Positions 1 to 64,000 of a stretch of DNA of 64,000 nucleotides are shown one piece after another. The position numbers were made by a program, and so were the translations under genes. This stretch comes from Stratiformator vulcanicus (GTDB lineage Bacteria > Planctomycetota > Planctomycetia > Planctomycetales > Planctomycetaceae). The first letter of the stretch is position 1. The number at the start of each line of letters is the position of its first letter. The stretch spans positions 3,740,088 through 3,804,087 of the forward strand of contig NZ_CP036268.1 of NCBI RefSeq assembly GCF_007744515.1, written 5' to 3'. A model generated the notes under the pieces. It did no database searches, was not told the DNA's origin, and saw nothing but the letters and a program-made list of their open reading frames with translations.

Positions 1-650
1 TAGATGGCGGCGACAGCTCGCAGATCGTCGATCGGGACAAGGTCGGCCTTGTTGATCACGATCAACGGGCGGATCGATTCGCGTTCGCAGGCGGCAACGA
101 AGCGGTCGATCAGGGCCGGTTTCAGCGGCGGCTCATTGGCCGAGGCGATCACCGCAGCCTGATCGACATTCGCGGCGATAATGTGTTCCCGCTCGTTTTG
201 CCGACGCGATAGGGCGGACGAGCGGGGCTCGACGCGTTCGATGACACCTTGCTCATCGTGTTCGTCATTGGCGGGGCGGACGAGAACTCGGTCACCCGTG
301 ACGACGACGTTTCGCGTATCTCGTGCGAGAGTGCGAAGTACCCGCCGGACGGTGCATTCGAGTCGGCGTCCGTCGTCGAGATGAACCAGAGAATTCAGTC
401 CGATCGCCGACAACACGCGGCCGGGAACGCAGACCGATTCGTCGACTTCGAGCCGGGCGTCGTCGCCTTCGCCTTCGACGATAATGGTCCGCTTGCGGTT
501 GAGGTCGCCCTTGCCGGAAATCCGCTCGGTGCCGGCAGTAAAGTCGTCGGCAGTCGTCGCGTCGACCTCTCGCGTCAGATCGTTGTTGCGTGCCCGTCGT
601 CCCCGGTTCTTATGAAAGTCGACCCGAACTTTGCGACGCTTCTTACCCAC
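1..650 (-). CDS. rsgA: Ribosome small subunit-dependent GTPase A (RsgA/YjeQ), 3' end cut by window
   Basis: RsgA is a circularly permuted GTPase that helps late 30S subunit maturation. Reading the minus strand from the window edge gives 216 residues: a basic N-terminus, an OB-fold-like stretch (valine- and arginine-rich, about residues 70-130) and the phrase IIAANVDQAAVIASANEPP, which is typical just before the GTPase. The G4 motif NKAD is at residues 200-203. In this family G4 precedes G1, so the P-loop and zinc-binding C-terminus lie outside the window. I chose the GTG at 650: it has GGAG about 9 bases upstream and lies 47 bases after the FHA gene stop, suggesting one operon. The N-terminal extension is longer than in E. 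coli RsgA. Confidence 0.9.
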   Translation of the reverse strand, partial: MGKKRRKVRVDFHKNRGRRARNNDLTREVDATTADDFTAGTERISGKGDLNRKRTIIVEGEGDDARLEVDESVCVPGRVLSAIGLNSLVHLDDGRRLECTVRRVLRTLARDTRNVVVTGDRVLVRPANDEHDEQGVIERVEPRSSALSRRQNEREHIIAANVDQAAVIASANEPPLKPALIDRFVAACERESIRPLIVINKADLVPIDDLRAVAAI

Positions 651-697
651 GCGGATTACTCCGAGGGAGAGCAGGCCGGAGGTCGCTTATGGTCGAT

Positions 698-1168
698 TCA
701 ATCATCGAGCAGCCTGCGTATTTCCTCGTCATCGTCACCCCAGGAACGAGACATCGGATCGCGCTCGCGGGTTCGTTCGGCTGGTCGCCCGGACCGCGAA
801 GGCGAACGCCGTTCGATCCCGGCCCGCTCGATCAGACTGCGTTCCTGATCGTCTTGGGGATCCTGCGGCCGCTCCGAACTCATCGGCTCATACTGAATTT
901 CGTACGTGAACTTCCGGGCGATCGTCAGCGTGTCACCGGGCATCAGCCAGTGTTCGTCGATTCGCTCGCCGTTGACCTTGGTCCCATTCTGACTGTGATT
1001 GTCGCGGGCTTTCCAATAACCGTTGATGATCTCCAGAATGCAATGCTCTCCGGAGACCTTCGGATACTCGAGCACGATATCACAGGTCCGCCGTCGCCCG
1101 ATCGTCAACTCTTGTTTGACGAGCGGGACGGGATCACCGCCGCCGATGGGAATCAGTTCGCCGTGCAT
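698..1168 (-). CDS. FHA-domain protein
   Basis: This 156-residue protein carries one forkhead-associated domain, a phosphothreonine-peptide binding module. The diagnostic residues are visible: GRR at 24-26, S39 and H42 of the SxxH motif, and NG at 61-62. After about residue 95 the protein turns into a charged, probably disordered tail rich in Arg, Asp, Glu and Ser. An in-frame TTG at 1204 would add 12 residues, but the ATG at 1168 gives the MHGELIPIGGGDP start that I associate with planctomycete FHA proteins, so I prefer it. It is upstream of and co-oriented with rsgA. The phosphopeptide partner cannot be told from sequence. Confidence 0.85.
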   Translation of the reverse strand: MHGELIPIGGGDPVPLVKQELTIGRRRTCDIVLEYPKVSGEHCILEIINGYWKARDNHSQNGTKVNGERIDEHWLMPGDTLTIARKFTYEIQYEPMSSERPQDPQDDQERSLIERAGIERRSPSRSGRPAERTRERDPMSRSWGDDDEEIRRLLDD

Positions 1169-1607
1169 GATCGTGTAGAACCTGAGGTTAACTACGTGTG
1201 TCAAGCCGTGGGAAACATGGGTCGTGGATCAGTTTCGAAAGAAAGTTTTGCTATTTCCTGGGTGGCCGGGGACGGCGCTTTCGCCGCCCCCGGAACGCGA
1301 ACTCTCAAATCAGACCGGTTGACGAAGGAGTCGCCGGAGACACGTTCCCTGTGGGCGTCGTAAAAGCGCCGTCCACAGCCACCCTCCCGAGCTTCTGATC
1401 CCTGCGAACTGACCCGTTACAGAAACTTGCGTGCCGCCGGAGGGCTCCCCAGACAATCGCGGCTTTGTTCCTTCGATCAGTTTGAAGATAGACGCGGCGA
1501 GCGGTGCGGTCAATTCGCGGTGCGAGTTGATCGCGGCCGACCGGAAGGCATTCACGTGGGCACGTTGCCATTGAAATGACGACGGAGTGCCCTCAGACGC
1601 GGGAACG
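1169..1607. other. Intergenic region with one GC-rich hairpin
   Basis: No convincing gene. Open frames here have poor codon character and no family resemblance. It contains an imperfect 12-bp hairpin with a CTTT loop at 1266-1293 and presumably the promoters for the leftward FHA-rsgA unit and the rightward rnpB. Confidence 0.6.
1266..1293. repeat. GC-rich inverted repeat (hairpin)
   Basis: The arms CCGGGGACGGCG and CGCCGCCCCCGG pair over 12 positions with a single mismatch, around a four-base loop. There is no T-run on either side, so it is not a standard intrinsic terminator. Role unknown. Confidence 0.5.
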
Positions 1608-1616
1608 TGCTAAATT
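1608..1616 (+). promoter_or_regulatory. Possible extended -10 promoter for rnpB
   Basis: TGC followed by TAAATT sits 8 bases before the first base-paired nucleotide of RNase P RNA, which is the right distance for a -10 element. No good -35 hexamer is seen 17 bases upstream. This is inference from spacing and the TGn extension only. Confidence 0.3.
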
Positions 1617-1623
1617 GCCGATT

Positions 1624-2025
<402 letters not shown>

Positions 2026-2356
2026 ATTTTTTCCGCATCGGTCGAAACCATCTGCAATTTACGGCACGACCGCCGGATCGCCGGGCGACGTGTTCGAGGT
2101 CATTTCGCACGCTTTTCGTCCCGAAATGTGAGTGCGCATTCTCCGGCAATTCGCGCGCGGCGGATTCACCGGACCATTCGGTCCTGTCGAAACAAGAACC
2201 AAACGGGGGACCTCCGATTTCTGATCACGTTTTCCGGTCGGACTTCCGATTAAAACCGATGCAGTCGTTGCCTTCGGCAGCATCGGAAACCCCTTCGGAA
2301 TGCTGTCAGGTCAGAGTCGTCTAGTCGTTGAAATGACCGACCCGCTTGTGAATGAG
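2026..2356 (+). other. Intergenic region downstream of rnpB
   Basis: It starts with the T-run that follows RNase P RNA. The rest shows no gene, repeat or recognisable RNA; the reading frame of the next gene extends upstream into it but without convincing coding character before the lipoprotein signal. Confidence 0.5.
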
Positions 2357-2950
2357 ATGAACCTTCCCTATCGCTCGACTCCCGGAGTCCTGTTTCTGTG
2401 CGCAGCTGCGGCGTTTGTCGTAGTGCTGCCCGGTTGCGGGGCGGTCCGCGCGGTTTTGGCCCGTCACTCCGATCGTGGCTTTGAGTCACCGGCAGCGGAT
2501 CAGACGTTTTTCGTCGACTCCGACATTCACGCCGAGCATCAACCGATTCAGACGGCTTTGGCGACCTCCGAATACGCTGGGGAATCCGCTCTGCCCTCGT
2601 TCAACTCCGATCACTCAACGGTCGCGAGCTTTGAGGTCGTCACCAAAACCGAAGACGCTGCATCGCCTGCTTACGACTGGAGCAATTGGCTGCGGCGAAT
2701 CACGCACTCATCGGGATCCGATGAGGCGGTGCCCAAGAAGTCGATCCCACTGCCCCGAACCGACGGATCGTCGAATGGGATCGGCGGTTTGGGCGGCGGA
2801 TTATCTAGTTTCCGCTCGCTCTTTTCGACCGAAGACGTCGAGTCTTCCACGCCGCCGGAGTTCACCGAGGGAAACGATTCCAACGAGTCGAGTTCGAGCT
2901 TCATCGATGCGAGTAGTAACGCCGAGAGCGAAGAGTTCGGCAAATTTTGA
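2357..2950 (+). CDS. Putative lipoprotein, function unknown
   Basis: I do not recognise a family. From the ATG at 2357 the protein is 197 residues and begins with a lipoprotein signal: a short basic/polar start, a hydrophobic stretch LFLCAAAAFVVVL and a PGC lipobox-like cysteine at about residue 27. The remainder is low-complexity, rich in Ser, Asp, Glu and Gly, with a Gly-rich patch (GIGGLGGGLSS), and looks largely disordered. In-frame ATGs at 2333 and earlier are possible, but they would bury the signal peptide. It is likely an envelope-attached protein; the role is open. Confidence 0.6.
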   Translation: MNLPYRSTPGVLFLCAAAAFVVVLPGCGAVRAVLARHSDRGFESPAADQTFFVDSDIHAEHQPIQTALATSEYAGESALPSFNSDHSTVASFEVVTKTEDAASPAYDWSNWLRRITHSSGSDEAVPKKSIPLPRTDGSSNGIGGLGGGLSSFRSLFSTEDVESSTPPEFTEGNDSNESSSSFIDASSNAESEEFGKF

Positions 2951-3213
2951 GCCTCCGGTCGCCGGCTGAGCAGCAACACCGGGCTGAGACGCTGCGATAA
3001 TTTCGTGGCCGAAGACCGTTCGGTAACGAGACTTCAGCACCCCATTCTCGCCGGACGAAACTCGACGCTCGCATCTCGATTGTGCGACACCAAGAGGCCA
3101 GCCGAAACTTCGCAACGTCGTAGGTTGATTGCAAACGCCCGTGGGCCGACTACAATCGCCGATCCGATGGAAACCGGCCGGATCGACGCGAGAAATTTGC
3201 TGGAGCAACCAGG

Positions 3214-3561
3214 GTGCAAATCGAAGTTGCCGTTCGTCACGGAAGCCTTCGTGATGAGATCCGTGATCTCATTGTGCGAAAGTCTGAAAAACTAGTCACC
3301 TACTTCGAACGGGTCACCGCGATCAACGTGACCGTGGAGTTCGCTGGCGAGCGGGTGAAAACCGAACTGCTCGTCGACGCCGAACACAAACACGATTTCG
3401 TCGCATCGACTGAGGGCGACGAAATTGTGTCGACCTTCGAAGCGACGCTGCACAAAATGGAGCAGCAGATCAGGCGATACAAAGACAAGATTCAGGATCA
3501 TCGGCGCGATAAACCGACCAGCGAAGTCGTCACGGACGGCATTGACGACAGTGAAGAATAG
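3214..3561 (+). CDS. hpf: Ribosome hibernation-promoting factor (HPF/YfiA family)
   Basis: The 115-residue product matches the short HPF/RaiA fold (beta-alpha-beta-beta-beta-alpha). It starts MQIEVAVRHGSL, has a central segment with HKHDFVASTEGDEIVSTFE, and a second helix KMEQQIRRYKDKIQDHRR. These proteins bind the 30S subunit and silence ribosomes in starvation. The start is GTG with GGAG 8 bases upstream. It lacks the C-terminal dimerisation domain of long HPF. It heads the PTS-like cluster; hpf next to a nitrogen-type EIIA is a conserved pairing in many bacteria. Confidence 0.9.
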   Translation: MQIEVAVRHGSLRDEIRDLIVRKSEKLVTYFERVTAINVTVEFAGERVKTELLVDAEHKHDFVASTEGDEIVSTFEATLHKMEQQIRRYKDKIQDHRRDKPTSEVVTDGIDDSEE

Positions 3562-3665
3562 TCGGAATCTTAACTTCAATTACTAACGCGATTGACCGGG
3601 CGTCGCGGCACGGTTGATCGTTAGGCAGGTCGACCAGAACCTGTTCGACGGGAGATATTGCGACG

Positions 3666-4139
3666 ATGAATTTGAACGATTTTGTGATCTCCGAGGCGAT
3701 TCTCCCTGATCTGAGCGTCAGCTCGAAAGAGGATGCGATTCGCGCCATGGTCGGATCACTTCGCGAGTGCGACGCGATTCAAGCCGACGATGAAGACAGT
3801 ATCGTTTCGGCGATCATGAAGCGGGAAGAACTCGGGTCGACCGGCATCGGCAACGGTGTGGCGGTTCCTCACACAAAGCATCCGTCGGTCGATCGCCTGA
3901 TCGCAACCGTCGCGTTGGCCCATGACGGTGTTGATTTCGCCAGCCTCGACGGCGGCGACGTTTACATTCTGTTTTTGCTCGTCTCGCCGCCCGATAAACC
4001 GGGCGACCACCTCCGCGGGCTCGAGAACATCTCGCGGCACTTGCGAAGCCAGAACTTCTGCAACTTTCTAAAGCAAGCAAAGACCCGCGAAGATGTGGTC
4101 GATTTGCTCCGGGAAGCCGACGAAGATCAGTTGAACTGA
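3666..4139 (+). CDS. ptsN: PTS EIIA protein of the PtsN (nitrogen/fructose) type
   Basis: This 157-residue protein is a single EIIA-fructose/mannitol-type domain. The phosphorylation site is His69 in the motif [10 protein letters not shown]. The family accepts phosphate from HPr-type proteins and, in PtsN forms, acts as a regulator rather than as part of a sugar transporter. No EIIB or EIIC domain is fused or adjacent, supporting a regulatory role. The start ATG is followed directly by the conserved N-terminal helix ([11 protein letters not shown]). It lies 104 bases after hpf and upstream of HPr and Enzyme I, so the complete phosphorelay can be assembled from this neighbourhood. Confidence 0.88.
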
Positions 4140-4288
4140 TTTTCGGCGGATCGTCCACCCTCGTGTGAAGTCGTCAGCACCACGAAAATGCAGGTGACCG
4201 ACCTCGCAACCGGATCGGGTCGGCCCTTATCTGATTGCCCCCGCGGGTTGCTCTCGGATATTCTGCAATAGTGCTCACGACTTGCTGC

Positions 4289-4307
4289 CGGGGCAGGCTC
4301 TGCCCCG
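4289..4307. repeat. Short perfect hairpin upstream of ptsH
   Basis: CGGGGCAG and CTGCCCCG form an 8-bp perfect stem with a three-base loop, about 70 bases before the HPr start. No T-run follows. It could be an RNA element or an intergenic dispersed palindrome. Confidence 0.4.
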
Positions 4308-4376
4308 TGACTACAAATTTCGCCGTCAGCCCGGCGGAGTTATTTGCTCTCGATTCAACATCCGTCGAATTCGACC

Positions 4377-4658
4377 ATGTCGTGCCCGACTCCGGAATTT
4401 TGCACCACGGTCGTCATCGAGAACGATGAAGGATTTCATCTGCGCCCGATTTCGATCGTGGCAAAAATTGCCTACCGGTATCCCTGCGAAATTTTGATCG
4501 GTCGTCCCGGGCACCTCGTCAACGCTCGGCAGTCGCTGGAGATGATGGGGTTGGGAATCGAAAGCGGCGAGACGGTCGAGATTCTCACGCGCGGCGATCA
4601 GGCCGAACAGGCCCTGAATGAAGTTCGCGAGCAATTCCTGAATCGGTTTCCCAACTGA
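4377..4658 (+). CDS. ptsH: HPr phosphocarrier protein
   Basis: From the ATG at 4377 the protein is 93 residues, the normal HPr size. The active-site histidine is His21 in GFHLRP, and the regulatory serine region is present as ARQSLEMMGLG (Ser53, equivalent to Ser46 of classic HPr). It relays phosphate from Enzyme I to EIIA proteins. An in-frame TTG at 4344 would add 11 residues but its spacing to GGAG is too short. HPr kinase is not in the window, so Ser phosphorylation is a possibility only. The promoter region before it includes a small hairpin at 4289. Confidence 0.88.
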   Translation: MSCPTPEFCTTVVIENDEGFHLRPISIVAKIAYRYPCEILIGRPGHLVNARQSLEMMGLGIESGETVEILTRGDQAEQALNEVREQFLNRFPN

Positions 4659-5106
4659 AGTCATTTCCTGCGATCTACGGCGGCGACCAGACGCGTGGGG
4701 CCTGCGGATCCGAATTGATTTGCCGACCGAGTCCGCTACTCGCTCATGGCATTCGCATTTGCCCAGAGATCGAAGGACTCGGCGATCGCGGCTCAGGTTG
4801 TCTCATTGCCCACGCTTTAAGCATCGGGCCAGAAATAAAGTGACCCGCATTGATTAGTCGCCAAATCGATTGGAGCGGAGCGTCATCCCCGACTAAACCA
4901 GCCCTATTGGTCCGCGGCGACCGAACGCGCTACTGGCAGGATCACATCCGGGCGCTGAGAGTGCGAAATCACCTGAATCCTGTTATCCTGTGGGGAAAGG
5001 GCATGATGATTGCACGACCACCTCTCATGGGAACATCGATCTCGTCGAAGCCGCCGTCGGCTCCGTCGGTTCGACAAACCTGTTTGAGAAAACTGATCAC
5101 TCAACG
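4659..5106 (+). other. Intergenic region between ptsH and ptsI
   Basis: About 450 bases without a gene I can support. The Enzyme I frame is open upstream to 4990 but that stretch shows no homology to the family. I see no terminator, repeat or known riboswitch. The length suggests ptsI may have its own promoter. Confidence 0.5.
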
Positions 5107-6858
5107 ATGTTGATTAAACGGGGAATCGCCGTTTCGCCGGGCACTGCCATCGGGCAGGTGCTCGTGCTTGGTACCGAGACGTTTCGCATCCCGTCGCAGT
5201 TCGTCAGTGTCGACGCGGTCGATACGGAAATCGCTCGCTTTCACAGCGCCGTCGATGCGGTCTGTCGCGAAATCGGCGAGAACGAGCAGATCGCATCCGA
5301 CCATCTCGGCAAGCAATACGGCGCCATCTTTGCGGCGCACCAGCAACTCATTCGCGACCCCGATCTGATCGAAAAGATCGAGTTCCTCATTCGCGATAAT
5401 TGCTACGCCCCCGAGTTTGCCGTCTCGAAAGCCATCCGGCACTACGCGCGGATGTTTCAAAGTCTCGGCAATCGTTACATGGCCGAGCGTGTCAGCGACC
5501 TGTTCGACCTCGAAAAACGCATGCTGCGGCAATTGCTGGGGCAAAGTCGCGAAGAGTTAGCGAATCTGTCGCACCCGGTGATCATCCTCGCCAAGAACCT
5601 CACGCCCAGTGAAACGGCCGCTCTCGACAAACGACTGGTCCTCGGCTTCGCGACTGAGGCGGGCGGGCGAACGAGCCACACGGCAATTCTGGCCGGTGCG
5701 CTGGAGATTCCGGCAGTGGTCGGCATCGGCCGATTTATGGCAGACGTTGCCGGCGGCGAGACCGTCATCATTGATGGCGACTCCGGCGAAATCATCATCG
5801 ATCCGTCGGAAGAGACACTCAAGGACTATCGGCGGCGGTTTCGCGAGCAACAAACCGAAGCAGCCCGACAGGAGACGTTCGCCGACGTCGAGCCAATTAC
5901 AAAGGACAATGTGCGGGTCTCCGTCATGGGCAACATCGAGTTTCCGACGGAGGTCGAGCATTGCGTCAGTCGGGGTGCCGACGGAATCGGGCTCTATCGA
6001 ACCGAATTTCTATACTTGCAAACCGACGTCGAGCCGGACGAGCAGACGCACCTCGATGCGTATCGAGCCGTGTTGCGTGAAGCCGGCGGCCAGCCGGTCA
6101 TCATCAGAACGCTCGACCTCGGAGTCGACAAGGTGCCGCCGTCGTTGACGCGAGGTTACCCGGAACAGGCGGCCGAGACGCATTCGGCACTGGGGCTGCG
6201 GAGCATTCGATTGAGCCTGCAGCACCTGCCGCTGTTCAAGACCCAGTTGCGGGCGTTGCTCAGAGCTTCGGTCGACGGTGACGTCCGGATTATGTTCCCG
6301 CTGATTTCGACGCTGATGGAGTTCCGCAAAGCGCGGATGATCTTCGCCGACGTCATGGAAGATCTGGAGGAAGAGGGCGTAGACTTCCGCCGGGACATCC
6401 CTTTGGGCATGATGGTCGAAACTCCTTCAGCCGCTTTGCTGGCCGAAGAGTTTGCCAGAGAAGTCGACTTCTTCTCGATCGGCACGAACGATCTGATCCA
6501 GTACACGCTGGCAGTCGACAGGGCCGAAACCTTGGTTTCATCGCTATACACGTCAGGGGACCCCGCGGTGCTGAGGTTGATTGACCGCATAATCAAAGCC
6601 GCCGTTGCCGCCGATATCCCCGTATCGGTGTGCGGGCAAATGGCCTCCGACCCCGATTACGTGCCGCTGTTAATCGGCATGGGGTTGCGGCAGGTCAGCG
6701 TGACCCCGCACGCGATCGGCCAAGTGAAAGCAGCCATCCGTCGAGTTTCGGTTGAACAGGCCGAAGCCATCGCGACCCATGTATTGAGTTTGGAAACGGC
6801 TCGCGATGTCGAAAGTTATCTGCGCAACGTGCGTCGTCGGCAGGAGTCTGCCGCATGA
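5107..6858 (+). CDS. ptsI: Phosphoenolpyruvate-protein phosphotransferase (PTS Enzyme I)
   Basis: Enzyme I takes phosphate from PEP and passes it to HPr in the cytoplasm. The 583-residue product has the family length and order: N-terminal GIAVSPGTAIG, the HPr-binding helical region, the phosphohistidine loop GGRTSHTAIL with His191, and the C-terminal PEP-binding barrel with GLYRTEFLYL, GMMVETPSAALLAEE, FSIGTNDLIQYTLAVDR and the catalytic Cys in VCGQMASD. I chose ATG 5107 because homology starts there; the open frame to 4990 adds 39 unlike residues. The domain order is that of a full-length EI, not the GAF-fused PtsP form. Its stop overlaps the next ATG by ATGA. Confidence 0.95.
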   Translation: MLIKRGIAVSPGTAIGQVLVLGTETFRIPSQFVSVDAVDTEIARFHSAVDAVCREIGENEQIASDHLGKQYGAIFAAHQQLIRDPDLIEKIEFLIRDNCYAPEFAVSKAIRHYARMFQSLGNRYMAERVSDLFDLEKRMLRQLLGQSREELANLSHPVIILAKNLTPSETAALDKRLVLGFATEAGGRTSHTAILAGALEIPAVVGIGRFMADVAGGETVIIDGDSGEIIIDPSEETLKDYRRRFREQQTEAARQETFADVEPITKDNVRVSVMGNIEFPTEVEHCVSRGADGIGLYRTEFLYLQTDVEPDEQTHLDAYRAVLREAGGQPVIIRTLDLGVDKVPPSLTRGYPEQAAETHSALGLRSIRLSLQHLPLFKTQLRALLRASVDGDVRIMFPLISTLMEFRKARMIFADVMEDLEEEGVDFRRDIPLGMMVETPSAALLAEEFAREVDFFSIGTNDLIQYTLAVDRAETLVSSLYTSGDPAVLRLIDRIIKAAVAADIPVSVCGQMASDPDYVPLLIGMGLRQVSVTPHAIGQVKAAIRRVSVEQAEAIATHVLSLETARDVESYLRNVRRRQESAA

Positions 6859-7613
6859 CCTACGCTGTGAATCAATTCGATCTGCATCACGATACCCGCG
6901 AGTTCGGCGTTGCCGATCAAGTTTCCGAACAGTCGCAACCAGATACAGCTTTATTGCCGATCAACCTATCGCCACCGAATGAACCAGGCGGCGAAACGGC
7001 ATCGGCCCAAACAGTCAATTTGTTGAAACAGGATCGACCCGATTGCGGCGATCCCGACCTGTCGGCGAATGTTGTCGATGGCGTCATCCAATCACACGTC
7101 GAGTTCCTCGACACGAACAGCCTGCTCCCCGAGAGTCCCGCGGGTGGCTTGTCAGATTCGACCGGTCACGCTTCTGAAGCAATACCGGAGACTGTCACAG
7201 CTATCCCCACTCGATCGATGGTCTCGATTCGCTCTTCTCTTCCCTCTCGTCGATCCGTAAGTAACCGATCAATTGACGGTGCGGACATACGATCGCTTCG
7301 CTCAAATGAGCCGCATCGTCACGACGTGAGCGAGTTCAAAGCGATCGAGCGGAGGGCGAACGAATATCGTCGCCAAGCCGATGTCATCGGCATTGATCAA
7401 CTGCTCCCGGGAAACAGGCCAATTTCGTGTCCGGACCGATCAACCGATCGAAGGACACCTGATGAAAAAAGAAATGCTGGTCAACGTTCTCCAGCCCGAA
7501 GAGTGCCGCATCGCGGTTCTCGAAGACGGCACTCTGGAAGAACTGTACTTGGAACGCAGCAGCCTCGAGAACTTCTCGGGCAACATCTACAAAGGCCGGA
7601 TCGTCAACATTGA
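6855..7613 (+). CDS. Doubtful open reading frame between ptsI and the RNase E/G gene
   Basis: The ATG overlaps the ptsI stop (ATGA), as in translationally coupled genes, and the first 110 or so codons have plausible composition (acidic, Ser/Pro-rich). The frame runs on for 252 codons but its last 150 bases overlap the well-supported start of the RNase E/G gene, and there the translation becomes Arg-rich as expected of an out-of-frame reading. I recognise no family. Either a small coupled protein once ended earlier, or the 600-base gap is a non-coding leader for the RNase gene; autoregulated leaders are known for RNase E. Treat as unproven. Confidence 0.25.
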   Translation: MTYAVNQFDLHHDTREFGVADQVSEQSQPDTALLPINLSPPNEPGGETASAQTVNLLKQDRPDCGDPDLSANVVDGVIQSHVEFLDTNSLLPESPAGGLSDSTGHASEAIPETVTAIPTRSMVSIRSSLPSRRSVSNRSIDGADIRSLRSNEPHRHDVSEFKAIERRANEYRRQADVIGIDQLLPGNRPISCPDRSTDRRTPDEKRNAGQRSPARRVPHRGSRRRHSGRTVLGTQQPRELLGQHLQRPDRQH

Positions 7614-9042
7614 GCCGAGCATTCAGGCCGCGTTTGTTGACTTCGGCGTCGGACGCAACGGCTTTCTGCACGTCAGCGACGTCGAATACCAGTACTACAA
7701 GCACCTCAGCCCCGACGAAGATTCTTCGGGCAGTAATGGTCGCGGACGTGGTCGCAAGGATGATCGCCGAAACCGCGACAAGCCGCCGATCCAGGAAATC
7801 TTCAAGCGCGGCAGCGAAGTCCTCGTGCAGGTCATCAAAGAGGGCATCGGCAATAAGGGGCCGACGCTCTCGACCTACATCAGCATTCCGGGTCGCTACC
7901 TGGTGCTGATGCCCGGATTGGGGCGTGTCGGCGTGAGCCGTAAAATCGAAGACGACGACGAGCGGCGGAAACTCCGCTCGATGCTCAATCGCCTCGACCC
8001 ACCCGATGGCCTTGGATTCATCATTCGAACCGCCGGTCTCGACCGCACCGACAAAGACCTGAAGCGGGATCTGAACTACTTGATCCGGCTTTGGAAAACC
8101 ATTTTCAAGCGGCTCAAAGAGAGTAACGGCCCCGGCGGAATCTACGAAGAATCAGATATGATTCTGCGGACGATCCGTGACATCTTCAATTCCGAGATCG
8201 ATGCCATCTACATCGACGAGGAAGCGGCCTACGAGCGGGCCCGCGAATTTATGAAGGTCGTCATGCCGAAGTCGGTCAGCCGAATTCATTACTACGACAG
8301 CGCCGAGCCGTTATTCGAGAAGTACAACGTCGAAGAAGAGATCGCGAAAATCCAATCGCGTCAGGTGCCCCTCAAAGGGGGCGGCTCGATTGTCATCGAT
8401 CAAACTGAAGCCCTCGTGGCGATCGACGTCAACAGCGGCAGCACCCGAGCCGACGACGATGCCGAAGCGAATGCCTACCAAGTCAACCTGCGTGCGGCCG
8501 AAGAGATCGCCCGGCAGTTGCGATTGCGTGACCTCGGCGGAGTGATCGTCAACGACTTCATCGACATGCGGGAAGAGAAGCATCGCCGCGGGATCGAAAA
8601 CGCCCTTCGCGATGCGATCGTTCGCGACCGCGCCCGCACCAAGATCAACCGCATCAGCATGTTCGGATTGATCGAGATGACTCGGCAGCGCATCCGCCCT
8701 TCGTTGCGACGCAGCGTTTACGAAGATTGCCCCTGCTGCCGGGGAACCGGCTACGTCAAGACTGCAGAAAGCATGGCGATCGAGGTCATCCGGATGCTGC
8801 TGAACGTCTCACGCGGCTCAGACGTATCCCGCGTCACGATCGAAATTCACGACCGGGTTGCTCATTACGTCTACAACAAGAAACGCCGAGAGCTGACAGA
8901 AGTCGAAGAACAACAAGAGGTTACGGTCTTGATCACTTCCCGCGGAGATGTCGGACCCGAGCACATGGTCGTCAAGTGTGAAGACGACAACGGACGGGAA
9001 CTGAAACTTCTCACTGCGAATGCCTCGCAGTCCGGAGTTTGA
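7462..9042 (+). CDS. rng: Ribonuclease E/G family endoribonuclease
   Basis: The 526-residue protein has the RNase G layout: an N-terminal S1 domain (about residues 35-150) interrupted by a charged insert rich in Gly, Arg and Asp (about 85-110), the RNase H-like and DNase I-like catalytic core, and the zinc-link CPCC at 423-426. The magnesium-binding aspartates appear in VAIDVNSGS (D322) and IVNDFIDM (D365). It cuts single-stranded RNA in mRNA decay and rRNA maturation. There is no long C-terminal degradosome scaffold. Start ATG 7462 has AAGGA 6 bases upstream. It directly precedes bL21, an arrangement seen in many bacteria. Confidence 0.95.
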   Translation: MKKEMLVNVLQPEECRIAVLEDGTLEELYLERSSLENFSGNIYKGRIVNIEPSIQAAFVDFGVGRNGFLHVSDVEYQYYKHLSPDEDSSGSNGRGRGRKDDRRNRDKPPIQEIFKRGSEVLVQVIKEGIGNKGPTLSTYISIPGRYLVLMPGLGRVGVSRKIEDDDERRKLRSMLNRLDPPDGLGFIIRTAGLDRTDKDLKRDLNYLIRLWKTIFKRLKESNGPGGIYEESDMILRTIRDIFNSEIDAIYIDEEAAYERAREFMKVVMPKSVSRIHYYDSAEPLFEKYNVEEEIAKIQSRQVPLKGGGSIVIDQTEALVAIDVNSGSTRADDDAEANAYQVNLRAAEEIARQLRLRDLGGVIVNDFIDMREEKHRRGIENALRDAIVRDRARTKINRISMFGLIEMTRQRIRPSLRRSVYEDCPCCRGTGYVKTAESMAIEVIRMLLNVSRGSDVSRVTIEIHDRVAHYVYNKKRRELTEVEEQQEVTVLITSRGDVGPEHMVVKCEDDNGRELKLLTANASQSGV

Positions 9043-9158
9043 CGGATTATACTCCCCGACCCGCCGAAATCGGTCTTATGGCCGATGGGATGCTTATTCG
9101 GAGACTTCGCTCCGAACATATTCTAATTGAATCTCCTACCGCAGCAGTCGATCGAGTT

Positions 9159-9563
9159 ATGTTCGCGATTATCGAAGACGGAAGTCGTCAATACCGTGTG
9201 GAGCCGGGTCGCCGGTTTTCGATCGATTACCGCGACGGTTCCGAAGAAGGCGGCACGATCACCTTCGACAAGGTCATGCTCGCCAATGGCGGAGCGGCCA
9301 GCGTCATCGGACAGCCGTTGATCGAAGGAGCGACGGTCGTCGGCGAGATCGTTCGTCCGGAAGAGAAGGGCGAGAAGCTCGAGATTCAAAAATTGCGTCG
9401 CCGAAAGAACTCTCGGCGTCACACCGGCCACCGGCAAAAGTACACGTTGGTCTCGATCTCGGAAATCAACGTGCCGGGGCTTGAAGTCGTGGAGCCGGAC
9501 GACGAAGAACAGGCTCCAGAACCTTCCGCGACGGCAACCGAAGAAGCGGACGCCGAAGAGTAG
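9159..9563 (+). CDS. rplU: 50S ribosomal protein bL21
   Basis: Starting at ATG 9159 the sequence MFAIIEDGSRQYRV is the canonical bL21 N-terminus, and the core continues through the basic loop KLRRRKNSRRHTGHRQ to VSISEI. The protein is 134 residues, about 30 longer than usual because of an acidic Glu/Asp/Ala tail. bL21 binds 23S rRNA in the large subunit. In-frame starts upstream (to 9039) would add unrelated sequence. rpmA (bL27), usually the next gene, is absent: the following gene is a GroES homologue on the other strand. Confidence 0.95.
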   Translation: MFAIIEDGSRQYRVEPGRRFSIDYRDGSEEGGTITFDKVMLANGGAASVIGQPLIEGATVVGEIVRPEEKGEKLEIQKLRRRKNSRRHTGHRQKYTLVSISEINVPGLEVVEPDDEEQAPEPSATATEEADAEE

Positions 9564-9687
9564 ATCCGCGGTCTTCGCTTCCTGACTTTGCTACCAGTCT
9601 CGGCGATCAAGCGCACGACGCCTGTAAAGCGACAAGAGACGACTCTGTCATCCGGCTCAATGACCGGGACAGTTCGATCCGTCAGAT

Positions 9688-10035
9688 TCACTCTTCGTCG
9701 GTATCGGCATTGTCGTCAGGGGTTTCCATCGCCTCCTGTTGTGACGGCGTCCGCCGGAAGACGGCGCACACATCGTCGATCGGCACGACGAACAGCACGT
9801 TGTCCGGCTCAAGATCGACCGGAATCGCCCGCTTTGGATTGAACAGCACCTTGTCGTACTTCCGCACGGGGAAATCTTCATCCCGGTGGATCTGAGCGCT
9901 GATTTCAACGACCCGGCCGGTGATCGTCGGTATCTCGGCGTCATCGGGTAGGACGATCCCGCCGCGCGTTTGCTGGCGACTCTCGTCTTTGCGGATCAGA
10001 ATCCGCATCCCGAGCGGTTCCACAAAATCATCCAA
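9688..10035 (-). CDS. GroES/Cpn10-like co-chaperonin
   Basis: The 115-residue protein carries the Cpn10 fold signature: PLGMRILIRKDESRQQTRGGIVLPDD near the N-terminus, then GRVVEIS, a KYDKVLFN strand and a final VVPIDDVCAVF strand, followed by an acidic tail. The start is most likely TTG at 10035, since a perfect GGAGGT lies 6 bases upstream; the next in-frame starts (GTG 10026, ATG 10002) would trim the N-terminus. No groEL neighbours it. It diverges from classical GroES in the mobile loop, so partner specificity is uncertain. Confidence 0.8.
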   Translation of the reverse strand: MDDFVEPLGMRILIRKDESRQQTRGGIVLPDDAEIPTITGRVVEISAQIHRDEDFPVRKYDKVLFNPKRAIPVDLEPDNVLFVVPIDDVCAVFRRTPSQQEAMETPDDNADTDEE

Positions 10036-10304
10036 CGGCAGACCTCCACTCCACAACAAATGACAAGAAGTGCTTTCCCGCCTCAGCATTATGCACAGGG
10101 GGAAGCATTACGAGCTTTCAACGTCCCCGTCCGGGTTCGCGTCGCGAACCACTGCAATGCCGGTTCCCATCGTACGCGACCGGTCAACCGCCGACGAGAC
10201 TGTCGCCGACAAATGCCGTTTGAACCGAAGATTAACGCGGCAATCAGTTGAAGCCGTCGCCGCCGTGTGTCCGCGATAGTCACCGCGACCACTGAAGTTC
10301 TAGC

Positions 10305-11099
10305 CTACTTGTTCGGTGCGGCTGTGAATCCTTCGAGCAGTTCCTCGTCCCATTCTTCCAGCAGCGGCCAATCGATCGCGCAAGTGCCGAAGTCGGAGAG
10401 GTGCAGGTAGCCCTCGAGCCGCTTGATCGCTTGGTCGAGCAGAGCCGGATCGTTGCGAAAAATCGGCCCGTGACTCGGCAGGAGCCATTGAATGTCGCTG
10501 TCGCGAATTCGTTTGAGCGAGGTGATGAAGTCGGGAATGTCGGAGCCGTGATGCGCGTCGATATTTCCGACGCCCCCATCACGGTAGATGTTATCGCCGC
10601 TGAACAGCAAATCTCCCATGCGGAACGAGAGCTGGCTGTCGGTGTGACCGGGCGTATGCCAGACATCCAATGACAACGAGCCGAGTTCGACGGCATCGCC
10701 TTCGCCAATTGTTTCGTCGAACTTAATCTTCGGCATGTCGATCGAAAGCTCCTGAGCGGGGATCTCCGCATAGGAGGTGATGCGATCGCCTTCGGCGAGT
10801 ACCCGACCGGCGCTTTCGTGCCCGATCACCGCGGCCTGCGGCATCAGTTCCTTGAGCCGCGCCAAACCTTGGATGTGATCGACATCCGCGTGGGTGGCGA
10901 TCAGGTATTTGCAATTGGAGAGAGCAAAGTCCATCCGCCGGATCAGGTCGATGATCTCCGGCACCGTATCTTCGAATCCGATGTCGATTAGCATCCAATC
11001 GGGGCCGTCGAAAATCAGATAGACGCAGCATCCTAATCGTCGCCGCGCCTGATAATTCATCTCAATTACTTGAGGAAAGACTTCCAATCGGTCGAGCAT
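10305..11099 (-). CDS. Metallo-beta-lactamase fold hydrolase
   Basis: From ATG 11099 this is a 264-residue MBL-fold enzyme. The metal-binding motif is THADVDH, that is HxDxDH rather than the standard HxHxDH, followed by [34 protein letters not shown] and LLPSHGPIF, which supply the later His and Asp ligands. The substitution of the second His by Asp is found in some MBL subgroups and may change metal preference. The substrate cannot be assigned. The open frame extends upstream to 11189 but that part is Arg-rich and lacks homology. It stands alone between convergent and divergent neighbours. Confidence 0.85.
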
Positions 11100-11328
11100 C
11101 GAGCAAACTTTGTAAAACGTCACTGGGGATGGCGAGCGGACTCGCCTGCCTGGCCGCCAGATTTTAGCGCGGGCTGACGACCGCCACAACCTGCGCAGTT
11201 CCGATCCGTTCGTCTCGCTCCGGTTGCGTCAGCCGCGCGAAGGCGAAAAAATCAATTCTGAGAGCCGATTTCCGCCGCCGGCGCTTCGCCGGGACTCCCT
11301 GAATGCCGCTGGAGAGATCTCGCGACTT

Positions 11329-12519
11329 ATGACGATTGAGTTTGACTGTCCCAACTGCGGCGTCGCAATCCGGGTCGACGATTCGGCCGCGGGAAAAAAG
11401 GGCAGTTGCCCCAAGTGCCGCATGAAGCTGAGGGTCCCGGCGATCGCCCCCGCCGATGAACCGCCCGAGCCTGATCCGCCGACCGCGCCCCCTGCGGCAG
11501 TTCCGGATCAGCCGGTCGCAGCCGCGCCCGAAGCTCCGCCCGAGCAGATCGCATCACCCCCGGTGCCACCGACAGAGACTCCCGCATTCAACCCGGCAGA
11601 ATTTCTGACAGTGGAGGAAGAATCCGTCACAGGCCGAACGACAAAGCACCGGCGGAAGCGTGGCCGAGGTCGGTCATCGGGACTGATTTTCAGCACGGTC
11701 GTCGCGGTCGTTTGCGGCTTGATGATCGCGGTCGTCGTCTATCGGTATGCTGTCGACACCGGGCCACGGCTGACCGGCGAAGCCGTGGCCGCACCATCGG
11801 CTCGCGCGGCATTGCCACCGAAGTCGATCGTGCCTCCGGCGGCGGGCCTACCTGAAGAATCGGTCGCGTTGGTCATGCAAGCGCTTCAGCCGCCCGGCGT
11901 TCCGTTTAAGAGTCGGCTGATGGAATTGCGATTCGTCGCCGCGGAGAACGCGATTCTGGTTTCAGTGGCCGAGTCGAGCGCAACGACGCTGTTCGCGGTT
12001 CCGCTCGGACAGGAGTCGAAAGTGGCGGCAATCGTCCGCCTCAATCGCCAGCAAGTCGCCGCCTTGAAATATAAAGAACGTCGGGATGAGGTCCTGCAGT
12101 TCTTTCGCGTCTTCAGCAATACACTGCGCAACGGAGAAGCCATCGTGCCCGACGATCAGGGCTTTCGCGATACCGTGGGTCTCAATGCACTGACCGGTGT
12201 GCTCGGGTATTCGGTCGAAGCGGTGGCCGAAGGCCGCGTTTATCGCTGCGTCTATGAGGACGAGTCCGGCCGAATTTATTTTGCATTGCCGGAATTGACG
12301 ACCGAGTTTCAAATCCGCGGCCGCGTTCTTCCGGACGGTTCGACACCGATTCCACTCGACTATCAAGTGACGGTCGCCGAGCAATCCCTTGAACCGCCGC
12401 GCGTACCCGAGCGATCAGAATTAATCGATTCCGAAGCCGGCGACGTTTCGGAGGCGGGGTCTGTATTCGGCGAGGCAGAGGATGCCGCTTCGCCAGCCAT
12501 GCCCCAAGTCATCGATTGA
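11329..12519 (+). CDS. Zinc-ribbon membrane protein
   Basis: The 396-residue protein starts with an MJ0042-like zinc ribbon (EFDCPNCGVAIRV...GSCPKCRMKL, four cysteines in two CxxC pairs, residues 6-30). A Pro/Ala-rich linker and a basic patch (KHRRKRGRGR) follow, then one transmembrane helix (GLIFSTVVAVVCGLMIAVVVY, about residues 121-141) and an extracytoplasmic domain of about 240 residues of unknown fold. The topology suggests a cytoplasmic ribbon with an external sensing or binding domain. Start ATG 11329 is preferred because the ribbon begins there, with GGAGAG about 13 bases upstream. A second protein of similar plan is at 53153. Confidence 0.8.
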   Translation: MTIEFDCPNCGVAIRVDDSAAGKKGSCPKCRMKLRVPAIAPADEPPEPDPPTAPPAAVPDQPVAAAPEAPPEQIASPPVPPTETPAFNPAEFLTVEEESVTGRTTKHRRKRGRGRSSGLIFSTVVAVVCGLMIAVVVYRYAVDTGPRLTGEAVAAPSARAALPPKSIVPPAAGLPEESVALVMQALQPPGVPFKSRLMELRFVAAENAILVSVAESSATTLFAVPLGQESKVAAIVRLNRQQVAALKYKERRDEVLQFFRVFSNTLRNGEAIVPDDQGFRDTVGLNALTGVLGYSVEAVAEGRVYRCVYEDESGRIYFALPELTTEFQIRGRVLPDGSTPIPLDYQVTVAEQSLEPPRVPERSELIDSEAGDVSEAGSVFGEAEDAASPAMPQVID

Positions 12520-12572
12520 TCCGGCTTCACTGTGAACACGCTGCACCTTGTTAAGCGGCGTCTGCTCGTTTG

Positions 12573-13727
12573 CTAAAGCAGATCGGAGACGACCGAGTCC
12601 GCCACGAAGCGCCCGGCATTGGTCAGACGGATGCGGGAACCGCGTTGTTCGAGCAACTGCTCGCGAAGCTGATGCTGAAGCGTCGCTCCTCCCAGTTCAA
12701 TCAGATCGAAGCCGGTTCTTCCGCGAAATTCGTCGAGGTCCAGGCCGTCGACCATGCGCAAACCCAGCATGATTAATTCGCGGGCCGCCTGCTCAGGTTT
12801 TAAGCGTTCCTCTTCAGCGACCGGCGAGTGCCCTGACTCCATTCGCTTCAACCACGTAAAAACGCTGCGATGGTTCGAGCGGCGAACCCCATCAATATAG
12901 CTCGCCGCTCCCGGCCCAAAAGCCAGGTAAGGCTTTGCATTCCAATATCCGAGATTGTGTCGGCATTCGAATCCCGGCTGAGCGAAGTTCGAGATTTCAT
13001 AATGCCGATATCCCGCTTCAGTCAGTTGACCGATCGCGTGGGCATACATCTCGCGCTCTAATTCTTCGGGCACCGGCGAGAGCGTGCCTTTCGCCCGCCG
13101 CGTCCAAAAGCTGGTCCCTTTTTCGAATGTAAGGCCGTAGGTGGAGAGGTGCCGCGGTCGCAATTGCACCGCTTCGTCGAGGGTCGACTTCCAATCAGTC
13201 AGTGTCTGTCCCGGCACTCCAAAAATCAGATCGAGAGCGACATTCGGGATCGATTCGCGAATCGCAGCGGTGACTTCGCGGACGATGCCGCCGTCGTGAT
13301 CACGTTCTAATATTGAAAGCTCGCTCGAGTTAAATGATTGAACACCCAAGCTAATACGATTAATGCCCGACCCGGCCAGCGACGTCAATTTGTCTGCGTC
13401 GAGCAAGTCGCGGGGATTGGCTTCAATGCTCCACTCATACCCGGGAGCAAGCGAAAAGCGGGACCGGAGGACACCGATCAACTCACACAGTCGCTCGTTC
13501 GGCAAGTGCGTCGGAGTTCCCCCGCCCAAAAACATTGTATCGACTTCAATCGGCTTATCGATCGACTGCAACTCTCGCTTTAAGGCTGAGAGATAGTCGC
13601 CAATAAGATCATCGCGACCGGCAACGAGTGTGAAGTCACAATATCCGCAGCGGTGCCGGCAGAACGGAACGTGAATATAGACCGAACGCGGCAATGACAC
13701 GCTCAATGAGACCGGCCTATTCTGCAT
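12573..13727 (-). CDS. hemW: Radical SAM HemW (coproporphyrinogen oxidase-like, heme chaperone family)
   Basis: The 384-residue product has the HemW/HemN-like radical SAM core: SVYIHVPFCRHRCGYCDF holds the CxxxCxxC iron-sulfur motif, then FLGGGTPTHLPN, IEANPRD, RISLGVQSFN, LDLIFGVPGQT and HYEISNFAQPG. The HemW-specific tail HNLGYWNAKPYLAFGPGA and a C-terminal winged-helix are present. HemW proteins, unlike HemN, act in heme delivery rather than porphyrin oxidation. The gene overlaps the upstream PhyH gene by 11 bases, so the two are likely co-transcribed. Confidence 0.92.
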   Translation of the reverse strand: MQNRPVSLSVSLPRSVYIHVPFCRHRCGYCDFTLVAGRDDLIGDYLSALKRELQSIDKPIEVDTMFLGGGTPTHLPNERLCELIGVLRSRFSLAPGYEWSIEANPRDLLDADKLTSLAGSGINRISLGVQSFNSSELSILERDHDGGIVREVTAAIRESIPNVALDLIFGVPGQTLTDWKSTLDEAVQLRPRHLSTYGLTFEKGTSFWTRRAKGTLSPVPEELEREMYAHAIGQLTEAGYRHYEISNFAQPGFECRHNLGYWNAKPYLAFGPGAASYIDGVRRSNHRSVFTWLKRMESGHSPVAEEERLKPEQAARELIMLGLRMVDGLDLDEFRGRTGFDLIELGGATLQHQLREQLLEQRGSRIRLTNAGRFVADSVVSDLL

Positions 13728-14553
13728 CGGGCCGCGGCGGATTTTTCCAATGTCCGCTCGGATCGGAACCCGAGACGATCACGCCCTTTTCATTCCAGTC
13801 CATTCCGGCGCGGACATCAGCTGCCGCGTATCGCAGCGTCAACGCGCATCGCCGGCGATCCGATTCGTTCGCTTCCGATCCGTGAAGAAGCAAGTCGGAA
13901 TGAATGGAACACTCGCCGGCCAATAGGGGATCATCGACCGGCGTCCCATATTGTTCGGGATGATCAATCGTCTGATTGAGGACGTTTTGCTCATGCGAGC
14001 CGCTGGGGCGAAAGGTCATGTGGCCATAATGATGACTTCCGGCAATAAATCGCATATTCGCATTCCCGGCGTCGGCATCATCAATCGCGAGCCAGACCGT
14101 CACCGCCTTCGATGGTGACAGCGGCCAGTAGCTGGCGTCCTGGTGCCACGCCACGCTCTTGCCATCATGCGGCATCTTACAAAAGAAATGCGACCCCCAC
14201 CCCACGACATCGTCGCCCAGCAGGTCTTTCACGAGTGCGACGATCTCCGGCTTCTTTAAAATGTCATAGACGCGGCCATGCTTTAAATGCGCGGTGCTAA
14301 TCGAATAACTATCCTTTCCCTCCGCAAGATATTTCTGAAGCAATTCGTCGAAATAGGATCGAATCTCAGAAATTTCATTTTCGCCGAAGACCCGAAAAGG
14401 ACGCAGATAACCCTCGCGGTTGAACCGCTCGATTTGATCTTCGGAAAGTACCGTTGGATCATCATTTCTGATTTTGTGAAATCGCAAGTCGCGTTCCATT
14501 GTCGCGAGCGCGTCACCGTCGGGAACTGCTTTGAATTCTTTGTCCGATGCCAT
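13717..14553 (-). CDS. Phytanoyl-CoA dioxygenase (PhyH) family protein
   Basis: This 278-residue protein is an Fe(II)/2-oxoglutarate-dependent dioxygenase of the PhyH family. The first two iron ligands are in AWHQDASYW, the distal His in LLLHGSEANES, and the 2OG-binding Arg probably in RRRCALTLRY. Upstream, the DQIERFNREGYLRPF segment is the usual N-terminal start of the fold. PhyH proteins hydroxylate diverse small molecules, and the substrate cannot be read from sequence. Start ATG 14553 has AGGAAAGG upstream. A second family member lies at 54586; the two are only distantly alike. Confidence 0.88.
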   Translation of the reverse strand: MASDKEFKAVPDGDALATMERDLRFHKIRNDDPTVLSEDQIERFNREGYLRPFRVFGENEISEIRSYFDELLQKYLAEGKDSYSISTAHLKHGRVYDILKKPEIVALVKDLLGDDVVGWGSHFFCKMPHDGKSVAWHQDASYWPLSPSKAVTVWLAIDDADAGNANMRFIAGSHHYGHMTFRPSGSHEQNVLNQTIDHPEQYGTPVDDPLLAGECSIHSDLLLHGSEANESDRRRCALTLRYAAADVRAGMDWNEKGVIVSGSDPSGHWKNPPRPDAE

Positions 14554-14600
14554 CGCGAAGTCGCCTTTCCTCGCTCGTATTAATTTCGAAAAAACTGATT

Positions 14601-15107
14601 TTATTCGCCATTGCTGTCATCGCCACTGTCGTCACTGGCACCCAGATAGTCGCTGAGAATCTCATTCGGTGGAGGAGCAAACCAGTGCTTCGGCGTCCCT
14701 TCCTTGAGTTTCACGACATCGTGCGTGATGCCACCCTCGACTGTTTCCTGACGTAATTGATCCACATCGACATCGAAGTCATATTCGACGAGCTTGAGCA
14801 TTGCGGAAAACGGGTACTTATACCGTGCATCTTTGTTCTTACGAAGAATATCATGGTACTTCGCCAACGGTCGAAAATCCTCTGGCAACTCATCGCCGTT
14901 GTTCTGCATGTAAAAGACAAGTAATTCGGCCGACCAAGCCATCGCGTAATCCTGACGCATGATCGTTGTGGCGCGACCTGCCAACCAAACCAAACCAATG
15001 CAGATCGCAACGAACACGAGAATCGCCACGAGCCAGCGTCCGCCGGACCGTTTCTTATTCGGCGATTCTTTATTTTCTAAGCTTTGATCAGATGAAGTCG
15101 TCGACAT
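14601..15107 (-). CDS. Hypothetical single-pass membrane protein
   Basis: I do not recognise a family. The 168-residue protein has a hydrophilic, Ser/Lys/Asn-rich first 23 residues, one membrane helix (WLVAILVFVAICIGLVWLAG, about 25-44) and an external part of about 120 residues with an acidic end. Features such as MQNNGDELPEDFRPLAKYHD suggest a small structured domain. It lies between PhyH and the FAH-family gene on the same strand. Confidence 0.6.
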   Translation of the reverse strand: MSTTSSDQSLENKESPNKKRSGGRWLVAILVFVAICIGLVWLAGRATTIMRQDYAMAWSAELLVFYMQNNGDELPEDFRPLAKYHDILRKNKDARYKYPFSAMLKLVEYDFDVDVDQLRQETVEGGITHDVVKLKEGTPKHWFAPPPNEILSDYLGASDDSGDDSNGE

Positions 15108-15256
15108 CGTCTCGATTATTCTTTCCGAGAGTATTTAAATTATCCAACAATAAGTGATTTAAAATCGCCCGGCATACAAGCCGTCGGGAAAATCGCTCGT
15201 TGATCGACCATCGGCTTGCGCCTCCGGCTGGTATTGAATTCGATTCTCGATGTCCG

Positions 15257-16123
15257 TCAGGACTCGCGAATGACGGGATTTATTAATTCGCCGATACCGG
15301 CGATCGAAATCTTAACGGCGTCGCCGTCCTGTAACGTGAAATCATCCGGCGGAATAATGCCCGTACCGGTCAACAGGACCGCACCCTGCGGGAGCGCGTA
15401 TTCCTTACCGAGCCAGGCGACGAGATCGGTAAATGAACGGGCCATCTCCGAAAGTCGCGTCTCATCATGAACGACTTCGGTGCCGTCGCGTTTGACAATT
15501 AATTCAATCGTAATTTCTTCGAGCGGCAGCGGCTGATCGGCCAGTTTCACATACGGGCCGATCGCGCAGCTTTGATCGTAGACTTTCGCTTGAGGCAGAT
15601 AGAGCGGATTCTCACCTTCAATATCGCGAGCAGAGACGTCATTCCCGACGGAGTATCCGACGATTCGCAAATCGGGGCTGACGAGCAATGCCAGTTCCGG
15701 CTCTGGCACGGACCACTTACTATCGGAGCGGGCTCGGATCGGTTCAAAAGGATGCACGACCCGCTCGGGGAGGGACTTAAAGAACAATTCGGGCCGATCG
15801 GCCGTATAGACACGATCGTAATGCGAAGCGCCGCTTTCCGATTCTTCCATGCGAGCCGTCTGGCTGCGTTTATATGTCACTCCGGCCGCCCAGACCTCCT
15901 GTCCATTGACCGGCGCGAGCAACCGAATATCGCCCAGCGGCACCGGCGGCAGGTCATGTTCAAGAAGCGATTCGACGAGAAGAATCGGGTTCTCGTCGTG
16001 CAGGATGTCAGAAAGCGTCTCCACGGCCGGGCCGCGACCGCGGTCGAGTAGACGGACTGATGCGCCATCGACGACGCCGATCGCATCGTCATCCAACGAA
16101 GTTTGCAAACGGCAAAGCAACAT
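15257..16123 (-). CDS. Fumarylacetoacetate hydrolase (FAH) family protein
   Basis: The 288-residue protein has the FAH C-terminal fold. Metal-binding acidic residues are in VPEPELALL (ExE) and in the GNDVSARDIEGENP segment (Asp), and SCAIGPYV and LTGTGIIPP are typical active-site loops. Family members are metal-dependent hydrolases, hydratases or decarboxylases acting on diketo or ketodeoxy sugar acids. The WAAGVTYKRSQTARMEES segment resembles the sugar-acid subgroup, but I would not name a substrate. Start ATG 16123 has GGAGGAG about 6 bases upstream, a strong ribosome-binding site. Confidence 0.88.
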   Translation of the reverse strand: MLLCRLQTSLDDDAIGVVDGASVRLLDRGRGPAVETLSDILHDENPILLVESLLEHDLPPVPLGDIRLLAPVNGQEVWAAGVTYKRSQTARMEESESGASHYDRVYTADRPELFFKSLPERVVHPFEPIRARSDSKWSVPEPELALLVSPDLRIVGYSVGNDVSARDIEGENPLYLPQAKVYDQSCAIGPYVKLADQPLPLEEITIELIVKRDGTEVVHDETRLSEMARSFTDLVAWLGKEYALPQGAVLLTGTGIIPPDDFTLQDGDAVKISIAGIGELINPVIRES

Positions 16124-16228
16124 GATGATTCTCCTCCGCCGAATATCTTACCGCTTGGCCCGGTCGGTCGTCACGGCTTCGCGGACCCCGTTTTGTTCGA
16201 CAATCCAATCGCGATTCGATCACTAGAA

Positions 16229-17257
16229 TTACTGCTCGGCACCGGTCTCACCAGCCCGCAGCAGGGAAAGTAACTCCATAAAGTCTGGCGGCAATTCGGC
16301 CTCGAATGCAACACGCTCTTCACTCACGGGATGGCTGAATTCGAGCCGACGAGCGTGCAGACACTGGCGTTTGATGACGGGGGCGTGGGCCGGCTCCAGA
16401 TGAAATTCACTCCGTTTGACGGTCCCGCCTCCGCCGTAGACTTTGTCCGCGACAATGGGATGCCCGAGGTGCTGCATGTGAACGCGTAATTGGTGAGTCC
16501 GGCCGGACTTCGGTCGCAGTCGCATCAATGTGTAGCCGGCAAATCGTTCGATTACCTCGTAAAAGGTAGCCGCTTCGCGGGCGTCGCCGCCGGGGCCGGA
16601 CACCTGCATTTTCTCGCGCTGTGCGGAGTGAACGCGAATGTGTGTCTCGATCCAGTCACTATCGAATGCGACCGACCCACGGACGATGGCCCAGTATTCC
16701 TTTGACACCTCGCGGCGTTCAAACTGTCGGCTGAGTCGATGGTGCGTCTGATTGTCTTTGGCAACTACGAGGACGCCGGTCGTGTCGCGGTCTAATCGAT
16801 GCACAATTCCGGGTCGGTGCACGCCGCCGGCGTCACTGAGCCGGTCGAAGTGATATTGCAGCCCGGCGGCCAGTGTGCCGGAGGGATTTCCGCGTCCCGG
16901 ATGAACGATCACGCCAGCGGCCTTGTCGAGGACGACGAGAGAGTCGTCCTCGTGAAGGATGCTCAGCGGCAGCGGTTCAGCGGGAATGGTCGCCGCGGGA
17001 GGCTCAGGCAACGCAAGGTCGATTTGGTCGCCCGATCGCAATCGGTGTCCGGGCTTCGTTTTTTCACCATTGAGCCGCACGTTCGAGTCGCGAATCGACT
17101 TTTGCAGCAACGATCGACTGAGATCGGGATACCGGCTCGCCAGAAAATGATCGACGCGACTTCCGGCATCGGCGTCTTCGACACGATGATGATGCCGAGG
17201 TTCCGCACCAGCCGTGTCCGACCCCGGCGATTGCGGCGGTACTATCGGCTCAGACAT
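16229..17257 (-). CDS. rluD: RluA/RluD-family 23S rRNA pseudouridine synthase
   Basis: The 342-residue product begins with a polar leader, then an S4 RNA-binding domain (DHFLASRYPDLSRSLLQKSI...VRLNG) and the RluA-type catalytic domain. The catalytic Asp is in HRLDRDTTGVLV, and the conserved SGRTHQLRVHM and GHPIVADKVYGG follow. The domain pair fits RluD (helix 69 of 23S rRNA) or RluC; the exact sites are inferred. It is followed upstream by the membrane/TPR-like protein gene on the same strand. Confidence 0.9.
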   Translation of the reverse strand: MSEPIVPPQSPGSDTAGAEPRHHHRVEDADAGSRVDHFLASRYPDLSRSLLQKSIRDSNVRLNGEKTKPGHRLRSGDQIDLALPEPPAATIPAEPLPLSILHEDDSLVVLDKAAGVIVHPGRGNPSGTLAAGLQYHFDRLSDAGGVHRPGIVHRLDRDTTGVLVVAKDNQTHHRLSRQFERREVSKEYWAIVRGSVAFDSDWIETHIRVHSAQREKMQVSGPGGDAREAATFYEVIERFAGYTLMRLRPKSGRTHQLRVHMQHLGHPIVADKVYGGGGTVKRSEFHLEPAHAPVIKRQCLHARRLEFSHPVSEERVAFEAELPPDFMELLSLLRAGETGAEQ

Positions 17258-17353
17258 GGTCGATCATACTCCCGCAACTCGCAATCGGCCTCAGAGTAAA
17301 CGACCCATTCTGCTTCAGAAGCAAAATCGTTCGCCCTTGCCGAATGAGGACCT

Positions 17354-18235
17354 CTAAGACCCGGTCGCAGACCCGGCTTCGGTCTCCGGCAGTGGCGGGA
17401 ACTCGATTTCCGAGGCCCCGGACGACCCAGCGCCACTTCCGCTTTCCGTCGTAGGTGCGGGAATGTCGGGGAATTCAATTTCAGGCAGGTTCGGACCTTC
17501 GTCCGCCGTTCCGGTCGTTGAACCCGCTTCGACCTCGCCGGTCGTGCTCTCTGCCGGGGCTGGCAGGGGAAGGCTCGGGCCGTCCTGCGGTGTTTCGAGG
17601 TCCGCCGGCTTCGGATTCTGTTCGGCGTACCACGCGTAGAACTCTGAGATTGATTTGTTTTCCAGCGAAGCGACCCGCTCTTCAGATATCTGCTTGTAGA
17701 CCGACTCCGGGTAGGTTTCGATCAGTTCCTCATAGCGACTGATCGCCCGGGTCATATCACCATCGGAAGTCGCTTCCAGCACGCGGGCCGAGCCGAACAA
17801 AGCCCGCTCCCGCGCCATCGGCGGTGCCGAACGATCGGCAAGGATTTGCTCATATTGCTCGCCTGCGCCGCTCAGGTCCCGCAAAGCACCGTCACGGTCT
17901 GTGAAGATCAGATCGAGGCCGCTGCGAAGCCGGGCGTCAGCCGCATTGAGCTGTGCCCAGACCGCGACCGGAGAACCGGGATAGGCTTCAGCGATATTCT
18001 CAAATTGCTCTGCGGTCGGCACCTGCGACGTCAAAGCGGAGGTCAGTTCCCCCCACTCGGTCGACGAAGCGGCGGCTTGCGAACGGAAAAAATAGATCGC
18101 AAGGGCCGTCACCAGCAGCAAACCGGCGACGACGACCGCCACGATGTTCCAATATTTTTCGGCAACGGGACGCACCCGTTCGGTCAGCTTTTCGAGATCG
18201 TTCTCGTGGAGCCGGTGGCGTTCTTCCGCATTCAT
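17354..18235 (-). CDS. Membrane-anchored tetratricopeptide-like protein
   Basis: From ATG 18235 the 293-residue protein has a short cytoplasmic N-terminus (EERHRLHENDLEKL), one transmembrane helix (IVAVVVAGLLLVTALAIYFF, about 30-49) and an external helical region that resembles YfgM/BamD-type TPR proteins: AEAYPGSPVAVWAQLNAADA and ISRYEELIETYPESVYKQISEERV. The last 90 residues are Pro/Glu/Ser/Gly-rich with repeated EIEFP segments and look disordered. GGGAGAT lies about 6 bases before the start. The likely role is envelope protein assembly or scaffolding, not proven. Confidence 0.75.
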   Translation of the reverse strand: MNAEERHRLHENDLEKLTERVRPVAEKYWNIVAVVVAGLLLVTALAIYFFRSQAAASSTEWGELTSALTSQVPTAEQFENIAEAYPGSPVAVWAQLNAADARLRSGLDLIFTDRDGALRDLSGAGEQYEQILADRSAPPMARERALFGSARVLEATSDGDMTRAISRYEELIETYPESVYKQISEERVASLENKSISEFYAWYAEQNPKPADLETPQDGPSLPLPAPAESTTGEVEAGSTTGTADEGPNLPEIEFPDIPAPTTESGSGAGSSGASEIEFPPLPETEAGSATGS

Positions 18236-18542
18236 AAACGAGATCTCCCGGATTGCCTTCAGGGCATCCTTGCAGTCGCTCGGGACGCGTCGCACGAAAT
18301 CGAAGCCGAGCGAATGAATGACCCGGCAGCGTCAAACGGCGAAAAGCGATCATTGCGGCCTCTTGAAATGGCACGAGCCGCTTCAAAAACCCGCTGTCGA
18401 ACCCGCGAGTATAAAACCGCGAAAAAACGACGGCAAGCCGCTCGCCGGAACAACTCTCGAAGTCGGCTTCGGCATCCAGACGTCAAATGGTCTGCCGACG
18501 CTCACTTGGCAGCGACTTCGACGCAACACATTAAATCTCGCT

Positions 18543-20003
18543 TCACGTGACGTTATGGATGAGCATCAAATCGTGGCCTTCGGTTCCCCAGTCGGTGCTG
18601 CCGACCATCACGGCATGGTCTCCGGACTTCACAATCCCATGCTGCTTTGCCCAATCGATCACGATTCGCATCAGCTCACTTTGGCGTTCGTTGACGGCTT
18701 CGGAAACCGCCGGGATGACCCCCCAGTACAGCGCCATACGGCGGGCGATCGCTGCATTGTCGGTGACGGCGAGGATCGGAAACGAAGCGCGATATTTGGA
18801 GACCGCCAACGCCGTTCGTCCGCCGTGCGTCGTCACAATGACCATGTCGGCCCGAATTCGCTCGGCCGCGTAGACCGCACCAACGGTGACCGCTTCGGTC
18901 GCTTCGAGGGTTCGGTTCCGTGTCGGGTCGGTCGGCTCATTAACACCGACCGCATTCGACATGGCTTTTTCAGCTTCTCGGGCGATGCGAGCCATCGTGC
19001 TGACGACCCGGTCCGGATGCCGACCGATCGCCGTTTCACCGGAGAGCATGACCGCATCGGTCCCGTCGAGCACCGCGTTACACACGTCGGTCGCCTCAGC
19101 CCGGGTGGGGAAGTCGGCGTCGATCATACTTTCGAGCATCTGCGTCGCAGTGATCACCGGGATGCGGCGCTTGTTGCACATCTTGATGATCCGCTTTTGC
19201 AGGATCGGAACCTTGGCGAGATCGGCTTCGACACCCAAGTCACCGCGCGCGACCATCACGCCGTCGGTCTCGGCGAGAATCCGTTCCAGGTCGCTAACCG
19301 CCTCGACCTTCTCAATCTTTGCCACAATTTGGGGCGGATGAGCCGGGTTCAGCGCGGTAATTGCCTCCCGCAAATCAACGATGTCTTCGGCCTGTCGGAC
19401 GAAACTGAGGCCGACATAGTCGAGTCCGATCCGGCAGGCGAACTCCAGATCGACACGATCTTTCTCCGTCAGGCTCGGCGTGCTGAGCGTTGCGCCCGGA
19501 AGATTGACCCCCTGTCGACTGCGGACACAGCCCGCCTGCTCGACCTTGCAGACGATCCGGTCGGGATGTTTCTCTACGACGCGGTTAATCACCGAACCGT
19601 CGGCGAGTACGACCAGATCACCGACTTCCAAGTCGTCGATCAGTTGCCCGTAGGTGCAGGTCAATTTGTTGGGATTGCCGGGCACCGCTTCGCGGACGAA
19701 CTCCCAAGTTCCACCTTGAATCCAGCAAACCTCGCCGCCTTCGATTTCGTTGAGGCGAATCTTCGGCCCCGACAAGTCGCCCAGCAGTGCGATCGATGCC
19801 TCAAGTTCCGTTGCGGCCTCTCGGATTACGCCGACGACCTGCTCAAGCCATTCATGCTTCCCGTGAGCGAAATTTAGGCGAAATACGCTGACGCCCGCTC
19901 GGATCAGCTTCCGAATCATCTTCTCGGATGCGGAAGCCGGCCCGAGGGTGGCCACAATCTTGGTCCGTTGAGGCGGGGCAGCAGCGGTCTCTTCATTCGA
20001 CAT
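18543..20003 (-). CDS. pyk: Pyruvate kinase
   Basis: This glycolytic enzyme transfers phosphate from PEP to ADP. The 486-residue length is typical and the key segments are in order: KIVATLGPASAS, FRLNFAHG, DLSGPKIRLN, the B-domain lid, FVRQAEDIVDLR, AKIEKVEAVSDL with the catalytic Lys, VMVARGDLGVE, PVITATQMLESM and DAVMLSGETAIG. A C-terminal regulatory domain is present. Pyruvate kinase and the PTS-like Enzyme I at 5107 share PEP, so the two loci meet metabolically. Confidence 0.96.
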   Translation of the reverse strand: MSNEETAAAPPQRTKIVATLGPASASEKMIRKLIRAGVSVFRLNFAHGKHEWLEQVVGVIREAATELEASIALLGDLSGPKIRLNEIEGGEVCWIQGGTWEFVREAVPGNPNKLTCTYGQLIDDLEVGDLVVLADGSVINRVVEKHPDRIVCKVEQAGCVRSRQGVNLPGATLSTPSLTEKDRVDLEFACRIGLDYVGLSFVRQAEDIVDLREAITALNPAHPPQIVAKIEKVEAVSDLERILAETDGVMVARGDLGVEADLAKVPILQKRIIKMCNKRRIPVITATQMLESMIDADFPTRAEATDVCNAVLDGTDAVMLSGETAIGRHPDRVVSTMARIAREAEKAMSNAVGVNEPTDPTRNRTLEATEAVTVGAVYAAERIRADMVIVTTHGGRTALAVSKYRASFPILAVTDNAAIARRMALYWGVIPAVSEAVNERQSELMRIVIDWAKQHGIVKSGDHAVMVGSTDWGTEGHDLMLIHNVT

Positions 20004-20157
20004 CGGTGGTTCTCGCGGCGATTGGATGCCGCCGGAGAATAGCCGTTCCGTTTACGTACCGGTAGACGCCAAGACCGCGTTCGCAGAGAATTCACGGGGA
20101 ATCCGGCGATCCATCCGGTCGGAACGAGGTCAGTTGCCGATTGACACGGCAATCGTG

Positions 20158-20787
20158 CTAATTCGACTGGCGTTCTCGCGCCGCTTGCGGCCGGAAGAGC
20201 TTGTCGTTGATTGGCCGGACTTTCTCGCCGGGGCGGGCGACCGAGATCGTTCCGTTGAGGCTCTTCGTTTCCGGACGACGACATTCCTGATCGTCGCAAG
20301 CCTGATAGCGGACTCCGACGGCAATCGTCTCTTTCTTGCCCGCGGCATCGGCCGGAATTTTCAGCTTGCCGAACAAAATGACCTTGCCGTCGTAAGTCAT
20401 TAGCGGCTCGTCGATGCCGGCGACGCGGATCGGTTCGCCTTTTGGATACTTCATATCAGCCAGTTTGGTGCCCAACTTTGACTTAATGGCGATGGCCGTG
20501 GGCACTAGAAAAGCCGGGCTGGCCGGGTTCGCGTTGATATGCCATCCACGATCGATATCGAGAACGACGGCAAACGGGACGGTTTGACCGGCAGGCAGTC
20601 GATCGGTCGACAGGAAGACCCGGCTCGTTACCAAGCCACTATCGTCGCCCGCTGCCAGAACGATCGAGTCATCTCGGTCACTCGAAGTCTTGTCGTCGCG
20701 CTGGGCGTTGGCGTCGCTTCCGACGGCACAGCCGACCGCGAGGCCGATCAGCCCGACGTAGACAATCCGATTACTGAATGAACGCAT
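20158..20787 (-). CDS. Exported DsbD-alpha-like domain protein
   Basis: From ATG 20787 (AGGAG 6 bases upstream) the protein is 209 residues. A signal peptide (IVYVGLIGLAVGCAVG, with a possible lipobox Cys) is followed by a domain like the N-terminal DsbD/DsbC-interacting domain: the segment RGWHINANPASPAFLVPT, then VRYQACDDQECRRPE, which holds the redox-active cysteine pair near the C-terminus. The membrane and C-terminal thioredoxin domains of full DsbD are missing, so this is a free-standing alpha domain. Planctomycetes often carry such lone versions; partner unknown. Confidence 0.8.
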   Translation of the reverse strand: MRSFSNRIVYVGLIGLAVGCAVGSDANAQRDDKTSSDRDDSIVLAAGDDSGLVTSRVFLSTDRLPAGQTVPFAVVLDIDRGWHINANPASPAFLVPTAIAIKSKLGTKLADMKYPKGEPIRVAGIDEPLMTYDGKVILFGKLKIPADAAGKKETIAVGVRYQACDDQECRRPETKSLNGTISVARPGEKVRPINDKLFRPQAARERQSN

Positions 20788-20845
20788 TGAGTTCTCCTGA
20801 GTCTCGTTAAATCCGCAAGTGGCCCGCTCCTCGAGAGGAAGCCGC

Positions 20846-21874
20846 TTAACTGGGGACGGCGACCTCGTCGAGGATCTGATGGATGATCGCCCGCGACCGG
20901 TCACGCTGTCGTTCGCGCAAGATGCTCTTACAGACGATCCGATGCGCCAAGACCGGCACCGCAAGTTCCTTGACGTCGTCGGGCGTAACGAACGTCCGAC
21001 CTTCGCAATAGGCATATGCTTGCACCGCGCGGTACAGCGTCAAGATGCCGCGGGTACTGACGCCGAGTTGCAACTCGTCGTGGTTCCGCGTCGCTTCGAC
21101 GATGTCGAGCAAATAGTCGTTGATACTGTCCTCGACGGTGACGTCACGCACAGCGGCTTTGAGCCGCTGCAATTCGTCGCCGCTGATCGCAGGTTCCACG
21201 ACTTCGACCGGTTCGCCCCGTCGATGCTGCTCCAACGCCTGCTTTTCGAATTGGCGGTCGGGATAGCCGATATCCGTACAGATCATGAATCGGTCGAGTT
21301 GGTTCTCCGGCAGCGGATAGGTGCCTTCGGACTCGAAGGGATTCTGCGTCGCGATGACAAAGAACGGGTCTTCGAGCGGGTATGTCCGTCCTTCGACCGA
21401 GACCTGATGCTCGCTCATCGCTTCCAGCAGCGCGCTTTGCGTCCGCGGCGTGGTGCGATTGATTTCGTCGGCCAACAACACATTTGTGAAGATCGGTCCG
21501 CGGCGGAATTCGAATTCCCCCATATTCGGCATGAACAGGCTCGCCCCCAGAATGTCGCTGGGCAGCATGTCGGGGGTAAATTGCAGCCGGGTGAACGTGC
21601 CGGCGAGCCCTTTCGCGATCGATTTCGCCAGCGACGTCTTACCGACGCCGGGCGAGTCTTCGATCAGAATGTGACCGTCGGCGAGCAGGCAGACGACCGC
21701 CAATCGAATCGGCCGCGGCTTTCCCAACAGCACGCTGGCGACGGTCTCTTCGAACTGTCGTAGCGGAGAAGTAAGTTCGGCAGTCGACACAAGAGGCCCG
21801 ATCAATTGGTGGCAGGTGGTCTCGGCCGGTTGTTCTTCCGGCGATTCAGCCGGTCTGCATGCAGACCGTTCCAT
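20846..21874 (-). CDS. MoxR-family AAA+ ATPase
   Basis: The 342-residue protein has the MoxR pattern: LIEDSPGVGKTSLAKSIA (Walker A), RLQFTPDMLPSDILGASLF, FRRGPIFTNVLLADEINRTTPRTQSALLEAM (Walker B and sensor region), VIATQNPFESEGTYPLPENQLDRF and a C-terminal lid. MoxR ATPases usually work with DUF58 and von Willebrand A proteins in chaperone-like maturation; no such partner gene is adjacent here. The DsbD-like exported gene lies 58 bases downstream on the same strand. Confidence 0.93.
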   Translation of the reverse strand: MERSACRPAESPEEQPAETTCHQLIGPLVSTAELTSPLRQFEETVASVLLGKPRPIRLAVVCLLADGHILIEDSPGVGKTSLAKSIAKGLAGTFTRLQFTPDMLPSDILGASLFMPNMGEFEFRRGPIFTNVLLADEINRTTPRTQSALLEAMSEHQVSVEGRTYPLEDPFFVIATQNPFESEGTYPLPENQLDRFMICTDIGYPDRQFEKQALEQHRRGEPVEVVEPAISGDELQRLKAAVRDVTVEDSINDYLLDIVEATRNHDELQLGVSTRGILTLYRAVQAYAYCEGRTFVTPDDVKELAVPVLAHRIVCKSILRERQRDRSRAIIHQILDEVAVPS

Positions 21875-22059
21875 CTAAGGTTATCGCCGCAATCGAGTCC
21901 CGCCTCAACCATGGACGCTAACGGGCAAGCTGCGTACGAACTCAGTGGTGACACGCAGAGCGACGACGCCCCCGTGTGACGAACTGACTGTTTGACCGTT
22001 GCGTGGGGTCGCTTGATAATGTTCTGACACGTAAATCCGTCTTCATCTTGAAACCCGCC

Positions 22060-23286
<1,227 letters not shown>

Positions 23287-23328
23287 TAACTCAGGCGAGC
23301 CGCAAGCATCAGCGCCCGGAGTTCGACA

Positions 23329-24171
23329 GTGCCTTCTTTGAATCCAGCAACTCTGATTTTGAGCTGGCTCTTTATTGCGATCTCAACAGCGCAAGCCGGA
23401 GACCTCGGTTTCATCCCCGGCGATGCAGTGTTCTTCAGCAGGCTCACCAAAGACTTCATTAATAATTTAGAGCCCGACTCCGGTGAAATCAGCCTGTCTT
23501 ACGACTCACCGCTCGAACCCGGCCTTTGCGGACATGCCGGCATTTGGAAGCTCAAAATCACCGACTGCGAACCAGCACTCTATAACCGCTTGAGAGAAGC
23601 CTCGCCGGGGATCCGAAACTTCGTCCGTGCGGAAGACGGCACCGAATGGGAAGTCAAAGCGCCGCACCTGTTCGCCTATCCAAAATCGTACGAGCCTCAT
23701 TACCCATTAGGCTTACGCTTCAACGAAGGCTGGCCTGATATCGAAATTGAGGTCCCTAAGCTGTTCGCAAAAGATCGTTGGGGAACGGCTCGCCTGGGAA
23801 GCCGATCATCTTCCTACCGTGGCCACCTTTCCGACCCGGACGCAATCTTATACGAATGGGCTCACGCAAAGTCAGTTTCGCCCTTACCAGTGAGAATGCC
23901 GGCTGACGTAAACTGGAATCGATTTGCTGATCCAGTTGAGGAACCGGCTACGGTTCGGGCCGATGACATTCGCCTGTTCGTGATCGAAGACGGGGCTTTG
24001 CTAAAGCACTATCGGCGTGAAATTAAGAATGGAGCGGAGATTTCTGACCTGAGTTTAAAAGTGCTCGGAAATGAAGAGAGCCAGGAATTATACTGGATTC
24101 CCGGCGGAGAATTGATCAATTGGAAAGAATACGAACGCCGCGAGCTTGATGATTCCGGCCGAATTGATTGA
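23329..24171 (+). CDS. Secreted protein of unknown function inserted between trpB and trpA
   Basis: I do not recognise a family. The 280-residue product has a signal peptide (ATLILSWLFIAISTAQA) and then a soluble region with many aromatic residues and several charged strands. Start is GTG at 23329 with GGAG 8 bases before it. Codon choice (more TTA, AAT and AAA than its trp neighbours) and the position hint at recent acquisition. Its stop is 12 bases before the antitoxin ATG, so it may form one transcription unit with the toxin-antitoxin genes. Confidence 0.65.
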   Translation: MPSLNPATLILSWLFIAISTAQAGDLGFIPGDAVFFSRLTKDFINNLEPDSGEISLSYDSPLEPGLCGHAGIWKLKITDCEPALYNRLREASPGIRNFVRAEDGTEWEVKAPHLFAYPKSYEPHYPLGLRFNEGWPDIEIEVPKLFAKDRWGTARLGSRSSSYRGHLSDPDAILYEWAHAKSVSPLPVRMPADVNWNRFADPVEEPATVRADDIRLFVIEDGALLKHYRREIKNGAEISDLSLKVLGNEESQELYWIPGGELINWKEYERRELDDSGRID

Positions 24172-24183
24172 GCGAGGAGACGA

Positions 24184-24435
24184 ATGATGAGCACGGCAAT
24201 CGAAACCTGCGAAGTCGATGAGTTCATCGCCTTCATTCAGAACGTCGTCGGCGATCGCCGCAAGCAATCGACGCCGGAAAAGTGCGTGAAGGCATTTCGG
24301 CGGTACCAAGAGATGAAAATCGAGCTCGACGAAGCAGCCGAGCGGCTCGATCGGGGGGAGGGAATTCCATGGGACCCGGAGAAATTTAAGGCCGAAGCCC
24401 GAAAACGACTCGCCGAGAAAGGCATCTTTGACTGA
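24184..24435 (+). CDS. Putative type II antitoxin
   Basis: The 83-residue, strongly charged helical protein (RRYQEMKIELDEAAERLDRGEGIPWDPEKFKAEARKR split across its length) has the size, charge and layout of ParD- or addiction-module-type antitoxins. Its stop codon overlaps the toxin start (TGATGG at 24433-24437), the usual coupling of antitoxin and toxin. GAGGAG lies just upstream. ATG 24187 is an equally good start. The assignment rests on the partner gene more than on direct similarity. Confidence 0.7.
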   Translation: MMSTAIETCEVDEFIAFIQNVVGDRRKQSTPEKCVKAFRRYQEMKIELDEAAERLDRGEGIPWDPEKFKAEARKRLAEKGIFD

Positions 24436-24746
24436 TGGCATCAGTTGAACTTGATCCAATCGCTCAGGCCGATATCGACCGAATCTATGACTATCTCGGC
24501 GACGCGTCTCGCAGTCCTGCTGCAGCCGATCGACTTGTCGACGATATGACGCAAAAGTCGCAAATTTACGCCGAGAATCCCCTCCTCGGTACCGATCACT
24601 CGGACTTGCGACCGGCCCTACGCTCCTTCACATTCGGCACACCGCACAACCGCAACGGCTGGGTCGCGTTTTACCGCACGATTGACGGCGGCATCGAAAT
24701 CCTGCGAATCTTCAGGGGCACTGAGAGTTACGATTCCGAATTTTGA
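24435..24746 (+). CDS. ParE/RelE-superfamily toxin
   Basis: The 103-residue protein matches the ParE toxin fold: an opening strand VELDPIAQADIDRIYDYL, the helix pair with AAADRLVDDMTQKSQIYAENPLLG, and a beta core with LRPALRSFTF, NRNGWVAFYRTIDGGIEILRIFRGTESY. ParE toxins poison DNA gyrase; RelE relatives cleave mRNA, and sequence alone does not decide which. It overlaps the antitoxin gene by one base and ends 13 bases before trpA, so trpA expression may depend on transcripts that pass through the toxin module. Confidence 0.85.
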   Translation: MASVELDPIAQADIDRIYDYLGDASRSPAAADRLVDDMTQKSQIYAENPLLGTDHSDLRPALRSFTFGTPHNRNGWVAFYRTIDGGIEILRIFRGTESYDSEF

Positions 24747-24759
24747 TTAGCGCCGCCGC

Positions 24760-25569
24760 ATGTCGTCGACCATTGCTGAAACTTTCAAATCCGCGAAGCG
24801 GGGGAACCGCCTCGCCTTCATGCCGTTCGTGACCGCGGGCGATCCCGATATCGGGACCACAATCGACGTCGTGCGGGCGCTCTCGGAGCAGGGAGTCGAT
24901 CTCATCGAAGTCGGCTTCCCCTACAGCGATCCAATCGCCGACGGCCCGGTGATTCAGGCGTCCTACTTCCGCGCCTTGGGCAACGGCATCACGATCGATC
25001 GCATCTTCGACGCCTTCGCCGAGGTCAAAGATGAAGTCAAACCGGTCCGGGTCTCGATGGCTTCGTTCTCCCTGATGCACCGCTACGGGTTGGAGAAGTT
25101 CCTCAGACGCGCATCGGAGAGCGGATTCAGCGGCTGCATTATTCCCGACCTGCCGGGCGATGAATCGGCCGAAGTCGCCGAGAGAACGAGGGAAGCCGGG
25201 CTCGACCTGATCCAACTCGTCTCGCCGCTCACGCCTCCGGCGCGTGTGGAACGCATCGTCAAATCGTGTAGCGGCTTCGTCTACTGCATCTCAGTAGCCG
25301 GGACGACCGGAGAGCGCGACGGACTTGATCCGAAACTCGCCGGTCATCTGAAAACGCTGCGTGAGAAGACTGATGTGCCGCTCGCTGTCGGCTTCGGCAT
25401 CAGCAAACCTGATCAAGTGGCGATGCTCAAGGGGCAAGCCGACGGTGTGATCGTCGGCTCCGCCATCGTTCGCCGCTTCGAGAAATTTGACGGAGGCAAT
25501 CGCGACGTTGTGCTTGAAGAAATCGCTGACTACGCGAAGTCGATGGTTGAGGCGTGTCGTGATTCCTGA
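24760..25569 (+). CDS. trpA: Tryptophan synthase alpha chain
   Basis: TrpA cleaves indole-3-glycerol phosphate and channels indole to TrpB. The 269-residue protein has the catalytic acids Glu50 (LIEVGFPYSDP) and Asp61 (IADGPVIQ), FVTAGDPDI at the N-terminus, the flexible loop with CIIPDLPGDE, and VGFGISKPDQ and DGVIVGSAIV for phosphate binding. The reading frame is intact, so the insertion between trpB and trpA did not damage either subunit. Confidence 0.96.
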   Translation: MSSTIAETFKSAKRGNRLAFMPFVTAGDPDIGTTIDVVRALSEQGVDLIEVGFPYSDPIADGPVIQASYFRALGNGITIDRIFDAFAEVKDEVKPVRVSMASFSLMHRYGLEKFLRRASESGFSGCIIPDLPGDESAEVAERTREAGLDLIQLVSPLTPPARVERIVKSCSGFVYCISVAGTTGERDGLDPKLAGHLKTLREKTDVPLAVGFGISKPDQVAMLKGQADGVIVGSAIVRRFEKFDGGNRDVVLEEIADYAKSMVEACRDS

Positions 25570-25641
25570 CTTTGGAACCTTGAGAGCATATCCGCTTACT
25601 TCGTGCGCGGCTTGTTTGTAAGTCTCTGCGAGAACGTCGTC

Positions 25642-26289
25642 ATGAGAGTGCTTGTGATCGGAGCGAACGGCCGGACGGGCGGGTTGTGCATCAAGCGACT
25701 GGCCGAATCGGATCATCAGCCCGTGGCAATGATTCGCAGGCCCGAGCAGCAAATCGCTTTCACCGAGGCCGGGATTCCGACGGTGCGAGGCGATCTCGAA
25801 CACCCGATCGACGAGGCGGTTCAAGGCTGCGACGCGGTGATCTTCGCAGCGGGCTCCGGCGGCAATACGGGCAAAGATAAAACCGTCTTGATCGATCATC
25901 TCGGCGGAATACGTGCAGCCGTCGCCGCGGCGACGAACGGGGTGAAGCGGTTCCTCATGCTCAGTTCGATGAATTCGACACCGACTGCTCAGACGCCGAT
26001 CAAGCACTACCATCGGGCCAAGGCCGCGGCCGACGACTTTCTGATGAACATGGACCAGGTGCTCGACGAGCCCCTCGATTGGACGATCGTGGCTCCCGGT
26101 CGGCTCAATGACGACGAGTCGACCGGCTTTGTGGAAATCCGTTCGGAGATCACCGGTTCCGGCTCAACGTCCCGAGCCCATACGGCGGATGTCCTCGTGG
26201 CCTGCCTCGACCTGCCGAATACTGTCGGCAAACGCTTCGCCGTCATCGATGGAGCCCAACCGATGAATGAAGCCCTCGCCGATATTTGA
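25642..26289 (+). CDS. NAD(P)-binding NmrA/SDR-like protein
   Basis: From ATG 25642 the 215-residue protein starts with a Rossmann motif MRVLVIGANGRTGG (GxxGxxG) and continues with VRGDLEHPIDEAVQGCDAVIFAAGSGG, LMLSSMNS and a YxxxK-like HYHRAKAAADDF, the layout of the atypical SDR family (SDR_a5/NmrA, ycf39-like). These act as oxidoreductases or NADP-sensing regulators. The upstream frame to 25603 is not homologous. Substrate unknown. Confidence 0.85.
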   Translation: MRVLVIGANGRTGGLCIKRLAESDHQPVAMIRRPEQQIAFTEAGIPTVRGDLEHPIDEAVQGCDAVIFAAGSGGNTGKDKTVLIDHLGGIRAAVAAATNGVKRFLMLSSMNSTPTAQTPIKHYHRAKAAADDFLMNMDQVLDEPLDWTIVAPGRLNDDESTGFVEIRSEITGSGSTSRAHTADVLVACLDLPNTVGKRFAVIDGAQPMNEALADI

Positions 26290-26440
26290 GGTATTCCACT
26301 GCTGCAATCGGGAAAAATCGTTGCTATCGGGAAAACACCGAGAAATCGTGACGCGATAAGCGGTCGGCTCAATGGCGGTTTCAGACCGTTTGGCTTAATC
26401 TAGGGTCTGCCTCGCGACGCACACCATTGAGGATCCCGCC

Positions 26441-26683
26441 ATGATGATGTTTCGAACGGTTCACGACGACCATGAGCAGTTGTTCGAGGTCAAACGCCTG
26501 TTCGATGCGTATGATGGTCGAATGCTGGGCTACTACGTTGAGTTTCTGGTTGCCGGCGAATTATTTTTTCGACGCGGCGTCCTGAAAGACCCCGAGAGCG
26601 AAGGCACAATGGTCTTCGGATCTCCGGATGAAGCCCGTAGCTTTGCACCGCAATTGATCATCGAGCAGTTGTCGTCCGACTAA
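26441..26683 (+). CDS. Small hypothetical protein
   Basis: An 80-residue protein with a GAGGA ribosome-binding site and good coding character (FRTVHDDHEQLFEVKRLFDAYDG at the start, split by ordinary turns). It has no signal peptide or membrane segment. I do not recognise a family. It lies between the NmrA-like gene and the topoisomerase gene on the same strand. Confidence 0.55.
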   Translation: MMMFRTVHDDHEQLFEVKRLFDAYDGRMLGYYVEFLVAGELFFRRGVLKDPESEGTMVFGSPDEARSFAPQLIIEQLSSD

Positions 26684-26785
26684 TGCGACCGAACCCGAAG
26701 CCGATTCGGCACCCGCGGTCGTGACTCGACGAATACGCTACGGCCCTGCGCTCACCACATCCTTTTCCGAGAACAATCCGCCTCC

Positions 26786-28738
26786 ATGTCGACGACCGCC
26801 CCGAGGAAGACGGGCTCTGCTAAGAAAATCGGAAAGTACACCGGAGCCGATATCGAGGTTCTTGAGGGCCTTGAAGCGGTCCGACGACGCCCGAGCATGT
26901 ACATCGGCGGTGTCGACAATAAGGGCCTGCATCACCTGATCTGGGAGATCGTCGACAACAGCGTCGACGAATTTCTCGGAGGTCATACCGACCGGATCGA
27001 CATCACGCTGCATAAGGACGGCCAATCGATCACAGTTCGCGACTATGGTCGCGGCATCCCGGTCGATCAGCATCCCAAGCTGAAACGGAGCGCACTTGAG
27101 GTCATTCTCACCACGCTGCACGCCGGCGGAAAATTCTCCGATAAGAACTACGCTCGCAGTGGCGGCCTGCACGGCGTGGGTTCGTCGGTGGTCAACGCGC
27201 TCTCATCGCAAATGACCGCCGTCGTGCACCGCGACGGCAACGAATGGACGCAGGAGTACGAGAAAGGTCTTCCCACCGGGCCGGTCAAGAAGGTCAAACC
27301 GTTCCGCGGCAACGGCACGACGATCACATTCCGCCCCGACAAGAAGATATTCAAAAAGACCCATTTCTCAGCCGACCTGATCCGGCAGCATCTTGAGGAC
27401 ATCGCCTACATTCACGCCGGGCTGAAGATCAAATTCGTCGATGAGACCGTCAAGGGCGGGCAAATCGATGAGTACGTCCAGCCGGAGGGCATCAAGGCCT
27501 ACCTCGAAAAGGTGATGAAAGACGGCAAGAAGCGACCGGTCCACGAGCCGGTCTTCTATGTCGAACGCGACGAAGCGGGCGTGAAGGTCGAAGTCGCGCT
27601 GCGCTGGACCGAATCGACCGACGAGCAGGTCCGCAGCTACGTCAACGGCATTCGCACGCACGCGGGCGGAACGCATGAAAGCGGACTTCGCTCCGGCGTC
27701 GCCAAGGCCGTTCGCAATTTCATGGACGTGCATGACGTCAAAGTCAAAGGGGTCTCGATCGGTAACGAGGACGTCCGAGAGGGTCTCGCCTGCATCCTCT
27801 CCGTCTTTCACGGCGACCCGATGTTTCAGGGGCAGACGAAGGAAAAGCTGAACAATCCCGAAGTCTCTGCCGTCGTCGACGGGTTGGTGCGGCCGAATCT
27901 CGAAACCTGGCTCAACAACAACAAGTCGGTCGCCGACGCGATTATCGGTCGGATCATCATTGCCGCCCGGGCACGAGCGGCCAGTCGTGCCGCTCAACAG
28001 GATGTGCGACGCAAAAGCGGCACGGGAAAGAAAACGAACCTTCCGGGAAAACTGCTCGACTGCCGCAACAAGAGCCGCGACGAGTGCGAACTGTTCATCG
28101 TCGAAGGTGACAGCGCCGGCGGTACCGCCGCGATGGGACGTGACGGAAACTATCAGGCCGTTCTGCCGCTCCGCGGAAAAATTCTCAACACCGAGACGCT
28201 CGCGCTTCCCAAAATCTTGCAAAATGCGGAAATCAAAGACCTCGTCGACGCCATCGGCACCGGCGTCGGGCCGAGTTTCGACATCAGCGGGCTCCGCTAC
28301 GATCGCATCATCCTGCTGATGGATGCCGACAGCGACGGGTACCACATCAGCACGCTGCTGCTGACGTTCTTCTTCCGGCACATGAAAGAACTGGTCACGG
28401 CCCGCAAGCTCTACATTGCTCAACCGCCGCTCTACAAAATCACGATCGGCAACAAGGTCGAGTACGCCCGTGACGACGCGATCAAAGAAGAGATTCTCGA
28501 AGCGGCGCCGGCAAATCGCAAAGTCGAGGTCCAACGGTTCAAAGGCCTCGGCGAAATGGATGCCGAGCAACTCCGCGAGACTACGCTCGACCCTAAGAAC
28601 CGAATCCTGCTGCAGGTCGATGTCGAGAGCCAGGTCGAAGCAGACGCGACCTTTGCCCAACTGCTTGGCAAAGACGCGAGCGAACGCTATCGCATTATCA
28701 TGGACGAAGCGACATTAGCGGACGATCTGGACCTTTAA
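26786..28738 (+). CDS. Type IIA DNA topoisomerase B subunit (GyrB/ParE-like paralogue)
   Basis: The 650-residue protein has a full GHKL ATPase (VLEGLEAVRRRPSMYIGG, EIVDNSVDEFL, DYGRGIPVD, SGGLHGVGSSVVNAL), transducer domain (RTHAGGTHESGL) and TOPRIM domain. The TOPRIM glutamate is E440 in VEGDSAGG, and the acidic triad is D513, D515 and D517 in DADSDGYH, where most GyrB/ParE proteins have DADVDGAH. The C-terminus carries QRFKGLGEMDAEQL. The length is the short ParE/Gram-positive GyrB size. The variant TOPRIM residues and the absence of a gyrA/parC neighbour suggest an extra paralogue rather than the main gyrase. Confidence 0.93.
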   Translation: MSTTAPRKTGSAKKIGKYTGADIEVLEGLEAVRRRPSMYIGGVDNKGLHHLIWEIVDNSVDEFLGGHTDRIDITLHKDGQSITVRDYGRGIPVDQHPKLKRSALEVILTTLHAGGKFSDKNYARSGGLHGVGSSVVNALSSQMTAVVHRDGNEWTQEYEKGLPTGPVKKVKPFRGNGTTITFRPDKKIFKKTHFSADLIRQHLEDIAYIHAGLKIKFVDETVKGGQIDEYVQPEGIKAYLEKVMKDGKKRPVHEPVFYVERDEAGVKVEVALRWTESTDEQVRSYVNGIRTHAGGTHESGLRSGVAKAVRNFMDVHDVKVKGVSIGNEDVREGLACILSVFHGDPMFQGQTKEKLNNPEVSAVVDGLVRPNLETWLNNNKSVADAIIGRIIIAARARAASRAAQQDVRRKSGTGKKTNLPGKLLDCRNKSRDECELFIVEGDSAGGTAAMGRDGNYQAVLPLRGKILNTETLALPKILQNAEIKDLVDAIGTGVGPSFDISGLRYDRIILLMDADSDGYHISTLLLTFFFRHMKELVTARKLYIAQPPLYKITIGNKVEYARDDAIKEEILEAAPANRKVEVQRFKGLGEMDAEQLRETTLDPKNRILLQVDVESQVEADATFAQLLGKDASERYRIIMDEATLADDLDL

Positions 28739-28789
28739 GTCGAGGTCGTCACGCCCTGTCCCTGAGACCTTCGACATTAGCCCCTCGAC

Positions 28790-28984
28790 TCAATTCACGT
28801 CCTGCCAGGCGTCGAACGCGAGGTAGCCGAGAATTCCGGCTCCGACCAGGAACAGGATGTCCATGAGCATCTGCCCGGAGAAGGGGATGCCGAGAACGAG
28901 GTCGAGCAGGCTGAGCAGGGCAACGAATCCCGCCACGGCCCAACCGAAGATCGCAGCTCGTTTTGTCAGTTTGACTTGGGACAT
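28790..28984 (-). CDS. Small two-helix membrane protein
   Basis: From ATG 28984 the 64-residue protein has two predicted transmembrane helices (AIFGWAVAGFVALLSLLDLV and MDILFLVGAGILGYLAF) and a short charged C-terminus. The upstream open frame runs through the purine-rich tandem repeat and is not likely to be translated. Family not recognised. Confidence 0.6.
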   Translation of the reverse strand: MSQVKLTKRAAIFGWAVAGFVALLSLLDLVLGIPFSGQMLMDILFLVGAGILGYLAFDAWQDVN

Positions 28985-28992
28985 ACTTGAAG

Positions 28993-29020
28993 AGCAGGGA
29001 GCGAGGAGCAGGGAGCGAGG
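28993..29020. repeat. Purine-rich 14-bp tandem repeat, two units
   Basis: AGCAGGGAGCGAGG occurs twice head to tail. A 21-base stretch of it (28992-29012) reappears as a perfect inverted copy at 29161-29181, so the two bracket about 150 intergenic bases between the small membrane protein and the VOC gene. Confidence 0.8.
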
Positions 29021-29160
29021 AGTCACCGCGGACGCCTTAACTCGTTGATTTCTCTTCGGCAAGCATAGCTTCTCGTCACTATCATCCGCCAGCTACGGAT
29101 GACTCCTGATAGCCGCATTTTCAATTCGGCCTTGGCCAAGCCGCACATCCTGACCCCATA

Positions 29161-29181
29161 CCTGCTCCTCGCTCCCTGCTC
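29161..29181. repeat. Inverted copy of the 14-bp purine-rich repeat
   Basis: CCTGCTCCTCGCTCCCTGCT and one further base are the exact reverse complement of 28992-29012. It sits 3 bases from the end of the VOC gene, whose stop is at 29184. Confidence 0.8.
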
Positions 29182-29183
29182 GA

Positions 29184-29573
29184 TTATCCCGAGCACAACT
29201 CCACCACGTGCCCGTCGGGGTCGGTGACGAAGACCTGACAGGCTCCGTCAGGCCGGAGTTTGGGGGGATCGAGAAACGGGACGCCGGCGGCTTCGAGTTC
29301 GGACGCCGCCTCTCGGGCATCGGGGACGCTGAAGGCAAGATGAGTGCAGCGGCTGTTCTTGTTGCGGCCATCTTCATTCACACCGGCGGGTCCAGATCGT
29401 TCTGACTCCAAGATCAGGTGGATCAGCGTTTCCCCGGCACGAAACCAGCTTCCGGCAAAATCAAAGTTGGGGCGTGGGACGACCTCCATCCCGAGCGTAT
29501 CGACATAAAACTGCCGACTCGCTTCCAGGTCTTTCACCACGAGGGTGACGTGATCGATTTGCTGCACTCGCAT
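29184..29573 (-). CDS. VOC (glyoxalase/bleomycin resistance) family protein
   Basis: From ATG 29573 this 129-residue protein is a single vicinal-oxygen-chelate unit pair: VQQIDHVTLVVKDLEASRQFY with the first metal His, LIHLILE, a second His in RCTHLAFSV and the closing Glu in DPDGHVVELCSG. Such proteins bind a metal and act as lyases, dioxygenases or resistance factors. The substrate is not inferable. The open frame further upstream is Arg-rich and not homologous. Confidence 0.88.
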   Translation of the reverse strand: MRVQQIDHVTLVVKDLEASRQFYVDTLGMEVVPRPNFDFAGSWFRAGETLIHLILESERSGPAGVNEDGRNKNSRCTHLAFSVPDAREAASELEAAGVPFLDPPKLRPDGACQVFVTDPDGHVVELCSG

Positions 29574-29678
29574 GTTTCTATCCGTTGAGCCACCGCCGCC
29601 ATGGCGCGCACTCGAAAGGTGATTTTCAGTTCGCCGCGGGGCGCTCCCTGCCTGTCGCGGCTGAACACGAGGTCGCAT

Positions 29679-31160
29679 TCACTCTTTCGACGCCCCGTGA
29701 TTCTCCAACCATGTCCCGTATGAGTGCCGGTGGCTGCCGACGTATTCGTAGGTGTCGAATATCCAGCCGCGGCCGAGCATCCGGGGGTCGCCTTCGTCAC
29801 GAAGCATCTCTTCCATTCGGCTGCCCAGCTTCGCTTTCGTATTGGCCAATTCGGCCTTTTCGGTCAGATTGTCTACGCACCGCGGGTCTTGGTTGATGTC
29901 GTACAACTCCTCCGCCGGACGTTTGCCGAAGGAAAGTTGATAGTATTTATTGTAGTTGCGGATCAGCGATTGCATCGTCGGTGACCAATCGCAATTCGGG
30001 TAATTCGTTTCGGGATTACAGGCCGGCCAGCGATCGGGTTCGTAGTTGCGGAGGTAGAGGTAGTCCCGCGTGCGAATGCCCCGCGTCGGATACCCCCAGT
30101 CGTGAGGCCGACCGAGGTCGTGCCGTTCCTTGCCGACGAGCATCACGTCGCGTGACTCGTCGATCCAGCCCGACTTTTTACTCTCCAGAATATCGACGAA
30201 ACTTCGCCCGGTGACGGTTTCGGGAACCTCAACCCCTGCCAATTCGAGGTAGGTCGGCATGAAGTCGCGGACGTTGATGAAGTCTTCGACGACACGGCCG
30301 CCGGTAACTTTGTCTTTCCACATCACGGCGAGCGGCAGGCGGTAGCCATCTTCGTAAATCTGCCCTTTCACCCGCGGGAAGGGGCAACCGTGATCGCTCG
30401 TGACCACGATCAGCGTGTTCTCCATTTCTCCGGAACGTTCGAGGATGCCGAGCGCGTCGCCCAGAACGGAGTCGAACCACTCGACTTCGATCGCGTAGTC
30501 GAGAAAGTCGCTGCGGATGACGCTGCTGTCGGGGAAATAAGGCGGAATCACAACATCCTTTGGATTTCTGCCCGATCGGCGTCCCGCCCCCTCTTCATAA
30601 CTGCGATGCGGCTCGTAGGTGCCCAACCAGAAGCAGAAGGGCTGCCCGCCCTCACGTTCTTCAAGAAATGTCGCGAAGTTAGCCGCGTAGTCGATCCGAC
30701 TCATCTCCTCATGCGGCGGAGAGAGTTTTTGCCTCTGATAGGGCTTTCCGGCGGGCGTCGTCTCGAACCCGATCGCTTTGCCCGGTCCCCAGCCCTTGCC
30801 GGTGTATCCGACGTGATAGCCGGCCTCGGTCAATATCTCGGTGTAAACGGACCACTTCTTTTCGAACTTGCCGAAGTGATTGCAGGCTTCCTCCAACTGC
30901 CAGGTGTTCCGCCCCGTCAGGATCGATGCCCGACAGGGCGAGCATTTGGGGTTCGAGGTGTAGCAGTGTTCGAACCGAACACCCTCATTGGCGACGCGGT
31001 CGAAATGGGGTGTCTTCACCCAGTCGCAGCCGTAGACTCCCGCGTGCTCCCGCGACCAATCGTCGGCGATCATAAAGAAGATGTTTGGCCGCTCGGCAGC
31101 GATCGCAGGCGAGGCCAAAGACAGCCCGAACAATAGCAGCGAACAGAGCCGGAGCGTCAT
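29679..31160 (-). CDS. Secreted sulfatase (alkaline-phosphatase superfamily)
   Basis: The 493-residue protein has a signal peptide (LCSLLLFGLSLASPAIA) and a sulfatase domain: NIFFMIADDWSREHAGVYG with metal-binding aspartates, the formylglycine site NPKCSPCRASILTGR, GYTGKGWGP, and VTSDHGCPF near the middle. The active Cys in CSPCR must be converted to formylglycine by a maturase not in this window; Cys instead of Ser at the third position of the CxPSR motif is tolerated by radical SAM maturases. Sequence style is that of the heparan N-sulfatase-like group. It probably removes sulfate from polysaccharides in the periplasm. Confidence 0.93.
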   Translation of the reverse strand: MTLRLCSLLLFGLSLASPAIAAERPNIFFMIADDWSREHAGVYGCDWVKTPHFDRVANEGVRFEHCYTSNPKCSPCRASILTGRNTWQLEEACNHFGKFEKKWSVYTEILTEAGYHVGYTGKGWGPGKAIGFETTPAGKPYQRQKLSPPHEEMSRIDYAANFATFLEEREGGQPFCFWLGTYEPHRSYEEGAGRRSGRNPKDVVIPPYFPDSSVIRSDFLDYAIEVEWFDSVLGDALGILERSGEMENTLIVVTSDHGCPFPRVKGQIYEDGYRLPLAVMWKDKVTGGRVVEDFINVRDFMPTYLELAGVEVPETVTGRSFVDILESKKSGWIDESRDVMLVGKERHDLGRPHDWGYPTRGIRTRDYLYLRNYEPDRWPACNPETNYPNCDWSPTMQSLIRNYNKYYQLSFGKRPAEELYDINQDPRCVDNLTEKAELANTKAKLGSRMEEMLRDEGDPRMLGRGWIFDTYEYVGSHRHSYGTWLENHGASKE

Positions 31161-31285
31161 AACAAGTTGGTGTTCGTAGACTCGGAAACACTCGGATCAA
31201 TACATACCGAGCAGTCAGTTGCCCGAGAGCCTGTTCGATAAACCCGGCCAAAACAAGTCCGCGAAGTGTGGCCCAAGCTTTGCGA

Positions 31286-31504
31286 TCAAAGTGTGGCGAG
31301 GATCAGCAGTAGGAGTGGAGCCAGCAGCGTCATCACGGCGACGATGAGGAAACAGTAAACGAACACCACCAGACCCGGCGGCGGTTCCTTCTTCGCTCGC
31401 AGATCGAGCCACATAATCCAAGCGACGACCGACAATCCGAAGCCCGGCGTGGCGGCAAAAGCGATCGCCGCAGCAGCAAACCAATGGTCTTGATCACCGA
31501 GCAT
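31286..31504 (-). CDS. Small membrane protein B of a pair
   Basis: A 72-residue protein with two transmembrane stretches (HWFAAAAIAFAATPGFGLSV and GLVVFVYCFLIVAVMTLLAP) joined by a charged loop (LDLRAKKEPPP). ATG 31504 begins 8 bases after the stop of the upstream gene, so the two are read as one unit. No family recognised. Confidence 0.55.
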   Translation of the reverse strand: MLGDQDHWFAAAAIAFAATPGFGLSVVAWIMWLDLRAKKEPPPGLVVFVYCFLIVAVMTLLAPLLLLILATL

Positions 31505-31512
31505 CACGAAAC

Positions 31513-31725
31513 TCACGGCTTCAGCCAGAACCACAGGAAGACCGCCACGGGGACCGGTCCGGTCACGACCCACGCGACGGCGGCCAATCCGTACAGTTCC
31601 AATAGCCCCGCCTGCCGCGACGCCCGATTACGGACCTCATTCGTCATAAAGACAAGGAGCCCCGCGATGAACGTCGCCGGCAGGAGCCCGATGGCGATGA
31701 TCAGGATGACGGTCGCGTTGATCAT
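31513..31725 (-). CDS. Small membrane protein A of a pair
   Basis: A 70-residue protein with two predicted membrane helices (ATVILIIAIGLLPATFIAGL and GLAAVAWVVTGPVPVAVFLW) and a basic loop between them (NEVRNRASRQ). It directly precedes small membrane protein B. No family recognised; the two may form a hetero-oligomer. Confidence 0.55.
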   Translation of the reverse strand: MINATVILIIAIGLLPATFIAGLLVFMTNEVRNRASRQAGLLELYGLAAVAWVVTGPVPVAVFLWFWLKP

Positions 31726-31757
31726 TCTAATTGCAATCCGGGGAAGGGGACTCCCGA

Positions 31758-31916
31758 TTAACCGCCGCCGAGGCCGATGATCTGGTCGCCATCAAAATAA
31801 TAGGTCTTCCGCGCCGGAACGTCGGCCCCGCCCGCGGTCTCCCACTTCAGGCCGGTGTCGTCGAAGAGGAAACCAGTGTCGATAAGATCACCCCGCGGGA
31901 GATTATGGGCACTCGA
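31758..31916 (-). pseudogene. Possible 3' remnant of a lost gene
   Basis: On the minus strand a 52-codon frame without a convincing start, bounded upstream by a TGA at 31917-31919, ends in a protein-like segment: GDLIDTGFLFDDTGLKWE, then KTYYFDGDQIIGLGGG and a TAA stop. The codon use is that of a real gene, but there is no ribosome-binding site or ATG, so it looks like the C-terminus left after deletion of the rest. It could also be a small gene with an atypical start. Confidence 0.4.
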
Positions 31917-32009
31917 TCAGAACTCTTGAGTATTCAGCGCGCTGACGTAGGTTCTGGCGCCCTATCGCGAATTGCTTCTCACCCAGAGTGAAATGCGACC
32001 GCAGCGGCG

Positions 32010-32432
32010 TCAACCGCCGCGCGGGCGGAACGGATAGAACCAGACACCGTACGGCAGGAAGCGGACCTTCAACGGCTCGTCGAGCGACACCGGATCAGCC
32101 ACTTCCCAGGCATACTTCCCAGCCAACAAGGTCGGCGAGACACAGGCCGCCGGCGCATCCTCGACCGCAGCGGGTCGGCAACCGACCAAGCGTACCGTCC
32201 CCACAATTCGCCCGAGGGTCAGTGCGGAGACATCGATCCGTCGGGTCCGGGCAGCCTCCTTGGCGGCGGGAATCGTCGCAATCTTCTGCGCGGCGTAGAT
32301 ATAAATCAGCCCACGCATCCGCGTCGGTTGCGACCGAATCTCCAACGATTTCTCGCCCCGGACGAGCAGCTCCGCCCAAGGTTGCCGAACCCCGAGCGCG
32401 GGAACAGTCGGGTCCGGAGAATGACTCGGCAC
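32010..32432 (-). CDS. ASCH-domain protein
   Basis: The 140-residue protein begins its fold with ALGVRQPWAELLVRGEKSLEIRS, the signature of ASCH domains (PUA-like, RNA- or modified-nucleotide-binding). RGLIYIYAAQKI and GRIVGTVRLVGC follow, and YAWEVADPVSL closes the barrel. Some ASCH proteins hydrolyse acetylated cytidine; here the target is unknown. Start is GTG 32432. Confidence 0.85.
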   Translation of the reverse strand: MPSHSPDPTVPALGVRQPWAELLVRGEKSLEIRSQPTRMRGLIYIYAAQKIATIPAAKEAARTRRIDVSALTLGRIVGTVRLVGCRPAAVEDAPAACVSPTLLAGKYAWEVADPVSLDEPLKVRFLPYGVWFYPFRPRGG

Positions 32433-32552
32433 GATGACAGTTGCCTCAATATTGATGGACCGGCCGGTAGCGAAAAATTGATCTCGCTACCTGAATCCTA
32501 CCGGCTGTGACCGACGCGACGATACTCCGCGAACGGGCCGACAATTGGCGCG

Positions 32553-34376
32553 TTGGTCGACACGTTGACCCGGCGAAAATCAGACGGTTACACTGTCGAG
32601 TCGGCGTCCGTCGCTTTGCTGGAGCGCGGCGGACGCGATGAATCGGCTCTGCCGTCATTGTGGAACCTCGTTGTGCCGTATCTGGTTGTTGATCAGGGGG
32701 CGACCCCGGGACATATCTTCGAACTCGATCGTGAGACGACGATCATTGGTCGTCATCCGACTTGCGATATCGTCGTTGAGAATGCCGCCGTCAGTCGGCA
32801 GCACGCCGCCGTCGCCGAAACGCACGGCGAATTTCATGTCGAGGACCTTCGCAGCCGGAATAAGACGTTCGTCAACGGCTGCCTGCTCGAAGGCACAGCG
32901 GCCCTCGAAGACAATGATCTGATTCAGATCTCCGACCACCTGTTCCGCTACCGCGTGGCGAAGCCGGCGACGGGCGACGCGGCTGACACGGACCCGAATC
33001 TCAATGCTCGCGGGCAGATCTTCTCGCTCGACGAAGACACCCTCGACGAAGGTCCGACACATTTCGAATCGTCTTCGGTCCTCGGCACGCTCAATCTGAG
33101 CGATCCGCAGGCCGTCAGGCGTGCCGATCCAGAGCAGAAACTGCAAGCCGTCCTCGACATCGGACGGTCGCTCGGCAATTCCCTCGACCTCAGCGAATTA
33201 TTGGCGTCGGCACTCGATTGCCTCTTCCGCGTCTTCCCGGAGGCCGATCACGGATTCGTTCTGCTGACGGAGACCGATCAGCACAAAATTCGTGTCCATG
33301 CCGCGAAATCACGCGACGGCAGCGAAGCCGATCCGCGTGAGCACGTCAGCATGACCGTTGTGAAGCGAACATTGTCGACCGGTGACGCGGTCCTCAGCGC
33401 CGACGTGGCCGACGACACGCGGTTTCAAAAGAGCGAGAGCATCGGCGAGTTGCAGTTGCGATCGATCCTCTGTGTGCCGTTGACCGATCCGAACGGATCG
33501 ACGTTCGGCGTCGTCCAACTCGATACCTCTCAGATCGAACGGCAATTCGGGTCCGAAGACCTCGACACACTCGCCTCGGTCGCCTCGCAGATCGGATTGG
33601 CCGTCCAGAACGCGCGGCTGCACAAAGAAATGCTCACGCAGCGTGACATGCAGCGCGACCTTGAGTTCGCAATGCAGGTGCAGCTCGGCTTCCTGCCGAG
33701 CACGCGGCCGAACACGGACGGCTATGAATTTTATGACTATTATGAAGCCGCGAAGCGGGTCGGCGGCGACTACTTCGATTACATCCTTCTGCCGGGAAAC
33801 CGCATCGCCGTCACGATCGGCGATGTAGCCGGCAAGGGAATGCCCGCGGCCTTATTAATGGCCCGGTTGTTCTCATCGGCCCGGTACCACCTGTTGACGA
33901 AGCCAACGGTCGAGAGCGCGCTGACCGAGTTGAATCAGGAAATCGCGGCCAGCCGTTTAGGGCATCGCTTCATCACGTGTCTGTTCGCAATTGTTGACCA
34001 AACCGCAAATACGATTACAGTCGCCAGCGCCGGGCATCCTGGAAGTCTGATCCGCAGCACCGGCGGCCAAGTCGAAAGTTTTCCTGTGAAATCTCGCGGC
34101 TTGCCGATCGGCATTTCTTTGGATCAAACATTCGAGTCGGTCACTCGACCGCTCGACGTCGGCGACACCTTCGTCATCTTTACCGACGGCATTACCGAAG
34201 CGATGGATCCCGAGAACGACCTGTATGGAACCGACCGCCTCTCCGCCTACATATCGAGCGGTCCGGAGTCGATTGCCGACCTGATCGAAGGAATCGTCCA
34301 GGACGTCGACAAGTTCGCCAAAGGGCAGGGCCAGCGCGACGATATGTGCCTGGTCGGATTTCGAAGAATTCAATAA
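32553..34376 (+). CDS. FHA-GAF-SpoIIE protein phosphatase
   Basis: Three domains can be read in the 607-residue product. An FHA domain ([20 protein letters not shown], about 66-85) binds phosphothreonine peptides. A GAF domain (about 195-355, with [20 protein letters not shown]) senses a ligand. A C-terminal PP2C-type SpoIIE phosphatase has the metal aspartates in [35 protein letters not shown] and [11 protein letters not shown]. The combination points to a Ser/Thr phospho-signalling switch in the cytoplasm. The TTG at 32553 is uncertain; homology begins around residue 37 and a downstream TTG or GTG may be used. It converges with the flavoprotein gene, 17 bases apart. Confidence 0.9.
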
Positions 34377-34393
34377 TGATCGCAGCCGCGTCA

Positions 34394-35920
34394 TCATTTC
34401 GAGCTGGTGAATTGAATCATCGCTTTGAGCAGCTTGGCAGTGAACGGCGTCAGTTTACTCTTTTGATATTGATCCCCTAATTTACGGACGGCTTCAGCGC
34501 GGGTCGGGTAGGGGTAGATCGTTGCCGCGAACTGACCGAGGCCGATCCCGGATGTCATTGCGAGACTGAATTGAGAAATCAATTCTCCGGCGTGCTCGCC
34601 GACGACCGTCGCTCCGACAATTTTGTCCGTTCCTTTTTTGACATGGACCTGGACAAACCCGGCGGTCTCTTCTTCAACAATGGCACGGTCGATATCGCTA
34701 AATTCCTGGCGAAACGTCCGAATCGCCGGGCCGTTCTCGACTGCTTCGCTTTCGGTCAGCCCGACATGAGCCAATTCCGGTGACGTATATGTGGCGTGCG
34801 GAATGGTTAGCGCAGAGGCTTTCCCCCGCCCCCAAAAGAAAGCATTTCTGATGACCGTGCGGGCGAGGAAGTCAGCGGCATGGGTAAATTTATATTTTGA
34901 TGCGACATCGCCGGCGGCATAGATTCGGGAGTTTGAGGTTTGCAATCGGTCACTAACCTGAATGCCCTGACGCTCGTCAAATTCGACACCCGCCGCATTA
35001 AGATTTAGATCGATATTCGGCACCCGGCCCACCGCAATCAATAGCCGGTCCGCCTGAATTGATTTCTCATCCCCGTTCGACTGATACCACACAATCGTTT
35101 CTCCGCCGCGCGACTCGACCCGTTGAACGGAGCTATTTAGTTTCAGGTCGACCCCGTCTTCAATCAAAGCATTTTGTACGACGGCGGCGGCCTCGGAACT
35201 CTCCCGCGCCAGCACATGTGCGGAGCGCTCAATTAGAGTCACGTCGCTACCAAATCGTGCGAAGCACTGCGCTAATTCACACCCAATAGGCCCGCCTCCC
35301 AAGACGACGAGCCGCCGTGGTAGTTCGGTCAACGAGAATACCGTTTCATTAGTGAGGTAGTCCGCATCCACCAAGCCGTCGATTGGTGGGGCCGCCGCGC
35401 GACCGCCGGTGGCGATGCATGCCTTGGAAAACTCGAGTCTGGTTCCCTCGACTTCCACAGCATCTTCGGCAACGAACTTCGCCTCGCCAAGGTAAACGTC
35501 GACTCCGAGCGATCGAAATCGCTCGGCCGAATCGTTGGGGCTGATATCGGCCCGCAACCGCCGCATCCGCTGCATCACCGCCGGAAAATCGACGATGAGT
35601 TCTTGCCCATTTGCGACAATACCGTCGACCGCTCGACGGCGCCGGGCGGCCGCGTGTGCTGCTGAAAGGAGCGCCTTGCTGGGAACACATCCGACGTTCA
35701 GGCAGTCGCCACCCAACAGCGATTTCTCGATGAGTGCGACTTTCGCGCCCAAGCCCGCGGCTCCCGCTGCGGTGACCAAGCCGGCCGTTCCGGCACCGAT
35801 GACGACCATGTTGTACCGGCCCTGCGGCGTGGGGTTTTCCCAAGTCTCCGGTCGGACGTTTGCCTGCAATCGAAGATTATGGTCGATCAATGGCTCCAAC
35901 GCCGTGATTCCAGATGTCAT
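34394..35920 (-). CDS. FAD-dependent disulfide oxidoreductase (MerA/Lpd-like) of the arsenosugar cluster
   Basis: The 508-residue flavoprotein has an N-terminal FAD motif (VVIGAGTAGLVTAAGAAG), the redox-active disulfide GGDCLNVGCVPSK (Cys73, Cys78), a second nucleotide-binding motif VVLGGGPIGCELAQCFARFG, RIYAAGDV and a C-terminal dimer domain. It lacks the N-terminal metal-binding domain and the C-terminal cysteine pair of mercuric reductase, so it is not a classical MerA. An unusual N-terminal extension LEPLIDHNLRLQANVRPETWENP precedes the FAD site. Its position beside two TVP38 genes, arsS and arsM suggests a redox step in arsenic handling; this is inference from context. Confidence 0.88.
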   Translation of the reverse strand: MTSGITALEPLIDHNLRLQANVRPETWENPTPQGRYNMVVIGAGTAGLVTAAGAAGLGAKVALIEKSLLGGDCLNVGCVPSKALLSAAHAAARRRRAVDGIVANGQELIVDFPAVMQRMRRLRADISPNDSAERFRSLGVDVYLGEAKFVAEDAVEVEGTRLEFSKACIATGGRAAAPPIDGLVDADYLTNETVFSLTELPRRLVVLGGGPIGCELAQCFARFGSDVTLIERSAHVLARESSEAAAVVQNALIEDGVDLKLNSSVQRVESRGGETIVWYQSNGDEKSIQADRLLIAVGRVPNIDLNLNAAGVEFDERQGIQVSDRLQTSNSRIYAAGDVASKYKFTHAADFLARTVIRNAFFWGRGKASALTIPHATYTSPELAHVGLTESEAVENGPAIRTFRQEFSDIDRAIVEEETAGFVQVHVKKGTDKIVGATVVGEHAGELISQFSLAMTSGIGLGQFAATIYPYPTRAEAVRKLGDQYQKSKLTPFTAKLLKAMIQFTSSK

Positions 35921-36111
35921 AAACTCGCTTTCACAGGCTTTGTTAATTGCACCGAATTATTCGATTGATAAAGTCGCTCTTCAATCGCGATTATAGATTA
36001 AATCGGGCGTTACTCGAACATCAGATCACCGGGCCATCGTCCGATAGTTCACAACACTGACTGTGTATAGCGACCGACCACTGTAAGTGAAGGCGAAAAA
36101 ACGTCTCAACG

Positions 36112-36963
36112 TCACTCTCTGTTAGCGTCTTTTCTCGTCGATTCATGCGACGCATCGGGTGCTTCCGAAGCACGTTTGGCAACGTCTGGGGCAAGTTTCT
36201 TAATTATAAACCGAGCGAATAGGGGAAACAGGCCGAGGGCCGCAAACGCGATTAAAGTCGGCCAGGTGAGCACACTCGAAATGCCCCGTTGGGCCAATAC
36301 TTCCAGCGTGGGAACCTGCGCCCCTGCCAGAATATAAACGACCGTCCCCGGCAGCATCCCTAACTGGCTGACCCACCAGAATGTCAAGACGCGGATCGGC
36401 GTCAAACCCATGACCGCATTGATCACAAAAAACGGGACCGCGGGGATTAATCTCAGCGTGAACAGGTAAAACGCACCTTCATCTCGAAACGCCCGATCGA
36501 AGCGCTCCGCATAGCGAGGAAAACGATCCCGTATCGTCTCACGCAATAAATATCGGCTGATTAGAAACGAGATGGTAGCCCCGGCCGTCGATGCGAAGCT
36601 GACCAGAATCACTGCCGTCACAACCCCAAGCCCGCCGGGCATGAGCCGGGCAAAGAGCCAGCCGTAAAGCAGTGTCACGGCCCCCGCGGCCGGCAGCGAC
36701 GCCGCGGTGATCACGACATAGGCGGCGAATGCAATCGCGATCATTGCCGCAAGATTTCGTCGACCGAAATCGAGAAACGTCGACTCATACCCCGCTAATG
36801 CCGAAAGTTTGAACAAGTCGCCGAACGCGAGGTAGAGTCCGCCAACTGTGACGGCCAGAACGGCAATAATGAGTACCCGCTTCCAGAGCGTTACGTTTGA
36901 ACGTTCTTTCGAAACATCTTCGGTATGGGATTGACTCCCTGCTTGATCATCGACCATCAACAT
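36112..36963 (-). CDS. TVP38/TMEM64 family membrane protein (first copy)
   Basis: The 283-residue protein has about six membrane segments and the SNARE-associated/DedA-like core: the FLISRYLLRETIRDRFPRYAERFDRAFRDEGAFYLFTLRLIPAVPF-type stretch (here summarised as ISRYLLRE...LRLIPAVPFF), followed by AVMGLTPIRVLTFWWVSQLGMLPGT. Family members act as lipid scramblases or transport-related proteins. The copy shares the arsenosugar cluster with a second, longer copy immediately upstream. ATG 36957 is an alternative start. Confidence 0.88.
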   Translation of the reverse strand: MLMVDDQAGSQSHTEDVSKERSNVTLWKRVLIIAVLAVTVGGLYLAFGDLFKLSALAGYESTFLDFGRRNLAAMIAIAFAAYVVITAASLPAAGAVTLLYGWLFARLMPGGLGVVTAVILVSFASTAGATISFLISRYLLRETIRDRFPRYAERFDRAFRDEGAFYLFTLRLIPAVPFFVINAVMGLTPIRVLTFWWVSQLGMLPGTVVYILAGAQVPTLEVLAQRGISSVLTWPTLIAFAALGLFPLFARFIIKKLAPDVAKRASEAPDASHESTRKDANRE

Positions 36964-37049
36964 CGCTCCGGAAGTGCTGGGCGACGTTCGTCCTGCCGCT
37001 TCAAATTAATAATAAGATCACCTCACGCATCTATGGCGAATTTAATAGT

Positions 37050-38198
37050 TCAGCGACGACGCCGTCGCCCTGATGCCCCGGCTCGAACTGACTTTCTCGA
37101 ACCGGGAGCATCGTCTTCGAGTTCGGAAATATCTTTCCGAGCATCGGCGATGGTCGGAGCCCCCGAGTCATCGGCCAGTTCTTTTAATTGACTGAATCCA
37201 CCACGAATTTCTTTATTGGTCAGCAATCGAATGACCAACGGCACCATCCCCACGACGGCAAGACTCCCCCACAAAGCAACGCTCTCGACTGATTCACCGG
37301 GACCATTAAGCAGCAATGTCTCCAGTGAGGTCAAATCGGCCCCCGCGCTGGCATAGATGAGATAGATCGGCAGCAGTCCCAACACGCTGACGAGCGTAAA
37401 TGTGATCGTGCGGATCGGACTCAGTCCGATCACGAGATTCGTAATCAGATACGGCATGCCGGGAATCAGCCGCAACGAAAACAGGACGAAGGCCGCCTCG
37501 GATCCGAAGATCGTGTCAATCGCTTTCACCCGCGACGGATTGACCCGCTTGACCATATCGCGGAGGAACCAATGCACGAACCAGTATTGCATCATCGCAC
37601 CGATCGCCTCGCCCGCGGCCGCACATAAGACCGCATAGATAACGCCGCTATCGTCATAAACCTGGTGAAATAAATACCCGTACGCTGCCACCAATGTGAG
37701 CCGAACCGGCAGACCGATCGCCGCCGCCATTAGTGAAAGGCCAAAGCAGATGCAAAGAAGTCGGAATCCGTCCGCGTGGCCGTAAGCGACGTAAGACGCT
37801 TCGCGTTCTCGCAACTCGGCCAGATCGGCGGCCCGCGCCTCACTGGCTTGCGTGATTTCAGAATTAATCCGTGTGACCTCGCCGCGAGCTTTTGCCTCGG
37901 CATCGGGGCTCAGTCGAGCGCGCTCTCGCGCCGCAGCCGCCTCCATCTGCTGTTGGAGGTCCGTGATCTTGGCATCGTGCGCGGGCAGCCGATCAGTGGG
38001 GAGCAGCGCCTGCCCGTTCCAGTAGATCAGCGCAACGCCCGCGTACAAAAGCAGCAAAATCACTGCTTGGATGAGCAGCGTCGTCGGCGAACTTACTTTC
38101 AGCGTCGGCGGTTTTTCTTTCACCGCACGGCGAACAGCGGCGCCGCGAGGGTTCGACCGCTGACGGCCGCCGTCCGACCGAGAACTTCCGTATGACAT
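37050..38198 (-). CDS. TVP38/TMEM64 family membrane protein (second copy, with coiled-coil insert)
   Basis: The 382-residue protein has the same TVP38 core as its neighbour (SLRLIPGMPYLITNLVIGLSPI and ISVLGLLPIYLIYASAGA-type segments) plus an N-terminal membrane helix (LLIQAVILLLLYAGVALIYW) and a charged coiled-coil of about 70 residues (ITDLQQQMEAAAARERARLS to ASEARAADLAELREREA). The extra coiled coil probably faces the periplasm. Two consecutive, non-identical copies suggest a heteromeric membrane complex. Confidence 0.88.
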   Translation of the reverse strand: MSYGSSRSDGGRQRSNPRGAAVRRAVKEKPPTLKVSSPTTLLIQAVILLLLYAGVALIYWNGQALLPTDRLPAHDAKITDLQQQMEAAAARERARLSPDAEAKARGEVTRINSEITQASEARAADLAELREREASYVAYGHADGFRLLCICFGLSLMAAAIGLPVRLTLVAAYGYLFHQVYDDSGVIYAVLCAAAGEAIGAMMQYWFVHWFLRDMVKRVNPSRVKAIDTIFGSEAAFVLFSLRLIPGMPYLITNLVIGLSPIRTITFTLVSVLGLLPIYLIYASAGADLTSLETLLLNGPGESVESVALWGSLAVVGMVPLVIRLLTNKEIRGGFSQLKELADDSGAPTIADARKDISELEDDAPGSRKSVRAGASGRRRRR

Positions 38199-38276
38199 CG
38201 ATCAGAAAACTCCGTGGCTGTGTCAGGACGACATCAATTGGATGGCCGCGATCGACCGGTCATGACGCACACGCGG

Positions 38277-39368
38277 TCATGTCCCCGAGTCGATCGCCCC
38301 CTGACAGCCGGAACCCGCACCTGCCATGCAACCGAAACAATGTCGGTTCACGATCACCCGTCGGCCCGCCACCGCTGGTCGGTCCTCCGCAACCTCCGGC
38401 TGATCGAGGTCGCGGATATTGTTCGGGATCGAGGCGTCGACTTCCAGACCCAGCATCTGATTGAAATCGCAGTCGTACAGCCGCCCGTCCCACCCAACGC
38501 TCAATGTATTGCGGCACATCAGCCCGTCGACGGCCGCCGGGTTAAATGCACGCACAAGTTTCATCAAATATTCATCGAAGCGACCCTGATCGACGAGTTC
38601 CTCCAAGAACCGACTGATGGGCATATTCGTGATCGTAAACAGCCGGGTGAATTCGACACCGAAGCGCGACCTAAGCTCTTCGCGGTAGTCGGCTTCGAGC
38701 GATTTCTGCTCGGGCGGCAGTGAAGGACCAACCGGATTGTAGACAAGCGTGAGCGACAGTGGTGAACCGGGCCAGCCGTACCCGAGTTCGTTCAGCCGGA
38801 GCAGCGCCTCGATCGACCGTTTGAAGGTCCCGTCGCCGCGCTGCTTGTCGGTGTTTTCTTCGAGATAGCAGGGCAGCGACGCGACGACCTCGACCTGATT
38901 CTCAGCCAGAAACTCCGGCATGTCGCGGAACTTGGGCGTGGTGAGAATTGTCAGATTGCAGCGATCGATCACGTGCACCCCGAGCTCGCGGGCCGATGTC
39001 ACCAAATGGCGAAACTGCGGATTCATTTCGGGCGCCCCGCCCGTCAGGTCGAGCGTATGCACGCCACCGCGCTTTAAGACGCGCAGGCACGCGTCGGCCG
39101 TCTCCCGATCCATCATCTCCCGCCGATCGGGCCCGGCGTCGACGTGACAATGCCGACAGGTCATGTTGCAGAGCTTGCCGACGTTGACCTGCAAAATCTC
39201 CACCGGCCCCGCCGTCAATGGCCCGAGGCCGTGCTGTTCGAGATGTTCCTCGAACGTCGAATGCTGCTCCGCCTCAGACAGCAACCGCACCTGCGCCTGC
39301 CCATCGGCAAGTGCATGCCCCCGTCGGGCCAGCGACTGCGTCGGTCGATGGAGTTGGACCAAGTTCAT
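38277..39368 (-). CDS. arsS: Arsenosugar biosynthesis radical SAM protein ArsS
   Basis: ArsS-type radical SAM enzymes transfer an adenosyl group to dimethylarsenite on the way to arsenosugars. From ATG 39368 the protein is 363 residues; the cluster motif is CNMTCRHC (Cys67, 71, 74), followed by HVDAGPDRREMM, LDLTGGAPEMNPQFR, DRCNLTILT and FGCMAGAGSGCQG, the Cys-rich C-terminus typical of ArsS. The open frame continues upstream to 39485 only by reading through the flanking repeat of the RAYT element, so the insertion lies just 26 bases before the start codon. Confidence 0.93.
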   Translation of the reverse strand: MNLVQLHRPTQSLARRGHALADGQAQVRLLSEAEQHSTFEEHLEQHGLGPLTAGPVEILQVNVGKLCNMTCRHCHVDAGPDRREMMDRETADACLRVLKRGGVHTLDLTGGAPEMNPQFRHLVTSARELGVHVIDRCNLTILTTPKFRDMPEFLAENQVEVVASLPCYLEENTDKQRGDGTFKRSIEALLRLNELGYGWPGSPLSLTLVYNPVGPSLPPEQKSLEADYREELRSRFGVEFTRLFTITNMPISRFLEELVDQGRFDEYLMKLVRAFNPAAVDGLMCRNTLSVGWDGRLYDCDFNQMLGLEVDASIPNNIRDLDQPEVAEDRPAVAGRRVIVNRHCFGCMAGAGSGCQGAIDSGT

Positions 39369-39394
39369 CGGCAGATTCTTCGGGATAAAATATC

Positions 39395-39450
39395 GGGTGG
39401 CCCGGCCGAACATCGGCCGGGTCGCGCAGCGACAAGATGCTGTTCGAGAA
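39395..39450 (-). repeat. REP-like repeat, left copy
   Basis: It contains CCCGGCCGAACATCGGCCGG, an 8-base palindrome with a seven-base loop, then the conserved tail. It lies 26 bases before the arsS start and 57 bases past the RAYT stop codon. Confidence 0.85.
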
Positions 39451-39507
39451 ACTTTCGCATGTTCTACAAATGCCCAACGCTTCAAGCGATTGATTCACTG
39501 CCGAAGA

Positions 39508-40026
39508 TCACTCAAGACTATCCGGCCAACCAATCGGCACGCCGACCGAACGTCCTAACTCGTACCAACCCACTGATGACCAACGCCAGTCGGTGGCTCG
39601 GTCAACCAGCCCCGCTCGAACAGGATTCAAATGCATGTAGTTTAATTTCTCCTCGGCCTTCGCAATGTTCAGCACATTGAAGTCGTAGTACCGTGCCTGC
39701 CAGACTGTTTTGTCATCAAGACCATTCCAGTATTTGGGCATCCATATCTCATAATGTCTCGCAATCAATGAGGATGTCTGCATCTTCCAGACATCCATGA
39801 ATTCACAGAGTTGCCCCGGCGTCGGAAACCACACCATCGCATGCACGTGATCCGGCATGAGTACAAATCCGAGGCATAATCCGCTTCTGTCGGAGAGGCG
39901 TTGGCCGAGTTGGCCGAGGACGATCCGACATTGCTTGTCATGCTGAAGAAGTTTGCGGCGTTTAAAGCATGAGAACGTAAGAAAATGGACCGTCGGCTGG
40001 TCGTCGATGACCTGGCGGTGAGACAT
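39508..40026 (-). CDS. REP-associated tyrosine transposase (RAYT, TnpA_REP family)
   Basis: The 172-residue protein is a Y1 HUH nuclease of the RAYT group. The HUH motif is MPDHVHAMVWFP, the catalytic Tyr lies in WQARYYDFNV, and the C-terminal YMHLNPVRAGLVDRATDWRWSS is the family hallmark. RAYTs recognise and move REP palindromes such as those on both sides here. The frame is intact, so the element may still be active. Unlike IS200, no second ORF is present. Confidence 0.93.
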   Translation of the reverse strand: MSHRQVIDDQPTVHFLTFSCFKRRKLLQHDKQCRIVLGQLGQRLSDRSGLCLGFVLMPDHVHAMVWFPTPGQLCEFMDVWKMQTSSLIARHYEIWMPKYWNGLDDKTVWQARYYDFNVLNIAKAEEKLNYMHLNPVRAGLVDRATDWRWSSVGWYELGRSVGVPIGWPDSLE

Positions 40027-40064
40027 CTTTAAATCAGGTCACTGTGACTGGCGAATCGGTAAGG

Positions 40065-40119
40065 TTCTCGAAAAGCATCTTGTCGCTGCGCGACCCGGCC
40101 ATGAAAGGCCGGGCTACCC
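40065..40119 (+). repeat. REP-like repeat, right copy
   Basis: It is inverted relative to the left copy, with palindrome CCCGGCCATGAAAGGCCGGG (six-base loop). It starts 38 bases upstream of the RAYT start and ends 7 bases before the arsM stop codon. Confidence 0.85.
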
Positions 40120-40126
40120 GTTGGTT

Positions 40127-41308
40127 TCAACAACACGCCCCGCCGTCGCAGCCCTCCGTCTCTGCCTCGGTCGTCGCGTCGTAATCCTTACCCTTCGTTT
40201 CTTCCGGGTGTCGCCGTGCGTTCTTTCGGCAGTCGTATTCCGCAGCTTGTTCGAGCGGGATGTTGTGCCGCGGTTCGACCGGTAAGAACTGGCCTTCGTA
40301 CGGGCCTTGTTGCAGCAGTCTAAAAGTCTTGTCGCAGACGGCCATGCGTTCGCCGCGGTAGTAGGTGTGGCCGTCGTCGTCGGTGACGTGTTGAAAGGGG
40401 CCGCGGTAGATCATCGCCTGATTACGGTCGAGGCACGGGCCCTGTTTGCCCTTGTACGCGACGACGGTAACAGAGCGGAATTCGATCCCATTGACCGTCC
40501 GCCAAGGTTTTTCTTCGCGTTTTTCGATCGCAATGCCGTGGAAGCCGGCCGCTTCGAATTCCTTAAGGAACTGGTCCTCCCGCCAAGCACCGGAGATACA
40601 GCCGGACCACAGCTCGGGATCATTGCGCATCTGTTCGGGGACGTCTTCATCGCTGACGATATCACTGATCGCCGCTTTGCCGCCTCGCTTGAGCACGCGG
40701 AAAATCTCAGCAAAGAGCTGCCGGCGGTCGGCTGGGCGGACAAGGTTGAGCACACAATTGGAGACGACACAATCGACCGAGTCGTCGGCGATCATCGGCT
40801 CCTCGCGGCGGATACGATCTTCGATCCGCCGGGCTTCGAGGATGCCGTCGACTGTCGAAACGTCGACATCGCTAAGCGATTCAGCAAGCTCTTCCAAATC
40901 GATCGCGAGGTCCTGAATTCGGCCGTTGCGGAAGTCGACATTTGAGAATCCGAGTTTGTCGGCCATCTCGCCGCGATATTGGCGGGCGAGTCCGAGCATT
41001 TCGCAATTGCAGTCGACACCGATGACCCGGCCCGACTCGCCGACGACCTGGGCGGCGATGTAGCAGAGCTTGCCGCCACCGGAGCCGAGGTCGACGACGG
41101 TGTCGCCCGGTTTCAAGAAGGGGGAAGGGTCGCCGCAGCCGTAATCGCGCTCGATGATTTCGTCGGGAATGATCTCCAGCAGCGAGCGGTCGTATTCAAC
41201 GGGGCAGCACAGCGCCTCTTCCCGCTGTGTCGCAGCGGCGGAGTAGCGTTGCCGCACCGAGTCATCTTCCGTGAGAACCTGCAATCCCTTTGAGCTAACG
41301 GTGGCCAT
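40127..41308 (-). CDS. arsM: ArsM-like arsenite S-adenosylmethionine methyltransferase
   Basis: From ATG 41308 (AGGA about 6 bases upstream) the 393-residue protein has a class I methyltransferase fold: motif I VVDLGSGGGKLCYIA, GVDCNCEML, VDCVVSNCVLNLV and LKRGGKAAISDIV. The early CCPVEYD (Cys34-Cys35) and Cys in VSNCVLN resemble the arsenic-binding cysteines of ArsM. A C-terminal extension of about 110 residues ends in a cysteine-rich CDGGACC tail. ArsM methylates arsenite; together with arsS it would make methylated or sugar arsenicals. The substrate is family- and context-based inference. Confidence 0.88.
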   Translation of the reverse strand: MATVSSKGLQVLTEDDSVRQRYSAAATQREEALCCPVEYDRSLLEIIPDEIIERDYGCGDPSPFLKPGDTVVDLGSGGGKLCYIAAQVVGESGRVIGVDCNCEMLGLARQYRGEMADKLGFSNVDFRNGRIQDLAIDLEELAESLSDVDVSTVDGILEARRIEDRIRREEPMIADDSVDCVVSNCVLNLVRPADRRQLFAEIFRVLKRGGKAAISDIVSDEDVPEQMRNDPELWSGCISGAWREDQFLKEFEAAGFHGIAIEKREEKPWRTVNGIEFRSVTVVAYKGKQGPCLDRNQAMIYRGPFQHVTDDDGHTYYRGERMAVCDKTFRLLQQGPYEGQFLPVEPRHNIPLEQAAEYDCRKNARRHPEETKGKDYDATTEAETEGCDGGACC

Positions 41309-41656
41309 CGCGTTCCTGATGCTGATCGATTTCTGTTGGATCGGCGTGACGTGCCAGCCGAACCTTCGTGCTTGTTGCAACAAAGATACGCATCTTGTCA
41401 AACGTCATGCTGTGATGCATCCCACAAAAACTGACACGCGCTGGATGCGGGCGACCACCGCCGGAACCGGTAGAATCGGCACATCTGTTCGGACTGATCG
41501 CCGACAGTGCTCAAAAGTGCGAGAATCGACAATGACCACGTTTCGATTTGACAGCGCACCGGTGCGACCTAAGTTTTCGGCGAATCGCAACTCAACGACG
41601 GCGATGACCATCTCCAAAAGCCGTCGCAAATTCATCCCCGGAAAGAGACAGTCCCC
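41309..41656. other. Divergent intergenic region between arsM and a pseudopilin gene
   Basis: About 350 bases that must hold the promoters for the leftward arsenic genes and the rightward pseudopilin. I see no ArsR-type gene and no obvious dyad operator near the arsM start. Confidence 0.5.
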
Positions 41657-42157
41657 ATGCGGTGCCCCAACACTCGTCGCCAGCGACGCGGATTCACGCT
41701 CGTCGAAGTCTTGATTGTCGTCGTGATTCTCGGAATTCTGGCCGCGACGGTTCTGCCGTCGTTCACCGATTTCAGCGGTGACGCCCGCGAATCGGCACTG
41801 AAGCAAAACCTTCAGATGCTTCGGAGCCAGATCGAAATGTATCGGCTCGAACACAACGGGAAATTCCCGGCCAATGGTTCGACGACAGAGTCCGATTTCA
41901 TTGAAGCCTTGACGCTTTCGAGCGATACCAACGGCACCACTGGTGCGATCGGGACGAAGCCGCACGGGCCGTACATTGTTGGATCGGTCCCCGCGAACCC
42001 GCTCAACGGCGAGAACTCGGTTACGATCATCGCCACGTCGGTTTCGGCCGCCACGCCGGATGACTCGACCGGCTACATTTACAACCCCAGTACCGGCCAA
42101 ATCAAAGCGAACAGCACCGGGGTTGATGCCGACAACGTCGACTACGATTCGTACTAA
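41657..42157 (+). CDS. Type II secretion/type IV pilin-like pseudopilin
   Basis: The 166-residue protein has a class III signal: a basic leader (RCPNTRRQRRG), then FTLVEVLIVVVILGILAATVLP with the conserved Glu at position +5 after the predicted prepilin peptidase cut (G/F). The later KQNLQMLRSQIEMYRLEHNGKFPA resembles GspG, the major pseudopilin. The gene stands alone, so assembly partners are elsewhere. A strong intrinsic terminator follows at 42226. Confidence 0.88.
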   Translation: MRCPNTRRQRRGFTLVEVLIVVVILGILAATVLPSFTDFSGDARESALKQNLQMLRSQIEMYRLEHNGKFPANGSTTESDFIEALTLSSDTNGTTGAIGTKPHGPYIVGSVPANPLNGENSVTIIATSVSAATPDDSTGYIYNPSTGQIKANSTGVDADNVDYDSY

Positions 42158-42225
42158 GTCGGTGCCGGGTGATCCTCGGGTCGAACGACAGGTCATCCAC
42201 GTTTGACCCGCACCTTTTCAAATTG

Positions 42226-42257
42226 AACCGGCAACCGCTTGCGGTTGCCGGTTTTTT
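42226..42257 (+). terminator. Intrinsic terminator after the pseudopilin gene
   Basis: A perfect 13-bp stem (AACCGGCAACCGC with GCGGTTGCCGGTT) with a two-base loop is followed by six Ts. It lies before the ATG at 42322, which supports that start for the next gene. Confidence 0.95.
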
Positions 42258-42321
42258 CGTGCGCCCTATTGTGGCACTGTCCTCTGATAGTCCGCCCCCC
42301 AAACTTCGCCACGCTTGTCGG

Positions 42322-43584
42322 ATGAGCCTGCCGATCGACCTTCCCGTCCTGCAGAACTGGAGTTGCCACAATTGCGGCGGCTGCTGCCGACAGCACCTCG
42401 TCGAAATCACGGCGGCCGAAAAAGACCGAATCGAGAAGCAGCGGTGGGCCGACGATACCGCCCTCGGCCCCGGGACACCCGCGGTGGTGCCGCTCTCGCC
42501 GAGACAAAAGCGTTGGCGATTGAATCAACGGCCCGACGGCGCCTGCGTGTTCCTTGATGAAAACGGCCTGTGCCGAATTCACGCCAAGTTCGGGGAGGCG
42601 GCCAAACCGCTCGCCTGCCGCGTCTATCCGTATGCGTTTCATCCCGCGGGCAAAAATCGCGTCACGGTCAGTCTGCGCTACAGTTGCCCCTCCGTTGTCG
42701 GTAACCGCGGGGCCTCCGCCAAAGAAAGCGCTCAGGAAATACGAAAGATCGGGCGGGAAGTTGTCCCGAAAAAGAAGCAGGATTACCCGGCGCCCCGAAT
42801 CTCCGCCCACGAGAGCGTTGGCTGGGAGGATGTTGGTCGATTCGTCACCGCGCTCGACGCGACCTTCGATCGCGAGCAACCGGTCTTGCACAATCTCCTG
42901 ACGGCCGTGTTCTGGATGAGCATCGTCGATCAGGCAAAGTTCGAAGACGTCCGGGGCAAGCGACTCGAAGAATTTCTCGATCTGATCATCGCCGGAGCGG
43001 CCGCCGAAGTGCCCGATGACCTCGGCGAATTCGATCCGCCCTCGCGGATGGGTCGGCTGCAATTTCGCATTCGCCTCGGATATTACGCCCGCAGGGATAC
43101 CGCGGCGATGATGGCCACGGGGCTGCGCGGGCGATGGCGTTTACTCTCGGCCGCGCTCGGCCTAGCAAGGGGGAAGGGACAGCTTCCGATGCTGCGGGAC
43201 GATCTGCCGCGAGTGCCGTTCGAGGCCTTGGAGCAATCATTCGGGCCGCTGCCGGAATCGACCGATGCCCTCTTCGCCCGCTACTTCCGAACGAAAATCA
43301 CGGGTATGCACTTCTGCGGCCGGGCGTACTACGATCGCCCGCTGTGCGAGGGGCTGTTCTCGCTCGCCCTGGTTTTTCCGATCACGCTCTACCTGGCCCG
43401 CTGGATCGCCGCCGCCGATGGCCGGTCGACCCTTTCGGACGATGATCTCGCCCATGCGCTCACGATCGCGGACCACAATCACGGGTACTCCGAGGCGCTC
43501 GGCTCAACCTTCGCGACCCGGCAAGTCCGTCAACTGATGACACTGGGTGACCTGCCGAAGCTCTGCGTGTGGTATGCGAGGTGA
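42322..43584 (+). CDS. YkgJ-family cysteine cluster protein
   Basis: The 420-residue protein opens with a Cys cluster (CHNCGGCCRQHLVEI) and then CVFLDENGLCRIH and KPLACRVYPYAF, which together are the YkgJ zinc/iron-chelating signature. The remaining 300 residues are helical and Arg-rich, as in the long relatives annotated near FliB-type lysine methylases; I would not assign methylase activity. ATG 42322 follows the terminator, so the open frame back to 42169 is not used. Confidence 0.8.
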   Translation: MSLPIDLPVLQNWSCHNCGGCCRQHLVEITAAEKDRIEKQRWADDTALGPGTPAVVPLSPRQKRWRLNQRPDGACVFLDENGLCRIHAKFGEAAKPLACRVYPYAFHPAGKNRVTVSLRYSCPSVVGNRGASAKESAQEIRKIGREVVPKKKQDYPAPRISAHESVGWEDVGRFVTALDATFDREQPVLHNLLTAVFWMSIVDQAKFEDVRGKRLEEFLDLIIAGAAAEVPDDLGEFDPPSRMGRLQFRIRLGYYARRDTAAMMATGLRGRWRLLSAALGLARGKGQLPMLRDDLPRVPFEALEQSFGPLPESTDALFARYFRTKITGMHFCGRAYYDRPLCEGLFSLALVFPITLYLARWIAAADGRSTLSDDDLAHALTIADHNHGYSEALGSTFATRQVRQLMTLGDLPKLCVWYAR

Positions 43585-43620
43585 GTTGAGTGTTGAGAGT
43601 CGAGAGCTGAGAGCTGAGAG
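43583..43620. repeat. Purine-rich short repeat after the Cys-cluster gene
   Basis: The stretch is built from GAG-rich units such as GAGAGCT twice in tandem (43602-43615) with a further partial unit. It resembles in style the purine-rich repeat at 28993 but differs in sequence. It is intergenic and has no clear role. Confidence 0.6.
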
Positions 43621-43763
43621 TCTCACGAATCGGATTTCATTTTTGGCCGTCTGACTGCTGAATTCGACGTACTCAAGACAATCGTTGGCTTCGTCGGTGC
43701 GCTTTAAGACGCTCAGCGATTCGCTTAAGCTGGGGGAACATTCGTACCAGAACGGAATCGGAC

Positions 43764-45380
43764 ATGTCGACATCGCCGAACGGGTTGTTTCGCGGCTACG
43801 AGGACGACGAAGCGGACGATATTCAGAGTCTGCCGGTCTCGATCCCGCTTGAACTCGTGGTCCGCGATCACGAAGTCATCCGCGAACTGCTCCAACATTC
43901 TGAAGGTCGCGACCGGGACGATTTTGCCCTCTCGGCGCTTCGGCTCGGCGTTCTCTCGATTCGACAGGCCTCCGGCGAAATCGACTCCTCAGCCGTTCGG
44001 CGGGAAGGGGAGCGACTGATCGAGGGTGTCGAACAGTCTCTTTCCCAACACAAAGCACTGCTCGAATCAAAACTTCAGGACACGCTTCGCACTTACTTCA
44101 ATCCTGAAGATGGCCATTTCACCGAACGGGTCCAGAAGCTCGTCGACAAAGATGGCGAATTTGCCGGCGTGATCGAACGCATGGTGACGGGCGAAGGCTC
44201 CGAACTGGCCCGCCGGCTCGATCAACAGTTCGGCCCCAATAGTTCTCTTGCCCGCATGCTCTCGAGCGATCCCGAAGCGGGGGACGGCTTCCTTTCGGCG
44301 CTGCGACGGACGATCGAGGGAGACGTCACCCGGCAGCGGGAAATGTTGCTTAAGGAATTTCAGATCGAGAATGACCAGTCGGCTCTGTACCGCCTGCTGA
44401 CACATGTCGCCAACAAGAATAAGGAACTGCGCGAAGGTCTGGCTTCGGAGGTCACCAAACTGACCGACGAATTTGATTTCGGCCGTGACGAGTCGGCGAT
44501 TTCACGCATGAAACGGTCTCTGGAGCAGACACAGTCGAAGATCGATCAAAACCTGACGCTCGACCAGGAAGACAGCGCCCTGTCGCGGCTCAAACGAGAG
44601 ATGTTCGAACTGCTCAAGGAACAGGGCAAGTCGGCCAGCGAGTTTCAGGAGGAGATCAAGAGCACGATCCGAGAACTGAAAGCCCGTGAGAAAGAACGAG
44701 CCGCCTCAACGCGACACGGCGACGACTTCGAGGCCGATGTGCTCGCCGCTTTTCAAACGGCCGCCGAGCCATCGGGAGCGATCGTGACCCCGTGCGGGAA
44801 CACGACCGGCAGCATTCCGTACTGTAAGAAGGGCGACATCGTCATCGAACTCGGTTCCGATCACGCGGCAGCCGGAAGCAGAATCGCGATCGAAGCCAAG
44901 GAAGACCGGTCTTACTCGCTGAGCGCCGCGCTGGCTGAGATCGAAGAAGCGCGGAAGAATCGCGGAGCCGAGGTCGGCATTTTCATTTTCTCTTCGAAAG
45001 TAGCCAGCGAAGACTTCGAACCCTTCTCGCGAATCGGAGACGATCTGCTCGTGGTGTGGGATTCGGAAGACCCTGACGATCAGCTCAAGGTCCGGCTCGC
45101 GTTCAGCGTGGCCACGGCGCTGTGCACTCACAAAGGGGCACAGCGAGACCGAGTCGAAGTCGACTTTACGGAGATCGAAACTTCAATCCGAGCGGTCGAG
45201 AAGCAGGCCGGCAGCCTCGACGAAATTCGCAAATTCGCTGAGGGCATCGAGGATCGGGCGGGCAAAATCATTGCCAAACTCGATACCCGGCAGAAGACAC
45301 TGCGTCGGCAAGTCGATCGTCTTGACGATCAGGTCGAGGAGCTGAAGAACGTATTCAAGACCGTGGCCGAGGATGCGTGA
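43764..45380 (+). CDS. Coiled-coil repeat protein with a PD-(D/E)XK-like nuclease core
   Basis: No close family recognised. In the 538-residue protein, residues 85-310 are helical and carry spaced repeats of the type D-x-(E/Q)-S-A-x-x-R-(L/M): NDQSALYRLL (203-212), RDESAISRMK (241-250), QEDSALSRLK (268-277), with weaker versions at 115-166. Residues 318-410 look like a PD-(D/E)XK core: GDDFEADVLAAF helix, GDIVIEL strand (Asp358), RIAIEAKED (Glu377, Lys379), and EEARKNRGAEVGIFIFS. This resembles the DUF2130 style. A second coiled coil ends the protein. No signal or membrane segment. Confidence 0.7.
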   Translation: MSTSPNGLFRGYEDDEADDIQSLPVSIPLELVVRDHEVIRELLQHSEGRDRDDFALSALRLGVLSIRQASGEIDSSAVRREGERLIEGVEQSLSQHKALLESKLQDTLRTYFNPEDGHFTERVQKLVDKDGEFAGVIERMVTGEGSELARRLDQQFGPNSSLARMLSSDPEAGDGFLSALRRTIEGDVTRQREMLLKEFQIENDQSALYRLLTHVANKNKELREGLASEVTKLTDEFDFGRDESAISRMKRSLEQTQSKIDQNLTLDQEDSALSRLKREMFELLKEQGKSASEFQEEIKSTIRELKAREKERAASTRHGDDFEADVLAAFQTAAEPSGAIVTPCGNTTGSIPYCKKGDIVIELGSDHAAAGSRIAIEAKEDRSYSLSAALAEIEEARKNRGAEVGIFIFSSKVASEDFEPFSRIGDDLLVVWDSEDPDDQLKVRLAFSVATALCTHKGAQRDRVEVDFTEIETSIRAVEKQAGSLDEIRKFAEGIEDRAGKIIAKLDTRQKTLRRQVDRLDDQVEELKNVFKTVAEDA

Positions 45381-45550
45381 TCAGCGACGATTCCAATCCT
45401 GATTCCGGTCGAAAACCAAACAATCGCCAAAGTCGGGCGTCCTTACTAGCACGAGCGACGGATGCACATTAGGGTGCCGATCTGTTGGCACAATTCAGTC
45501 GCAACAGCGGCTTGAAACGTCAGTTTTACCTCACGACCTTGGAGCATGAC

Positions 45551-45898
45551 GTGGCAGACGAAACGACGAATGGCGATGCGGCCGATGACGGCAATCCTCC
45601 GCAGCAGCAGGTCAAATTCAACGTGGATGATTCGAACGTCCACGCGACCTACACCAACTTCTGCCGGGTCAACAGCACTGCGGAAGAGTTGATTCTCGAC
45701 ATCGGGCTCAATGCTAATCCCGCGACCGCGCAGGAAGGCAACGTGCGGGTCGATCAGCGGGTGATCATGAATCATTACACGGCGAAACGACTCTTGGCCG
45801 CGCTTTCGATGGCGGTTCAGCGACACGAGCAGGCCTTCGGTGCGATCGAACTCGACGTTCGCCGTCGGGTCCAGGCCATGCCGCCCGCGTCATCTTGA
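45551..45898 (+). CDS. DUF3467 protein
   Basis: The 115-residue product carries the DUF3467 pattern: ATYTNFCRVNSTAEELILDIGLN, VDQRVIMNHYTAKRLLAALSMAVQRHEQAFGAIELDVRRR in consecutive parts. The start is GTG 45551, with GGAG 6 bases upstream; the open frame before it is not homologous. Function of the family is unknown. It lies 170 bases after the nuclease-like gene and is co-oriented. Confidence 0.85.
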   Translation: MADETTNGDAADDGNPPQQQVKFNVDDSNVHATYTNFCRVNSTAEELILDIGLNANPATAQEGNVRVDQRVIMNHYTAKRLLAALSMAVQRHEQAFGAIELDVRRRVQAMPPASS

Positions 45899-45949
45899 AT
45901 TCCAGCTGGCGTTGGCCGCGCTCGCTAAATCGATCATTCGGACGTTCCG

Positions 45950-46828
45950 ATGCCCGACGTTCGCCGAATTGACCAACCCCCAGAGCCCCCCGATCGTGAA
46001 TCGGGGGGGCACAAGGGGACGTTCGGTCGCGTCGTGGTCGTGGCCGGATCCCGCGGAATGTCAGGAGCGGCTGCGCTTTGTGGCTTGGGGGCTCTGCGCG
46101 GCGGAGCCGGGCTGGTTTTTGTCGCGATCCCCGATCGCATTGTCGAGACCGTCGCCTCGGTCGAGCCGGCGCTGCTGACGGTTCCGATACCGGATGACGC
46201 GACGGGGCGATTCACGGCTTCGTCACTTCGTCCCGCACTCGACGCGATTTCCAAAGCCGACGCCGTCGTGCTTGGCCCCGGCATTGGTCAGATCGATGAG
46301 AGTCGCCAATTCGTGCGGTCGGTCCTTGACGCATTCGAGGGACCGCTCGTGCTTGATGCCGACGGCCTTAACGCGGTGGCTTCGAGCGGTCCGCCGTTCG
46401 ACTTTGGCCCGGGACCGCGAATACTGACACCTCATCCGGGCGAATTTTCTCGGCTGACGGGGCGATCGATTCATGACGTGCAGGCGAGCCGTGAGACCTC
46501 GGCGATCGAGTTTGCCAAGCAAACCGGGGCGGTGGTCGTGCTGAAGGGAGCGGGGACCGTCGTGACCGACGGCGAGCAACTCTTCGTCAATTCGACTGGC
46601 AACTCCGGTATGGGAACGGGCGGAACCGGTGACGTCCTCGCAGGACTTCTCGCAGCGCTCCTCGGGCAGGGGATGTCGCACTTCGACGCGGCCTGCTTCG
46701 GTGCCCATTTGCACGGACTGGCCGGCGATCTGTCCGCGGCGGAACTGACCGAGCCGGGAATGATTGCCACCGACCTCGCGTGGTTCCTCACGCGGGCTTG
46801 GGAAGTCGTGCTTGGTGAGGAAGGGTAG
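45950..46828 (+). CDS. nnrD: ADP-dependent NAD(P)H-hydrate dehydratase
   Basis: This repair enzyme dehydrates damaged NAD(P)H hydrates. The 292-residue protein matches the YjeF C-terminal/ribokinase-like fold: KGTFGRVVVVAGSRGMSGAA, VVLGPGIG, LVLDADGLNAV, LTPHPGEFSRLTG, VVLKGAGTVVTDG and the nucleotide site GTGGTGDVLAGLLAALLGQG. The N-terminal epimerase half (YjeF_N, nnrE) is missing here, so the epimerase must be encoded elsewhere. Confidence 0.93.
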   Translation: MPDVRRIDQPPEPPDRESGGHKGTFGRVVVVAGSRGMSGAAALCGLGALRGGAGLVFVAIPDRIVETVASVEPALLTVPIPDDATGRFTASSLRPALDAISKADAVVLGPGIGQIDESRQFVRSVLDAFEGPLVLDADGLNAVASSGPPFDFGPGPRILTPHPGEFSRLTGRSIHDVQASRETSAIEFAKQTGAVVVLKGAGTVVTDGEQLFVNSTGNSGMGTGGTGDVLAGLLAALLGQGMSHFDAACFGAHLHGLAGDLSAAELTEPGMIATDLAWFLTRAWEVVLGEEG

Positions 46829-46854
46829 CGGAAATTGAAATGCCGACGCAGGGA

Positions 46855-46895
46855 CCCACGGGGCGGTGCCCGTGGGCTTTGCGGAGGGACTTTTT
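46855..46895. terminator. Hairpin between convergent nnrD and sppA
   Basis: CCCACGGG (46855-46862) pairs perfectly with CCCGTGGG (46869-46876) around a six-base loop, and five Ts come 14 bases later (46891-46895). The T-run is distant for a textbook terminator, so this may be either a terminator or a dispersed palindrome. Confidence 0.45.
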
Positions 46896-46896
46896 G

Positions 46897-48786
46897 CTAT
46901 TCGATGCGCAATTGGAACGGGACGAATGTGAGGACGCGTTCCTCGGCGAGCTTGTTGACGATGTCGAGGTGACGCAGTTCTTCGCGAACCGTTTGGGGCA
47001 ACAGCCTCATCGCCTCTTTCGCTGTGGCTTTCGCTCGGACCTCTTCGTCGAGCGAACTGAAGAGCGATTCGAACGGGCTCTTGGCCTTAGGCAACTTCAG
47101 GCGTTCGACGCGATCGCGCTCGCTCGCCTTCAGGGTTCCGGCTTTGATCGCCAGTTCCTCGGCCGCCTCAACCGCGTCGTCGAGCGTGCCGATCTCGTCG
47201 ACCAACCCGAGTTCTTTGGCGATTAACCCTGTATAGACGCGACCGCGGGCGAGTTCCTCCAACTTCTCGACCGGCATGGCTCGACCGGCCGCCGCTTTCT
47301 CGACGAACAGTTCGTAGGTCTCGTTGAGCATTTGCTGCACGGCTTTACGTTCAGAATCGCTGAAGGGCGTTAACAGACTGAACGTGCCGCTATTCTTGCC
47401 GCGGGCAACGATGTCAGTCGTCACGCCGACTTTATCCATCAATCCCTTCACTGCGACTTTGCCGCCCACGACTCCGATCGAACCGGTCAGCGTGCCCGGC
47501 TCGGCGAAAATCTTCTCGGCTCCCATCGAGATGTAATAGCCGCCGCTCGCCGCGACGTCGCCCATGCTAACGACGAACGGTACTTCGAGGGTCTCCAATG
47601 ACCGCCACATCAGATCGCTGGCGAGAGCACTTCCGCCGGGACTGTTGACCCGGACGACGACCGCTTTGACCGTCTCATCCTCTTTCGCTTTCTCAACCGC
47701 TTTAACGAACGTCTTGCTTCCCAACGACTCGCCGCCGAACAGGTCGGACGAGCTCTTGCCGTCCATAATCGCCCCGCTCGCGTAGATGACGGCGATCTTC
47801 GGACGAAATGTCTTCTGCTCGACGGTGTCTCCCGAGAGCAGATTCATCAGCTTCACGAATCCGTTGAAGCCGCTGAAGTCTTTGTCGATATCCTCTTTGC
47901 CGAATTTCTCGGCCACCTTCAGTTCGTCAACCGTATCGATCGCCTCATCTCGGGCGGCGAGGTCTTCCTTGATGTAAGCATTCAATTGATCGGCATAGGC
48001 GAGACGATCAACCAGCCCCAGCTTCTGTGCCGACTTCGCCGTGTGGGGTCCGGAATCAATCGCGGAACGCACGGCGTCTTCGGTCATCCCGCGTGACTCG
48101 GCGATTCCGGAAACGGTGTAGGCGTAAAGGCTGTCGAGCAGCGTCTCCATTTCTTCGCGAAAGGGTTCGCTCATGCTGGTGCGGGTGTAAGGCTCCGCCG
48201 CCGATTTGTACTTGCCGACGCGAAGAACCTCGGGGTCGATGTCGAGCTTGTCGAACATGTTCTTGTAGAAGGATATCTCCGCTCGGATTCCGAGAACGGT
48301 CAGCGAACCGCTTTCCGGAATCACAATCTTGTCCGCCGCGGACGCGACGACGTACTGGGGTAGATTCGCCGAGTCGAGATAGGCATAGACCGGCTTTCCC
48401 TTCGACCTGACTTCGCGGATGACCTGCACAAACTCATGCACCTTGCCCCAACCGAGGGTCGGCGAATCAAGCTTCAGAATAACGGCGTTAACGCGTTGGT
48501 GGTCGCCGGCTGAGCGAATACGGCCGAGCACGTCATCGAGCGTTTCGCTGACTTCGCCGAACAGTCCCGGCAAAGGTGCTCCTTCGCGGTAGGAGCCTTT
48601 GAGCGTGATCTCTGCGGCAACCCGCGAAATCTCTTTACCTGTATTCTTTTCGCCGCTGTCTTTGTCTTTCGCCAAGGCAATTTGAGGAACGCTGAGCGTG
48701 AGTGCGCAGCCAATCGCGAGGGCGGCCAGCAATGCGCGTCTCGCCCGAGGCACATTTCCCGTGAACGTTGCGTTGTCCGTGAACAT
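46897..48786 (-). CDS. sppA: Signal peptide peptidase SppA, 67K type
   Basis: SppA degrades leftover signal peptides at the membrane. From ATG 48786 the protein is 629 residues, starting with an N-terminal hydrophobic signal anchor (ALLAALAIGCALTLSVPQIALA). Two tandem S49 domains follow: the first carries the catalytic Lys in RVGKYKSAAEPY, the second the nucleophilic Ser in NSPGGSALASD, with GGYYISMGAEKIFAEPGTLTGSIGV after it. The two-domain length marks the E. coli-like form rather than the short archaeal/Bacillus form. Confidence 0.93.
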   Translation of the reverse strand: MFTDNATFTGNVPRARRALLAALAIGCALTLSVPQIALAKDKDSGEKNTGKEISRVAAEITLKGSYREGAPLPGLFGEVSETLDDVLGRIRSAGDHQRVNAVILKLDSPTLGWGKVHEFVQVIREVRSKGKPVYAYLDSANLPQYVVASAADKIVIPESGSLTVLGIRAEISFYKNMFDKLDIDPEVLRVGKYKSAAEPYTRTSMSEPFREEMETLLDSLYAYTVSGIAESRGMTEDAVRSAIDSGPHTAKSAQKLGLVDRLAYADQLNAYIKEDLAARDEAIDTVDELKVAEKFGKEDIDKDFSGFNGFVKLMNLLSGDTVEQKTFRPKIAVIYASGAIMDGKSSSDLFGGESLGSKTFVKAVEKAKEDETVKAVVVRVNSPGGSALASDLMWRSLETLEVPFVVSMGDVAASGGYYISMGAEKIFAEPGTLTGSIGVVGGKVAVKGLMDKVGVTTDIVARGKNSGTFSLLTPFSDSERKAVQQMLNETYELFVEKAAAGRAMPVEKLEELARGRVYTGLIAKELGLVDEIGTLDDAVEAAEELAIKAGTLKASERDRVERLKLPKAKSPFESLFSSLDEEVRAKATAKEAMRLLPQTVREELRHLDIVNKLAEERVLTFVPFQLRIE

Positions 48787-49105
48787 AGAGCGGTCCGTCG
48801 ATCGTGGGGGGAGTTTGATATGATTGAGCCCGGTGAGAACTATCTGACGCCGTCGGCAGAACATTGATTTTGCCAACACGCCGTCGGGAGTCGCTCACGC
48901 AAGTTGTACCGGTTGAAAATAGGATAGCGGGCCCCGCGTCATCCGACCAATGCCCGCACTCCCGGCAGGATCGCTACGATCCGATCGACGCCGCACGATC
49001 GGGCTGCCTCACCTCCCAAAGTCGAGCGTTATCGCAGTTGAAGTTCCTCGGGCGCGCGGCGACACTTGGTGACCTTCCATTTCTCGAAAAGGTATCGCCG
49101 TCCTC
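48787..49105. other. Divergent intergenic region between sppA and a secreted protein gene
   Basis: About 320 bases with no supportable gene, repeat or RNA. It should contain the two divergent promoters. Confidence 0.5.
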
Positions 49106-49936
49106 ATGACGCACACCCTGAAACGATTGGCCCGCGGGGCATTCTTCGCCATTGTCGCCGGATGTTATGCCGCAAGTCCTGCCGCGGCGCAGGGGTTGAT
49201 ATGGTACCCGCCGAAAGAAGACGGTGCGGAGTTCCGCTACGAAGGCACGTTCGAACAAACGAACTTCGAACCGAATAGCGTCGAAGACACGTTCACGTGG
49301 GATCGTCGGCTGACGATTCGAACTTTCGGGCCGGTCGATGCGGATTTCGACGGCAAGACGCAACCGTGCTGGTGGCTCGAGTTCAAACTGGAAACCGGAA
49401 AGATCTCTGAGACCGGGATCGACACCGGTCCCGCCGGCCCCGTCCTTTCCAAGGTTCTGGTCCCCGAGTCGGCAATTCGCGACCAACCGGTTGATGAACT
49501 CGGATTGCCGGTCTCTTTTCTGCCGATCGTCCGCGGTTACATTCGCGTCGGAAATGGGCCGGTGCAGGAGCTTGAGGCCAAAGCGTTTCAGGTGTTCCCG
49601 CGATTGGCCACTCTCAGGCACTATCGGCCGACGGAACTGACTAAGGGTTCGGAGTCGACAATCGACACGCCGGCCGGCTCATTTACGGCGACGGAGTATG
49701 AAGCCGACTCAAACGTCGAGAGCCGAGACTTTCAGGTCAAGAATCAGGCGACGCTATTCGTCTCACCTGAAGCCGGCGTCGGCCCGGTGCGTTGGTCGTC
49801 AAGGACCGAACGCTCTCGGAAAGAGAGCACGCAGCCAAGGGCGACGTTCGAACTGAAGTCGCGCACAAGCGAGACGATGGAACTGCGAAACATCGGCACG
49901 GCGCTGCAGAGCGAACTGATCACGCCGGGCGAATGA
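49106..49936 (+). CDS. Secreted protein of unknown function
   Basis: The 276-residue protein has a signal peptide (ARGAFFAIVAGCYAASPAAA) and a mainly beta-rich soluble domain with paired segments such as CWWLEFKLETGKI and VGPVRWSSRTER. I do not recognise the family, although such proteins that describe a 'tested' quantity with cysteine-poor beta strands are common in planctomycete periplasms. An AAGG-type ribosome-binding site precedes ATG 49106. Confidence 0.65.
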   Translation: MTHTLKRLARGAFFAIVAGCYAASPAAAQGLIWYPPKEDGAEFRYEGTFEQTNFEPNSVEDTFTWDRRLTIRTFGPVDADFDGKTQPCWWLEFKLETGKISETGIDTGPAGPVLSKVLVPESAIRDQPVDELGLPVSFLPIVRGYIRVGNGPVQELEAKAFQVFPRLATLRHYRPTELTKGSESTIDTPAGSFTATEYEADSNVESRDFQVKNQATLFVSPEAGVGPVRWSSRTERSRKESTQPRATFELKSRTSETMELRNIGTALQSELITPGE

Positions 49937-50090
49937 GATTCGAGTGGCCCGGGGCATTTTTTTCGCCACTCCCGGACGGAGAAATCTTGAATTCGCAATT
50001 GCATCAGTGATTTATGGTCAACACCGAGTTGGCGTCGGGATCGGAACGATGACTCTTGCCGCCATCGCCGCGTGAACGAAGCAACGCAAA

Positions 50091-51038
50091 CTACCGCGAC
50101 AATCGGCTGTGGCGGTCGACCCACGGGTCGTTGAGGTCACGCAGTTTCTGATCGAAGAAACCGGTGATGCGTTCGACGATCTTCGTCGAGCGCGCGACCT
50201 GCGGTTGAAACAGGTCGGTACCGCGTTGGCCGACGCCGGGGAACTCGCGCAAAAATGAGTTCATTTTGCTTTCCGGGACGTTCTGATATTCGGGCCAGCC
50301 GGTGACCTTTTTGAACGCTCGATCCGCGGCGTTTTTGTCCTCTCGATCCTTTTCGCCGACGAGGATAAAGAATGAGACCCCGAAGGCTGGAACCGACAAC
50401 TCCCGCACCGCGTTGTTCATGGGCATGCCGGGCGCACCTTCCGATGGCGAAAGCATCACGATGGCCCGCACATCCCGGCCGCGCGGCGTGCGTGTCTCGA
50501 AGGTCGGGGCATCGGGATAGGGCTTCTTGTACCAGTCACGCAGGGCGAACGTGACTCCGACGGCGCACATCGTATCGGCGCACACGATGCCGGTCTTACG
50601 AACGTTGAGCCGCTCCGCGTGATGCTCTTCCATCAGAAATTCTTTGACGGCTTCCAGATCCTGCGCCGCCATCGCGCGATAGTCGAACGGCGTCAAACGC
50701 TGCCCGCCGCGCTGATTCTGAGCCGACTGGCTTTCGCCGTGCTTGCGTAAATCAACGGCCACGACGGCATAGCCATTGTCATGCAGATGCTCCGCCAACG
50801 GCTTCCACAACACGCGGTTTCCGTCTTTGCCATGCACAAGCACGACCGCCGGTGACTCTTTGCCGGCACCGGAGCGATAGTAAGTGATCGGAAGAGTCCA
50901 CCCATCGTCGGTCTGCACGGAAGTCGTGATGACCTTCTTGTCGTCATCCTGCGCAATAGCCGGCGAAACGGCAGTGACGCACAACGCAAAAGCGACGGAG
51001 CAGGCGACGCCGGTTCCGATCTGATAACGTCCGGGCAT
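50091..51038 (-). CDS. Exported alpha/beta-hydrolase-like protein with degenerate active site
   Basis: From ATG 51038 (GAGGAAC upstream) the 315-residue protein has a signal peptide (ACSVAFALCVTAVSPAIA) and an alpha/beta-hydrolase fold: VVLVHGKDGNRVLW gives the oxyanion-loop HG, and AVVAVDLRKHGES the following strand. Where the nucleophile elbow GxSxG is expected, the sequence reads VCADTMCAVG, so the serine is replaced by Asp and both glycines are gone. It may therefore be non-catalytic or use another mechanism. Located in the periplasm by its signal. Confidence 0.75.
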   Translation of the reverse strand: MPGRYQIGTGVACSVAFALCVTAVSPAIAQDDDKKVITTSVQTDDGWTLPITYYRSGAGKESPAVVLVHGKDGNRVLWKPLAEHLHDNGYAVVAVDLRKHGESQSAQNQRGGQRLTPFDYRAMAAQDLEAVKEFLMEEHHAERLNVRKTGIVCADTMCAVGVTFALRDWYKKPYPDAPTFETRTPRGRDVRAIVMLSPSEGAPGMPMNNAVRELSVPAFGVSFFILVGEKDREDKNAADRAFKKVTGWPEYQNVPESKMNSFLREFPGVGQRGTDLFQPQVARSTKIVERITGFFDQKLRDLNDPWVDRHSRLSR

Positions 51039-51470
51039 GGCTCGTTCCTCGACTTGTTGAAAAACAGTGTTGTTTCCGCAGTGATGTTTCGATCCGAACG
51101 CCGTTGTGACCGAGGCGTCGATCGCAACGACGATCGGTCTATTCAACGAAGTTTTTGAAAGCGGGCGATTGCCCATCGATCCTGACAGGAAAGACCGCGA
51201 GTCAATTCGCTGTCCGCCGACGCAAGACCCGCACGGGGCGATCAGTCACCCGGCAAGAAGGCCCAACGGCGGCTCCCGCGATCCTATCTGTTGACGCGAC
51301 GGTTCGCAGCGAAAAAACTGCGTTTTAGGTAAGCCCCATCGAACAGAATCGTCTCACCAGCAGTTTATGAGGCTCACGCATCCGTGGTCAATTACGACCG
51401 ACCTTGCGGCTCCGAATGATTCCCCGAGTTCGACTTGAGTACCGCGACAGCTTCAAGCAGTGACAAGCTG
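51039..51470. other. Intergenic region before the SAM hydrolase gene
   Basis: About 430 bases between divergent genes. I see no gene, terminator or known RNA. The next gene may begin at TTG 51435 instead of ATG 51471. Confidence 0.5.
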
Positions 51471-52304
51471 ATGCCGACTGACCGCCCGATCGTCACACTG
51501 ATGACCGATTTCGGACTGCGCGATACCTACGTCGCTCAGATGAAGGGCGTCATGACGTCTCAGCGACCCGGCGTCAACATCGTCGATCTCACCCACGCGA
51601 TTCCACCGCAGGATATCGTGGCAGCCGCGTTTCAATTGGACGATGCGATTGATGCGTTTCCCCCGGGAACGATTCATCTCGTCGTTGTCGATCCGGGCGT
51701 CGGAACCAATCGCGACATCCTCGCGGTGCGAAGCGGCGGCCAGTTCTTTGTCGGACCCGACAACGGAATATTTTCTCGCATTCTGCGGCGTGACCAAAGC
51801 GCGATAGTGATTGCCGTTGATCAGTCGAAATTCAAGCGGAAAGCCGGCTCAGCCACGTTTCACGGGCGCGACATCATGGCACCGATTGCTGCCCGACTGG
51901 CGACGTTCAAACGAGAAGTCTCCGAAGTCGACCTTCTCCAACTCGGGCAACCGACTCGGCCGATGTTGCTCGACGCCACAGCGGACATCGAACCCGATCT
52001 CTTCGAGAATACCGAAGGGCGGGTTATCTGGTGTGATCACTTCGGCAATTTGATCTCGAACATTAAGGTCGGTCAAAGATCTGACTTACCCGAACGCGCT
52101 GACGTATCGATCGGCGAAACGGAGGAGATTCCTGTTGTTCGCTGCTACGCAGAAACCCCGCGAGGTTCCCTATTGGCGTTGATCGGCAGCGCCGGGCGAC
52201 TGGAAGTTGCGGTCAACGGAGGGAACGCCTCGGAGCGTTTGAATGTCGGCGTGGGTACCTCCATCACTCTGACCTGCACTCCGACGGAGGCAGCGGACCG
52301 ATGA
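51471..52304 (+). CDS. SAM hydroxide adenosyltransferase (DUF62/SAM hydrolase family)
   Basis: These enzymes hydrolyse S-adenosylmethionine to adenosine and methionine. The 277-residue protein has the family landmarks LMTDFGLRDTYVAQMKG, DLTHAIPPQDI, VVVDPGVGTNRD, FVGPDNGIFSRIL and the catalytic FHGRDIMAPIAA. Its stop overlaps the bioD start (ATGA). The pairing with bioD is worth noting because biotin synthesis uses SAM-dependent steps, though a functional link is not proven. Confidence 0.9.
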   Translation: MPTDRPIVTLMTDFGLRDTYVAQMKGVMTSQRPGVNIVDLTHAIPPQDIVAAAFQLDDAIDAFPPGTIHLVVVDPGVGTNRDILAVRSGGQFFVGPDNGIFSRILRRDQSAIVIAVDQSKFKRKAGSATFHGRDIMAPIAARLATFKREVSEVDLLQLGQPTRPMLLDATADIEPDLFENTEGRVIWCDHFGNLISNIKVGQRSDLPERADVSIGETEEIPVVRCYAETPRGSLLALIGSAGRLEVAVNGGNASERLNVGVGTSITLTCTPTEAADR

Positions 52305-53056
52305 GTGTGAATCTTGCATCTGAAGCAGTTGCCAAACCGGCAACCGGGCTGTTTGTCGTCGGCACCGACACTGACATTGGAAAAACGTACGTCACATGCC
52401 TGATTGCCCGCCAACTCGTTTCAGCGGGGAGCATTGTCGGCGTCTACAAGCCGGCGTGCAGCGGAGCGATCTCCTTACCGGACGGCTCGCAATCGTGGGG
52501 GGACATCGAAGCACTTTATGCCGCGACCGATGGCCGGTTCGAACGATCGCTGATCTGTCCGCAACGATTCGTCGCCCCGTGCGCACCTCCCGTGGCGGCA
52601 GCAATGGAGGGCTGCCGAGTCGATGATCAGCGCCTGACCTCCGGATGCGAGCTTTGGCATGACCGCTGCGAAATACTGTTGGTCGAGGGAGCAGGGGGCC
52701 TTTTGAGCCCGGTCAGCGAAGAGTCGACCGTCGGTGACGTAGCGGGTCGGATCGATTACCCCCTGCTGCTGGTGGCGGGAGCCGGGCTGGGCACAATCAA
52801 CCACACGCTGCTCACGATCGAAGCGATCGAGCGTCGCGGCCTCAAATTGGCCGGAGTCATTTTGAACGAGCATACCCGTTGCGAGGACGACCAAAGCGTC
52901 GCCACAAACTGGCAGGAGTTAGCCAAGCGAACGAACGCCCCGATCCTGGGACGCATTGGGCACGGAGGAACCGAGGTCTTGCGGGACGACGGCGGCTCGG
53001 CGAGAATCGACTGGCTCAACATTGTCCACTCTTCAGGTCACTCAGCCCGCGAGTGA
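52301..53056 (+). CDS. bioD: Dethiobiotin synthetase
   Basis: BioD closes the ureido ring of dethiobiotin using ATP, CO2 and diaminopelargonate. The 251-residue protein has the P-loop GTDTDIGKTYVT, KPACSG for substrate binding, LVEGAGGLLSPVS and AGLGTINHTLLT. ATG 52301 overlaps the preceding stop, so translation is coupled to the SAM hydrolase gene. No other bio genes are in the window. Confidence 0.93.
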   Translation: MSVNLASEAVAKPATGLFVVGTDTDIGKTYVTCLIARQLVSAGSIVGVYKPACSGAISLPDGSQSWGDIEALYAATDGRFERSLICPQRFVAPCAPPVAAAMEGCRVDDQRLTSGCELWHDRCEILLVEGAGGLLSPVSEESTVGDVAGRIDYPLLLVAGAGLGTINHTLLTIEAIERRGLKLAGVILNEHTRCEDDQSVATNWQELAKRTNAPILGRIGHGGTEVLRDDGGSARIDWLNIVHSSGHSARE

Positions 53057-53152
53057 AGATTGATGCAGCGATGACGATTCGAGTCTGAGTAACACCGGGC
53101 ATTGACTCGTTGTCTGCACGCGATGGTTGGGAATTTTCGGGGACCGTAACCA

Positions 53153-54568
53153 GTGTCGACGAATGCGAATTTGCCGTCATCCTTCGTGATCCGTTGCGGT
53201 TCGTGTGGCGAGAGCGTGCGTATCACGCTGACGAACGATGAGATCGTCTGTCCGCATTGCGGGTCGCGGTTGATGATTCCCGACGAGCCGGACGAGTTGA
53301 AAGACGAGCCACTTCTGGCCGTCCGACCGGTCTCGCAAGATGCCGAGACCGTTCCGATCGACCCGCGGACTGATGTCGACGACTTCGATGACCAAGGCGA
53401 AGACCCGCCCCAAACCAGCCCCCTCACCGCCGACGACGTAGCAGCCGACGACAACGACGACGGTGAAACCGATTTCTCACTGGATCAAACGATGAACGAC
53501 GACAAGCAGACCGACGAAGACGGCGCAAAGCCCGGTGACGCCGATACGGTGGCTGAGGCATTCGACTGGCCCGATACCGAGACGCCTGACCTCGGTAATC
53601 CCGACACGACCGAGACGGTCACCATTCCTTCGGGCGCCCCCTTGGTCGATGAAGATGCCGAGACCGCGGAATTCGTGATCCCCGCGATCGATACGTCGGC
53701 CGATGATTCGCCGGCAACGCGGTCACCGAGCAAGCCGTCCCGATCGCGGAAAAAGAAACCCGAGAAATCTGCCGAGGACGGCGAGACGGTATCACGTCAA
53801 AAATTTCTCCTCGTCCTGATTTACGCCAGTGCGGCCTCAGCCCTCTGTCTCGTCTTACTCTATCTGCAGTTGACGGCGCGGACCCATCAGCTCGAGTCCC
53901 TTCCTGACACCGTCGTTCCCAGCGTCGATCAAGACGGAAATGTGACCCGCGTGCGGATTCCGCCCAGTTCTGAGTTGCCGCCCGGACACACCCTTGAGTT
54001 GGGCGAGTCTCAGCGTTTCGGTGACCTGCGCGTCACGCCGCTACGAGTCAGTCGCGGGCCGCTCCAATTCACGCACTATTCGAACGGCACCACCCGCACG
54101 GAGGATGACTTATCGACCCTGAAACTCTCGGTAAAGTTTGAGAATGTCGGCGATGAGGCATTCGTTCCGCTCGATGCCGACCTGCTGTTCTATCGCGCGG
54201 TCGAAACCGGAGGCTCGGAGGGAATCTTCCAATGGGCCAACAATTTCGTTCGGGAGGCGGGGGCCGAATCCGGATGGGAAGACGTGTCTTTCCTGTACGA
54301 TCACGTCACCACCGGCGAATGGGATCTCCAAGACCAAAAACTGGGCACAAAACTCGAACCGGGCGAATCGATCGAGACATACATCCCGATGAATCCCGAA
54401 GCCGCTTCGGATGTGAATGGCCCGCTTTTTTGGAGAATCCACCTTAGAAAAGGAATTGCCGACAACGGCTGGGGGATCACGACTTTAATTGAAATCCCAT
54501 TCGACCCGGCGAAAGCGACGCCTGAAAGTCAGTCGAAATCGAAGGAGTCGCAAGGCCCCGACGCATAA
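53153..54568 (+). CDS. Zinc-ribbon membrane protein (second example)
   Basis: The 471-residue protein has an N-terminal zinc ribbon (IRCGSCGESVRI...IVCPHCGSRL, four Cys), a very acidic disordered region of about 150 residues (Asp/Glu/Thr), a basic patch (PSRSRKKKPEKS), one membrane helix (LLVLIYASAASALCLVLLYLQL, about residues 221-242) and a C-terminal external domain of about 220 residues. The plan matches the protein at 11329. Start GTG 53153. The external domain begins with a strand-rich segment LELGESQRFGDLRVTPLRVSR. Confidence 0.78.
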   Translation: MSTNANLPSSFVIRCGSCGESVRITLTNDEIVCPHCGSRLMIPDEPDELKDEPLLAVRPVSQDAETVPIDPRTDVDDFDDQGEDPPQTSPLTADDVAADDNDDGETDFSLDQTMNDDKQTDEDGAKPGDADTVAEAFDWPDTETPDLGNPDTTETVTIPSGAPLVDEDAETAEFVIPAIDTSADDSPATRSPSKPSRSRKKKPEKSAEDGETVSRQKFLLVLIYASAASALCLVLLYLQLTARTHQLESLPDTVVPSVDQDGNVTRVRIPPSSELPPGHTLELGESQRFGDLRVTPLRVSRGPLQFTHYSNGTTRTEDDLSTLKLSVKFENVGDEAFVPLDADLLFYRAVETGGSEGIFQWANNFVREAGAESGWEDVSFLYDHVTTGEWDLQDQKLGTKLEPGESIETYIPMNPEAASDVNGPLFWRIHLRKGIADNGWGITTLIEIPFDPAKATPESQSKSKESQGPDA

Positions 54569-54585
54569 AGATGTTTTCTTCGTAA

Positions 54586-55371
54586 TTAATTTTTCGGCGG
54601 CTCAGGCGCCGTCAGCAATAACTCCGGAAGTGAACTACTTCTGGTTTGAGGCAGCGGCGAATTATTGAACGATCGAAACGTGAACACGGCCGAAAACTTT
54701 GGTTCCTCGGTAAAATTTCGAGTCGCCGCGTGAAAGAGACGGGCGTGAAAAAATAGCACGTCGCCCGGGTCGAGCTCCACGTCGACCGCATTGTCGATTA
54801 GTTTCGTGTTCGCCTCGAGATCGGGGATTAAGAATTGTTCGGAATCAAACTGTTCCGGCTGATATGAACCGCGGTGCGAACCGGGAATGACTCTGAGGCA
54901 TCCGTTGCGGCGATACTCCGGGCCGAGCGCCAGCCACAGGCTGACGAGATCGGGCTGAGAAAAGGACCAATAGCGAACGTCCTGATGCCACCCGGTGTCG
55001 CTGCTGAATCGCGGCTGTTTCGTCATCAGGCAATTGTGATGCGATAGCGGCATCACCACGGGTGGATCGAGTAATTGCTCCAATCGCCCGCGGACCCCGC
55101 GTGAGACGATCCACTCCATAAAAATCGCATTGCGACTGAGCGCCGCCTTTAATCGCCGGGCCGTCCGTCCGCCAGTGTCGGTCATCGCGGACGGAGCGCC
55201 GGGGTAGTTTAATTCGGCTTCATATTCGATGGGCTGAACTTCGCGCCCCAAATCATCAATCGCGACTTGCAGAATCCGCTGCCAGATCGATTCTCCCACC
55301 ATCCCCCGCACGACGACGTAGCCGTCTTCCTGGAATTGCTGAAGTTGCCGCTCGGTGAATCGATCTTGCAC
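54586..55371 (-). CDS. Phytanoyl-CoA dioxygenase (PhyH) family protein (second example)
   Basis: The 261-residue protein has the PhyH iron ligands in TGWHQDVRYWSF and the distal His in LFHAATRNFTEE, with SLWLALGPEYRRNGCLRVIPGSHRG between them. Start is GTG 55371 with GGAAGG upstream. It lies directly downstream of truD on the same strand (42 bases). The substrate is unknown and differs from the copy at 13717, judged by unlike flanking sequence. Confidence 0.88.
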   Translation of the reverse strand: MQDRFTERQLQQFQEDGYVVVRGMVGESIWQRILQVAIDDLGREVQPIEYEAELNYPGAPSAMTDTGGRTARRLKAALSRNAIFMEWIVSRGVRGRLEQLLDPPVVMPLSHHNCLMTKQPRFSSDTGWHQDVRYWSFSQPDLVSLWLALGPEYRRNGCLRVIPGSHRGSYQPEQFDSEQFLIPDLEANTKLIDNAVDVELDPGDVLFFHARLFHAATRNFTEEPKFSAVFTFRSFNNSPLPQTRSSSLPELLLTAPEPPKN

Positions 55372-55413
55372 GTTTAAGCCTTCCTTCCGTTTTATTTGCC
55401 GCCCCGCGATCCG

Positions 55414-56559
55414 TTACTCATCTGCCGTTGTTTCCGAAGTGATAAATTGCGACATGAGTACGGTCGCGTAGCTGCCGGGGGGAAGCATAAATTGAAATTT
55501 CGTTCCGTCCGAGACCGGTTCGATCTCTAAATCCTTAACGCGGACCATCAATGGTCGGCGAGTGCCGGTCGTTAATTTCGGGAAGCGGCGAAAGTCTTCG
55601 CTGGTGAGCCCGAATTCATCCAATACAGCAGTTTCCAGTGTCGCCGCATCCGATTGCGGGGACCGCATTTTCGGCCCGGAGATCGGCCCCGTCGGCACGA
55701 TTTCGCCTTCGTCGAACCGATGCTGTTCTGCATCCACATCCTGAACCACGAATGGCCCGCCGGAGTCGACCTTTGCCGCTACGTCGCCGGAGATCAACCT
55801 GTCGAATCGCCCGCTTCGCATTCTGATCGCGACGACCCGGTTGAACAGGGCCGATTGAACCGACGAAAGAGCCAGACGCAGGAGGAACTTCCGTCGTCGG
55901 GGCGGAATTGCTTTCTTGGTCGTTCGCCCTGTTAATAAATTGAGACCGAGTTCAAGCGTCGAACCGTCGCGGCCGAATCGCTGCGGCCCAAAGAAATTCG
56001 GCATCCCTTTCGACTTCAGCAGTTCGGATGTCGCGGCGGCGGTCAAGGTCAGTTGATCCGGAGCGTCTCGAACGACGATCTCGAAGCGATTGGCCTTAAG
56101 ATGCCCCGTCCTCAATTTATTCGTATGTCGCTTGGCCGACAGAACGGTGATCCCGCCCCCGTCAATATCGGCGATCTGTTCTTCGCACGAACCGGGTACC
56201 GAAAGGAACTGACGGGTGACAGCGAACCGGTCTTTCATGCCGGCGACGCCGACGTCTCCGCGGGCAATATTCAATCGGCGGGCGACCTGATTGACCAGCT
56301 CTTCGGCGGAGACGTCACGTTTTTCGACCTCGATAAAGAGGTGGTCCCCCTCACCGCATGGCTCGTAGGCGGGAACTTCAGTCACTCGAAAGTCTTCGGG
56401 GCTCGCTTTGAGCCGACCGGGGCAGGGAGCAGTGGCGCCGATGATGCGAGGCTGATCGAGCGCCGCCTCCAATATGGCCGACTTGAGACCGGTGAAGTCG
56501 TCCTCCGGCCCGACCTCCGATTGATCTTCCCCCACCGGAACCGTTGTTCTAGATTCCAC
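55414..56559 (-). CDS. truD: tRNA pseudouridine synthase TruD
   Basis: TruD makes pseudouridine 13 in tRNA. The 381-residue protein has EDFRVTEVPAYEPCGEGDHLF, the catalytic Asp in GVAGMKDRFAVTRQ, NRFEIVVRD, GMPNFFGPQRFGRDG and a TRUD insertion domain. Start is GTG 56559 with GAGGAGAG 6 bases upstream, a very good ribosome-binding site. Confidence 0.93.
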   Translation of the reverse strand: MESRTTVPVGEDQSEVGPEDDFTGLKSAILEAALDQPRIIGATAPCPGRLKASPEDFRVTEVPAYEPCGEGDHLFIEVEKRDVSAEELVNQVARRLNIARGDVGVAGMKDRFAVTRQFLSVPGSCEEQIADIDGGGITVLSAKRHTNKLRTGHLKANRFEIVVRDAPDQLTLTAAATSELLKSKGMPNFFGPQRFGRDGSTLELGLNLLTGRTTKKAIPPRRRKFLLRLALSSVQSALFNRVVAIRMRSGRFDRLISGDVAAKVDSGGPFVVQDVDAEQHRFDEGEIVPTGPISGPKMRSPQSDAATLETAVLDEFGLTSEDFRRFPKLTTGTRRPLMVRVKDLEIEPVSDGTKFQFMLPPGSYATVLMSQFITSETTADE

Positions 56560-56605
56560 GCCCTCTCCTCAGATTCCCAAATCCTATCTTAGTCACCCCG
56601 TCCCG

Positions 56606-57370
56606 ATGCTCTGTAGAGCCGGCACGTCGCACGTTGCGCTTTTGGCGACCGTCATCCTGATTGGATGCACGGCTGACGGTAACGTTTCGCGCCTTGAGCA
56701 CCAGCTTCGGCGACAGGAAGACGTGATTTATTCGCTGGAGGAAAGCCTCGATCGCGCCCGCAATGAACTGACCGTCACACGACGCGAAGTCAACGAGTTG
56801 CGGACGCAGGTGGCTCAGGACGGGCCTCCCGCGATTCTCGCCGAACAGGCAGATGCACTCTACCGCGTCGAAGAGATTTCCATTTCGAAGATGCTTTCGG
56901 GAGGGCTCGACACCGACGACCGGCCCGGCGACGACGTGCTGATCGTGCATCTGGCACCGCTCGATGCCGATGGCGAGTTGATCAAACTTCCCGGCGACGT
57001 CGAAATCGAAATGCTCGATCCTCTTTCAAGCCGATCGGACCGCACGATCGGGCAATGGTCGTTTACGGCGGAAGAATCGCGTGAGTTCTGGCAGAACGGA
57101 TTGATCGCAGCCGGTTTCACCCTCCGCCTGCCGTGGCAGGGCATTCCGCAAAGCGACACGGTCGTGATCAATGCGAGATTTCGCTCCGCCGATGGTCGCG
57201 AGTTTCGGACAACCGAGACAATTCAGGTCGATCCCCCACGCGAAGACCTGATTGCCGTTCCGGCGGCCCCGGCCCCGCGTGCTCCTGCCGCACTTCCGTC
57301 GGATACCGACGAAAACCCGTTCGCCAAAGTGAGCGATCGGGAACAATCCGGCGCGACAAACCGAAATTGA
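56606..57370 (+). CDS. Coiled-coil lipoprotein of unknown function
   Basis: The 254-residue protein has a lipoprotein signal (VALLATVILIGCTAD, lipid on Cys21) and then a heptad-rich coiled coil of about 45 residues (SRLEHQLRRQEDVIYSLEES onward). A beta-rich domain follows (about 85-215) and a Pro/Ala-rich tail. No family recognised; it is likely anchored to the outer or inner membrane. Confidence 0.7.
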   Translation: MLCRAGTSHVALLATVILIGCTADGNVSRLEHQLRRQEDVIYSLEESLDRARNELTVTRREVNELRTQVAQDGPPAILAEQADALYRVEEISISKMLSGGLDTDDRPGDDVLIVHLAPLDADGELIKLPGDVEIEMLDPLSSRSDRTIGQWSFTAEESREFWQNGLIAAGFTLRLPWQGIPQSDTVVINARFRSADGREFRTTETIQVDPPREDLIAVPAAPAPRAPAALPSDTDENPFAKVSDREQSGATNRN

Positions 57371-57449
57371 GCGTCGACTTCGCATGCGGGCATTGAGCGT
57401 CGCGCAAAATCGGTAATTTGCCCGGCTGCGACTACTCGACCGTTCGCGG

Positions 57450-57776
57450 CTACCCGCCCATTTGCAACTGCCGGGCATGAGCCATCGCATCTTCGGCTTC
57501 GGGGATCTTCCCGCACCGTTGGCAGATCACAGAGAGCTGAGTGAACGAAAACGGATCGTTTGGTTCCAACTCGGTCACCTTCGTCGCGTGAGCGAGCGCC
57601 TCATCGTGCTGTCCGAGTTTTTGCAAATGAACGGCCAGCGCCGAATGCGTCAACGCATGCTCGGGCGCGAATTCGAGGATCGACTTCCATTTGGCCACGG
57701 CCCCTTCGACATCACCCGATTCCTTAATTGCCATCGCCTGATCGTACATGGCGTCGGCATTGTTCCCTTCGCTCAT
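57450..57776 (-). CDS. Small tetratricopeptide repeat protein
   Basis: The 108-residue protein has three TPR units (AKWKSILEFAPEHALTHSAL, DEALAHATKVTELEPNDPF and IPEAEDAMAHARQLQ). It has no signal peptide and is probably a protein-protein adaptor. It stands between two co-oriented genes on the other strand. Confidence 0.82.
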   Translation of the reverse strand: MSEGNNADAMYDQAMAIKESGDVEGAVAKWKSILEFAPEHALTHSALAVHLQKLGQHDEALAHATKVTELEPNDPFSFTQLSVICQRCGKIPEAEDAMAHARQLQMGG

Positions 57777-57918
57777 CGATTGCTCCTGATTTCATTCTTC
57801 GCGGAAGCGACCAGCCGACATCCCGTCGACGGCGTCCGCATTGCGACCCGTTCTCGAATTCACCACGATGCGACTCTAAACCGTTTCCCACTCCGATGGA
57901 ATCCGCCGCGGGCCAGAT

Positions 57919-59751
57919 ATGCCGCGCTCCCCCCGCAATTCCGGCGGCCGACGCAAATCGCGAGAGAATTCACCAACGCCGGACGCAGTCGTTCGCGATC
58001 GTCCGTCGCGGAGTGAAGTGCTGCTGGTACTGGCCCTGACGCTGTGCGGCATCGCGATTCGTCTCGCGTTCCCCGGTCGGATGGCGATCGAGCACTACGA
58101 TGAGGGCATTTACGCGTCGAACATTTTTTTCGGTCCCGATCAGGGGGGAACGCATCCGGCTCTTGGCCTGCACGCACCACCGGTCGTGCCGTTTCTGATC
58201 GAGATGTCGTTCGTCCTGTTCGGGATCAGCGATTTTGCCGCGATGCTCCCCGCGATTCTAATCGGCTCACTGACCGTCCCACTCGTCTGGAAGGTCGGCC
58301 GGGATTGGTTCGGACCGGGAGCGGGACTGATTTCGGCGGGCCTCATCGCAACGAGCGATATCCATGTGCTCTACAGCCGAACCGCGCTGACTGACGTGCC
58401 CGCGGCATTCTTCCTGATCGCCGGAACCTGGGCCGTCTGGAAGGCGTTGGTCGTACCCTCGGCACGTTCGGTCTTAGTCGCAGCCGTGCTGATCGCCTTG
58501 GGATGGTCGACGAAATACACGGGCTGGTTGCCGATCGCGATCGGTTGGTCGGGAGCAATCGGCTACTACGTTGTCGAATCCAACCTGCGAAAGAGTTCTT
58601 GGCGACCGTCACTGATATCAATGGCCGCCGTAACGGCACTCGCGATCGTTTGCTGGCTCCCGACACTCTATTGGACGCAGCGATTCGGCGGGATGTCGGC
58701 GGTCTCCGGTAATCAAGCCGGATACGTCGTGGCCTATTCGCAATGGGTCGTCACTTGGGCAGCGCAAGTCGTCAACCAATCTGTCTTGGAAAGTTCCGTC
58801 TCTCGTTTCGCGATTTGCGCGTCGGTGCTCGCCGCGGTGGTGATTGTCCCGGGGACGCGGTGGCGAATCGCCTCCGCCCTCGCGGTCGGCTGCGGATTGT
58901 TGATCTTCGTGATTGCGACCGGCGTCACGGCAGCGTTGTTCTTGATCGTTGTCGGCGTGTTTGGATCGGTATGCCAATTAGCATTTCCTTCCAGCAAGGA
59001 AATTCAGCGAAGCGAATCGGCCGCTGTTACTACCGGGTCGGGTACGCCACCGGAACGGCTCGCGTCTTGGATGCTCTTGGCATGGCTCTGCGGATTGATT
59101 CTAGCCGTTGGTCGCTACACGCCGTATCCACGGCTAATTTTGCCGCTGCTCTGCGCGGCCTGGCTTGCCGCAGGGCCGACCTTCATAGCCGTTGGTCGCG
59201 TGCTGACTCGTTGCGGGGACCGATGGTCAACCGCGAAACTCTTCGCGTTCGGTGGTAGCGCGCTCGTGTTGGCAGCCGTCGGATTCGCCGTAATTCCGAC
59301 TACCAATCATCTCCCTCTTGCGGTCGCACTTCAGGATCGCACTGGAACCCGTCTCGCAGCCGAAAAAGTCATTGCCGATTGCGACGGGCTTCTCGCCGCC
59401 TCGCAAGGCTCTGTCGACTATGTCATCGCGACACGCTCCGACCCGGCACTTTATTTCCACCTAATGTGCAGCACTAGAAACCGGCCGGATGTCCTGATCG
59501 GACTCAGTCCGATCTCCGCAGTCGAGCGAGTCGCGGCCCGCGGTGTTCCCGCGTACTTCGCGCGCGGGATTCATTCGAGCCAAGAGACAGCACTCACTTC
59601 AGAATTGACGAAAGCCGGTGCAGCCGCCGTCAATCTCCCGAAAATCGACTGCTCGATCAGTTCGTTCGTCGCCCTGAACTACGAGCCCGGTCTCCGCGAT
59701 CCGGACCGGCAGGGCACTGTCAGTTTGCTGAAGTTTCCTCAATCACCGTGA
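57919..59751 (+). CDS. GT39/ArnT-like membrane glycosyltransferase
   Basis: The 610-residue protein has about ten membrane segments and the dolichyl-phosphate-mannosyltransferase/ArnT layout: an external first loop with EHYDEGIYASN (the acidic DE motif) and HPALGLHAPPVVPF, then repeated hydrophobic helices. A soluble C-terminal part follows. These enzymes move sugars from lipid carriers at the periplasmic face. Acceptor unknown. Confidence 0.85.
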   Translation: MPRSPRNSGGRRKSRENSPTPDAVVRDRPSRSEVLLVLALTLCGIAIRLAFPGRMAIEHYDEGIYASNIFFGPDQGGTHPALGLHAPPVVPFLIEMSFVLFGISDFAAMLPAILIGSLTVPLVWKVGRDWFGPGAGLISAGLIATSDIHVLYSRTALTDVPAAFFLIAGTWAVWKALVVPSARSVLVAAVLIALGWSTKYTGWLPIAIGWSGAIGYYVVESNLRKSSWRPSLISMAAVTALAIVCWLPTLYWTQRFGGMSAVSGNQAGYVVAYSQWVVTWAAQVVNQSVLESSVSRFAICASVLAAVVIVPGTRWRIASALAVGCGLLIFVIATGVTAALFLIVVGVFGSVCQLAFPSSKEIQRSESAAVTTGSGTPPERLASWMLLAWLCGLILAVGRYTPYPRLILPLLCAAWLAAGPTFIAVGRVLTRCGDRWSTAKLFAFGGSALVLAAVGFAVIPTTNHLPLAVALQDRTGTRLAAEKVIADCDGLLAASQGSVDYVIATRSDPALYFHLMCSTRNRPDVLIGLSPISAVERVAARGVPAYFARGIHSSQETALTSELTKAGAAAVNLPKIDCSISSFVALNYEPGLRDPDRQGTVSLLKFPQSP

Positions 59752-59952
59752 GCGACTTCGCCATCTTGCCGAACCGGCACGATTGCGCGAAAAGGCCGGA
59801 CCGTCGCACCCGTCCCGACACGTCTGCCGGTCGTGCGGTTCTCACGTCAAATCCTGATTCCTCGGACTGATCGGTTCGATAATCTGCGTAAGCCGACGAA
59901 CGCGCCGGGCCGCAATGGATTGCAAGCCCGATCGGAACGCAGGAGCAAAGTC

Positions 59953-60957
59953 ATGGATGATCACGGTCAGCAGTCGCAGGATGCCCACGATGACCAAGCA
60001 CTGACGCCAATGCGTCGGCTGGGGCGAGGATTGAACGCCCTGCTTGGTGGCGAAGAATCCACCGAAGGTGCCGCTTCGGTCGGTGGGGCCACAGTGGAAT
60101 CGAACCACATCCACGTCGAATTGATCGACCGGAACCCGTTCCAACCGCGCAAAGACTTCGGTGAGCCGGAGATCATCGAACTGGCGACGAGTATCCGGCG
60201 TCACGGCGTGCTACAACCCCTTCTGGTCCGTCCGGCCGAAGGCCAGTACCAACTGATCGCCGGAGAACGCCGCCTGATGGCCGCCCGGCAAGTCGGATTG
60301 GAAACCGTGCCCTGCCGTGTGCTGGAGGTCGAAGATCGACTCGTCTGCGAAGTCGCGATCGAGGAGAACCTCAAACGCAAAGACCTCAACGTACTCGAAA
60401 AAGCGCAGGCTTTTCGCGACTATATCGATCGTTTCGACAGCACTGTCGAGGAACTCGCTCAGAATCTCGGTCTGAATCGCTCGACGGTCAGCAATTACAT
60501 CCGGCTGCTCGATCTGACCGAGCCGGTGAAACGGTCGATCCGCAAAGATGAAATTTCGAACGGTCACGCCAAGGCGTTGCTGACGCTCGATGCCGACGAA
60601 CAGGTCGCCCTGTGCAAACAGATTGCGAAAGAGGGACTCTCCGTCCGTGCGACCGAAAAAGCCGTCCGAGAGTTGCAAGGCCGCGGCGAATCGGCAACCG
60701 AAGCACAAACGGACGAAGCCGCGGCCGGAGTCGAAGGCGAAGAGCCGAACCCCGATGTCCTCCCGATGAATCCGGAGGGAGCCGATGACCCGCACATGAC
60801 CAGCCACGTGCAATCAATCGTCGATCAGCTTCGCGACATGCTCGGAACGAAGGTCGAAATCAAGATGCGCGGCAAAGACGCCGGCAAGATCATGATCGAC
60901 TTCAACACGAGTGAAGAATTCGAACGAATCGTCGGGCACCTGCGGTCTGCTGCCTGA
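59953..60957 (+). CDS. parB: Chromosome-partitioning protein ParB
   Basis: From ATG 59953 (AGGAG upstream) the 334-residue protein has the ParB parts in order: RRLGRGLNALLGG for ParA contact, RNPFQPRKDFGEPEI with the CTP-binding GERRLMAARQ, IEENLKRKDLN, the HTH NRSTVSNYIRLLDL and a C-terminal dimer domain ending EFERIVGHLRSA. ParA is not adjacent and no parS consensus was seen in the window. A bidirectional terminator follows. Confidence 0.95.
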   Translation: MDDHGQQSQDAHDDQALTPMRRLGRGLNALLGGEESTEGAASVGGATVESNHIHVELIDRNPFQPRKDFGEPEIIELATSIRRHGVLQPLLVRPAEGQYQLIAGERRLMAARQVGLETVPCRVLEVEDRLVCEVAIEENLKRKDLNVLEKAQAFRDYIDRFDSTVEELAQNLGLNRSTVSNYIRLLDLTEPVKRSIRKDEISNGHAKALLTLDADEQVALCKQIAKEGLSVRATEKAVRELQGRGESATEAQTDEAAAGVEGEEPNPDVLPMNPEGADDPHMTSHVQSIVDQLRDMLGTKVEIKMRGKDAGKIMIDFNTSEEFERIVGHLRSAA

Positions 60958-60991
60958 CGCCGCTGACAACGAACTGCGGGACGTCGTTGCG

Positions 60992-61026
60992 AAAACAGCC
61001 GGTCGCCTCAGGCGACCGGCTGTTTT
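60992..61026. terminator. Bidirectional terminator between parB and the DUF1559 gene
   Basis: AAAACAGCCGGTCGCC and GGCGACCGGCTGTTTT form a perfect 16-bp stem with a TCA loop. T-runs flank it on both strands, so it can end parB (+) and the convergent DUF1559 gene (-). Confidence 0.95.
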
Positions 61027-61072
61027 ATTTGGGGTATGACATCGGGATGAAGATATTCCCGTCTTTGCGGAA

Positions 61073-62374
61073 TCAGCGAATGCGTCGATTCCGCTTGGGT
61101 GGGAGTCCGACAGAACTGGTGACCTTCGCGGGCGGCAGGTCGACCGTGTCTCCGTCAAAGCCGTTGATCGCCGCAACGCCGCGGAAGCCGGGATTAAAGA
61201 ACGAATCCCCGTTCTCATCGACAAAGTTTTGCACCGACCCGTCGGCCATCAGCAGATTCAGCGACTTCTTCGACCCGGCCCCGTGCCGTGCTGCCCAGCC
61301 GCGCGAATCTTGAAGCAAGTGGTCAAGACTCTGACCATTCACCGTGCCGGGATTGGACACGTAATTCGTCATCGACGCGTCGACGTTTTCATCGTCGATG
61401 AAGCCGTCCGACTCTGCGGTGAGCGGTACTGCCGTGCCGATGTCTTTATACAGCCCGGCGACCGTGGAACCGGTAACGTAAGAGGGTCCCATCGTAAAAC
61501 TCTCGGCGAGTTCACTTCCGGAATCGAGGAAGCTCTCGTTGCGCTCATCGGTCAGCCCGGCCACTAGAGTCACGAGGGTGTTGTCCGTCGCTTTCATCTC
61601 CAGCGCCTGTGCCGGGGCTCCGCAGCCGACGAACGGCAGCGTATTCGAAAACACGCCGGAGTTGTCCATCAGCAACGTCGTCAGTGGACCGCGTGTTGCG
61701 TTCAGTGCGATCGAATTGACCGCCGTCTGATCGTCATCGATCCGCTCCAATCCGCCACGGACCAGAAACCAACTGGCCGTGTAGTTCGTGTTGTAACCAT
61801 CGCGAAGAATCGTTTGAGCAGCGGCCGGGTCGACCGAACTGCCAACCGTCAGATCGGCCCCGGCTCCGACGTCGCCGGCACTGCCGACCGTCGTTGCGAT
61901 CGTGCTCGCGCAAATTCCCGATTGGAGTTGCGACTGATAATCCTCGTCTTCGTCGGCCGCCCCCATCACGCCCGCCTCGCCGTAGTACCAAAAGTCGGAT
62001 GAACCTGCCGATCCGTTACCCGGCGCGGGATCCCCGAGCAAATGCGCCAGCGTTTCACTACCAACGGCGGTCGAACCGGGGCAGAGCATTCCGCCCGCGT
62101 CGACCGTGCTGCTATTGACCACGTCGGCAATCCATCCGTAGCTGTCCGGGCAGCCGTCAAAATGAAAGTCGGAAGCACCCGTGCAAAATCGGTTACTCGG
62201 ATCGCCGGTGGCAAACGCGTGCAGCGCGATTCCAACCTGACGCAGGTTGTTTTGGCACTCCGCTTTCCGCGCCGCCTCACGAGCGGCGAACACAGCGGGA
62301 ACCGAAATCGCGACCAGGATCGCGATGACCCCGAAAACGGCCAGCAGTTCGATCAGCGTGAAACCACGTCGCAT
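61073..62374 (-). CDS. DUF1559 pseudopilin-like protein (H-X9-DG family)
   Basis: From ATG 62374 (GGGAAT upstream) the 433-residue protein starts with a class III pilin-type signal ([25 protein letters not shown]) and the typical [23 protein letters not shown] central soluble region follows, and the C-terminus has the HX9DG motif ending in [13 protein letters not shown]. The family is strongly expanded in planctomycetes and this was a main pointer to the phylum. ATG 62398 is a second possible start. Confidence 0.92.
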
Positions 62375-62704
62375 TGAAATTCCCGCGAATGAAGACATTT
62401 GATCCGAAAACGGCCAGCGGTTCTCGAGATACGAGCAATCCGAAAATTCTTCCGATCCGGATCGCGACCGCGCCACCTAGATTACGCGGAACCGGCATTC
62501 GATTCGCCCGGTCAGTACGAAATTCGCGAAATCCTCATAATTGAGAGGCTTTCCGCCATATTCGACGAGAAAGAGAGTTCGAGGTGAGTACGCGTTACCC
62601 TGAACCAATCGCCAAAATGACATGTCATGATGTCACCGCTTCGGTGACCACAGATTGCAACGATCCCGTGGCTCATCTACGATACGCTAACTGAAAGACA
62701 AACT
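62375..62704. other. Intergenic region before tRNA-Pro
   Basis: About 330 bases with no gene I can support. It carries the divergent control regions of the DUF1559 gene and the tRNA. Confidence 0.5.
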
Positions 62705-62778
62705 CGGGGCGTAGCTCAGCCTGGCAGAGCGCCTGCTTTGGGAGCAGGAGGCCGCACGTTCGAATCGTGTCGCCCCGA
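62705..62778 (+). tRNA. tRNA-Pro (anticodon TGG)
   Basis: A 74-base cloverleaf: the acceptor stem CGGGGCG pairs with CGCCCCG at 62771, the D arm contains AGCTCAGCCTGGCAGAGC, the anticodon loop TTTGGGA gives TGG, and the T arm contains GTTCGAATC. CCA is not encoded. It stands just left of a palindrome and the integron-like region. Confidence 0.96.
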
Positions 62779-63000
62779 TTTGAAGTTTCCCGGTTTGGGA
62801 TGAATGCCGCGGTGCGGTGAGTTCTCCGCTGGAATGCGAAGACGACCAGCATCAGCCGATACAGCGCGGCGGCCGACGAACATTGGCGGGTGGCTTGGGA
62901 CGGTCTTGTAGAGCCGCCCACACAGGCGCGGCCGGCCGATTATAGTTCTCAACAGCGGCGGTCGCGGCGTCCGTAGCCCCGCCGACTTTGGCGATTTCCG

Positions 63001-63030
63001 TTCCGAATAACGTGCGCACGTTATTCGGAA
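63001..63030. repeat. Perfect 30-bp palindrome
   Basis: TTCCGAATAACGTGC joined to GCACGTTATTCGGAA, with no spacer, reads the same on both strands. It contains GAATAAC and GTTATTC, which share the GTTAT core seen at the two cassette boundaries to its right. It lies 20 bases before the first boundary. Confidence 0.95.
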
Positions 63031-63049
63031 TCATTCTTTGTAAACACTA

Positions 63050-63056
63050 GTTATCT
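63050..63056 (+). other. Putative integron insertion boundary (G^TTATCT)
   Basis: GTTATCT at this point is the inverse complement of AGATAAC at 63657, extended to 10 perfectly matching bases (63050-63059 and 63654-63663). It would be the R' half of the first cassette junction. To the left no hairpin of attC type is seen, so this may be an attI site or an eroded one. Confidence 0.6.
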
Positions 63057-63740
63057 GCTAAGCATCTCATCATGACCAAATGGAACCATCCCGACCTCGG
63101 CGACTTTAAGTTCGACTGCACCGGATGGGCAAAGCAATATGACTTCGCGGCGTTCAAGCCATTCATCTATCGGTGGCACGGTCGCAACGTAGGATGCAGC
63201 AAGATCAAGCTTGAATTTGAGGCCGAGGACGAGACAGAACTTCCGTCAAAGCAAGCCGTGACCGTCGCGCGACGCGTCATCAAGAATCAAGAAACGCTGG
63301 CGAAACGGATTGCCAAAGCCGTCTGGAATGATCTCCAAGGCAAAGGCGAAGATTCAGGCATGTGGTGGCACGGAGACACAAACACAATCAACGAGATGAT
63401 TGATGCCGGCTTCAAAGATCGCAAGCGTAAACCATTTGACAAGCTGGATGACATTTATCATTTGATTGGCGGTGCATCCGTGTGGATCCGGGAGTCGATT
63501 TGGCTTTACGAGAAGCCTTCGGCAACAATCACGTTCGAAGCCGCGTTTGACATCGAACACGGCTTGGGTGTTCTAACGGATGGCAGTCGCATCTTGGGTA
63601 CGGGCTACCAAACGTCCGTCACTCCATATTTCAAAGAACAGTTCCACAAGAAAAGCAGATAACAATTCAATGCACCGGAGTTGCCGTCCGGGCTGAATCT
63701 GAAATCAACGTCGCTGACGGCAACCCGGTGATCGTGGTCG
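63051..63740 (+). mobile_element. Putative integron gene cassette 1
   Basis: A 690-base unit from G^TTATCTGC to G^TTATGC that holds one ORF starting 22 bases from its 5' edge and an attC-like site at its 3' end. The 5' boundary matches the 3' R'' box in inverse orientation, as expected for a circular cassette. The orientation (ORF and attC on the + strand) fits insertion from a site to the left. No promoter is obvious. Confidence 0.75.
63072..63662 (+). CDS. Cassette-borne protein, DUF6985-like
   Basis: The 196-residue soluble protein starts WNHPDLGDFKFDCTGWAKQYDF and carries GWAKQ, WHGRNVGCSKIKLEF and WWHGDTNTINEMIDAG further on. The opening resembles the DUF6985 family of proteins often found in polymorphic-toxin or mobile regions, but I rate that similarity as tentative. 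Its TAA stop is part of the attC R'' box (GATAACAATTC), a common economy in integron cassettes. Base composition is lower in GC than the rest of the window. Confidence 0.7.
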   Translation: MTKWNHPDLGDFKFDCTGWAKQYDFAAFKPFIYRWHGRNVGCSKIKLEFEAEDETELPSKQAVTVARRVIKNQETLAKRIAKAVWNDLQGKGEDSGMWWHGDTNTINEMIDAGFKDRKRKPFDKLDDIYHLIGGASVWIRESIWLYEKPSATITFEAAFDIEHGLGVLTDGSRILGTGYQTSVTPYFKEQFHKKSR

Positions 63741-63746
63741 TTATGC
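63657..63746 (+). other. attC-like recombination site
   Basis: The site begins AGATAACAATTC and ends CGTTATGC. Between them, CACCGGAGTTGCCGTC (63673-63688) pairs with GACGGCAACCCGGTG (63716-63730): 15 base pairs with one unpaired A at 63679 on the left arm, corresponding to an extrahelical base in the recombinogenic strand. A 27-base loop separates the arms. This combination of outer R''/R' boxes, inner arms and one bulge is the hallmark of integron attC sites. Confidence 0.8.
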
Positions 63747-63757
63747 TTAATTGAGAC

Positions 63758-64000
63758 ATGCCGAGATCACACTGGAAACTGCACCTTAACTCCGATAAGG
63801 AGAAAAACGCTACGGCGACTGTAAATCGCTGCACAAAGCTAATTAACCGCCCACCTATAGAGTCAGAAATTAAGGAGTATTCTAAGGGTGGTTTCATAGC
63901 AGATTTACAGCTCTTCCACGATGAGGAAATGCAGTGGTCTGAAGTGGTGCTAGAAGTAATAAGATTTGGAGAGTGTTTAGGTAGTGGATGGCTTTTGACC
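63758..64000 (+). CDS. Start of cassette 2 ORF (cut by window end)
   Basis: An ATG 17 bases after the G^TTATGC boundary opens an 81-codon frame that runs off the window, beginning MPRSHWKLHLNSDKEKNATA and including NRPPIESEIKEYSKGGF. I do not recognise a family. The AT-rich codons differ from most genes in the window. The short leader before the ATG (TTAATTGAGAC with a GAG) matches a cassette layout. Confidence 0.6.
   Translation, partial: MPRSHWKLHLNSDKEKNATATVNRCTKLINRPPIESEIKEYSKGGFIADLQLFHDEEMQWSEVVLEVIRFGECLGSGWLLT

Follow-up and report, generated by a model that had tools for sequence, protein, structure and literature searches.

The window, by which we mean the whole stretch of 64,000 nucleotides of the Stratiformator vulcanicus genome analyzed here, carries two co-directional genes at positions 43764-45898: an open reading frame (ORF) of 538 aa, which we propose to encode a helical-rod nuclease of the PD-(D/E)XK superfamily, and a 137-aa ORF whose product matches the Pfam family DUF3467 (E 8.9e-21). 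Both, and the features of the first, are listed in Table 1. The nuclease ORF is present in a single copy in the 5.2-Mb genome, and no transmembrane helix was found in its product, whose highest 19-residue hydropathy is 0.96. Scans of the locus for promoters, terminators, and sigma-54 boxes gave results at or below chance level. The gene's neighbors are ordinary, and no methyltransferase gene lies beside it. Elsewhere in the window, on the minus strand, a gene for a radical SAM protein with DUF3641 (38277-39485) lies near a gene for a methyltransferase with a cysteine-rich end (40127-41401), and we take the two to resemble arsenosugar and arsenite-methylation genes; between them, also on the minus strand, is encoded a protein with an IS200-like Y1 transposase domain (39508-40026).

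Table 1. Features of the two-gene locus, in window coordinates; residue numbers refer to the 538-aa protein, and conservation was counted over 71 distinct homologues from bacteria and archaea.
Feature	Position	Strand	Basis or remark
ORF, 538 aa, proposed helical-rod PD-(D/E)XK nuclease	43764..45380	+	ORF listing, family alignments
Conserved N-terminal helical region, residues 25-130, with ALRxGVLALRQARG motif	43836..44153	+	alignment
Degenerate repeat SSLARM, residues 160-165	44241..44258	+	
Repeat 1, FQIENDQSALYRL, residues 199-211	44358..44396	+	
Repeat 2, FDFGRDESAISRM, residues 237-249	44472..44510	+	38 residues past repeat 1
Repeat 3, LTLDQEDSALSRL, residues 264-276	44553..44591	+	27 residues past repeat 2
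PD-(D/E)XK core domain, residues 312-458	44697..45137	+	AlphaFold, PDB fold search, hhalign
E323, helix-1 glutamate	44730..44732	+	69/71 (Q in 2)
D358, candidate metal ligand	44835..44837	+	71/71
E377, candidate metal ligand	44892..44894	+	71/71
K379, candidate catalytic lysine	44898..44900	+	69/71 (R in 2 distant homologues)
C-terminal long helix, residues 437-537, probable coiled coil	45072..45374	+	DSSP on model
DUF3467 protein (PF11950), 137 aa, TTG start as listed	45485..45898	+	neighbor, judged outside the system

Modeled by AlphaFold with a 40-sequence alignment, the core has the order alpha-beta-beta-beta-alpha-beta at pLDDT >90 (helix 319-337; strands 340-343, 359-362, and 373-379; helix 386-400; strand 404-410), with F322 and E323 in the first helix, G357 and D358 just before strand 359-362, and E377 and K379, a standard E-x-K active site, in strand 373-379. 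A preliminary description of the sequence had read residues 318-410 as helix-FE, strand-GD, strand-ExK and had put forward D358, E377, and K379 as candidate catalytic residues; alignment and model agree with the order, and the three residues are conserved in all or nearly all homologues (Table 1). Since the helices diluted the fold search with the full-length model, we also modeled the core by itself (pLDDT 91.3, pTM 0.87). Its best fold match in the PDB is McrC, the nuclease subunit of McrBC (6ut7; probability 1.00, TM 0.60 on the query); most of the matches ranked next are PD-(D/E)XK nucleases, for example, MspJI, EcoT38I, BamHI, and Cap4. Every match has E >0.001, and unrelated chains also occur in the list. 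The likeness to McrC is one of core fold; however, no McrB GTPase gene was recognized beside the window gene. A PDB sequence search returned nothing useful.

A profile-profile comparison, which the preliminary description had recommended, aligned the core with two Pfam families. With a 71-member core profile, hhalign gave 93.0% for Mrr_cat (E 3.3e-7), with D, E/Q, and K in register, and 92.9% for DUF2130 (E 3.6e-7), with D, E, and K in register, against 0.7% and 0.4% for the respective reversed controls and 0.1% for DUF3467; with a 40-member profile the values were 67.7% and 54.1%. In the same comparison Mrr_cat and DUF2130 reached only 21.9% with one another, so the core profile is nearer to each of them than they are to each other, and the family core may be placed between these two families. 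The predicted fold, its PDB matches, the conserved D358, E377, and K379, and the alignments with both profiles make the nuclease reading well supported by computation; fold, matches, and alignments also suggest that these three residues lie close together in space.

As the preliminary description had anticipated, no known family claims the protein in Pfam, NCBIfam, or PHROG, and PADLOC gave only weak matches to it and its relatives, mostly in the helical parts. Against Mrr_cat (PF04471) it scores 15.6 bits, under the Pfam cut-off of 21 that two relatives exceed (L064, 22.0 bits; L105, 27.6), and it further differs from Mrr in its long repeat stalk and in having no second Mrr domain in Pfam. 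Although its core aligns with DUF2130 as well as with Mrr_cat, it has no Pfam match to DUF2130 (PF09903), against which one archaeal relative scores 15.7 (cut-off 26.7). There is likewise no Pfam match to RmuC (PF02646). The protein therefore represents an unnamed family within the known PD-(D/E)XK superfamily. The putative nucleases of COG4636 are also scattered, solitary PD-(D/E)XK genes with no fixed neighbors (PMC551604); however, in COG4636 the active-site lysine has migrated and the genes have proliferated massively in some genomes, whereas the window protein is encoded once and has its lysine in the standard place.

Ahead of the core, three D/E-x-S-A-L-x-R-L repeats follow each other at exact steps of 38 and 27 residues. 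The looser pattern S-A/S-L/I-x-R-L/M occurs at residues 160, 206, 244, and 271, with acidic or Gln residues preceding the last three, and 20,000 shuffles of residues 101-310 contained at most two such motifs compared with the four observed, for a pattern defined after the repeats had been seen. Stronger evidence is provided by the homologues: about 30 of 40 repeat the longer motif F/L-x-L-D-x-x-x-S-A-L-x-R-L with exact spacings of 38 and 27 residues, to which some add another 27. Most of the 40 have three or four copies, and repeat number differs among relatives by whole 27-residue units. The repeats noticed earlier in front of the core, described then as D-x-(E/Q)-S-A-x-x-R, are confirmed. 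The AlphaFold model places the motifs in low-confidence stretches between helices, and so we describe the stalk as an interrupted helical rod, not as a proven continuous coiled coil. A profile of the N-terminal region (residues 25-130) also recognizes archaeal and distant homologues, and these members retain the N-terminal region, the core, and the C-terminal extension; the architecture is conserved across a family whose distribution is patchy.

The nuclease was found in 13 of 59 related genomes (one copy being a fragment) and, across the phylum Planctomycetota, to which the named near relatives of the window protein belong, in 34 of 392 genomes. The genome collection contains 41 loci, some of them in bins labeled as Acidobacteria, Myxococcales and other Deltaproteobacteria, Alpha- and Betaproteobacteria, Dehalococcoidia, and Coriobacteriia; further homologues are carried on archaeal plasmids. 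Most of these come from metagenome bins, where the taxon assigned to a short contig is uncertain; the contigs with the Dehalococcoidia and Parvularculaceae copies measure 4 Mb and 726 kb, respectively. From this scattered occurrence in relatives, in the phylum, in other phyla, and on archaeal plasmids, we regard the gene as accessory and mobile. Phages gave no match to the nuclease, and viral contigs gave one locus, L179. The visible genes of this contig (57-16420), which is listed as viral, are HmaC, a kinase, a regulator, and the nuclease, and resemble a bacterial defense island. Broken copies occur at L033 (518-994, a remnant in genome G028) and L180 (about 9719-10942, in G289, with a TAA stop), each with a sigma-54 regulator gene alongside.

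Most copies of the gene, including the one in the window, are solitary. Clustering of neighbors revealed no general conserved partner and only small sets shared by near relatives, with the exception of an RtcR-like regulator. This sigma-54 activator with an RtcR-like N-terminus adjoins the nuclease in five loci, judged by coordinates to be divergent in L179, L050, L057, and L033 and upstream in the same direction in L180; its N-terminus is labeled CARF from sub-threshold Pfam matches in two cases (E 0.0006 and 0.004) and from similarity among the regulators. RtcR-like CARF regulators have been found with restriction-modification (R-M) systems by Makarova and colleagues (PMC4012209), and the CoCoNuT study reported that RtcR and type I R-M occur along with coiled-coil ShdA nucleases (PMC11090510). 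Among our loci, type I R-M genes follow the nuclease gene in L050 and its remnant in L033 and are also near the homologue in L206, HmaC is present in L179, and the CRISPR genes Cas3 and Cas_GSU0053 follow the nuclease gene in L064. Restriction-type genes of other kinds adjoin it in L082 (a DNA methyltransferase), L043 (an Eco57I-type enzyme), and L105 (type III Mod/Res), and they too favor a role in restriction. A neighbor scan with self-hits excluded was positive at 8 of 72 homologue loci versus 0 of 40 control loci, a small set around housekeeping genes (NnrD, DUF3467); since its reference proteins were taken from homologue loci (for the regulator, the N-terminal part only) and the scan was designed after the observation, this excess is descriptive, not preplanned, and suggestive only. 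In our one tree, made by a quick method and carrying a long-branch warning for distant members, the window gene groups with its two closest relatives, L034 and L053, whose neighbors are as ordinary as its own, and the four regulator-linked copies that were included belong to a separate 10-row subclade.

The reading that we consider probable is that the protein is a stand-alone nuclease for DNA restriction or quality control, a dimeric helical-rod PD-(D/E)XK enzyme of an unnamed family, with the DUF3467 protein a bystander. It would be a soluble DNA endonuclease, probably Mg2+-dependent, built as a rod from an N-terminal helical domain, a stalk with a variable number of 27-residue repeats, the core, and a C-terminal helix, the last probably a coiled coil through which two subunits dimerize. 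The helical parts may position the dimer on foreign, unmodified, or abnormal DNA, which the core would then cut, and the copy in the window would act alone as an accessory enzyme. The preliminary description had called a DNA-processing or defense role conceivable; the neighbors of some relatives argue for such a role circumstantially, and nothing at the window locus does. A role in restriction or quality control nevertheless seems the most likely, on the basis of the relatives, although the ordinary neighbors of the window copy, L034, and L053, the absence of a partner gene conserved across the family, the weak PADLOC matches, and the position of regulator-linked copies in another subclade count against it.

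A housekeeping function has to be weighed against this. The protein could be an RmuC-like recombination or repair nuclease that cuts recombination intermediates and has no part in defense: its layout is that of RmuC, a PD-(D/E)XK core flanked by coiled coils (PMC1189080), its copies mostly stand alone among housekeeping genes, and RmuC itself is absent from the window genome and present in only one of 40 genomes searched. Yet presence in so few of the related genomes is ill-suited to an important repair enzyme, as are the broken copies in G028 and G289, and six non-planctomycete genomes carry both a true RmuC and a member of this family. The core also gave just 2.9% with a profile of six RmuC sequences, with no convincing alignment. 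Membership of RmuC was rejected on that comparison and on the co-occurrence, and we consider an RmuC-like role unlikely, if deserving of serious attention. It is improbable that the protein is instead the nuclease half of an R-M pair with its methyltransferase gene at another site of the genome. In L082 a gene for a DPPF-motif DNA methyltransferase (2603-3478) does start 3 bases past the nuclease stop codon, an Eco57I-type gene overlaps the end of the nuclease gene in L043, and type III Mod and Res precede it in L105; however, these are three different kinds of methyltransferase, and none was recognized at most loci, that of the window included.

The protein might also retain the nuclease fold without its catalysis and serve as a structural DNA-binding or chromosome-organizing protein. 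This would suit the long helical rod and the R in place of K379 in two distant homologues, but a dead enzyme would not be expected to preserve D358 and E377 in all 71 homologues and K379 in 69 of them, and we think this very improbable. Finally, the preliminary description had suggested the DUF3467 protein as a partner and co-occurrence as the check. The two ORFs do adjoin, in the same direction and 104 bases apart, but DUF3467 is near-universal (56 of the 59 related genomes, compared with 13 for the nuclease), two of the three genomes without it, G003 and G036, have the nuclease all the same, the two genes are 1.2 Mb apart in the single-contig genome G001, and a single-sequence search found DUF3467 beside no other homologue. 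With no recurrent neighborhood, a functional partnership is scarcely credible and was rejected; the DUF3467 protein is an unrelated bystander.

Returning to restriction or quality control as the preferred role, a parallel is offered by ShdA (Shield, Pseudomonas), a coiled-coil nuclease of RtcR-linked type I R-M loci (PMC11090510) that combines an RmuC domain with a membrane anchor (PMC10270631). Some relatives of the window protein share this RtcR-linked setting; the window protein itself, however, has neither RmuC domain nor membrane anchor. A possible but more doubtful extension is that the family comprises new restriction effectors of bacteria and archaea, stand-alone nucleases of helical-rod form, comparable to ShdA though outside the RmuC family, some controlled by RtcR-like CARF/sigma-54 regulators, in which the number of 27-residue repeats tunes reach or assembly. 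If the defense reading is true, the family would join ShdA as an independent second example of a coiled-coil nuclease placed at RtcR-linked restriction loci, which would point to a benefit of the helical-rod layout itself for restriction. The whole 27-residue steps make the relation of stalk length to activity directly testable.

Two smaller observations concern the loci of relatives. The distant homologue in L206 (about 12900-14350), one with R for K379, lies between the type I R-M genes and a gene for a BrxC/BrxD-like ATPase, and similar small ORFs occur near the homologue in L196 (8214-8615), L200 (8598-9065), and L201 (9274-9699).
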